NCBI GenBank assembly: GCA_035308905.1
Contig: DATGFS010000021.1
Location: forward strand, 1 to 35,309
Source of the DNA: a bacterium
Lineage (GTDB): Bacteria > Sysuimicrobiota > Sysuimicrobiia > Sysuimicrobiales > Segetimicrobiaceae
Direction of reading: 5' to 3'
Length of the DNA: 35,309 nt
This document shows positions 1 through 35,309 of this stretch, piece after piece (position 1 is the first letter of the stretch; every line of letters starts with the position of its first letter). The translations under genes and the position numbers were made by a program. The notes beneath the pieces were generated by a model. The model saw nothing but the letters and a program-made list of their open reading frames with translations. It searched no databases and was not told the DNA's origin.

Positions 1-128
1 ACAACCGGGACTATCCCGTGGTGCAGTCCGCGGTGTTCATCGCGGCGGTGCTATTCGTCGCGATCAACTTCGCGCTGGACATGCTGTACGGCGTTCTCGA
101 CCCGCGCATCCGCGAGGCGTCCGGGTGA
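1..128 (+). CDS. ABC transporter permease, C-terminal end only (DppB/OppB type)
   Basis: Only the last 41 codons lie in the window; the reading frame enters at base 3 and stops with TGA at 126-128. The visible end contains YPVVQ, a hydrophobic segment, then LDMLYGVLDPRIR, which is the usual C-terminus of the DppB/OppB class of inner-membrane permeases for peptides and nickel. The stop overlaps the GTG start of the next permease gene, so the two are translationally coupled, as is normal for dppB-dppC. The substrate cannot be deduced from this fragment. Confidence 0.85.
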   Translation, partial: NRDYPVVQSAVFIAAVLFVAINFALDMLYGVLDPRIREASG

Positions 129-1057
129 GCCGCACCGCCGCGGTATCCGCCGTGCCGCCCCGCGAAGAACCGGCCGCCGCCGGGCGCGGCGGTCCCGCGT
201 GGAGCGGCGCGCGTCCGCGGCGCCGGCCGCGGATCCCCTGGGGCGTGCGGTTGGCGGCGGCGTTCATCGGCGGGTTGATCGTGGTGGCGGCGGCGGCGCC
301 GCTCGTCGCGCCGCACAACCCCGAGCGCGGCTCCCTCCGCGCGCGCCTGACGGCGCCCACGCTCCGGGCGGTGGACGGCCGGGCGCATCTCCTCGGCACC
401 GACCACCTCGGGCGCGACGTGCTCTCCCGGGTCATCTTCGGCGCGCGCGTGTCCCTCGCGGTGGGTTTCGCGGCGGTCGCGATCGGCGGTGCGGTCGGCG
501 GCGCGCTGGGTCTGCTGGCCGGCTACCACGGAGGCTGGTTCGACGAGGTCGTCATGACGGTGGCCGACGCGCAGCTGGCGTTCCCGTTCATCCTGCTGGC
601 GATCGGCATCATCGCCGTGCTCGGGCCGTCGTTCCGGAATCTGATCATCGTGGTCGGCCTGTCGGGATGGGTCACCTACGCCCGCGTGCTCCGCGCTCAG
701 GTGCGCGCGGTCCGCCGCCGAGAGTTTGTGGACGCGATCACAGCGCTCGGAGGGTCCGCGCCGCGGATCCTGCTGCGCCACATCCTGCCAAACGTCGCCT
801 CGACGCTCATGGTCATCGCCACCCTGGAACTGGCGAGGGCGATCGTGCTCGAGGCGACGCTGTCGTTCCTCGGCCTCGGCGTTCAGCCGCCGACGCCGTC
901 CTGGGGCGTGATGGTCCAGGAGGGACTCGAATATCTGGACAGCGCCTGGTGGATCGCGGTCTGGCCGGGGCTGGTGCTGATGCTGACCTCGATCGTCGTG
1001 AGCCGTACGGGGGACTGGCTGCGCGACGTGCTCGATCCTACGCTGCGGGGGACGTAG
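125..1057 (+). CDS. ABC transporter permease, DppC/OppC family
   Basis: This is the second inner-membrane permease of a dipeptide/oligopeptide/nickel-type importer. The 310-residue protein starts with GTG overlapping the upstream stop (GTGA). It has a proline/arginine-rich N-terminal tail of about 40 residues, a first membrane helix near residues 42-62, and the periplasmic segment typical of OppC_N, including LLGTDHLGRDVLSR. Several more membrane helices follow, and the EAA loop that docks the ATPase is visible around EFVDAITALGGS...RHILPN. It ends with LRDVLDPTLRG, a standard DppC end. The ATPases and binding protein of the system would lie outside the window or elsewhere. It runs convergently into the next gene with 6 bp between them and no visible terminator. 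Confidence 0.93.
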   Translation: MSRTAAVSAVPPREEPAAAGRGGPAWSGARPRRRPRIPWGVRLAAAFIGGLIVVAAAAPLVAPHNPERGSLRARLTAPTLRAVDGRAHLLGTDHLGRDVLSRVIFGARVSLAVGFAAVAIGGAVGGALGLLAGYHGGWFDEVVMTVADAQLAFPFILLAIGIIAVLGPSFRNLIIVVGLSGWVTYARVLRAQVRAVRRREFVDAITALGGSAPRILLRHILPNVASTLMVIATLELARAIVLEATLSFLGLGVQPPTPSWGVMVQEGLEYLDSAWWIAVWPGLVLMLTSIVVSRTGDWLRDVLDPTLRGT

Positions 1058-1063
1058 GCGGCC

Positions 1064-4000
1064 CTAGCTGCGCGCCTCGCTCAGGGCGGCGCGCGCGTCC
1101 GCCACCGTGGCGAACGCCTGGAACTGCCGGGTCAGGCCGGCGATCGCGAGGATGCGCTCGAGCGGCGAGCCGGCCGGCACGACCAGCGCGAGCGACCGCC
1201 GGCGCGTCGAGAGGTCCTGGCCGAACGCGAACAGCTCGCGAATCGTCAGGCTGTCGATGTAGCCGGCGTCCTCGAACGAGACGATCACCACCGGGGAGTC
1301 GGCGCGCGCGGCTTCGGCCAGCGTCCCGCGGACGGCCTCGACGCAGGTGGCATCGAGATCGCCGAAAGCCTCGACGACCACCGTTCCATCCTGGCGGGAC
1401 AGACGCGCGCCGGCCGGACCAAATGGCGGCCGGGCCGGAGATTGTGTCGTGACAATCCGGTTTGCGCGGGCGCCGCCGTCAATGTGCGCGGCGACAGGCG
1501 GCTTCACGTGCCCGGCCGCCGGCGCGGGACCTCCTGCCGGCCGCACCGCTCCGTCCGGACGCGACAGGCGCATGACGACGGTCACGGTCGTCCCGTCCGG
1601 AGCCTGCCGGACCTCCACGGAGTCGGCCAGCTCCTCGATCAGCCGGAGCCCATGGCCGCCGCCGTCCGGCGCGTGCGCCGGCCGCCAGGCGCCGGTATCG
1701 ATGATGCTCACGCGCACGGCGCCGTCGTCGCGGACGCCCCGCACCCGAACCGCGCCTCCCGGCGCGCGGTACGCGTGCTCGATCGCGTTGTTGACCGCTT
1801 CGCCGACTGCGACGGTCAACGCCGCCGCGCGCTTCTCGTCGAGCGCCGCCACGCGCGCCAGCCGGCGCACGGTCTGCCGGATGACCGCCGCGCTCGCCGG
1901 TTCCGCGGGAAGGGTGAGGTCGAACCGGTCGAGGGGCTCCGGGTCGATCCCCAGCGCGACGATCGCGACGTCGTCCGAGGCGCCCTGGTCGCCGAGCACG
2001 TCCCGGAGGATGGCGCGCGCGGGGTCTCCCGACGGCGCCGCGAGTTCGCGCCGCGCCGCGTTCATGAGGGCATCCTGCCCGGCGGCCAGGTCGCGCTGCT
2101 GCTCGATGAGCCCGTCCGTATACAGCACGAGGAGCGCGCCCGCGGGCAGGGTGAGGGTCCATGACGGCGCCTGCGGCCCGGAGACGCAGCCGAGCGGCAC
2201 GCCGGCCGTCGGCAGCGCGACGGGGTCGGCGCCCGGCACGGCCAGGATGGGCGCGGGATGGCCGGCCGTCGCGTAGGAGAGCGTGGATGAGACGGGATCC
2301 AGGACCGTGACGATCGCCGTCGCCATCGCGGCGCCGCCGTGCGCCAGCGCGAGGGCCTGGCTCGCCTGTTCGAGCACCGCGGCCGGCTGCTCGTGCTGCA
2401 GCGCGGCCGTCCTGATCGTCTGGCGGAGTTCACCCATGACGACCGCGGCCGCGAGCCCGCGCCCGGCGACGTCCCCCACCGAGACGACGATCTTGCCCGT
2501 CGGCAGCCGGAAAACGTCGTACCAGTCGCCGCCGACGTTCGACTCGCGCGCGCCCGGCTGGTAGACGGTGTGAATCGTGAAGCCCGGCACCTGCGGGATG
2601 GCGACCGGAAGCAGCGCTCGCTGGAACGTCTCGGCGGCATGATGCTCGCGCTCGTACAGGCGCGCCCGCTCCACCGCCTGCGCGCATTGGTGTCCGAGCG
2701 TCCGCATGAACGCGGCCTCGTCGGGTCCGAACCGGCGCAGCACGCCGAAGTTTACGTACAGGACGCCGATCGCGCTGCCGTGGGTGATAAGCGGCACCGC
2801 GGCGCGCGCGCCGTCCCGGATGGCCGCCGGCAGCTCCTCACGCTGCGGATAGAGTTTGTCCAAATCCGCCTCGGTCTCGAGTGAGACGACGTGTCCGGTG
2901 CGCAGGCACTCCGCGATGCCGCCGAACTGAGCGGGGGAAAACCGCCGCCACCGCCCGGTGAGCTCCGCGGGATACCCTTCGGCGTGGATCAACTCGAGCA
3001 TCTTGCCGTCCTCGGCGAGCAGCGAGACCGCCGCGGCGCGCGCGCCCAGCGCCTCGACGGTCTGCGCGACGATCACCGCCGCGACGTCGCGCGGGGTCAC
3101 CGCTTCCGAGAGCGCGGCCGTGACCGCGGCGAGGCGCGTGGCCTGTTCGACGGCCCGCTCCGCAGTCCGGCGGGCGTCTTCCTCCGCGCGCATCCGCCGG
3201 CGCAGTTCGTTCGCGGCGGCGGCCCGGTCTTCGACGATCCGGGCGACCGTCAAGACGATGATCGCCATCATCGCCATGAACAGCGACAAGTACAGCAGCG
3301 AGACGTTGGGCTGCGCGGCGGCGACGGCGAAGGGCCCCAGCTCGTGGAGCGTGCCGGCGACGGCGACCGCGGCCACGAGCGCAACGACGGTCGTCGCGTC
3401 CCGGGCGCCGAAGCGGAACGCCGCCCAGATCAGGAACGGCACGATCGCGAAACCAAATGGATAGCGGCTGCCGAACACCGCGGCGCTGACGCCGAGCAGG
3501 CCCGCGAGGAAGATCAACCGCTCCGCCGCGCCGCGGGCCGTCCAGCCGAGGCGCGGGGCGGCGGCCCACAACAGTACCAGCGGGGTGACCACGAGGGCCC
3601 CCGCGGCATCGCCCAACCACCACGTCAGCCAGACGGGCATGTACATCCGCCAGGGCGCGAATCCGGCCAGGGCCAGCGACGTCACGCCGATCGTCGCGCT
3701 GAGGGCGGTGCTGAGCAGGGCGGCGGTGAGGGCGAAGCGGACGATGTCCTCGAGACGATCGAAGGCGCGGCGGCCGCCGGCGTACCGGTTCACCAGCCAG
3801 GCCGCGGCGACGGCTTCGAGCGTGTTCCCCGCGGCGATGCCGAGTGAGGTCCAGACGGTGCCCGCGGTCGTCAGGTTGGCCGCGAACGCCCCGAGAAAGA
3901 TGCCCGGCCACGCGCGCGGGCCCCGCAGCAGCAGCACCGCGATGGCGATGCCGGTCGGCGGCCACACCGGTGTCGCGCTCGGGTGGAGAAAGGCGAGGCG

Positions 4001-4102
4001 GAGACCGGCTTTGGCGGTGAGAAAGTATATGCCGGCGAGGATCACGGCTTCCGCGAGCCGCGCCGTCACGCGTCGATTCCGTTCCATCGGTGCCGTGCGC
4101 AT
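1064..4102 (-). CDS. MASE1-GAF-SpoIIE phosphatase-HATPase-STAS multidomain regulator
   Basis: The 1012-residue product contains, in order: a MASE1-type multi-helix membrane sensor (about 15-290), a short coiled coil (290-325), a GAF domain (325-480), a SpoIIE/RsbU PP2C-type phosphatase (510-717; GGDWYD 524-529, GDVAGRG 543-549, YTDGLIE 661-667, ASDD 708-711), an RsbW-like HATPase (735-846; N box GEAVNNAIEH, then DTGAW and GGHGLRLI), a proline-rich linker, and a STAS domain (898-1005) with the phospho-acceptor motif YIDSLTIREL, Ser951. RsbU, RsbW and RsbV functions of the general-stress partner switch are thus joined in one chain. The open frame continues far upstream, but that part is antisense to the acetamidase gene. 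I therefore place the start at ATG 4102, with ATG 4087 as the alternative. No sigma factor lies nearby, so the output is unknown. Confidence 0.9.
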   Translation of the reverse strand: MRTAPMERNRRVTARLAEAVILAGIYFLTAKAGLRLAFLHPSATPVWPPTGIAIAVLLLRGPRAWPGIFLGAFAANLTTAGTVWTSLGIAAGNTLEAVAAAWLVNRYAGGRRAFDRLEDIVRFALTAALLSTALSATIGVTSLALAGFAPWRMYMPVWLTWWLGDAAGALVVTPLVLLWAAAPRLGWTARGAAERLIFLAGLLGVSAAVFGSRYPFGFAIVPFLIWAAFRFGARDATTVVALVAAVAVAGTLHELGPFAVAAAQPNVSLLYLSLFMAMMAIIVLTVARIVEDRAAAANELRRRMRAEEDARRTAERAVEQATRLAAVTAALSEAVTPRDVAAVIVAQTVEALGARAAAVSLLAEDGKMLELIHAEGYPAELTGRWRRFSPAQFGGIAECLRTGHVVSLETEADLDKLYPQREELPAAIRDGARAAVPLITHGSAIGVLYVNFGVLRRFGPDEAAFMRTLGHQCAQAVERARLYEREHHAAETFQRALLPVAIPQVPGFTIHTVYQPGARESNVGGDWYDVFRLPTGKIVVSVGDVAGRGLAAAVVMGELRQTIRTAALQHEQPAAVLEQASQALALAHGGAAMATAIVTVLDPVSSTLSYATAGHPAPILAVPGADPVALPTAGVPLGCVSGPQAPSWTLTLPAGALLVLYTDGLIEQQRDLAAGQDALMNAARRELAAPSGDPARAILRDVLGDQGASDDVAIVALGIDPEPLDRFDLTLPAEPASAAVIRQTVRRLARVAALDEKRAAALTVAVGEAVNNAIEHAYRAPGGAVRVRGVRDDGAVRVSIIDTGAWRPAHAPDGGGHGLRLIEELADSVEVRQAPDGTTVTVVMRLSRPDGAVRPAGGPAPAAGHVKPPVAAHIDGGARANRIVTTQSPARPPFGPAGARLSRQDGTVVVEAFGDLDATCVEAVRGTLAEAARADSPVVIVSFEDAGYIDSLTIRELFAFGQDLSTRRRSLALVVPAGSPLERILAIAGLTRQFQAFATVADARAALSEARS

Positions 4103-4228
4103 CAAAATCGAACCTGCATTCGCCCGCCGCGCGGGACTTCCTTCGGCCGCGGCTCCGCCCGGCCGGACGCCCTCGACGGCGCGGCGGACGCTGAAGGGTT
4201 CGCACCCGCGCTCTTGAAGCCCGCTGCC

Positions 4229-5167
4229 GTGACCGTCCACGCCGTTCCTCCCGATCGGGTCCACCACTCCTGGGACGTCCGCCACGCTCCCACGTGCACC
4301 GTGGAGAGCGGCGATACGATCGTCGTGCGCACCCGGGACGTCAGCGACAACCAGATCACGCCGGCGTCCGCGGCGGCCGACCTCGGACGGCGGGATTCCA
4401 AGCGCTCGTATCCGCTCGCGGGACCGGTGTACGTGAAGGGCGCCGCCCCGGGTGATACCCTCGCCGTCGAAATTCTGGACCTCCGCACCGAAGGGTGGGG
4501 ATGGACGGCGTTCTTCCCCGGCCGCGGGCTCCTGGCGGAGGATTTCCAAGAGCCGTACCTTCGCATCTTCGATCTCACCCGCGGTGACGTTGCCCTCATG
4601 CGTGAGGACATCGCGATTCCGATCGAGCCGTTCTTCGGCACGATGGGCGTCTGCCCGGCCGGCGCGCGGGAGCAGCCTGTGATGCCGCCCGGGACGTTCG
4701 GCGGCAACATGGACGTCCGCCAGCTGACCGCGGGCGCCACCCTGTACCTGCCGGTACAGGTGGACGGCGGGCTGTTCAGCTGCGGGGACGCGCACGCGGC
4801 GCAGGGCGACGGAGAAGTTTGCATCACCGGCATCGAAGCGCCGATGTACGGGACGCTGCGCCTCACGGTGCAAAAGGGACGCCGCCTTCCGGCGCCGCAG
4901 TTCGCCGTGCCGGGGCCGCTCGTTCCGCGCCTCAATGCCGGCGGGTGGTACGGCACGACCGGCGTGGGCTCCGATCTCTACCGCGCGGCCCAGGACGCCG
5001 TCCGCGCCGTGATCGCCCACCTCTCGAGCGCGTACGGGCTCTCCCGGGAGGACGCCTACGTCCTTGCCAGCCTCTGCGTCGACTTGAAGATTTCGGAGAT
5101 CGTCGACGCCGGGCAGTACATCGTGAGCGCGCTGCTGCCGCTCGGGGTGTTCAGACCGACCGCGTAA
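4229..5167 (+). CDS. Acetamidase/formamidase family amidohydrolase
   Basis: The 312-residue product belongs to the FmdA_AmdA family, which hydrolyses short amides such as formamide and acetamide to ammonia and the carboxylate. Diagnostic stretches are HHSWD near the N-terminus, GGNMD (158-162) and SCGDAHAAQGDGEV (184-197), which carry the family's metal and active-site residues. The length is normal for the family. The start is GTG 4229, giving the usual VHAVPPDRVHHSWD beginning; TTG 4214 is a possible alternative. It lies back to back with the MASE1 regulator gene, 126 bp apart, and its end overlaps the convergent SDR gene by 17 bp. The enzyme would be cytoplasmic and could supply nitrogen or detoxify amides; the natural substrate is not deducible. 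Confidence 0.9.
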   Translation: MTVHAVPPDRVHHSWDVRHAPTCTVESGDTIVVRTRDVSDNQITPASAAADLGRRDSKRSYPLAGPVYVKGAAPGDTLAVEILDLRTEGWGWTAFFPGRGLLAEDFQEPYLRIFDLTRGDVALMREDIAIPIEPFFGTMGVCPAGAREQPVMPPGTFGGNMDVRQLTAGATLYLPVQVDGGLFSCGDAHAAQGDGEVCITGIEAPMYGTLRLTVQKGRRLPAPQFAVPGPLVPRLNAGGWYGTTGVGSDLYRAAQDAVRAVIAHLSSAYGLSREDAYVLASLCVDLKISEIVDAGQYIVSALLPLGVFRPTA

Positions 5168-5847
5168 GGCCGCCGTCCACGCGCAGGTTCTGGCCGGTGA
5201 TGTAGCCGGCGTCGTCGCTCAACAGAAACGCCACCGTGCGCGCGATCTCGGCGAGCGCGCCCGGGCGGCCCATCGGGATCCGGCGGACGGTCTCGGCGTC
5301 TACCGGGTAGCTCTCGACGAAACCCGGCAGGACGTTGTTCATGCGAATGCCGTGCGTACTCGTCGGCGTACATCTTCGTGAAGCCGGCGAGCGCCGCGCG
5401 CAGCGCCGACGAGACGGGAAACGCCGTGCTCGGCTCGAAGGCGGAGAAGGTCGAGACGTTCACGACGCTGCCGCCGCCCTGGCGCAGAAACACCGGCGTG
5501 ACGAGCCGTACCATTCGGACGACGTTGAGCAGCAGGAGGTCCACGCCGGCGAGCCAGTCGGCGTCGGTGAGCTCGAGCAGCCGGCCGCGCGGGGGATGTC
5601 CCGTCGAATTGACGACCGCGTCGACCCGTCCAAAGCGCTGGAGCGCCGCGTCGACCACCCGGGCGAGATCGGCCGGATGCGTGACCGAGCCGGCCACCCC
5701 AAGGGCGCCGTGCGTGCGCACCGCGGCGGGGGCGCCGGACGGCGAGAGCACGGCGAGCCGGTAACCGCGACCCGCGAGTTCGGCGGCGACGGCGGCGCCG
5801 ATGCCGCGCCCGGCTGCGGTGACGATGGCCGCGCGCTCGACAGTCAT
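5151..5847 (-). pseudogene. SDR-family oxidoreductase, frameshifted
   Basis: Frame one (from ATG 5847) encodes a short-chain dehydrogenase N-terminal half with the nucleotide-binding TAAGRGIG motif, a VNSTG segment and the SALRAALAGFTKMYADEYA helix. The C-terminal half (MNNVLPGFVESYP..., GYITGQNLRVDGG) continues in another frame from about 5350 to the TGA at 5151. The break lies at 5347-5351. Adding one extra GGCAT unit there restores EYARHGIRMNNVLPG and a 233-residue protein of normal length, so loss of one copy of a GGCATGGCAT tandem explains it. The usual catalytic Tyr and Lys are replaced (Ser and Arg in PVSSALRAAL), apparently a feature of this subfamily. It may be a real recent pseudogene or an assembly error. 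Confidence 0.8.
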
Positions 5848-5948
5848 GCGATCTACTACGGCACGAGGTACCGTGGACCTTTGAGCGGAGTGTTCTATTA
5901 AGTGTTTTATTTTATTGGTAGAAGAAACGCGACGCGACGGGGGCTGTG
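5848..5948. promoter_or_regulatory. AT-rich divergent intergenic region
   Basis: This 101-bp gap separates the divergent SDR and NTF2-like genes. A strikingly AT-rich block at about 5895-5925 stands out in this GC-rich sequence and is the likely promoter zone. On the plus strand TTGAGC (5881-5886) and TTTTAT (5905-5910) are 18 bp apart and could serve as -35 and -10. This is pattern matching only. Confidence 0.35.
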
Positions 5949-6428
5949 ATGACCGTGGACGATAGACGCATACCGGAGCCGCTGCGGGCGGCGATCGAAC
6001 AGCTGCACGCGGCGATCGGCCGCGCGGCGGACGGTGATCCGCGCGCGATCCAGGCGCTCTACTCTCGTTCCGACGACGTGACGGCGTTCTACGGCTGGGG
6101 TGGATACGAGCGCGGCTGGGAAGCCGTGCGGGAACGGTGGAACTGGGCGGCGGCGCAGTTCGGCGGCGGCACCGTCGCCTATCAGAACCTCACGACCGTG
6201 GCGACCGCGGAGATGGCCTACACGACCGACGTCGAGACCTTTCGCGTGCGCCTCGCCGGCCGACAGGCGGCCGGCAACCATGAAATTGAAGCCGGCGCCG
6301 ACGGTCCGGTGGAGTGGTCGAACCGCGTGACGCACATTTTTCGGCTGGAGGACGGCGCGTGGCGGCTCGTGCACCGTCACGCCAACCGGTTGGAAGCGCG
6401 CCGCCGGCCGGCGGGCGGCCCGCGTTAG
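5949..6428 (+). CDS. NTF2-like (SnoaL/DUF4440-type) protein
   Basis: The 159-residue protein has the pattern of the NTF2-like superfamily: an N-terminal helix pair around LHAAIGRAADGDPRAIQALYS, an aromatic-rich loop (TAFYGWGGYERGWEAVRERW), then beta strands ending in RVTHIFRLEDGAWRLVHRHANRL, which is the usual end of the SnoaL_3/DUF4440 group. Members may bind small ligands or act as accessory enzymes; no specific reaction can be inferred. ATG 5949 is directly preceded by an in-frame GTG (5946), so the start is uncertain by one codon. The end overlaps the convergent LysR gene by 4 bp. Confidence 0.8.
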   Translation: MTVDDRRIPEPLRAAIEQLHAAIGRAADGDPRAIQALYSRSDDVTAFYGWGGYERGWEAVRERWNWAAAQFGGGTVAYQNLTTVATAEMAYTTDVETFRVRLAGRQAAGNHEIEAGADGPVEWSNRVTHIFRLEDGAWRLVHRHANRLEARRRPAGGPR

Positions 6429-7339
6429 CCGCGGTACGCGGCCTGTACGTGGTGGCGAAACGTACGGGCGACGTCGCTGAGGGCGCCCTGCCGGCGGTAG
6501 ACCAGGTCGACGTACCGCGCGAGCGGGCGCGCGTCGCCGATCGGCACCGCGGCGAGCGTCCTCTGGCGCAGCTCGCGCCGGATCGCGAGGTGGGGCAGGA
6601 GCGCGATGCCGATGCCCTTTTCGACCATCTTCTTGGCCGCTTCGATCCCCTCGAGCTCAAGTACGACGTTCGGCAGGAGACCGCTGCGGCGAAAGAACCC
6701 CGTGATCAGGATCCAGTCGCTGCTGCCCTTGTCGAAGAGGATCAGCGGCTCGCGGACGACCTCGGACAGCGACACCTGCCGCCGGCGGACGAAGCGATGG
6801 GACGGCGGCACCGTCAGCATGATCTCGTCCCGGCCGAGCCGCACGGTGTGGACGGCCGGATGCGCCAGCCCGCGGGCTAAGCCGATCTCCGCTTCCTGCT
6901 CGAGCACCATGCGCAACACGTCGCGGGAGTGGCCGGCCCGGATCGAGACGCGCGCCGCCGGGTGCTCCGCTCGGAAGCCTTTGATGATGTCGGGCAGCAT
7001 GTACGTACTGACGGACAGCGCCGCGGCGACGGTGAGGAGGCCGCCCTCCGCGGCATGCGTCGCCTCCAGCGCGGCCCGGCCTTCCGCGACCGTGTGCAGC
7101 AGCCGCTCCGCGAAGGGGAGGAAGACCCCGCCGGCGCGGGTCAGCCGCACGCCGCGGCCGTGGCGCTCGAAGAGCCGCTGCCCCAGCGTCCGCTCCAGCC
7201 CCTGGATCCGCGTGCTCACGGACGGCTGGGTGAGGAACAACACCGCAGCCGCTTTCGCGAAGCTGCCGTGCGAGGTGACGGCCACGAAGGTCTCGACCTG
7301 CGGCAGGTCGAGAAGCGATAGATCATGCCTATGGGGCAT
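6425..7339 (-). CDS. LysR-family transcriptional regulator
   Basis: The 304-residue protein has an N-terminal winged helix-turn-helix (about 12-70) with the typical sequence FVAVTSHGSFAKAAAVLFLT and QPSVSTRIQGLERTLGQRLF, and a LysR substrate-binding domain (about 95-300). The start ATG 7339 gives MPHRHDLSLLDLPQVETF, a normal LysR beginning; the open frame upstream lies in the intergenic repeats and was discarded. The effector is unknown. LysR proteins usually control a divergent neighbour and themselves, so the small plus-strand gene at 7439 is a candidate target, with operator-like repeats lying between them. Confidence 0.93.
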   Translation of the reverse strand: MPHRHDLSLLDLPQVETFVAVTSHGSFAKAAAVLFLTQPSVSTRIQGLERTLGQRLFERHGRGVRLTRAGGVFLPFAERLLHTVAEGRAALEATHAAEGGLLTVAAALSVSTYMLPDIIKGFRAEHPAARVSIRAGHSRDVLRMVLEQEAEIGLARGLAHPAVHTVRLGRDEIMLTVPPSHRFVRRRQVSLSEVVREPLILFDKGSSDWILITGFFRRSGLLPNVVLELEGIEAAKKMVEKGIGIALLPHLAIRRELRQRTLAAVPIGDARPLARYVDLVYRRQGALSDVARTFRHHVQAAYRG

Positions 7340-7438
7340 ATAGTTAACATTATGTTTCCCTATGGGTCGTTCCTGTCGATAATGATCGTACGAATCGTAC
7401 CAAACGATGATCGTACGGAAACGACGGGAGGGATCGGA
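7340..7438. promoter_or_regulatory. LysR-side intergenic region with direct and inverted repeats
   Basis: The 99-bp region between lysR and the small divergent gene holds two exact copies of ATGATCGTACG, at 7382-7392 and 7407-7417, 25 bp apart start to start. The first overlaps a 13-bp interrupted palindrome GTACGA-A-TCGTAC at 7388-7400. The segment is also AT-richer than its surroundings. Spaced imperfect dyads of this kind suit a LysR tetramer site; binding is inferred, not shown. Confidence 0.5.
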
Positions 7439-7744
7439 GTGCCTCAACGGTCGATGCAGGCGAAGCTTCGCGTGGTGTGGACCTCGGGCGTCGCGGACCC
7501 CGCGGACGTCGCATCGGAGTGGGCCGCCGCCCTCGAAGACGGCAACGTGGTGCCCGCCGCCGGCGTGACGGCGATCCGGCCCGAACCCGGACCCGAGCGG
7601 ACCGCCACGCTGCTTATGCTGGTTCAAGGCGCCGCCACGCCGAACGAGGGGCTCGCCCTCGCGTCGCGGCGGGCCGCCCGCGTGCTCGGCGGCGATCCCC
7701 GTGTCTCCGAGATCCGCGCCGTCGCCGCCTGGCCGGTGCCCTAG
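7439..7744 (+). CDS. Small hypothetical protein (101 aa)
   Basis: I do not recognise this family. The start GTG 7439 follows GGGAGG at 7426-7431, a good ribosome site; ATG 7454 is an alternative. The product is soluble and alanine-rich with an alternating strand/helix pattern (KLRVVWTSG, DVASEWAAALEDG, TATLLMLVQGAA, GLALASRRAARVLGG). It has no membrane segment or cysteine. It is divergent from the LysR gene and may be its target. Its stop codon overlaps the end of the convergent 41-residue peptide gene. Confidence 0.6.
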   Translation: MPQRSMQAKLRVVWTSGVADPADVASEWAAALEDGNVVPAAGVTAIRPEPGPERTATLLMLVQGAATPNEGLALASRRAARVLGGDPRVSEIRAVAAWPVP

Positions 7745-7866
7745 TTTCCGCCCGATTCGCTGGACTCGTGGGCGGGGGGCGGAGGCGCGTCCGTCGGCTG
7801 ATACTGGACCGGGCCGAACGCGCTGCCGACCAGCCAGAGCAGGAACCAGGCGACGAAGATTCCCAC
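7741..7866 (-). CDS. 41-residue single-pass membrane peptide
   Basis: This short frame begins with GTG 7866, 10 bp after the stop of the upstream PLP-lyase gene, and is preceded by a strong AGGGGG ribosome site at 7-nt spacing. The peptide has one N-terminal hydrophobic helix (GIFVAWFLLWLVGSAFG) followed by a polar tail with QYQPTDAPPPP and an acidic serine-rich end. It has the form of a small inner-membrane protein and appears to be the last gene of the OsmC/PLP-lyase operon. No family is recognised; support comes from the ribosome site, spacing and composition. Confidence 0.5.
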   Translation of the reverse strand: MGIFVAWFLLWLVGSAFGPVQYQPTDAPPPPAHESSESGGN

Positions 7867-7876
7867 GGCAGCCCCC

Positions 7877-9076
7877 TCAGCCGGTCTTTGCCGGCCGCCA
7901 GTCGGCCGGCGCGGCGGCGAGCCGCCGCAGTCCGGCTTCCAGATCCGCGATCAGATCGTCGGTGGCTTCCAACCCCACGTGCAGCCGCACGAGCGTGCCC
8001 CGCTCGGACCACGGCCGGACCGTGCGGTTGTTCGCCAACTGCGCGGGCACGATCAGACTCTCGAACCCGCCGAAGCTCGCCCCGATCTTGAACAGCGCAA
8101 GGCCCTCGAGCATCGCGGCGACGGCGTCCTTCGATTCCGTGCGCAGCAGGACCGCGAAGAGGCTCGAGGAGCCGATGAAGTCACGCCGCCACAGCGCGTG
8201 ACCGGGGTGATCCGGCAGCGCGGGGTGTAGCACGCGCGCCACCTCGGGCAGGCCGGCCAGCCAGCGCGCCACCGTGAGCGCCGATTCCTCGTGCCGCTTC
8301 ATGCGCACGTGGAGCGTCCGCATGCCCCGCAGCGTCTCGTAGCACAGGTCGGGCGCGACGCAGTCCCCGAACTCGTCGATGCCGTCCTTGAGGCGGCGGA
8401 AGAGCGCCTCCGTCCGGGCGGTGATCACGCCCATCATGAGGTCGGAGTGCCCGGCGAGGTACTTCGTGGCCGCCTGGATCTCGACGTCCACGCCGTGATC
8501 GAATGCGCGGAAATGGAGCGGCGTGCCCCAGGTGTTGTCGAAGAACACCGTCGCGCCGCTCGCGTGGGCGGCGGCGGCAATCGCGGGGACATCCTGGATT
8601 TCGAACGTGTGCGAGCCCGGCGACTCGGTATAGACGATCTTCGTGTTCGGCCGGATCAACCCGGCGATTTCCGCCCCGATCGCGGGATCGTAGAAGGTGG
8701 TGTCGACGCCGAACCGTGCGAGCACCCCCGTGCAGAAGTTGCGCGTGGGCCCGTACGTGCTGTCCGGCACCAGGATGTGATCCCCCCGGCGGAGGAACGC
8801 CGCCAGCGCCTGTGTGATCGCGGACAGCCCGGACGAGGTCACGAGCGACCGGGCGCCGCCCGACAACTCGGCGAGGGCTTCGCGCAGCGCGAATGTAATA
8901 GGCGTGCCGTAGATGCCGTAGGACGACGTATCGCCGTACTTGCGCTCGGTGCGCCGCTCGAACGCCTCCACCGTCGGGTAGAGAATCGTCGAGGCGCGGT
9001 GGATCGGCGGGTTCACCGTGCCCGCGTGCTGCTCGGGGTCGCGGCCCGCATGGACCAGCCTCGTCTCGTGTTTCAT
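7877..9076 (-). CDS. metC: Cys/Met metabolism PLP enzyme, cystathionine beta-lyase-like
   Basis: The 399-residue protein is a trans-sulfuration-type PLP enzyme of cystathionine lyase/synthase length. The PLP-binding lysine is K205 in ATKYLAGHSDLMMG. The phosphate and ring contacts are visible in TSSGLSAITQAL and DSTYGPTRNF (Tyr108), and the cofactor aspartate in VFFDNTWGTP. The form of the ATKYL..HSDLMMG region and the N-terminus (TRLVHAGRDP, GTVNPPIHRAST) favour cystathionine beta-lyase (MetC) over gamma-synthase, but the reaction (beta-lyase, gamma-lyase or cysteine desulfhydrase) is not proven. AGGAG stands 5 nt before ATG 9076. The start overlaps the OsmC stop as ATGA, so the two are translationally coupled, linking sulfur amino-acid metabolism with peroxide or thiol chemistry. 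Confidence 0.88.
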   Translation of the reverse strand: MKHETRLVHAGRDPEQHAGTVNPPIHRASTILYPTVEAFERRTERKYGDTSSYGIYGTPITFALREALAELSGGARSLVTSSGLSAITQALAAFLRRGDHILVPDSTYGPTRNFCTGVLARFGVDTTFYDPAIGAEIAGLIRPNTKIVYTESPGSHTFEIQDVPAIAAAAHASGATVFFDNTWGTPLHFRAFDHGVDVEIQAATKYLAGHSDLMMGVITARTEALFRRLKDGIDEFGDCVAPDLCYETLRGMRTLHVRMKRHEESALTVARWLAGLPEVARVLHPALPDHPGHALWRRDFIGSSSLFAVLLRTESKDAVAAMLEGLALFKIGASFGGFESLIVPAQLANNRTVRPWSERGTLVRLHVGLEATDDLIADLEAGLRRLAAAPADWRPAKTG

Positions 9077-9492
9077 CGGGACTCCTGCACCGTGACGTTG
9101 ACGATCACTTCGGTCGCGACCGCGACCGTGCGGTAGAGTGGTCAGCGGGCCCTCCAGACGTCCACCAGCCGGTCCGCGTCGGCGCGACCGGCCCCGCGGA
9201 GCTCGAAGCGCACCTCGATCCGGCTGAATTTCGTGGGGTCCGCGCGGTCCTGAACGCCGGTGATCGTGGCGCTCAGGCCGGCGAGCGGGATGTTGTTGGT
9301 CGCGGCATAATTTTCGATCAACGTGACGCCGCAGGATGAAATCCCGGCGAGAAACGACTCGGTGTTGCTGAGCGCCTCGGGTTTCGTGGACGAGTCGAGC
9401 ACGAAGTGGTGGGTTCTCGCGCTGTTGAGCGCGCGGCCGGGCTGTCCGATCGACGCGCTGCGGACGGTCGTCGCGACCGTGCCGTCGGGCAT
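9073..9492 (-). CDS. OsmC-family peroxiredoxin-like protein with in-frame TGA (candidate selenoprotein)
   Basis: The frame from ATG 9492 (GGAGG 8 nt upstream) encodes 116 residues of an OsmC protein, including the first active-site cysteine Cys54 in FLAGISSCGVTLIE. It then meets TGA at 9142-9144. The TGA stands exactly where OsmC/Ohr proteins have their second redox cysteine (the C of CPVYRTL-like motifs). After it the same frame continues PLYRTVAVATEVIVNVTV to a TGA at 9073-9075, which overlaps the start of the downstream gene. Reading the TGA as selenocysteine (residue 117) gives a 139-residue protein, normal for the family. A hairpin follows the TGA at SECIS spacing. OsmC proteins reduce organic hydroperoxides. 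The alternatives are a nonsense mutation or a TGC-to-TGA sequence error. The selenocysteine machinery (selA, selB, selC, selD) is not in this window. Confidence 0.6.
9111..9128 (-). promoter_or_regulatory. SECIS-like hairpin downstream of the OsmC TGA
   Basis: On the transcript, 13 nt after the UGA, CGGUCGC pairs with GCGACCG (7 bp) around a four-base loop GGUC. The loop begins 20 nt after the UGA. Bacterial SECIS elements lie inside the coding region just after the UGA, with a small apical loop that has a G in its first two positions, and this hairpin meets those loose criteria. GC-rich sequence forms hairpins easily, so the structure supports the call but does not prove it. Confidence 0.45.
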
Positions 9493-9585
9493 GTGGGGAG
9501 CCTCCGGGTGGAAACGTCGTCGGGGACTCTTCGCGGGTCCGGCCGCCGTGCTCCTGCCGGGCCCGCTCCGCGTAGGGCAGGCGAT

Positions 9586-9600
9586 CGCGGTCAGACCGCG
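9586..9600. promoter_or_regulatory. 15-bp palindrome before the exchanger gene
   Basis: CGCGGTC-A-GACCGCG is a perfect interrupted palindrome ending 4 bp before the proposed GTG start of the cation exchanger, in the 112-bp gap shared with the divergent OsmC gene. It could be an operator or a small hairpin that hides the translation start. No -10 or -35 could be identified with confidence in this gap. Confidence 0.35.
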
Positions 9601-9604
9601 AAAC

Positions 9605-10693
9605 GTGCCCACCGTGCACCGCCGCATCCCCGCTCCGTTCCGGCAACTCAGTCTCCGGTGGCTGCTGATCCTCGTGCCGCTGTCGATCGCCGCCGCGGCG
9701 CCGGGCCGCTGGCCGCTCGCGACGTTTCTGCTGGCCGGGGGGGCGCTGCTGCCGCTCTCCGAGCTGATCGGGAGCGCCACCCAGCAGATCGGATTGCACG
9801 CCGGGCCGCGGGTGGGCGGTCTGCTCAACGCGACGTTCGCCAACGTCACGGAGTTCATCCTGGCGATCGTGCTGGTGGTGCACGGCGAGACCGCGGTCGT
9901 CAAGACGGCGCTCACCGGATCGATTCTCGGCAACCTGCTGCTCGTGCTGGGGCTGGCGCTTCTGGCCGGCGGCATGCGCCACCGCATGCAGCGGTACAGC
10001 GCCGCGGCCGCGGGGGTGCACGCGACCTCGCTGACCCTGGCCGTGATAGGGCTGCTCATGCCGGCGCTGTTCTTCCTCACCGCGGGCCGGCCGACCGCGT
10101 ACCAGGGCGAGGCCGTCAGCGTCGCGGTGGCCGCGGTGCTGATCGTGCTCTACGGCGCCGCCCTCGTCTTCACACACCGGACGCACGAGCACTTGTTCCA
10201 GACGCCGGCGTCCGGGGAGCGTCCGGAGTGTTCGCGGGCGTGGGCGATCGGCGTACTGGCCGCGGCCTCGGTCGTGGTGGCCGTCGAGTCGCAACTCCTC
10301 GTGACCACGCTCGAGCCGGCGATCGGCGTGCTGGGATTCTCGAAGTTCTTCACAGGACTTGTCCTGGTGCCGCTATTCGGAAACGCCGTCGAGCACAGCG
10401 CGGCGGTGCGCTTTGCCCTGCGCGACCAACTCGACGTCACGCTCGAGATCGCGATCGGCTCCTCGACGCAGGTCGCGCTGTTCGTCGCCCCGGCCCTCGT
10501 GTTCATCTCGCTCGCGGCGGACCATCCGATGGACTTCATCTTCACGACGTTCGAAGTCGCGGCGGTCGGATTGGCCGTGTTGATCGTCACGTTCATCTCG
10601 CACGACGGCCGCAGCAACTGGCTGGAAGGAGCGCAGTTGCTGGCGGCGTATGCCATCATGGCGGCTTCGGCGTTCTTCGTGACCTCGTCATGA
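9605..10693 (+). CDS. Ca2+/H+ antiporter, CaCA superfamily (Cax/ChaA type)
   Basis: The 362-residue integral membrane protein has about eleven hydrophobic segments in two related halves. Each half carries the cation-binding alpha repeat: NATFANVTEFILAIV in the first and FGNAVEHSAAV...EIAIGSSTQVALFVAP in the second, with the signature glutamates. This is the Cax (calcium/proton exchanger) pattern, and an acidic/polar stretch near the middle separates the halves. It would export calcium or another divalent cation in exchange for protons. The start is uncertain; GTG 9605 and GTG 9614 are the best candidates because the frame upstream overlaps the divergent OsmC gene. Length matches the bacterial family. 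Confidence 0.9.
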   Translation: MPTVHRRIPAPFRQLSLRWLLILVPLSIAAAAPGRWPLATFLLAGGALLPLSELIGSATQQIGLHAGPRVGGLLNATFANVTEFILAIVLVVHGETAVVKTALTGSILGNLLLVLGLALLAGGMRHRMQRYSAAAAGVHATSLTLAVIGLLMPALFFLTAGRPTAYQGEAVSVAVAAVLIVLYGAALVFTHRTHEHLFQTPASGERPECSRAWAIGVLAAASVVVAVESQLLVTTLEPAIGVLGFSKFFTGLVLVPLFGNAVEHSAAVRFALRDQLDVTLEIAIGSSTQVALFVAPALVFISLAADHPMDFIFTTFEVAAVGLAVLIVTFISHDGRSNWLEGAQLLAAYAIMAASAFFVTSS

Positions 10694-10738
10694 CCGCGTC
10701 ACGGGCGATCACCCCAGAGTTTTGAAAGGAGGCTTGGC

Positions 10739-11038
10739 ATGAGAACGATGCTTCGCGTAACCATAGACGTACACGCTGGGAACCGTGCCATTCAGGAGAA
10801 CAGGATGCAAGAAATCATGCCGAAGATGATGGAGCAACTCAAGCCGGAGGCCGCGTATTTTACCACCGACCACGGCGTGCGCACCGCGTACTTCTTCTTC
10901 GACATGAAGGATTCATCGCAGATGCCGGCCATCGGCGGGCCGTTTTACCAGGAACTCAACGCGACGGTGGAGATGATCCCCTGCATGAACGCGGACGACC
11001 TTCGCAAAGGCCTCGGCGAACTCCAGAAGCGGCGTTGA
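10739..11038 (+). CDS. Small conserved hypothetical protein (99 aa)
   Basis: This gene has a near-perfect ribosome site (AAAGGAGG, 7 nt before ATG 10739). The product contains NRAIQENRMQEIMPKMMEQL, KPEAAYFTTDHGVRTAYFFF, PAIGGPFYQELNATVEMIPC and NADDLRKGL. The alternating strands and helices suggest a ferredoxin-like dimeric alpha/beta barrel, and similar short proteins without known function occur in Actinomycetota and related phyla. The strong ribosome site suggests high expression. No enzymatic residues can be assigned. Confidence 0.75.
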   Translation: MRTMLRVTIDVHAGNRAIQENRMQEIMPKMMEQLKPEAAYFTTDHGVRTAYFFFDMKDSSQMPAIGGPFYQELNATVEMIPCMNADDLRKGLGELQKRR

Positions 11039-11078
11039 GCGGCGGGTTGCGCCTGTACAGACCAGTGCGGAGGCACTC

Positions 11079-12392
11079 ATGACACCGACGACAGGAACAT
11101 CCAGCGCAAGCCGGCAGGCGGATCTGCTCGACCGCGCCGGCCGCTATCTCGCGGGCGGCGGGCTCGGCCTATTCGTGCTGCCGCCGGAGGTCAACCTCGT
11201 CATCGCCGAGGGCCGCGGCAGCCACATCACGGACATCGGCGGCCGGGATTTCATCGACTACCATCTCGGCTCCGGCCCCGCGCTGCTCGGCCACGCCCAC
11301 CCGGAGATCGTCGACGCGGTGCAGCGCCAGGTCGCCAAGGGCTCGACCTACTACTTCCTGAACGAGCCGGTGATCCGGCTCGCCGAGCGGCTGGTTGACG
11401 CGATCCCGTGCGCCGACCAGGTACACTTCGTGGGCTCGGGGACCGAGGCCACCTTCTTCGCGCTGCGCGTCGCGCGCGCCGCGGCCGGCCGGCCGAAGAT
11501 CCTGAAGTTCGAGGGCGGCTGGCACGGCATGAACGACTACGCGCTGTGGGGGACGACCCCGTCGCATCCGAGCGCGTACCCGAACGCGGAGCCGGATTCG
11601 CTCGGGATCCCCGAGGCGCTGCGCGGTCAGATCCTCGTCGCGCCGTTCAACGAGGCCGAACGTGCCGTCGAGATTATCGAGCGCCACGCGGCCGAGCTCG
11701 GGGCCGTGATCGTGGAGCCGCTGCAGCGGGTGCTCCTGCCGGTGCCGGGGTTCCTCGAGACGCTGCGCGAGGTGACGCGGCGGCACGGCATCGTGCTCAT
11801 CTTCGACGAGATCGTGACGGGGTTCCGGATCGCGTGGGGGGGCGCGCAGGAGAAGTACGGCGTCGTGCCCGACCTCGCGACGTACGGCAAGGCGATGTCC
11901 GGCGGCTTTCCGATGGCCGCCATCGCCGGCCGCAGCGACATCATGGCGCACTTCGACGCGCGGAGGACCGAGCGGTCGCGCCTGGTGTGGGCGAGCGGCA
12001 CCCTCAACGGCAATCCGGTGAGCTCGACCGCGGGCCTCGTCGCCCTCGACGTGCTCGGCCGGCCCGGAGCCTACGAGCACTTTCACCGCATCGGCGGACG
12101 GCTCCGCCGCGAGATCGAGGCGATCGGCCGGCGCCACGGCTTCTCGGCGCAGACGCCCGGCGAGGACGCGGTGTTCGGCGTGCGCTTTACGGACCGCCGG
12201 CCGCTACGGACCTGGGCCGACCTGCTGACCTCCGACAAGGACCTCCATCTGCGGTGGTCGATCGAGATGATCAAGCGCGGCATTCTCGTCAACCCGAACG
12301 AGAAGTTCTACCTCTCGCTCGCGCACACGGACGCCGACGTGGACCGCACGCTCGCGGCGTGCGACGACGCGTTCGCGGCCATCCGGAAGTAG
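11079..12392 (+). CDS. Class III aminotransferase, glutamate-1-semialdehyde aminomutase-like
   Basis: The 437-residue PLP enzyme is of the ornithine/GSA aminotransferase fold. It has the cofactor phosphate site GSGTEATFFALRVARA (119-134), the PLP aspartate D243 in IFDEIVTGFR, and the Schiff-base lysine K271 in YGKAMSGGFPMAA. The general form resembles HemL (LGSGPALLGHAHPEI, FEGGWHGMNDY). A role in heme synthesis is not supported by the neighbours, however: it is followed 6 bp later by a gamma-glutamyltransferase gene. Related enzymes act as omega- or beta-amino-acid transaminases or aminomutases. ATG 11079 has GGAGG 6 nt upstream. The substrate is unknown. Confidence 0.88.
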   Translation: MTPTTGTSSASRQADLLDRAGRYLAGGGLGLFVLPPEVNLVIAEGRGSHITDIGGRDFIDYHLGSGPALLGHAHPEIVDAVQRQVAKGSTYYFLNEPVIRLAERLVDAIPCADQVHFVGSGTEATFFALRVARAAAGRPKILKFEGGWHGMNDYALWGTTPSHPSAYPNAEPDSLGIPEALRGQILVAPFNEAERAVEIIERHAAELGAVIVEPLQRVLLPVPGFLETLREVTRRHGIVLIFDEIVTGFRIAWGGAQEKYGVVPDLATYGKAMSGGFPMAAIAGRSDIMAHFDARRTERSRLVWASGTLNGNPVSSTAGLVALDVLGRPGAYEHFHRIGGRLRREIEAIGRRHGFSAQTPGEDAVFGVRFTDRRPLRTWADLLTSDKDLHLRWSIEMIKRGILVNPNEKFYLSLAHTDADVDRTLAACDDAFAAIRK

Positions 12393-12398
12393 CGCGCC

Positions 12399-14234
12399 GT
12401 GAGCCCGCGCGACCCGGCCGCCGTTCCCCCTCGTCCGGACGGGGCGGCGGGCACCGACCCCGCGTACAGCGACTGGGCGTTTAATTGGGCCTCGACCCGC
12501 CCGGTGATCCGCGGGCGGTCGTTCATGGTGGCGTGCGGCCACTACCTCGCGTGCGTGGCCGGGCTGCGCATGTACTCGCTCGGGGGCAACGCGTTCGACG
12601 CCGGCGCGGCGATGGTGTTCGCGCAATCGGTGCTGGAGTACCAGAGCTACGGCTTCGGCGGCGAGGTGCCGATCCTGATTCACGCCGCCGGGGACGGGCA
12701 GGTCGCGGCGGTGAACGGGAACACGCGGGCGCCGGCCGCGGCGACGATCGAGTGGTTTCGCGCGCGCGGCCTGACGCTGATCCCGGGCGACGGCTTTCTG
12801 CCGGCGGGCGTCTGCGCCGTGCCGGACGCGCTCATCACCGTGCTCGACCGCTACGGACGCCTCACGTTGGAGCAGGTGTTCGGTCCGGCGATCGAACTCG
12901 CGGCGAACGGGTTTCCGATGTACGAGGGGATGCGGCGGGCGCTCGTGCAGCACGAGGCGCGGCTGCGCGAGTGGCCGGGCTCGGCGGCGCTCTTCCTGCC
13001 TGGCGGCCGGATTCCCGAGCTCGGCGACACCTGGAAGAATCCGGATCTCGCCCGGACCTTCGAGCGGCTGATCGAGGCGGAGCGCGGCGCCCGGTCGCGG
13101 GGCCGGCACGAGGCGCTGCGCGCGGCCCGGGACTGCTTCTACCGCGGGGCGATCGCGCGAGAGATCGTCGCGTACCAGCGGGACACGAAGGTGCGTGACG
13201 CCACGGGCACCGTGTCGGCCGGGCTGCTCAGCGAGGAGGACTTCGCCTCGTTCGAGACACAGATCGAGGAGCCGCCGCACGTGCGGTTCCGCGGGCACGA
13301 TGTCTACAAGTGCGGGCCGTGGTCGCAGGGTCCGGTGTTCTTACAGCAGATCATGCTGCTCGACGGCTTCGATCTCGCCGGGCTGGGCCACAACACGGTC
13401 GATTACGTCCACACGGTCACGGAGGCCGCCAAGCTGGCCTTCGCGGACCGCGAGCGCTACTACGGGGATCCCGAGTTCGTGCGGGTGCCGATGCGCGGCC
13501 TCTTGTCGGCCGAGTACGCGGCGTCCCGCCGCGGGCTCATCGACCCCCGGCGCGCGTCGCTCGAGCTCCGGCCGGGCGACCCGTATCCCTTCGAAGGCGC
13601 CGCGGCGCCGGCGGAGACCGCCGCCGTCGAGGCGCGCGGGTGGGAGGGCGGGACCACCGGCACCCGCGCGGTCGACGCGGAAGGGAACATGTTCTCGGCG
13701 ACGCCGAGCGGCGGCTGGTTCCGCAGCTCCCCCGCCATTCCCGGGCTCGGGTTCAGCCTCGGCACGCGGTGCCAGATGTTCTGGCTGCACGATCCGCGCC
13801 ACCCCGGCGCGCTCGTGCCGCGGAAGCGTCCGCGGACGACGCTGTCGCCGACGCTCGTGATGAAAGACGGGCGGCCGCGCATGGTGTTCGGCACGCCCGG
13901 CGGGGATCAACAGGACCAGTGGACGCTGCAGGTCTTCCTCAATATGACGGTGTTCGGCATGGACGTCCAGGACGCGATCGACGCGCCGTCCTTCCACAGC
14001 GTGCACTTCCCGGGGTCGTTCTACCCGCGCAAGGCGCGGCCGGGGGAGATGCTCGTGGAGGGCCGGCTGCCGGCCGCGGTCGTAGACGGCCTGCGGGAGC
14101 GCGGCCACAAGGTAACCGTGGCTCCCGACTGGAGCCTCAATTATACGACGGCCATCCTCTACGATCCGGCGCGGGGCCTCATGGAAGGCGGCGCGAGCTC
14201 GCGCGGCGAGCGCTGCTACGCGCTCGGCTGGTAG
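12399..14234 (+). CDS. Gamma-glutamyltransferase family protein
   Basis: The 611-residue N-terminal-nucleophile hydrolase shows the family pattern: GGNAFDAGAAMVFAQSVLE, the glutamate-site region NGNTRAPAAAT, GYGP-like segments, the nucleophile region GGTTGTRAVDAEGN with Thr419 as the expected autocleavage residue, and MVFGTPGGDQQDQWTLQV near the end. The canonical TTHxSVVD is changed to TTGTRAVD and the usual substrate-site GRExAP is reduced, so it belongs to a divergent branch. No signal peptide is visible, so it may be cytoplasmic. The start is GTG 12399, 6 bp after the aminotransferase stop, so the two are probably co-transcribed and may act on the same gamma-glutamyl or amino-acid metabolite. 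Confidence 0.88.
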   Translation: MSPRDPAAVPPRPDGAAGTDPAYSDWAFNWASTRPVIRGRSFMVACGHYLACVAGLRMYSLGGNAFDAGAAMVFAQSVLEYQSYGFGGEVPILIHAAGDGQVAAVNGNTRAPAAATIEWFRARGLTLIPGDGFLPAGVCAVPDALITVLDRYGRLTLEQVFGPAIELAANGFPMYEGMRRALVQHEARLREWPGSAALFLPGGRIPELGDTWKNPDLARTFERLIEAERGARSRGRHEALRAARDCFYRGAIAREIVAYQRDTKVRDATGTVSAGLLSEEDFASFETQIEEPPHVRFRGHDVYKCGPWSQGPVFLQQIMLLDGFDLAGLGHNTVDYVHTVTEAAKLAFADRERYYGDPEFVRVPMRGLLSAEYAASRRGLIDPRRASLELRPGDPYPFEGAAAPAETAAVEARGWEGGTTGTRAVDAEGNMFSATPSGGWFRSSPAIPGLGFSLGTRCQMFWLHDPRHPGALVPRKRPRTTLSPTLVMKDGRPRMVFGTPGGDQQDQWTLQVFLNMTVFGMDVQDAIDAPSFHSVHFPGSFYPRKARPGEMLVEGRLPAAVVDGLRERGHKVTVAPDWSLNYTTAILYDPARGLMEGGASSRGERCYALGW

Positions 14235-14281
14235 CGTCAGCCGAAGCCGCTCGAACGGCCTGAACAGCTCGGCGACTCGTC

Positions 14282-15802
14282 TTACCCGAGGTACGCGCGC
14301 CGGACGGCCTCGTCCCCGAGCAGGCGGTCGGCACGGTCGGCTCGGACGACCCGGCCGGTCTCCAGCACGTAGCCCTGATCCGCGGTCTCGAGCGCCAATT
14401 GGGCGTTCTGCTCCACGAGGAGGATCGGGGTGCCCTCGGCGTTGACCTCCCGGATGATCCCGAAGATCCGCGCCACGATCCGCGGCGCCAGCCCGAGCGA
14501 CGGCTCGTCCAACATGAGAAGCGTCGGGCGCGCCATCAGGCCCCGCGCGATCGCGAGCATCTGCTGCTCGCCGCCGGAGAGGGTGCCGGCGATCTGCATC
14601 CGCCGCTCGCCGAGCTCGGGAAAGCCCGTGAGCAGGGCGGCGAGATCCTGCTCGACGGCGGCGCCGCGCCGCCCCGCGAAACCGCGATCCCGGCGCGCGA
14701 ACGCCCCGGCGCGGAGATTGTCGAGCACGGTCATCCGTGCGAGGACCTGCCGTCCCTCCGGTACGTGCGCCACGCCGAGCCCGACGATCCGGTCCGGCCG
14801 CGCGCCGTCGACGCGCGTCCCGCGCAGCCGGATCGTGCCGCCCCTCGGCCGGACCAGCCCGGAGATGGTGCGCAGCAGGGTCGTCTTGCCGGCGCCGTTC
14901 GCGCCGATCAGCGTGACGATCTGCCCGGCACCCACCTCCAGCGAGACGCCGTGCAGCACGTCGCCCGCGGCGTAACCGGCGGTCACGCGCTCCACGGCCA
15001 GCACGGGGGCGCCGGGGGAGGGCCCGCGCGCTTCCCGCAGCCGCTCGGTCTGCGTCCCGAGATACGCCTCGATGACGCCGGGATCGCGCCGGACCTCGTC
15101 CGGGGCGCCGTCCGCGATCGTGCGGCCGAAGTTCAGCACGACGATCCGGTTGCAGACGCCCATCACCAATTTCATATCGTGCTCGATGAGAAGCACGGTC
15201 ATGCCGCGCTCGTCGCGCAGCCGGCGGATCAGCGTCATGAGCGCCTGGGTTTCGGCGGTGTTCATGCCCGCCGCGGGCTCGTCGAGCAGCAGGAGGCGCG
15301 GCTGCGTCGCCAACGCCCGGGCGATCTCGAGCCGCCGCTGGTCCCCGTAGGCAAGCGATCGGGCCGGCACCGCGGCACGGTCCGCCAGGCCGACGAGCGC
15401 CAGCAGCTCCCGGGCGCGCGTGCGGGTCTCGCGCTCTTCCGCGCGGTACCGTGGGGTGGCGAAGACGGCATCGGCGAGCGTGGCCGTGGTGCGAACGTGC
15501 TGCCCGACCACGACGTTCTCCGCGGCCGCCATGTCGCGGAACAGCCGGATGTTTTGAAACGTCCGCGCGACGCCGGCGGCCGTGACGCGGTCGGGACTCC
15601 ACCGCGTGATGTCGGCACCGCGAAACCGCACCCGCCCCGCCGTCGGCGCGAGGAATCCCGTCACGAGGTTGAAGAGCGTCGTCTTGCCGGCGCCGTTCGG
15701 CCCGATCAGCCCGACGATCTCGCCTTCGCGCACCGTAAACGAGACGCCGTCCACGGCGCGCAGCCCTCCGAACGTCCGCGACAGGCCCGAGACCTCAAGC
15801 AC
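14282..15802 (-). CDS. Branched-chain amino-acid ABC importer ATPase, LivG-LivF fusion
   Basis: One 506-residue chain contains two complete ABC ATPase domains. The first (1-252) is LivG-like: Walker [10 protein letters not shown] (34-42), signature [13 protein letters not shown] (150-162), Walker [12 protein letters not shown]. The second (266-506) is LivF-like: Walker [10 protein letters not shown] (300-308), signature [13 protein letters not shown] (408-420), Walker [12 protein letters not shown] and the VEQN segment. A short linker rich in Glu, Arg and Pro (251-265) joins them. In most bacteria these are separate genes. The GTG start (15802) overlaps the end of livM by 8 bp. The protein powers uptake through LivH-LivM on the cytoplasmic face. 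Confidence 0.94.
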
Positions 15803-16685
15803 GGCGCCGCCACCGCAGCAGCGGGCCGAGCCGCCCCGCGAAGACGGGACCGAGCCGCCCCGCGAAGACGGGGTCGAGCACCCCGTTCGGCAGATACGTG
15901 GTCACGAGGACGAGGATCGCGCCGTCGAGGAGCAGCCGGTATTCTTTCAGGAACCGGAGCGCCTCCGGCAGCACCGTCAGCGCCATGCCGCCCAGGATCG
16001 GCCCGATGAAGGTGCCGGTGCCCCCGAACACCGCGTACGTGAGGATCGTCACAGCCTCGCCGAAGGACGCCTGCGCGGGGTTGATCAGATACGTGAAGTG
16101 GACCGCGAGCCCTCCGGCCAAGCCGGCGATGAAGCCGGCGATCGAAAACGCCAGGACCTTGTACGCGGTCACTCGGATGCCCATCGCCTGCGCCGCGGCC
16201 TCGTCTTCCCGGATCGCGGCGAGGGCGCGGCCGGTGCGGGACCGTTCCAGCCGGTAGAAGAAGAACGCGGCCACGGCGAGCGCGCCGTAGACGTGCGGAA
16301 ACGAGACGAGCGGGGCGATCCCGACCAACCCGAGGGCGCCGCCGGTGATCGTCAGGTTGAGCGCCGCCACGCGGACGACCTCGCCGAAGGCGAGGGTCGC
16401 GATGGCGAGGTAGATGCCCCGGAGCCGAAGACACGGGATCCCGATCAGCACCGCCACCACGGTCGCCAGCGCCGCCCCGGCCAGCAGCGCCGGCCAGAGC
16501 GCGGCGTGATAGGTCTTCGTCAGGATCGCGGCCGTGTAGCCGCCGATCGTCGCGAGCGCCGCGTTCCCGAGCGAGAGCTGGCCCGCCATGAGCGTGACGT
16601 AGATGGACAGGGCGAGCAGCGCCGCGACCCCGGCGAACAGCACGAGGGTGCTGTAGGCGGCGTAGAGGTCGGCGACGGCGTTCAT
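15795..16685 (-). CDS. livM: Branched-chain amino-acid ABC importer permease LivM
   Basis: The 296-residue permease has about nine hydrophobic helices. Family hallmarks are [21 protein letters not shown] near the N-terminus, the ATPase-docking loop [19 protein letters not shown], and [15 protein letters not shown]. The C-terminus carries an in-frame duplication (VFAGRLGP repeated) made by a 24-bp DNA tandem repeat and ends in a basic tail. It starts 9 bp after the livH stop and overlaps the LivGF ATPase start, so the operon is tightly coupled. Confidence 0.94.
15826..15873 (-). repeat. 24-bp tandem duplication in the livM 3' end
   Basis: Two adjacent copies of a 24-bp unit (15826-15849 and 15850-15873) differ only at the last base. 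They keep the livM frame and add an extra VFAGRLGP octapeptide to the C-terminal tail. A decayed third copy may begin at 15874. Confidence 0.9.
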
Positions 16686-16694
16686 GCGGCCGGC

Positions 16695-17585
16695 CTAGGC
16701 CTCGCGGCTGCGCTGCTGGCCGAGCAGCCCGGTCGGCCGGAGGACCAGCACCAGGAACAGCAGACCGAACGCCACCGCGTCGCGGTAGCTGCTGTTGAGA
16801 TACTGCACGATCAGCACCTCGCCGATCCCCATGGCCAGGCCGCCGAGGACCGCGCCGGTGATGTCGCCCATGCCGCCGAGAATGATGGCGGCCAGTCCCT
16901 TGAGGCCGTAGGTGTTGCCCATGAACGGCGAGACGCTGCCCTGGAAGAGCATGCCGACGAGGACCCCCGCGATGCCGCCGAGCGCGGAACTGAGGAAGAA
17001 CGTGAACGCGACGACGCGGTCGAACGGCATTCCGAGCAGGGCGGCCGTCTGCGGGTTCTCGGCCACGGCCCGGATTGCGAGCCCCAGCCGGGTGCGGACG
17101 AGCAAGAGGCGCAGACCGATCATGAGCGCGACAACCGTCGCCAGCACCACCCCCTGCAGCAGACTGACGGTGACCGGGCCCGCGGTGAAGAACCGGAGCG
17201 GCACGGTCCCCGGCGGATAGCTCAGCGGTTCGGTGCCCCACACGATCTGCGCCAGGTTGACGAGGATGAGCGCGATCCCGATCGAGGTGATGAGCGACGA
17301 CAGCCGGCTCGCGCCCCGGAGGCGCAGCGGCCGGAACGCGACGGCGTCGAGAAGGACCCCGAGCAGCCCCGCGCCGGCGCAGGCCCCGGCGACCGCCAGG
17401 GCGAGACCCACCTTGGCGTCCACGAGCAGCGTGTACGCGAGCAGCGCGCCGACGGCCAGCACCGCGGGGTGCGCGAGGTTGATGATCTCGAGCACGCCAA
17501 AGACGAGCGTGAAGCCGAGGGCGAAGAGGGCGTAGACGGAGCCGAGCGAGATCCCGTTGACGAGCTGTTGAAGAAAGACGGCCAT
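16695..17585 (-). CDS. livH: Branched-chain amino-acid ABC importer permease LivH
   Basis: The 296-residue inner-membrane permease starts with [20 protein letters not shown] and contains the diagnostic INLAHP-type segment ([21 protein letters not shown]) and the EAA-like docking loop [38 protein letters not shown] segment near the end is also typical. It forms the channel with LivM and works with the LivK binding protein encoded directly upstream. ATG 17585 has no strong ribosome site, but the hairpin in the 63-bp gap may shape translation or message stability. Confidence 0.95.
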
Positions 17586-17597
17586 GAAGGCCCGCGG

Positions 17598-17630
17598 CCG
17601 GGGGCGGCGCGCGGGCGCGCCCGCCCCCGG
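17598..17630 (-). terminator. GC hairpin between livK and livH
   Basis: CCGGGGGCGG (17598-17607) and CCGCCCCCGG (17621-17630) form a perfect 10-bp stem around a 13-base GC-only loop. There is no T-run, so it is not a classical terminator. In binding-protein operons such intercistronic hairpins often protect the upstream message or partially terminate, giving more binding protein than permease. That role is inferred. Confidence 0.5.
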
Positions 17631-17648
17631 CCCGGCGTTTACCTCACG

Positions 17649-18782
17649 CTATTTGACGTCGAGCTCGACGAACCGCCCGCCCCGTACCACCGCGACGTAC
17701 GTCCGCGGCTGGATCACGTCGCGGTCGGCGGCGATGCTGATCCGGCCGAGCGGTGTCTCGATGTTCTTGATCGTGTAGAGGGCCTGCTCGATTTTGCTCC
17801 GCTGCGTGCGCACGGGTTCGGCGCCCGTGAGCCCGGCGCGGCGGATCGCTTCCGCGACGACCTGCGCCCCGGTGTACGCCTGGGCGGCGAACTGGTTTGG
17901 TTCACGCTTGTACTCGTCACGGTAGGCGCCGTAGAACTTGAGGTTGACCGCGGACGGCGCGCTCGGGACCCACGCCGTGCCGACGATCAGTCCTTCCGCG
18001 GCCGGGCCGGCCCGCGTGATGATGTTCGTGTCGTTGAAGCCGTTCCCGCCGATGAAGGGCACCGTGATGCCGAGGTTGCGCCCCTGGATCAGCAGCAGCG
18101 TGCCCTCGCGCGCGAGCGCGCTGACCACGATCGCTTGCGGGTTCGCGGCCTTCGCCTTGGTAAGCTGCGCGGAAAAATCGCTGTCGCCGCGCGAGAACGT
18201 AATCGTGTCCGCGATCGCGACGCCGTTCTTCTGCAGCTCCTCGGCGAACGTCCGGTAGCCCGAGATCGTAAAGTCGTCGGCGTTGTCGTACAGGACGACG
18301 ACCTTGGACAGGTTGAGGACCTTCTTTGCGACGGCGATCGACTTCGGAATCTGCACGGCCTCCGGAGCCGACACCCGGAAGACGGTCGCGCCGATCTGCG
18401 GGATGCCCTTGGCCGTATTGCTGACGCCGACAACCGGCACGCCCGCCTGGACGGCCAGCGGATCGGCCGCAAACGCCTGGGCGCTCAGCACCGGGCCGAG
18501 GATCGCCGCGACCTGATCCCGCTGAATCAGCTTCTGGAAGACGTTGATCGCGCCGTCGCGCCCGGCGCCGGTGTCCTCGAGGATCGGGTCGATGCGCACC
18601 TGGCCCATCGCGTTGATCTGCTTGAAGGCGAGCTGGAAGCCGTTGCGGATCGGATCGCCGTACGCGGCGATGTCGCCGGTCACCCCCACCGCCAAGCCGA
18701 TCTTGACCGGCCGGACCGGCGCCGCCCACGCCGCCGAGACCGCCAGCGGCAGGAGCAGGGCCAGAAGCCAGAGTTTTTTCAT
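17649..18782 (-). CDS. Branched-chain amino-acid ABC importer substrate-binding protein (LivK-like)
   Basis: The 377-residue protein begins with a clear Sec signal peptide ([20 protein letters not shown], no lipobox). A type I periplasmic-binding fold follows: [73 protein letters not shown] and [14 protein letters not shown]. These match the Peripla_BP_6 group that delivers branched-chain amino acids, amides or related small molecules to LivHM. It is the first gene of the minus-strand operon and is divergent from the GAF-PAS gene, so the 132-bp gap upstream should hold the operon promoter. The ligand is not deducible; the nearby aminotransferase and amidase hint at nitrogen compounds. Confidence 0.93.
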
Positions 18783-18914
18783 GCGTCAAGCACCCCCCGT
18801 TTGGGCTGCGAAACGTCTCAGTTTACGCGATCCGGCGCACTTTTCCCTGGCAAAGTGCATGGAGATTCGGCGCAAGGTTTGACCCGCCGCGCGTTGCGGG
18901 GATGACTCGACTGT

Positions 18915-19817
18915 ATGAAGCTGGTCTTGCCATCAAGGCAGAGGCGAAATCGCGGCCGGCGCGATTCCGCCGGCGCGCTCGCGTTTCTCTCACATCTTGC
19001 CGGCGAGTTCTCCATCGTGCTCAATCTTCAAGACCTGCTCGCGCACGTGATCCGCACCTGCCGGGTGGAATTGGGCTTCGACTCGTGCTCGCTTGCCCTC
19101 GTCGATGAGGACGACCAGGACGCGCTGCGGATCCAGGCGGCGTCCGGGCTCCGCACCACCTATATCGATCTCAAGATTCCGGCCGGGCGGGGCCTCCACG
19201 GCGAAGTGGTGAGGACGGGCCAGCCGCTGCTGGTGCCGGACATGGCCGCCGATTCCCGCGTGTTCCAGCTGCAGCCCGGGATCCGGTCGGGGATCTACGC
19301 GCCGCTGATCGTCCGCAATCGCGTCGTGGGCGTGCTGAGCGCGCTGCGGTCGGCAAAGGACGCGTTTACCCACGCCGAGCTGGATCTGCTCACGGTGGTG
19401 GCGGGCTATGTGGCCGGCGCCGTCGAGGTGGCACGGCTGCACGAGCGGCTGAAGGAGCAGGCCCTCAACTCGAGCTATCAGCTCGCGGAAGCCCTGGATC
19501 TCGCGAGCGTGGCGATGATCATTGCGAGCTTGGAGGACGGCGCCATTCTTCGCTGGAACCGCGCCGCCGCGGACGTCTATGGATACACGCAGGAAGAAGC
19601 GGTCGGGCGGCCGCTCGCCCTGCTCGAGTCTCTCGATCAGCGGGGCGCGCTGGACGAGGTGCTCGCGGCGCTGAGACGGGGAGAGTCCGCGCGCTCGATC
19701 GACGTGGTGCACATAGGAAAGGAAGGGCAGCGCCGGCGGGTCGCCCTGACCGCGCATCCCATGCGGAACGCGGCCGGGAAGGTACGGTGGGCGCTCCTCG
19801 ACGTAATGGCGTACTGA
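18915..19817 (+). CDS. GAF-PAS sensor protein
   Basis: The 300-residue soluble protein has a GAF domain (about 25-180; LQDLLAHVIRTCRVELGFDSCSLALVDED, GRGLHGEVVRTGQPLLVPDM, APLIVRNRVVGVLSA) and a PAS domain (about 188-298; SVAMIIASLEDGAILRWNRAA, DVYGYTQEEAVGRPL). No kinase, cyclase, phosphatase or DNA-binding output follows. It may signal through protein contacts or be a truncated sensor that acts with a partner encoded elsewhere. It is divergent from the liv operon and may respond to the same signal. TTGACC at 18879-18884 is a possible -35 box, without a convincing -10. Confidence 0.85.
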   Translation: MKLVLPSRQRRNRGRRDSAGALAFLSHLAGEFSIVLNLQDLLAHVIRTCRVELGFDSCSLALVDEDDQDALRIQAASGLRTTYIDLKIPAGRGLHGEVVRTGQPLLVPDMAADSRVFQLQPGIRSGIYAPLIVRNRVVGVLSALRSAKDAFTHAELDLLTVVAGYVAGAVEVARLHERLKEQALNSSYQLAEALDLASVAMIIASLEDGAILRWNRAAADVYGYTQEEAVGRPLALLESLDQRGALDEVLAALRRGESARSIDVVHIGKEGQRRRVALTAHPMRNAAGKVRWALLDVMAY

Positions 19818-19857
19818 TCGGGACACGGCCTGATCGAGGGCCGGTTGGGGGGACGAC

Positions 19858-20757
19858 ATGGCGGTGGACGTCGGCGTAACGCTGCCCACCCAGGGTCCGC
19901 TGGCCACGGCGGAGGCCGTCGCGACGATCGCGCGGCACGCGGAATCGGCCGGCTTTCGATCGTTGTGGGTGACCGATCACATCGCGATCCCGACCCGCTC
20001 CGCCAGCCGCTACCCGTACAGCGCGGACGGCGGCCTGCCGTGGGACCCCTCGATTCCTTACCTCGACGCGCTGACGGCGCTGGCCTGGGTGGCGGCGCTG
20101 ACGCGCACCGTGCGGATCGGGACCTCGGTGCTCGTCCTGCCGATGCGCCACCCGCTGCCCGTTGCGAAGGCAGTGGCGACCCTCGACTACCTCTCCGGCG
20201 GCCGGGCCGTACTGGCCGTCGGCGCCGGCTGGTTCGAGGAAGAGTTCGCGCTGCTCGACCAGCCGTTCCGCGACCGGGGCCGCCGGCTCGACGATGCCGT
20301 GCGGCTCCTCAAGGCGTGCTGGGGCCCGGATCCGGTACGGTACCGCGGGGAATTCTACGATCTGCCGGCGTTCGCGATGGCGCCCAAGCCGCCGCAGGGC
20401 AGCCGGCTTCCGGTGTTGGCCGGCGGCGAGGGCGAGGTGGCGCTGCGCCGTGTCGCCGCGGTATGCGACGGCTGGCAGCCGCTCGGGCTCGACCCGGACG
20501 AGTATCGCGAGCGGGCCGGCCGTCTCGAGACGTACGCGGCGCGCCGCGGCCGTTCCATGAACGACCTCTGGCTCCAGGCGCGCATCGCGCGCGGCGTCCC
20601 GATCACCCGCGCCCTCGCGGCGCGGTACGCCGCCGCGGGCGCGCGCACGCTCATCGTGGACCCGGCCTACCGCACGATGACGCTCGACGCGGCGCGGGCC
20701 TTTCTCGACGAGGTCGCGCGCGAACTCGAGGTTGCGCCCGCCGTCCCCGGCTGTTAG
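19858..20757 (+). CDS. LLM-class F420-dependent oxidoreductase
   Basis: The 299-residue TIM-barrel protein of the luciferase-like monooxygenase superfamily has GVTLPTQGP at the start, FRSLWVTDHIAIPTRSASRYPY, TRTVRIGTSVLVLPMRHPL, LDYLSGGRAVLAVGAGWFEEEF and the CDGWQPLGLDPDEY region. These fit the TIGR03619-type F420 group, which uses deazaflavin F420 (or FMN) to oxidise or reduce unknown substrates. ATG 19858 follows GGGGGGA. It lies 40 bp after the GAF-PAS gene with a small GGCC...GGCC repeat between. Another probable F420 protein is found at the far end of the window, which suggests the organism makes this cofactor. Confidence 0.88.
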   Translation: MAVDVGVTLPTQGPLATAEAVATIARHAESAGFRSLWVTDHIAIPTRSASRYPYSADGGLPWDPSIPYLDALTALAWVAALTRTVRIGTSVLVLPMRHPLPVAKAVATLDYLSGGRAVLAVGAGWFEEEFALLDQPFRDRGRRLDDAVRLLKACWGPDPVRYRGEFYDLPAFAMAPKPPQGSRLPVLAGGEGEVALRRVAAVCDGWQPLGLDPDEYRERAGRLETYAARRGRSMNDLWLQARIARGVPITRALAARYAAAGARTLIVDPAYRTMTLDAARAFLDEVARELEVAPAVPGC

Positions 20758-20954
20758 GATAGGGCGCGTGAACCGCGTCACGAGACCATCCACGCAAACC
20801 CCGCTGTACTGCATCTGTCCTCCGCGGAGGTAGCACGCCTCCGCTTCCGGCGTTCCACGCAGTTCCATAGCACGGCCAATCGAGTCTGACGTTCATCGCC
20901 GCCCCCGAAGGGGCCGGCGCAGCACGCCCGCCGAGGGCGCACGGGGTGATTTCC
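20758..20954 (+). promoter_or_regulatory. Structured 197-nt leader of the ATP-grasp gene, with a possible 21-codon ORF
   Basis: The gap before the ATP-grasp gene can form at least three hairpins: GCGGAGG/CCTCCGC (20824-20844), with an overlapping 12-bp palindrome at 20819-20830; GCCCC-CGAA-GGGGC (20901-20914); and a CGCCC/GGGCG hairpin just before the ribosome site. A 21-residue frame (GTG 20768 to TAG 20831-20833) has AGGATAGGG just upstream and ends PLYCICPPRR inside the first hairpin. The layout could be an attenuator with leader peptide. No known riboswitch class was recognised. Confidence 0.35.
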
Positions 20955-21944
20955 ATGGAGACAGGGGGTCCCCGCCTGGGGATTGTGTACGAGCATCCGG
21001 AGTGGTTCGCGCCGCTCTTTGCCGCGCTCGACGCGCGCGGCGTACCGTACGACCGGATCGACGTGAGCGCCCACCTGTTCGATCCGGGCGGCGCGCCGCC
21101 ACCGTGGACGCTGGTGCTGAACCGCATGAGCCCGTCGGCCCACCTGCGCGGGCACGGACAGGCCATCGTCTACGCGCGCGACTTTCTTCGTTATCTCGAG
21201 GGGGCGGACATCGAGACGATCAACGGGGCGGACGCCTTCACACTGGAGACGTCCAAGGTCTCGCAGCTGCTGCTGCTTCGCCGTCTCGGGCTGCGCGCGC
21301 CGCGGACGCGGGTGATCAACCATCCGAGCCAGGCCGCGGCGGCGGCGGACGGGCTCGACTTTCCGGTCGCGGTGAAGCCGAACATCGGGGGGAGCGGCGC
21401 GGGGATCCAGCGGTTCGACCACCTCGAGGATCTTGCCGCCGCGGTTGCGGAGGGCACGCTCGACCTCGGCATCGACCGCACCGCGCTGGTGCAGGAGTTC
21501 CTGCCCGCGCGGGACGGTCACATCGTCCGGGTGGAAGTCTTGGACGGCCGCGTGCTCTACGCAATCAAGGTCTTTCCGAAGCCCGGCGGCTTCAACCTCT
21601 GCCCGGCCGACATCTGCCAGGTCGAGCCGGAGGCCGGCCTGCGCCCGGCGGATCTTCCGAAGGCCGCCCTGCGGGTCGAAGCATGCACGCCGCCGGCGCA
21701 CGTCTGCCGCGACGTCCTCACGATCGCGCGGCGGGCGCGCCTGGATCTCGCCGGCGTCGAGTACCTTGTCGACGACCGGAACGGCCGGATTCACTACTAC
21801 GACATCAACGCGCTGTCGAATTTCGTGTCGAACGCGGTCGAGGTCGTCGGGTTCGATCCATACGGCGTGCTGGCGGATTACCTGGCGGGTCGGCTCGGCA
21901 TCCAGGGCTTGAGGCGGGCGGATCGCGCGGCGGCGGCCGTGTAA
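20955..21944 (+). CDS. RimK-like ATP-grasp ligase
   Basis: The 329-residue protein has the ATP-grasp layout: an N-terminal Rossmann-like part (LGIVYEHPEWFAPLFAALDA), LVLNRMSPSAH, FTLETSKVSQLLLLRRLGL, the ATP-binding lysine segment FPVAVKPNIGGSGAGIQRF, the adenine-side ALVQEFLPARDGHIVRVEVL, and the metal-binding end GVEYLVDDR...YDINALSNF, where Asp/Asn replace the more usual Glu-x-Asn. RimK-type enzymes join an amino acid to a carboxylate on a protein, peptide or cofactor. The acceptor here is unknown. ATG 20955 follows GGGGTGA at 6 nt; an upstream GTG (20946) is less likely. The convergent ABC exporter genes follow after a strong hairpin. Confidence 0.85.
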   Translation: METGGPRLGIVYEHPEWFAPLFAALDARGVPYDRIDVSAHLFDPGGAPPPWTLVLNRMSPSAHLRGHGQAIVYARDFLRYLEGADIETINGADAFTLETSKVSQLLLLRRLGLRAPRTRVINHPSQAAAAADGLDFPVAVKPNIGGSGAGIQRFDHLEDLAAAVAEGTLDLGIDRTALVQEFLPARDGHIVRVEVLDGRVLYAIKVFPKPGGFNLCPADICQVEPEAGLRPADLPKAALRVEACTPPAHVCRDVLTIARRARLDLAGVEYLVDDRNGRIHYYDINALSNFVSNAVEVVGFDPYGVLADYLAGRLGIQGLRRADRAAAAV

Positions 21945-21971
21945 GCGGGTGCCCCGTACGCGGAGCGTGTC

Positions 21972-21999
21972 GCGGCCCCCGGCGTTCGCCGGGGGCCGC
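21972..21999. terminator. 12-bp stem hairpin between convergent genes
   Basis: GCGGCCCCCGGC and its exact complement GCCGGGGGCCGC flank a GTTC loop. It lies between the ATP-grasp gene and the oppositely oriented ABC exporter gene, so it can end transcription from both sides. No T-run follows, which is common in very GC-rich genomes. Confidence 0.75.
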
Positions 22000-22100
22000 C
22001 CCGTTGTCCGCCCGCGCAGGGGGGTGCGCCGGCGAACCTACGTCTTACATTCGTTCCAGCGTCGCGCGGCGCCGCACGGTTCCATCGTGGAGCACGTTCG

Positions 22101-23948
22101 TCAATCGAGATCGGCGAACTGCAGCCGGTACAGCTTCGCGTAGATCCCGTCGCGCGCCAAGAGCGCGTCGTGCGTCCCTTCCTCGGCGACGCGGCCTTTG
22201 TGCAGGACGAGGATCCGGTCGACGTGGCGCACCGTCGAAAGCCGGTGGGCGATCACGATCGCGGTGCGTCCCCGCAGGGCCGCCGTCATCGCGCGCTGGA
22301 TGAGGACTTCCGTCTCCGCGTCCACGCTGCTCGTCGCCTCATCGAGGATCAGCAGAATCTCCGGCTGCGCAGCGAGCGCCCGCGCGAACGCGATCAGCTG
22401 CTTTTGCCCGGACGACAGGCCCGCCCCGCGTTCGTGGAGCTCGGTCGCGTAGCCCCGCGGCAGCGCCTCGATGAACCGCGCGGCCCCGGTCTGCTCCGCG
22501 GCCCGCTGCACGTCGGCGTCCGAGATCGCGGCGTTGCCGAGGCGGATGTTGTCGGCGATCGTGCCCGAGAACAGGAAGACATCTTGAAGAACGAGGCCGA
22601 CGTGCCGCCGCAGCTCGCGCTGCGGGTACCGGCGCACGTCGGTGCCGTCCACCAGCACCTCGCCCCGCTGCGGGTCGTAGAAGCGCGTGAGGAGATTGAT
22701 GACGGAGGTCTTTCCGGCGCCGGTATGGCCGACAATCGCGACGCGCTCGCCGGCGCGGATCGTAAACGAGACGCCGCGGAGCGCCCAGGCCGGCTCTCCC
22801 GCCGCCGGCCGGGCGGTCGTCGCCGCGGCCGGCGCGCCGCCGTCCTGGTAGGAGAACCAGACGTTCCGGAACACGATGTCGCCGCGCAGGCCCGGCAGCG
22901 GCGAGGGGCTCGCGGCGTCCCGGACGGCGACCGGCTCGTCCAGCACGCGGAAGATGCGCTCCGAGGACGCCATCGCCGCCTGGAAGATATTGAACTTATC
23001 CGCCAAGTCGCGCAGCGGATCGAAGAACCGCTCCGCGTACTGGATCGCGGCGACGAGCACGCCGAGCGTCGCAACGCCCCGCGCAATCTGGCCCCCGCCG
23101 TACCATAGGAGAAGGGCGACGCCGAACGCGCCGACGAGCTGAATCGCCGGGTAGAACTGCGAGAAGTTGCGGGTGGAGGCGAGGCTCGCGTCGAGATGGG
23201 CGGCGTTGAGCTCGTCGAAGGCGCCGAGGCGCCGGGGCTCCTGGGTAAACAGCTGCGTGACCGTCATCCCGGTGATCTGTTCGTTCAGGTACGCGTTGAT
23301 GCGCGCGAGGCGCGTGCGGACCGCGCGGAACGCGTCCCGCGACCGCAGCCGGAAGCGCTCCGTGATCACGTAGACGGCCGGCAGGACGGCAAACGCGGCG
23401 AGCGCGAGGCGCCAGTTCATCCACAGCATGATCGCCATGATGCCGATCATCGTGAAGACGTCGCCGAAGATCGCCACCGCGCCCGAGGTGATCAACTCGT
23501 TCAGCGCGTCGACGTCGTTCGTGACGCGGGTGACGAGACGTCCCACGGGCGTGCGCGAGAAGAAGCTCATCGACAGCCCCTGGAGGTGGGCGACCATCTG
23601 CGCGCGCAGGTCCGCCATCACGCGCTGCCCCACCGCCTGCATGAGGTAGCTCTGCGCCCAGCGGGCGCCGAAGCCGAACGCCAGGACGGCGAGGTAGACG
23701 GCGGCGAGCCCGACGAGCCCGCGGAAGTCCGCGGCGGCCGCCCGGCCGCCGGGCGGCGCGATGTACCGGTCGATGCCGAGCCGGTACAGCGTCGGCCCGG
23801 CGAGGTCGGCGAGCGAGGCGACCAGCAGCAGGGCGATCGACAGCCCGACCGTCACGCCGTAGGGGCGGACGTAGGCCAGCAGGCGCCGGACGAGGCGCGC
23901 GTCGTAGGCGCGTCCAAGGATCGGATCTTCGTCGAAGTGCGCGCTCAT
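22101..23948 (-). CDS. ABC exporter half-transporter, catalytically canonical Walker B subunit
   Basis: The 615-residue type IV (MsbA/LmrA-like) half-transporter has six membrane helices (about 30-320) followed by an ABC ATPase. Walker A is GHTGAGKT (407-414). Walker B is ILLILDE with the catalytic Glu537, then ATSSVD. The signature is LSSGQ (511-515) rather than LSGGQ. A variable 25-residue insert (about 368-390, Ala/Pro-rich) precedes the Walker A region. It overlaps the upstream half-transporter by 4 bp (ATGA). The two probably form a heterodimer exporting a drug, lipid or peptide. Confidence 0.92.
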   Translation of the reverse strand: MSAHFDEDPILGRAYDARLVRRLLAYVRPYGVTVGLSIALLLVASLADLAGPTLYRLGIDRYIAPPGGRAAAADFRGLVGLAAVYLAVLAFGFGARWAQSYLMQAVGQRVMADLRAQMVAHLQGLSMSFFSRTPVGRLVTRVTNDVDALNELITSGAVAIFGDVFTMIGIMAIMLWMNWRLALAAFAVLPAVYVITERFRLRSRDAFRAVRTRLARINAYLNEQITGMTVTQLFTQEPRRLGAFDELNAAHLDASLASTRNFSQFYPAIQLVGAFGVALLLWYGGGQIARGVATLGVLVAAIQYAERFFDPLRDLADKFNIFQAAMASSERIFRVLDEPVAVRDAASPSPLPGLRGDIVFRNVWFSYQDGGAPAAATTARPAAGEPAWALRGVSFTIRAGERVAIVGHTGAGKTSVINLLTRFYDPQRGEVLVDGTDVRRYPQRELRRHVGLVLQDVFLFSGTIADNIRLGNAAISDADVQRAAEQTGAARFIEALPRGYATELHERGAGLSSGQKQLIAFARALAAQPEILLILDEATSSVDAETEVLIQRAMTAALRGRTAIVIAHRLSTVRHVDRILVLHKGRVAEEGTHDALLARDGIYAKLYRLQFADLD

Positions 23949-25729
23949 CGGTCCGCGCCGTCCGGCGGGCCCGTCGCGGGTTCGCCGGCCGGTTCTTCCG
24001 CCTCGAGCGCTTCGCGCAGCAGCTCGCGCTCGTAGAGATCCGCGTACAGGCCGCCCCGGGCGATCAGGTCCTCGTGCGTCCCCTGGTCGACCACGCGGCC
24101 TCCGTCGAGCACGACGATCCAGTCCGCCGACCGGATCGTGGAGATCCGTTGGGCGATCACGAGGCTGGTGCGCGCCGCCATCACGCCGCGCAGGCGCTTC
24201 AGGATCGCCTGCTCCGTCTGCGTGTCGACGCTGCTCAGCGCGTCGTCGAGGATCAGCACGCGCGGATCGCGCATCACGGCGCGCGCGAGCGTGACGCGCT
24301 GCCGCTGTCCGCCCGAGAGCGTGACGCCGCGCTCGCCGACGACCGTGTCGTAGCCCGCCGGAAAATCCGCCGCGTCGGCGGCGATCTGCGAGACGTCCGC
24401 GGCCTCCAGGATTCGTGCGGGGTCGGCCGTCCCCGCGGCCCCGAACGCGATATTCGCGCGCAGCGTGTCGGAGAACAAGAACGGTTCCTGCGGCACGAGC
24501 GCGACCGCGCCCCGCAGGGTCGCAAGCGGCAACTGCCGCACGTCGTGGCCGTCCAGCAAGACCTGTCCCTCCGTGGGGTCGAGCACGCGGGGGATCAGCG
24601 ACACGAGCGTCGTCTTTCCGGCGCCGGTAGGCCCGACGACGGCGACGGTCCGGCCGGCCGGGATGACGAGGCTCACGTCGCGCAGCACCGCCGTGCCGTC
24701 GCGGACGACGCTCACGCGCCGGAAGGCGATCTCGCCTCGGATGCCGTCGACGACGAGCGGAGAGGGCGGATCATCGACCGCCGGCGCCTCGGCGAAGACG
24801 GCGTCGAGCCGGTTCATGGACGCGCGGCCCTGCTGCCACAGGTTCGTGACCCAGCCGAGGGCGATCATCGGGAAGCTGAGCCGGGCGAGGTAGTACGAGA
24901 ACTGCACCATCTGCCCGAGCGTGAGCGTCCCGCGGATGACCGCGTCGCCGCCCTGCCACAGGAGCACCACCGACGCGACGCCGAGGATCAGGCCGATCAC
25001 CGGCCACAGGGCGCCCTGGGCCCGCGCCAGCCGGAGGTTGGTGTGGACGACCGCCTCGGACGACTCGTTGAACCTCGCAAGCTGATCGGGCTCGCGGGCG
25101 AAGGCCTTCACCACCCGGATGCCGCTCATCATCTCCTGGACGCGGGCGGAGAGCGCGCTGAACTGCGCCTGCACGGCGTCGAAGCGCCGGTGGATCTCGC
25201 GGCCGAGCAGCAGAAACACGAACGTGACGAAGGGGAGGATCGCGAGCATCATCAGCGTCAGGCGCACGCTGATGCTCAGCATGAACGCGACGGACGCGAT
25301 CAGCATCACCGTCGTGTGAACCGAGCGCATCAGCCCCACGCCCGCGAACCGCTGCACCGCGCGGATGTCGTTGACGGCCCGGGCCATCAGGTCGCCGGTC
25401 GGCGTGCGCTCGAAAAACGCGAGCGGCATCCGCTGGAGATGGGCGAAGTACTCGCGGCGCAGCTCCGTCTCGATCCGGTAGGCGGCCGCCATGATCGACC
25501 ATCGCATGACGTAGGTCGCGGCGGCCTCCGCCGCGGCGAGCCCCAGGAGCGCCCCGGCGTACGCGGCCAGCAGGCTCCCGCCGACGTGGCGGCCGATACC
25601 GTCCACCGCCAGTTTCATGATCCACGGCGAGGACTGCGCCATCGCGATCGAGACGAGCCCCCCGAGATAGCCGACGGCGTACGGCCGCCGATAGCGGTGG
25701 ACGTACGCCCAGAAGCGGCGGCTGCGCAC
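23945..25729 (-). CDS. ABC exporter half-transporter, degenerate Walker B subunit
   Basis: The 594-residue half-transporter has a six-helix membrane domain (about 15-310) and an ABC ATPase. Walker A is GPTGAGKT (366-373), the signature LSGGQ (471-475) is canonical, but Walker B reads VLILDD, so Asp496 replaces the catalytic glutamate. With the LSSGQ signature of the partner, both deviations fall in the same composite ATP site, as in heterodimeric exporters of the TM287/288 and BmrCD kind with one non-hydrolysing site. The start is GTG 25729, 12 bp after the methyltransferase stop, so the three genes form one operon. Confidence 0.92.
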   Translation of the reverse strand: MRSRRFWAYVHRYRRPYAVGYLGGLVSIAMAQSSPWIMKLAVDGIGRHVGGSLLAAYAGALLGLAAAEAAATYVMRWSIMAAAYRIETELRREYFAHLQRMPLAFFERTPTGDLMARAVNDIRAVQRFAGVGLMRSVHTTVMLIASVAFMLSISVRLTLMMLAILPFVTFVFLLLGREIHRRFDAVQAQFSALSARVQEMMSGIRVVKAFAREPDQLARFNESSEAVVHTNLRLARAQGALWPVIGLILGVASVVLLWQGGDAVIRGTLTLGQMVQFSYYLARLSFPMIALGWVTNLWQQGRASMNRLDAVFAEAPAVDDPPSPLVVDGIRGEIAFRRVSVVRDGTAVLRDVSLVIPAGRTVAVVGPTGAGKTTLVSLIPRVLDPTEGQVLLDGHDVRQLPLATLRGAVALVPQEPFLFSDTLRANIAFGAAGTADPARILEAADVSQIAADAADFPAGYDTVVGERGVTLSGGQRQRVTLARAVMRDPRVLILDDALSSVDTQTEQAILKRLRGVMAARTSLVIAQRISTIRSADWIVVLDGGRVVDQGTHEDLIARGGLYADLYERELLREALEAEEPAGEPATGPPDGADR

Positions 25730-25741
25730 GCGGGGAGCCGG

Positions 25742-26398
25742 TTACCGCGCCTTGTGGCCGACGAACACGCCGTCCCGCAGCGGGACGATCACGCCGGTGA
25801 AGTCGGGATCCGCAAAGAGGAGCCGCGTGACTTCGCGCACGCCCCGCGTGGCCGCGTCGTTCACGGCGGGGTCCATTGCCCGGCCGCGCCAGATCATGTT
25901 GTCGACGAGCAGGAGGCCGCCGGGGCGGAGGTGCGTCTTCATCACCGGGAAGGAGGCGGGGTAGGCGTCCTTTTCGATGTCGTTGAAGATCACGTCGAAC
26001 TCCCCGGGGGTCCGGTCGAGCTCGGCGACGGCCTCGTTCACGCTGAAGCGCACGACGTCCGCAAGCCCGAGCCGGCCGAGATAACCGCGTGCCTGCCGTG
26101 ACAGTTCCTCGTCCCAGACGACGTGGTGCACCTCACCGCCGCCGTTGTCCCGCACCGCCAGCGCAAACCACGCCGTGGAATACCCGAACCCGGAGCCCAT
26201 TTCGAAGACGCGCCGGGCCCCGGTGGCCCGTGTCAGCAGATAGAACAGTCGGCCCACCACGGGGCCGACGATCGGAAACCGCCGCTCCGCGGCGTAGGCT
26301 TCCATTTCTTGCAGGATCGGCGGCCGCGCCGGGATGACGCCCTCGAGGTAGGCGGTCAGCGCGGGTTGGGTCAGGTCCTGATAGAGGTCTCTGCTCAT
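25742..26398 (-). CDS. Class I SAM-dependent O-methyltransferase-like protein
   Basis: The 218-residue protein resembles the Methyltransf_3 (caffeoyl-CoA/catechol O-methyltransferase-like) family. It has an N-terminal YLEGVIPARPPILQEMEAYA helix, the SAM-binding glycine loop RRVFEMGSGFGYSTAWFAL (motif I), VVWDEEL, DVIFNDIEKDAYPASF (metal-site type aspartates) and GGLLLVDNMIWRGR. It would methylate a small hydroxylated compound. ATG 26398 is the likely start; the frame continues upstream without a better ribosome site. As the first gene before the ABC exporter pair, it may modify what the exporter carries, but this is only inferred from position. Confidence 0.85.
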   Translation of the reverse strand: MSRDLYQDLTQPALTAYLEGVIPARPPILQEMEAYAAERRFPIVGPVVGRLFYLLTRATGARRVFEMGSGFGYSTAWFALAVRDNGGGEVHHVVWDEELSRQARGYLGRLGLADVVRFSVNEAVAELDRTPGEFDVIFNDIEKDAYPASFPVMKTHLRPGGLLLVDNMIWRGRAMDPAVNDAATRGVREVTRLLFADPDFTGVIVPLRDGVFVGHKAR

Positions 26399-26404
26399 AA
26401 AGCC

Positions 26405-26490
26405 ATCATACGACGGCGACCGGCGCGCCGGGCCCGCCGAGGCGCAGAAGTACAAGGTGACGTCCTACGGCCAGATCGTGCTGCAGCGCG
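26405..26490 (+). pseudogene. Possible remnant of a GldG-like protein
   Basis: In one plus-strand frame the sequence reads YDGDRRAGPAEAQKYKVTSY then GQIVLQRG, which resembles the D(P/G)D...A..Y.VTSYGTIVLE.G segment of GldG/ABC-auxiliary proteins. It has no start codon, no further homology downstream and lies across the methyltransferase promoter region. It may be a decayed gene fragment or a chance match. Confidence 0.25.
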
Positions 26491-26587
26491 GCGCCGGAAG
26501 TCGATCGAGCAACCCAAACAGACGATCGCACACCTGCGCCGTGTTTCGGTGCATAACGGCTGAAACACCGTCGCGATTCAGGGGGTT

Positions 26588-26673
26588 CCGGCGGGCAGGG
26601 TGATGGTGACAGCACCGGCGGTAATCATCATTCCACATAACTGAAGCAGATCGACCGTGTCCCTGCCCGCCGG
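26588..26673. repeat. 13-bp perfect inverted repeat, 60 bp apart
   Basis: CCGGCGGGCAGGG (26588-26600) is mirrored exactly by CCCTGCCCGCCGG (26661-26673). The 60 bp between are AT-richer and contain the small dyad GGTG-ACAG-CACC. The rest of the 288-bp gap (26399-26686) holds a GTGTTTC/GAAACAC hairpin (26541-26568) and no gene I can support. It could be a long terminator-like structure or a tiny non-autonomous element. Confidence 0.55.
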
Positions 26674-26686
26674 GTACGTACGGCCG

Positions 26687-27160
26687 CTACTTCGGTTCGA
26701 TCGGCTCGATGGGATCGCCGGCACGGATCGTGCCGCCGGTGAGGATCTGCGCCCGCAGGCCGCCGCGATGGACCAAGCCGGCGCGAATCCGCTGGCCGGT
26801 GACCTTCTCGATGTGCCCGCACGGCTCGCACAGCCGGATGCCGCGCAGCGACACGTCGCCGACGCGGAATTCGCGGCCGACGAGGTGGTTGAGCGCCACG
26901 CCGCGGGTGACGATGTTGCGCCGGCTGTCGCCGGCGTCGAACGCGACCTCGTACTCTCGGCGGAGGGCGTCGACGGCTTCTTCCTCGATCAAAGTGACTT
27001 CGCGTTCCGATCCGCCCAGCTTCGAATAGGTGCCCGACCGGCTGTGGTAGCGGTCGCCTTCGAGTCCTTCGCCGGGAACGGCCCGCACCGCGGGCACCGA
27101 CGACATCGCCTCCTCCGCGCGCGCGCAGATATGCAGGGAGACGACCGCGCCTCTCATCAT
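26687..27160 (-). CDS. MOSC-domain protein
   Basis: The 157-residue single-domain MOSC protein has GEGLEGDRYHSRSGTYSK, REVTLIEEEAVDAL, RRNIVTRGVALNHLVGREF and the cysteine-bearing LCEPCGHIEKVTG segment, the hallmark where MOSC proteins (YiiM and the MOCS3/Moco sulfurase C-terminus) place their conserved Cys. They bind molybdenum cofactor or carry sulfur in Moco-related reductases. ATG 27160 has AGGTGG upstream; GTG 27172 is an alternative. It is divergent from the epimerase gene, with about 136 bp between. No Moco gene lies in the window. Confidence 0.88.
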   Translation of the reverse strand: MMRGAVVSLHICARAEEAMSSVPAVRAVPGEGLEGDRYHSRSGTYSKLGGSEREVTLIEEEAVDALRREYEVAFDAGDSRRNIVTRGVALNHLVGREFRVGDVSLRGIRLCEPCGHIEKVTGQRIRAGLVHRGGLRAQILTGGTIRAGDPIEPIEPK

Positions 27161-27296
27161 GCGCCACCTCACCGGTCCGCCGGACCTGTCGCGGCGTCCC
27201 TTCGCGCGCGGCCGGCTCCGGCCCTTCGACGGCCGCCCGCTCGGTTATGATAGGAAATGACCAGACCGCCGCCAAGGGAGGCGCCCCACCGCCGTC

Positions 27297-28193
27297 ATGC
27301 GAGTCGCCGTCACGGGTTCCCACGGACTGATCGGCTCGGCCGTGGTCGCGTCGCTGCGCGCCCGCGGCGACCAGGTCGTTCGTCTCGTCCGCGGTGAAGC
27401 CGCGGGCGCGGACGAAATCTCCTGGCAGCCGCACGACGGCCGGATCGACGCGGCCCGCCTCGAGGGCATCGACGCGGCGGTCCACCTCGCGGGCGCGACG
27501 CTGGCGTCGCGGTGGACACCGGAGCAGAAAGAGGCGATTCGGAGCAGCCGGTTGCTCGGCACCGGTCTCGTCGCCCGCGCGCTGGCCGGACTCGCCGCGC
27601 CGCCGCGGGTCCTCGTCAGCGGCTCCGCCGTCGGCTACTACGGCAACCGCGGCGACGAGGTGCTGACCGAGTCCTCGGGCGCGGGCACGGGTTTCCTCGC
27701 GGACGTATGCCGCGAGTGGGAGGCCGCGGCCGATCCCGCCCGCCGGGCCGGGATCCGGGTGACCCACCCACGCTTCGGGGTGGTGCTCGGCGGAGGCGGC
27801 GGCATCCTCGCCAAGATCGTGCCGATCTTCAAGCTCGGCGCGGGCGGCCCCCTCGGCCACGGGCGGCAGTATCTGCCGTGGGTCGCGATCGACGACGCCG
27901 TCGGCGCCATTCTGCTCGCGCTCGATCGCGACGGACTCGACGGGCCGGTCAACGTCGTCGCGCCGCACGCGGTCACGAACCGCGAGTTCACCTCCGCACT
28001 CGGGCACGTGATCGGCCGTCCGGCGGTTATCCCCGTCCCGGCGGCGGCGCTGCGCGCGCTGTTCGGCGAGATGGCCGACGAGGCGCTCCTGGCCAGCCAG
28101 CGCGTGGAACCGGCCCGGCTCGCCGCCGCCGAGTATGGATTCCGCTTCGGGGAACTCGAGCCGGCCTTGCGCCGGGCTCTCGCCGCCGCGTAG
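27297..28193 (+). CDS. TIGR01777-family NAD-dependent epimerase (SDR39U1/YfcH-like)
   Basis: The 298-residue extended SDR protein has a Rossmann start VAVTGSHGLIGSAVVASLRARG, the family motif VHLAGATLASRWTPEQKEAI, SGSAVGYYGNRGDEVLTESS containing the active-site YYG, the LPWVAIDDAV segment, and a C-terminal DUF1731-like tail (EFTSALGHVIGRPAVIPVPAAAL...GEMADEALLASQRVEPARLA). These proteins resemble sugar-nucleotide epimerases, but their substrate is unknown; some are linked to cell division or to chlorophyllide metabolism in plants. ATG 27297 is chosen, with GTG 27303 as an alternative. GGGAGG lies rather far upstream. Confidence 0.9.
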   Translation: MRVAVTGSHGLIGSAVVASLRARGDQVVRLVRGEAAGADEISWQPHDGRIDAARLEGIDAAVHLAGATLASRWTPEQKEAIRSSRLLGTGLVARALAGLAAPPRVLVSGSAVGYYGNRGDEVLTESSGAGTGFLADVCREWEAAADPARRAGIRVTHPRFGVVLGGGGGILAKIVPIFKLGAGGPLGHGRQYLPWVAIDDAVGAILLALDRDGLDGPVNVVAPHAVTNREFTSALGHVIGRPAVIPVPAAALRALFGEMADEALLASQRVEPARLAAAEYGFRFGELEPALRRALAAA

Positions 28194-28214
28194 GCGCGCC
28201 GTTCCGGTCGGACG

Positions 28215-28243
28215 TTGCGGCCGCGGGCCGCGTCAGATATAAT
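28215..28243 (+). promoter_or_regulatory. Sigma-70-type promoter of the tRNA-Ala gene
   Basis: TTGCGG (28215-28220) and a perfect TATAAT (28238-28243) are separated by exactly 17 bp. The tRNA begins 89 bp after the -10 box, which leaves a leader of about 80 nt. This is the clearest consensus promoter in the window. Confidence 0.75.
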
Positions 28244-28332
28244 CGGCTCACACCGTTCATGTCGACGGGCCGCGCGACAACGCGGCGCGCCATCGTGCGA
28301 AGGCGATGCCGTGCGGGGCCCGGGCGAGGCGT

Positions 28333-28408
28333 GGGGACGTAGCTCAGTTGGGAGAGCGCCTGAATCGCACTCAGGAGGTCGGCGGTTCGAATCCGCTCGT
28401 CTCCACCA
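28333..28408 (+). tRNA. tRNA-Ala (anticodon CGC)
   Basis: The 76-nt cloverleaf folds fully: acceptor GGGGACG/CGTCTCC, D stem GCTC/GAGC, anticodon stem CCTGA/TCAGG with loop ATCGCAC and anticodon CGC (reads GCG), T stem GGCGG/CCGCT with TTCGAAT loop, and encoded ACCA. Base pair G3-U70, the alanyl-tRNA synthetase identity element, is present and confirms alanine. The 3' half is overlapped by the integrase gene on the other strand, so this is the integration site of the element that follows. Confidence 0.96.
28371..28408. other. Attachment site at the tRNA-Ala 3' end
   Basis: The 3' part of the tRNA gene, from the anticodon stem to CCA, doubles as the last codons and stop of the integrase (reading SGFEPPTS). 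Integrases that target tRNA genes commonly have this arrangement, with the tRNA end serving as att core. I searched the remaining 6.9 kb by eye and saw no second copy, so the other att site must lie beyond the window or be lost. Confidence 0.6.
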
Positions 28409-29069
28409 GATTTACCAAGGGTTTCCGCGCATCACCATTTGCTGGCGTGCCCGTTGGTGCCTTTCTGGTGCCTTGACGTAGGGCGTCAAGCCGCTCTCCG
28501 ACCGCCTGGAACGCCGACGGCATCAGGTGGCCGTACGTGTTGAGCGTCGTCGTGATCGACGCGTGCCCCAGCCGCGCCTGGATGGCTTTTGGATGCACAC
28601 CAGCGGCGATCAGCAGGCTCGCGTGCGTGTGCCGTAGATCATGGAGCCTGATCTCGTGGAGACCGGCGAGCGTGAGGTGCCGTTTGAAGACCCGGTCGAT
28701 ATTGTCTGGGTCGAGTGGGCCACCAGTTTGACCCGACCGGAAGACATGGGCCTCCTCGGGATCGTCACTGGCAGGGAACACGAGGAGAATCTCAATGAGT
28801 GAGGGACTGAGGTCGATGGTGCGACGCGAGTGCCGCGTCTTGAGCGGGGCCTCCCGAACGACGTAGCGCTCCCCGTCGCGGACGCGCCCTCGAGTGCGAC
28901 GGACATGCAGTACACCACTGTGCAGCCCCCAGCGTAGCCCCAAGAGTTCGCCCCGACGAAGGCCGGTGTGCACCGCGACCCGGTACAGTGTGCGGTATGG
29001 CTCCTCAGAGGAGTACAGGAGGCGAGAACGGATTCCAGGAGTTCCGGCGGGCGCTGGGGCGGGATTCAA
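28371..29069 (-). pseudogene. Tyrosine recombinase/integrase, catalytic domain only
   Basis: The frame encodes a 232-residue phage-type integrase catalytic domain with all core residues: R38 (TGLRRGELLGLRW), H143 and R146 (LHDLRHTHASLL), H169 (LGHASITTT) and Y179 (NTYGHL). The N-terminal AP2-like and SAM-like core-binding domains, normally 150 or more residues, are missing: an in-frame TAG lies about 36 bp upstream of the first possible start (TTG 29069), and nothing integrase-like is visible beyond it. It is probably a dead remnant that once inserted the element into the tRNA-Ala. Its C-terminus is encoded by the antisense of the tRNA. Confidence 0.8.
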
Positions 29070-29414
29070 CGAGGGCGGGACGCGTCTACAATCGTGCCGC
29101 TAAATTCTTTGGCCAGTTGCCGACTGCGCTTGTGTCATTGAGTTCGGTCCTCCCCCGAACTGATAGTCAGGAGCCAGTATGATACAGAAATACCGTATGG
29201 CTCCCCGCCGGAAGTCTTCGCGGAACTGCGGGAGGTTTTCGAGTCCGTCAAACCGCAGATGCGGTCGCGGTTTTCGTGGCGATGCAGACAATCCCCGGCT
29301 GGAGCCGTGGGACCAGAGACCTCGATAGGGACAGGGCAACTCCGGTGCATCGTCAAATAGCGACAACGGTCCCTGTTGTCCGTAGAAGGCTCGTTCGGTT
29401 TAGGGGGGAATCCG
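29070..29414. other. Gene-poor stretch behind the integrase
   Basis: No gene can be supported here. A 71-codon plus-strand frame without start codon (ending TAG near 29361) contains the protein-like DTEIPYGSPPEVFAELREVF and SVKPQ, which could be the remains of a small gene. The stretch lies where the missing integrase N-terminus would be expected, so a deletion or replacement has happened here. Confidence 0.4.
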
Positions 29415-29498
29415 ATGAGCCTCACGCGTTGCCCGAACTGCGGCACCATTGTCCCGACAAAGGCAACGGACTGCGTGTGGATACGCGCGTCCAGCTGA
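29415..29498 (+). CDS. Tiny zinc-ribbon-like ORF (27 aa), probably truncated
   Basis: ATG 29415 follows GGGGGGA at 5-nt spacing. The peptide begins MSLTRCPNCGTIVPTKATDC, a CxxC knuckle like the start of a double zinc ribbon, then ends after 27 codons before a second CxxC. It is either the stump of a longer zinc-ribbon protein or a chance frame. Confidence 0.35.
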   Translation: MSLTRCPNCGTIVPTKATDCVWIRASS

Positions 29499-29588
29499 GC
29501 GATGGGGACATTCGGGGCCCACCCATCGCGCAACCTCCTTTGGGCTCCGTCAGCCATGGGGGAGAGCCGACCTGTGGGGGTGACACAA

Positions 29589-29843
29589 ATGGAGACCACG
29601 TTCTCGGTCAGGCTCATCTCCGTGAAGAACGTTTCGGTTGACGAGGCGGATCGTTTGCGTTGGGACGTGATCGTGACCGTTGCCGTGGTGTCGCCCTTCG
29701 GGCGATTCGACCTGGACGTAGAGATCGACCGGAGTCCGACGATTGATGATGCGGTCAGTCTAGCGATGACAAAAATATCCGAATGGGGCGCGGAATTTGG
29801 GGAGGCTTCCCAGATCGCACCTTCAAGAAAAGCACAGACATAA
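29589..29843 (+). CDS. Orphan hypothetical protein (84 aa)
   Basis: I do not recognise this protein. ATG 29589 has GGGGGTG 6 nt upstream. The product has beta-strand-like segments (TFSVRLISVKNVSV, RLRWDVIVTVAVV, GRFDLDVEIDRS) followed by a helix (IDDAVSLAMTKISEWGAEFG) and a polar tail. No membrane segment or cysteine is present. It may form the first gene of a small operon with the three frames downstream. Codon third positions are less GC-biased than in the chromosomal genes, consistent with transfer. Confidence 0.5.
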   Translation: METTFSVRLISVKNVSVDEADRLRWDVIVTVAVVSPFGRFDLDVEIDRSPTIDDAVSLAMTKISEWGAEFGEASQIAPSRKAQT

Positions 29844-29892
29844 AGATTCTCCTTTCAGGCGGGTGACGTGTAATGTCTTAGTCCTGGAGGGA

Positions 29893-30090
29893 ATGAAAAT
29901 GCCGATTCCAACCGTCACGTGGGTCCTACTCCGCGAACGGTCGGTCAAGGAGAACGACGAACTAAACATTTTTGGGGTCGCGCAAATCCTTGAGGTGAAC
30001 TCCTTTCCAGCGAAAACGGAGAAGGTTACTCGTGAGACTCGATTTCAGTCGAGTCGTCCACAAAGGCATACGAATTTGGGTGTTCGCTAA
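29893..30090 (+). CDS. Orphan hypothetical protein (65 aa)
   Basis: The frame starts at ATG 29893 or ATG 29899; GGAGGG lies just upstream and fits 29899 better. The product begins PIPTVTWVLLRERSVKENDE and NIFGVAQILEVNSFPA, which faintly recalls the opening of DUF6941-like proteins, then turns basic and polar. It is shorter than such proteins and may be truncated. The stop overlaps the next start as TAATG, an indication that both frames are translated. Confidence 0.4.
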   Translation: MKMPIPTVTWVLLRERSVKENDELNIFGVAQILEVNSFPAKTEKVTRETRFQSSRPQRHTNLGVR

Positions 30091-30407
30091 TGGCGGATAA
30101 TCGTGGACGCTCGGATCGACCTGCGGCGAGACCGTTCTCCGCGATCATCACCATCCTTGTGATCGCATTGATTCTTCAGACAGCATACGGTCCGCAATAC
30201 TGTAAAGGGTCGTCCCAAGAGGGTCTGCAGGGAATGAACGTAGACCGGGCACTCACGCGCGAGTATTGCGCGGCAAGCCAGATACGTGACCGTAATGCGC
30301 CAGTGTCCCAATGGATTGATACCCTTAACTATGACCTCGTTGCCTTGGGGGACCTTCTTGGTGGCCTATTCAGTCAAATAGGAGCCGTTCAACAGCCGCA
30401 CAAATAG
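30090..30407 (+). CDS. Orphan single-pass membrane protein (105 aa)
   Basis: ATG 30090 overlaps the previous stop (TAATG). The N-terminal 15 residues are basic and polar, then FSAIITILVIALILQTAYG forms one membrane helix. The remaining 70 residues are predicted outside the membrane and hold two cysteines (YCKG, YCAAS) that could pair. No family is recognised. The stop overlaps a GTG start (TAGTG) of the next frame. Confidence 0.5.
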   Translation: MADNRGRSDRPAARPFSAIITILVIALILQTAYGPQYCKGSSQEGLQGMNVDRALTREYCAASQIRDRNAPVSQWIDTLNYDLVALGDLLGGLFSQIGAVQQPHK

Positions 30408-30802
30408 TGCCGCCCAATCTTCAAACGGACGGCATTTGTAAAGGCCGGATGTTTAAGGGGTGGTCCGCGATGAGACAGTCATCACGTTATCCGGCGCTTG
30501 GCATGATCGTGGGCTTGTACCAATTCGCGGCCATCCTGGCGGCTCTAGGCACTGTCGCGGCGATTATGGTTCTCTTTGATCGCAGTGCCTCACAGGTGTC
30601 TGGCGTTCAAATTCAAATCCTTATCGGGCTGATCGTCGGAGGAGGGATCACGGTCCTTACGCTCGTCGCAATCGCCGAAAGCATCAAAGTCGTTGTGGAC
30701 AGAACACCCGGTTCGTTGCTGACCGTCTCCACGATGCCGCGCCACGAACGCGCCAGCAAGGAGGGGCGTGGTGGAGAAACCGTCAAATCTTCAAGCGGCT
30801 AA
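30407..30802 (+). CDS. Orphan two-helix membrane protein (131 aa, start uncertain)
   Basis: The start may be GTG 30407, coupled to the previous stop by TAGTG, or ATG 30470, which has AAGGGG upstream and gives a 110-residue product. Two hydrophobic segments are clear: GLYQFAAILAALGTVAAIMVL and QIQILIGLIVGGGITVLTLV, about 20 residues apart, followed by a basic polar tail. Small double-helix membrane proteins of this type occur in many mobile elements, but no function can be given. A strong palindrome follows 55 bp later. Confidence 0.5.
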   Translation: MPPNLQTDGICKGRMFKGWSAMRQSSRYPALGMIVGLYQFAAILAALGTVAAIMVLFDRSASQVSGVQIQILIGLIVGGGITVLTLVAIAESIKVVVDRTPGSLLTVSTMPRHERASKEGRGGETVKSSSG

Positions 30803-30856
30803 GTCGCGGACAATATCGCGTCTTAGATTTTCGGCGATAAGGACCGGCATACTCAC

Positions 30857-30894
30857 TACCGAGGGTCCGGACTCTGGAGTCCGGACCCTCGGTA
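30857..30894. terminator. Perfect 38-bp palindrome (18-bp stem), bidirectional terminator
   Basis: TACCGAGGGTCCGGACTC and its exact complement are separated by only TG. It lies between the plus-strand orphan genes and the minus-strand ABM-like gene, where a bidirectional terminator is expected. The perfect match over 18 bp with a tiny loop is more than is needed for termination, so a protein-binding or cruciform site is also possible. Confidence 0.7.
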
Positions 30895-30944
30895 TCTTAG
30901 TGTCGGGGCTAGTGGTTATTGCTAGTCGAGATAGGTTACTTGAT

Positions 30945-31250
30945 CTACCTGACCCCGGTCGTCTCCTTGACCTTGTGCCCAATGACTTCTCCGGTCATCA
31001 CGCGAGTCGCGGCCGGAAGCACCTTGGGATTCTTCATCACCCAGTCCGCCGCGACCCGATTGGATTCCTCGGCGTTCGCTTTGGTTTCGAAGATGCTGGT
31101 TGACAGTACCGTCCCACCGCCAACATCCGTAAAGTAGTATCCAATGAAACCCGGAACCGCACTGATCAACGGCACAAAATCCTCGCGGACGTGCCGCGGC
31201 AATTCTTGCGGATTCGGTACCTTATCATACTGCCGTACGCTCGAATGCAT
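30945..31250 (-). CDS. Small dimeric alpha/beta-barrel protein, ABM-monooxygenase-like
   Basis: The 101-residue protein begins MHSSVRQYDKVPNPQELPRH and contains FVPLISAVPGFIGYYFTDVG, GTVLSTSIFETKANAEESNR and ADWVMKN, the strand-helix order of antibiotic-biosynthesis-monooxygenase-like domains. Many such proteins have no known reaction. ATG 31250 has GGAGG at 8-nt spacing, a decisive start; the longer frame upstream lacks one. It is the last minus-strand gene before the palindromic terminator and lies 274 bp downstream of the SRPBCC gene. Confidence 0.75.
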   Translation of the reverse strand: MHSSVRQYDKVPNPQELPRHVREDFVPLISAVPGFIGYYFTDVGGGTVLSTSIFETKANAEESNRVAADWVMKNPKVLPAATRVMTGEVIGHKVKETTGVR

Positions 31251-31524
31251 GGGCCAACCTCCGTCTCCCAATAGGGAGTGTACTTCTGTGGGGCTTTCTC
31301 CTCCGAGGAAACGACCGAATACAGTGAAAGTCGCCGTGGACGTAAGGGAGAGGAACAATTCAAGTATATCCCTTGTTCGCACAGGGAAGCGAACGCCGCA
31401 TGGCGTCTCATCTGTCCAGACTTGGGCTCTTGCCTTCCGTGGAGTATACTTTCACCCCTCCAGCCTACGCCACAGACGCGCCACGAAGCCAGGCGAGGTT
31501 GTACGAAGCCCATCGCGTCGGATC
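31251..31524. other. Intergenic region upstream of the ABM-like gene
   Basis: No gene is supported. The region is AT-richer than the neighbouring SRPBCC genes. A TATACT hexamer near 31443 and a second TATACT-like box on the minus strand near 31360 could be -10 elements for the ABM-like gene, but no matching -35 could be fixed. Confidence 0.3.
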
Positions 31525-32298
31525 CTATGACGCCCTCTGTCGCCCTGACCCGCTCTCTGCGCTCTCCGGCGACCGCTCGGCAACGTCCCGGCGATCGGCC
31601 GGTCGGCCTCCCCGCCTCCAATCACTCTCCGCAAAACGCTTCAGATTCGCGAACTGGCGCATCTGCATGATCCAATGGCTGGGCTCGAGCAGCAGAAAGG
31701 TCGCCGCCGGCTGAAGCCACCGCGGTTCGAGGGCCCAGTAGCCGCTGACCACGAGCCGGGTGCAGCCTCCAGGAAGCTCCTTTAGCAGAAAGCCCCAGAG
31801 CGAATCGGTGTAGAAGCGCGGCCGCGCGCCCGCCGGATCGAATTGATGCCCGGCCAGGTCAAACGACGCCCGCAACCCCAGGAACCGCTCCGGTTCCAAG
31901 AGCGCGACCGTCCATGCGGGTTTGCCCATCGCCGTCAAGCAGTCCCCAGCAGAGAGCGTCTGCCACTCGGGGTGGATGCGGTCTGCGCTTGGACGGCCGA
32001 AGTTGTCGAGGTAGTCCCAGCTATAATAGCCGGCACGATGGTAGCCCATCTGCACCAGCCAAGGCCAGACTCTAGCCGGCGGCGCCTCAATCGTGACGGC
32101 CATCGTCGCGCTGCGCCTGCCGCCCGGAATCAAATCTGCGCCCGGATACGGCTGTCTCACCTCTTCGTCGGTTGCACCCCAACGAAGCAGTCGCGGCCGC
32201 AGCAGGAGCGCGTACGCGCCCGCGGACAGCCCCAATAAGGTGCCGAGCTTCCAGCCCGAGCTGCCGGCACAACGGCCCGGACGATTTGATGGACGCAT
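31525..32298 (-). CDS. Membrane-anchored SRPBCC-family protein (paralogue 1)
   Basis: The 257-residue protein has a basic N-terminus, one membrane helix (LGTLLGLSAGAYALLL), the juxtamembrane signature RPRLLRWGATDEEV..PG, and a START/SRPBCC ligand-binding domain (about 65-230) opening with ATMAVTIEAPPARVWPWLVQ then MGYHRAGYYSWDYLDNFGRP. It lacks recognised catalytic residues; SRPBCC folds bind lipids or polyketides in a deep cavity. ATG 32298 has GGAGGA 5 nt upstream. Two paralogues lie in the same cluster, and this one appears intact. The C-terminal 30 residues are polar and arginine-rich. Confidence 0.82.
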   Translation of the reverse strand: MRPSNRPGRCAGSSGWKLGTLLGLSAGAYALLLRPRLLRWGATDEEVRQPYPGADLIPGGRRSATMAVTIEAPPARVWPWLVQMGYHRAGYYSWDYLDNFGRPSADRIHPEWQTLSAGDCLTAMGKPAWTVALLEPERFLGLRASFDLAGHQFDPAGARPRFYTDSLWGFLLKELPGGCTRLVVSGYWALEPRWLQPAATFLLLEPSHWIMQMRQFANLKRFAESDWRRGGRPADRRDVAERSPESAESGSGRQRAS

Positions 32299-32412
32299 GC
32301 TTCTTCCTCCTCTTGTCCGTCAGGTGCCCCCGATCCCCGAACACCGAGAGGGCTCGACGTTGATCCGATACGAGGGCTACATATTGGCGATCGCATTCAT
32401 GAGGATACCTCC

Positions 32413-33110
32413 CTAAAGAAGGCTCGCGTCCCCAAGAGACGGCGTAGCGCTGCGGCTCTTCTGGCTGGCGGCAAGCCGCTCGGCCCGCCACTTGATGCCG
32501 AGCAGTTGCTTGCGTACCATCACGAACTCCGCCGGATCGAGAAACAGTAAGACAGGAAGCCGCCGCCACGTCACGGGTAGCGCAGTGCGAACGCGGAGCA
32601 CAAGTCGGCTGCGGCTTTCGTCGAGCGGCTTTCGTCGAGTGGTTGGATGGTCCATGATTGGGTAACCGCCACGCCGGCATCACGGTACGCGAGGAGTAGC
32701 GTCCGGTTCCGCTCGAGTGCTTCCACCCGCATGGGGGTACCGACTGCGTAGGGCACCATGTCGCCCACACGGAGGTCCTGGAACTGCGGCAGGATTTGGC
32801 CCACGCTCGGCGCCTGGAGAGCACCGATCATGAGGTCAATCCAATCGTAACTGTAGAGCCCGCCTCGCAGATTTCCAATCTGCGTGAGCCACGGCCAGAT
32901 GTGCTCTGGTCGCGCCCATACCGTGACGGCACGGGTCGTCGCCTCGACAGGATGCTGTGCGATGTCGTCGCCCGGCATCTGCCGCACGACTTCTTCGTCC
33001 GTGGCTCCCCATCGCCGATGCCAGGGCCGAACGACGAAGGGATATGTGACACCGGCAAGGGCGAGAATCGCCGCAGCCCATCTCGCAACGGCCCAAGACC
33101 GTCGACTCAT
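32413..33110 (-). pseudogene. SRPBCC-family protein (paralogue 2), frameshifted by a 14-bp tandem duplication
   Basis: From ATG 33110 the frame encodes a membrane helix, the RRWGATDEEVVRQMPGDD signature and the SRPBCC start TTRAVTVWARPEHIWPWLTQ. After PLDESR it leaves the family sequence. The continuation (RLVLRVRTALPVTWRR, LLFLDPAEFVMVRKQLLGIK) is in another frame. Exactly at the break a 14-bp unit occurs twice in tandem (32612-32639). Removing one copy restores a single 227-residue protein. It is either a recent inactivating mutation or, since such repeats may slip, a phase-variable switch. An assembly error is also possible. Confidence 0.8.
32612..32639 (-). repeat. 14-bp tandem duplication causing the frameshift
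   Basis: CGGCTTTCGTCGAG occurs twice without any mismatch (32612-32625, 32626-32639) inside the SRPBCC paralogue 2 gene. Because 14 is not a multiple of three, the extra copy shifts the frame by two bases. A single copy restores the family sequence PLDESRSRLVLRV. Confidence 0.9.
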
Positions 33111-33371
33111 CGCGTCGCAGCCTTCCTACTTCGTCGAGAACTGGCTGAGTGGGAGGGGACATTGGGTCGCCTCCCCCAAAAAACAGCGTAGTGCTGTAGA
33201 TCAGGCGGGGCGATCCGGCATGGGCCCGATTCTCGGTCGGACGCGCAGAGGAACGCGCATTCGTTCGATTTGGGCGGAGAACTTGACCGGACTTGTCCAG
33301 ATACAGTCTGCGCCGCGATCTGCCCGGCCCCGGGCTCGCCCGCCTGGTGTCGTGACCAGGAGCGCGCTGCG
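33111..33371. other. Divergent intergenic region between SRPBCC 2 and the ICMT-like gene
   Basis: No coding frame is supported. It should hold divergent promoters; TTGACC near 33291 is a possible -35 for the plus strand, without a good -10. A GGGAGG/CCTCCC inverted repeat (33151-33175) followed by a run of A is present. The ICMT-like ribosome site AGGAG lies at its right end. Confidence 0.35.
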
Positions 33372-34091
33372 ATGAAGCAACGGACTGCGGAGAGTGGATT
33401 CCAGTTGACCGCCGGTGTCGTCAAACGCGCGGTCCAACTTGCCGTTTCCCTGGTTGTTCAGGCCGTCTTGTTGTTTGCTTCTGCGGGCCGGGTCGCCTGG
33501 CCGGCGGCCTGGGCCTATCTCGTCACGTACGTGGGCGCTGTCGGGCTGAATACTCTGCTCCTGATACCGAAGGGGGCCGCCGCGACGGCGCTGATCGAGG
33601 AGCGGGCACGAATTCTGCCCGAGAGGAAATGGGACCGGGGAGTGAGTGCGGCGTTGGTCGTCGGTCACGTCGCGATGCTCACCGCGGCCGGCTTGGACTA
33701 TAGGTTCAGATGGAGCCCGATGATCGGGTGGCCGGTGCAGGTGTTGGGGTTGGCGGGCGTGGCGACGGGCCTGGCTGCCTCGAGCTGGGCGATGCTGACG
33801 AATGCGTACTTCTCCTCGACTGTGCGCATCCAGCGGGAGCGAGGTCATCATGTCATCAGCGATGGCCCCTACCGTTTCGTGCGACATCCCGGATACGGCG
33901 GGTACGTTATTTTCGCCGGTGCCACGCCGTTGTTGCTGGGATCGCTCGGCGCGTTCGTCCCCGCAACGATCGTGATCGCGGCGATTGTGGCGAGGACGTG
34001 GCTTGAGGACCGAACGCTTCGGGCCGAACTCGACGGCTACGACGATTACTCCCGCCGTGTCCGGTATCGCCTTATTCCTCGCCTTTGGTAA
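33372..34091 (+). CDS. Isoprenylcysteine carboxyl methyltransferase-like membrane protein
   Basis: The 239-residue protein has about five membrane helices and the C-terminal ICMT/PEMT signature: GHHVISDGPYRFVRHPGYGG, YVIFAGATPLLLGS, then RTWLEDRTLRAELDGYDDYS, RRVRYRLIPRLW. In characterised relatives this region binds SAM and the lipid substrate, and the E.L...GY..Y motif is nearly invariant. Bacteria lack classical prenyl-cysteine proteins, so the substrate is likely a membrane lipid or isoprenoid. ATG 33372 has AGGAG 9 nt upstream. It is convergent with the Ddn-SRPBCC fusion gene, 6 bp apart. Confidence 0.88.
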   Translation: MKQRTAESGFQLTAGVVKRAVQLAVSLVVQAVLLFASAGRVAWPAAWAYLVTYVGAVGLNTLLLIPKGAAATALIEERARILPERKWDRGVSAALVVGHVAMLTAAGLDYRFRWSPMIGWPVQVLGLAGVATGLAASSWAMLTNAYFSSTVRIQRERGHHVISDGPYRFVRHPGYGGYVIFAGATPLLLGSLGAFVPATIVIAAIVARTWLEDRTLRAELDGYDDYSRRVRYRLIPRLW

Positions 34092-34097
34092 GAGGCC

Positions 34098-35279
34098 TTA
34101 TGCACCGGGCACGGTTTGGCACGCGGCGGCCTCGACGCGCGACTTGATCCCCTTCAGCATGCCGCTTTCCATATAGTGGTGCAGCGCTTCGCCCGGCCCG
34201 CGGTCGATCAGAGCGGCGATCGGCCAGAGCAACGGCCAGAGGACCGGCACCTTACGGGCAAACGGCTCGAGCCAGCCGCCCCGGGTGCGGGCGATCAGCC
34301 GGGTCTTGGTCCCACCGGCGAGCGGCTCGAGGATAAGCCACTCGCCGGCGATCAGGCAGCGTGGCCGATCAACCATCGTCACCGGCACGGTGTTGAACCG
34401 CGAGTACGGGACCCGATCGCCGACATGCAACTCCTGCCATTCGGGGTGGATGCGGGTCGCCGAATGGCCGTCGGCATAGGTGATGAACAGCAATCGCTCG
34501 ACCCATTCGTGGGTGTAGAAGCCAGCCCGGCCGGAGCCCATCTGGACGAGCCAGGGCCAAACTTGGTCCGGCGGCGCGTCAATGGTGATGGCGCGGGTCG
34601 AGACTGGCCGATAACCCATAGGACTTGGGAGTTCGTCACCAGGGAGCGCCTTAGCGACCTCCTCGTCGGTGGCGCCCCATCGCCGGATGCGTGGTCGTAC
34701 GACGGCCGTGTAAGCCAACCCGGCGACCGCCACTGCCGAGGCGGCCGCAAGGCTCCGCCTCCGGTCACGAGGCGCCGGCACCGCTCCTTCGCGCTGCGCC
34801 GGCTCGATGCGGAAGACGGGGTAGTCCGCGGCGATGGCCCTGAATTCGGTGAGCGGGGCGTCGTGCGGGATCGGGAAGTGCCTCCGCCCGCTCGTGGCGA
34901 CCTGGCAGTAGGCTTTCAAGATCGGCGCTCGTTCCTCGGCCGGGACTTCGGTGAGGCGGACCGGGCGCGAGGAGCCGCGCTTCACGAACGCCTCTCCGCC
35001 GGTCGCGCGGACGTTGCGTACCCACTCCGACCCGTCGCCGAGCATCGAGACGAGGTATCGGTGTCCGTCGTGCTCGGTCACGACAAGCACGTTGGTGTGG
35101 AGCCGCCCGCTGCGGCGCCCTCTCACCTGCAGCGTGAGGAGGATGGCCGGCGTGAGGCCGAGGCCCGACAATCGGGCCAGGGCTCCGCTCACGACTTTCC
35201 CGAGGCCAGTCGGGTGCCAGTTCCGATAGAATAGGCGCAAAGAGGTTCGTTCGGCGTGATCGCAGCGATGGCCGGTCAT
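34098..35279 (-). CDS. Ddn-like F420-dependent oxidoreductase fused to a membrane-anchored SRPBCC domain (paralogue 3)
   Basis: The 393-residue protein joins two units. Residues about 15-160 match the deazaflavin (F420)-dependent nitroreductase/quinone reductase family (Ddn, DUF385): TLQVRGRRSGRLHTNVLVVT, GHRYLVSMLGDGSEWVRNVRA, GGEAFVKRG, then VPAEERAPILKAYCQ. Residues about 175-390 repeat the SRPBCC paralogue layout with a membrane helix, VVRPRIRRWGATDEEVAKAL, PGDELPSP and TRAITIDAPPDQVWPWLVQM. ATG 35279 has GAGAGG 9 nt upstream. Fusion of a reductase to a lipid-binding domain suggests that the reductase acts on a membrane quinone or isoprenoid presented by the SRPBCC part; this is inference. 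It is the likely first gene of the minus-strand cluster. Confidence 0.85.
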   Translation of the reverse strand: MTGHRCDHAERTSLRLFYRNWHPTGLGKVVSGALARLSGLGLTPAILLTLQVRGRRSGRLHTNVLVVTEHDGHRYLVSMLGDGSEWVRNVRATGGEAFVKRGSSRPVRLTEVPAEERAPILKAYCQVATSGRRHFPIPHDAPLTEFRAIAADYPVFRIEPAQREGAVPAPRDRRRSLAAASAVAVAGLAYTAVVRPRIRRWGATDEEVAKALPGDELPSPMGYRPVSTRAITIDAPPDQVWPWLVQMGSGRAGFYTHEWVERLLFITYADGHSATRIHPEWQELHVGDRVPYSRFNTVPVTMVDRPRCLIAGEWLILEPLAGGTKTRLIARTRGGWLEPFARKVPVLWPLLWPIAALIDRGPGEALHHYMESGMLKGIKSRVEAAACQTVPGA

Positions 35280-35309
35280 GTCCGTGTCCTCTCGGTGCGC
35301 AGGAGAGCG

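Follow-up and report, generated by a model that had tools for sequence, protein, structure and literature searches.

A gene on the minus strand of the 35,309-nt stretch of DNA analysed here (the window) very probably encodes an OsmC-fold redox selenoprotein with selenocysteine (Sec) at C2, the second of two redox positions, an estimate which excludes the order of the chemical steps. The selenocysteine reading had been put forward in an initial annotation of the window, and the decoding machinery of the host genome, the homologous codons, the conservation past the TGA and a covarying hairpin all favour it. The gene, the UGA, the machinery, the conserved covarying hairpin, the fold, the subfamily and the position of Sec are each shown by the sequence.

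The gene (9073-9492) starts at an ATG (9492-9490), with a GGAGG ribosome-binding site, read directly from the sequence, 8 nt upstream (9501-9505), and stops at a TGA (9075-9073), giving a product of 139 amino acids. The minus-strand frame from 9492 to 9073 reads MPDGTV...DVWRAR-TGA-PLYRTVAVATEVIVNVTVQESR-TGA, with a single internal TGA at 9144-9142, the codon of residue 117 at the resolving-cysteine position. The C1 residue, Cys54, is encoded by a TGC at 9331-9333. Between the internal TGA and the terminator lie 22 family-like codons, and the match to the Pfam OsmC family (PF02566; residues 39-129, E 2.8e-12, 47.4 bits against a cut-off of 27.5) spans the TGA. Both the 22 family codons and the placing of the TGA on the second conserved cysteine had been claimed in the initial annotation and are confirmed.

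Searching 147 related genomes with stops read through revealed the orthologue in the two remaining species of the genus and in a further seven genomes of the family, each with one TGA, located at the residue-117 codon, and a match in a distant genome (L024) with Cys at that codon. Scanning GTDB genomes yielded 80 named loci. Across 96 loci readable at this codon, some of them the same gene reached twice, TGA was found in 87, TGC in five, TGT in four and TAA or TAG in none, a ratio of Sec to Cys that is not a census because the seed alignment was mainly Sec. Since the cysteine of RCPLY back-translates as TGY, the scan patterns should miss Cys forms no more often than Sec forms. The question raised beforehand, whether relatives carry TGA or TGC here, is thus answered by TGA in most and by TGC or TGT less often, at exactly the same codon. 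Within this sample, drawn by a search seeded mostly with Sec members, the subfamily, which has the motif R-U-P-[LI]-Y, appears to be mostly Sec-containing.

All of the named members come from metagenome-assembled genomes (MAGs), and the organism names are those of the depositors, some of them doubtful. By these names, the TGA form occurs in Rokubacteria/Methylomirabilota, relatives of Ca. Segetimicrobium, Thermomicrobiota, Dehalococcoidia/SAR202, marine Alphaproteobacteria, Actinobacteria, Gemmatimonadota and Deltaproteobacteria, and the Cys form in Tectomicrobia, Acidobacteria, Aminicenantes, Gemmatimonadota, relatives of Myxococcota and one Proteobacterium. A selB match over the cut-off was found in 38 of the 40 host genomes tested; the two TGA-bearing MAGs with no such match (L051 and L086) are probably incomplete. 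A tree built with residue 117 masked has the Cys rows interspersed among the Sec rows, requiring five changes by parsimony, at least three of which are forced by well-supported branches, and this scatter indicates that Sec and Cys have been exchanged repeatedly at residue 117. The codons 3' of the TGA are family-specific across the homologues, so that random decay after the TGA, named in the initial annotation as an outcome that would speak against Sec, was seen in a single copy. In that Rokubacteria copy (L083, around position 3330) the TGA is kept and the sequence decays directly after it; a frameshift, a chimera or a pseudogene are the alternatives to be considered there. In three close species, the sequence past the hairpin was too short for codon-position divergence to be informative. 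Standard annotation would call genes of this subfamily, which extends over soil, groundwater and marine phyla, truncated.

The AlphaFold2 model of the window protein has a pLDDT of 94.8, and the nearest solved folds in a Foldseek search are OsmC-family proteins, the best being Aquifex Aq_1549 (2egt; TM 0.86). Profile alignment places residue 54 on the peroxidatic cysteine (Cp) and residue 117 on the resolving cysteine (Cr) of Ohr, whose roles have been described (PMC5962072), and Cys54 is invariant in an alignment of 49 sequences. The window protein shares with Ohr the fold and both redox positions, but differs in that Sec replaces Cr and in scoring only 14 bits against the Ohr model TIGR03561, far below its cut-off of 88.85. 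A further apparent difference lies in the Arg-Glu-Cys triad, for which Arg19 and Glu51 of XfOhr were taken for comparison: the conserved Glu45 of the window protein is shifted by one in the alignment relative to the catalytic Glu, and peroxidase activity is therefore not secured. For the Arg, the alignment shows no clear counterpart. OsmC proteins of the YhfA/COG1765 type, represented by 2egt and by 1ml8, which we take to be E. coli YhfA, are among the closest folds (TM 0.81-0.86) and likewise have the C1-C2 pair, but are only 12-16% identical and lack Sec. Judged on fold and profile scores, the window protein has the OsmC fold and stands closest to the YhfA/Aq_1549 group; it is not a true Ohr, which makes the earlier OsmC/Ohr label a loose one.

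OsmC-like selenoproteins as such are known, as the initial annotation said, but those have Sec at the other cysteine, C1. Proteins with the motif UxxT were reported from the Sargasso Sea (PMC1088965), others followed from the Global Ocean Sampling data (PMC2398784), and a 2026 inventory of 119 prokaryotic selenoprotein families, which treats different Sec positions as separate subfamilies, has OsmC-like once, in its Table 1 (PMC13188914). Until now they were a minor entry, represented by a handful of marine sequences in which Sec occupies the first cysteine position. The UxxT site was placed in this study by reading SAR202 OsmC genes with an in-frame TGA: these read ...SILFUEMTQIERY... and ...GIGFULLTQLKRY..., with Sec at C1 and Cys at C2, and their products score 140-167 bits against NF041052, 'OsmC-related (seleno)protein'. 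NF041052 members in the order to which the window belongs have Sec likewise at C1, and the family is distributed over marine Chloroflexota and genomes of the window's own family. It is similar to the window protein in having the PF02566 fold and a single Sec within the pair of redox positions, but the arrangement is reversed: Sec at C1 (FUEMT, FULLT) and Cys at C2 in NF041052, compared with Cys at C1 (CGVT) and Sec at C2 (UPLY, RUPLY) in the window protein, which has no UxxT at C1. Against the NF041052 cut-off of 95 bits the window protein scores 18.7 bits and its relatives 20-36 bits, all below. These low scores, together with the Sec at C1 of the catalogued family, indicate that the C2-Sec subfamily is separate. 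The notion that the published UxxT is the C2 site written differently was rejected, as other OsmC paralogues have a literal UxxT at C1. The C2-Sec subfamily is absent from the 2026 inventory of 119 families and, as far as the open literature consulted goes, unlisted; the groundwater-MAG survey cited as ref. 66 of PMC13188914 may contain it.

Both Sec positions were also found within single genomes. A second OsmC gene interrupted by an in-frame TGA is present in the host genome of the window (L163; contig C50, 19373-19660, minus strand); it reads ...GAAAGULTGTL...RGCPIAQTL..., with Sec at C1 and Cys at C2. Two other genomes of the same family (G003 and G008) each combine the C2-Sec form with an above-cut-off NF041052 match that has one in-frame TGA; in G003 this TGA was read and sits at C1. 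A gene similar to L163 was observed in a Dehalococcoidia genome (L141; VGGUMYG), scoring 20 bits against NF041052. Candidate C1-Sec OsmC proteins of the L163 type thus appear, by sequence, to exist outside the catalogued family as well. A more Ohr-like OsmC gene in a SAR202 genome (L140, contig C68) has an in-frame TGA at C1 (WAAUTVV) and CPVG at C2, and is possibly another Sec-bearing branch of the superfamily. The occurrence of both positions in one fold and one genome makes it testable which step of the two-residue redox cycle gains from selenium.

Selenium insertion, peroxidase activity and the order of the steps are what we infer from these features. SelB, acting on the hairpin just past the UGA, would deliver Sec-tRNA(UCA), so that the UGA at 9144-9142 would be decoded as selenocysteine, residue 117 of the protein. 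Cys54 and Sec117 of the folded enzyme would make up one redox pair, of which one member would be oxidised by a hydroperoxide or similar electrophile and the other would close a selenylsulfide, to be reduced in turn by a thiol or dihydrolipoyl donor. The protein is likely to be a thiol/selenol peroxidase-type enzyme working through a Cys54-Sec117 selenylsulfide.

As to which residue attacks, it is somewhat more likely that Cys54 does so and that Sec117 resolves, although the steps could also run the other way round. By homology to Ohr, Sec117 would be the one that resolves, and Cys54 is both invariant and aligned with the peroxidatic cysteine of Ohr. These points weigh against an exchange of roles relative to Ohr, with Sec117 attacking the substrate and Cys54 resolving, which we regard as a plausible but less probable order. 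Sec is usually the attacking residue in redox selenoproteins, and this general habit argues for the exchange, as does the catalytic Glu of Ohr, which appears not to be conserved in place. NF041052 and the other paralogues have Sec at C1, the usual attacking position, from which it follows that either position can be selected for Sec within one fold. If the roles were indeed exchanged, the OsmC fold would have evolved selenoenzymes with exchanged catalytic roles, and the genome of the window would hold both arrangements as paralogues.

The host assembly containing the window (4.0 Mb, 97% complete) was found to encode the Sec machinery that the initial annotation had proposed to look for, selA, selB, selD and a tRNA-Sec(UCA) all being present. 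The tRNA-Sec with anticodon UCA lies on contig C33 (68.7 bits; called tRNA-SeC by ARAGORN), close to selA (TIGR00474, 547 bits) and selB (TIGR00475, 333 bits). The selD gene (L047; contig C3, 79138-80058, minus strand; 389 bits) contains one in-frame TGA, which matches Sec-containing SelD proteins, and it is likely to be a further selenoprotein gene of this genome. TGA is likewise an ordinary terminator in the host genome, that of the OsmC gene itself included, so that UGA is not reassigned genome-wide.

The hairpin (9111-9128, minus strand; CGGUCGC-GGUC-GCGACCG) begins 13-14 nt past the TGA. It has a stem of 6 bp (9127-9122 with 9117-9112), a loop GGUC (9121-9118) with an invariant G at 9120, and a seventh pair (9128-9111) that is present in 46 of 75 sequences. 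With position 0 set at the T of the TGA, the stem joins bases 17-22 to 27-32 and encloses a four-base loop NGNN; the six pairs are all standard in every one of 75 distinct Sec sequences, and the second loop base is always G. In two pairs, 17-32 and 20-29, both partners fall on third codon positions, where changes are mostly silent in the protein, and these switch jointly, from G-C to A-U in marine Alphaproteobacteria and from C-G to U-A in several Dehalococcoidia and in L103. All 150 cells at these third-position pairs are paired, against a mean of 136.6 and a maximum of 141 in 1000 shuffles of synonymous codons. Double changes occur at four of the six pairs with 100% pairing, and the covariation score is 0.211 compared with 0.123 in shuffled sequences and 0.004-0.096 with the partner slid. 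In Thermomicrobiota, two first/second-position pairs vary as well, by way of G-U intermediates. An intact hairpin, loop G included, was found in 86 of 86 Sec genes (L083 set aside) and in one of nine Cys genes (Fisher p 7e-11, uncorrected for relatedness). The RNA is therefore kept only where the codon is UGA, as a SECIS element predicts, and its presence in all 86, together with TGA at the exact codon in 87 of the 96 loci, argues against a chance structure. The SECIS-like hairpin 13 nt past the TGA that had been noticed in the sequence beforehand is thus real in its position and covaries.

Bacterial SECIS elements of the UGA-proximal kind, for example the one in E. coli fdhF, are short coding-region stem-loops that directly follow the UGA and have a conserved G in their apical loop. 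The hairpin of the window resembles the fdhF type in these respects but differs in having 6-7 bp and a loop of four bases. An Rfam scan of the hairpin region gave a chance match only, with no Rfam family fitting the hairpin. SECIS_1 (RF00031) had no match in the host genome and also none in 14 control genomes, which makes the former result uninformative.

Three other accounts of the UGA are at odds with this evidence. That it is read as another amino acid, through code reassignment or misincorporation of Cys, would accord with the Cys found at residue 117 in homologues, and is nevertheless very improbable given the full Sec system of the host genome, its use of TGA as a stop, and a hairpin that is kept in TGA genes and broken in eight of nine Cys genes. 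That it is a true stop, with the protein ending at residue 116 and the rest being overlap or decay, would suit a genome in which TGA ordinarily terminates genes, this one included. It is hardly credible when family sequence and a covarying hairpin continue past the codon in dozens of distant genomes, the codon is always TGA and always in the same Cys column, and Cys forms are dispersed among the Sec forms in the tree. A TGC misread as TGA through a sequencing or assembly error can be dismissed, as the same TGA occurs in two other species of the genus and at many loci from independent assemblies.

A gene for a Cys/Met-metabolism PLP enzyme (7877-9076, minus strand; PF01053, E 5.2e-107) follows the selenoprotein gene. 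Its ATG (9076-9074) is overlapped by the OsmC stop TGA (9075-9073), and reading the minus strand at 9076-9073 verifies the ATGA coupling described in the initial annotation. The other two species of the genus share the overlap, which is not conserved outside these three species. Operon context was dropped as a clue to function, as clustering of neighbours gave none conserved across phyla and its largest groups consisted of shadow ORFs of the OsmC gene itself. Elsewhere in the window, a match to the acetamidase/formamidase family was observed on the plus strand at 3983-5167, in two separate stretches (174 bits). A tRNA-Ala(CGC) at 28333-28408 (plus strand) adjoins a phage-type integrase ORF (28371-29069, minus strand), and the pair is a possible integration site of a mobile element.
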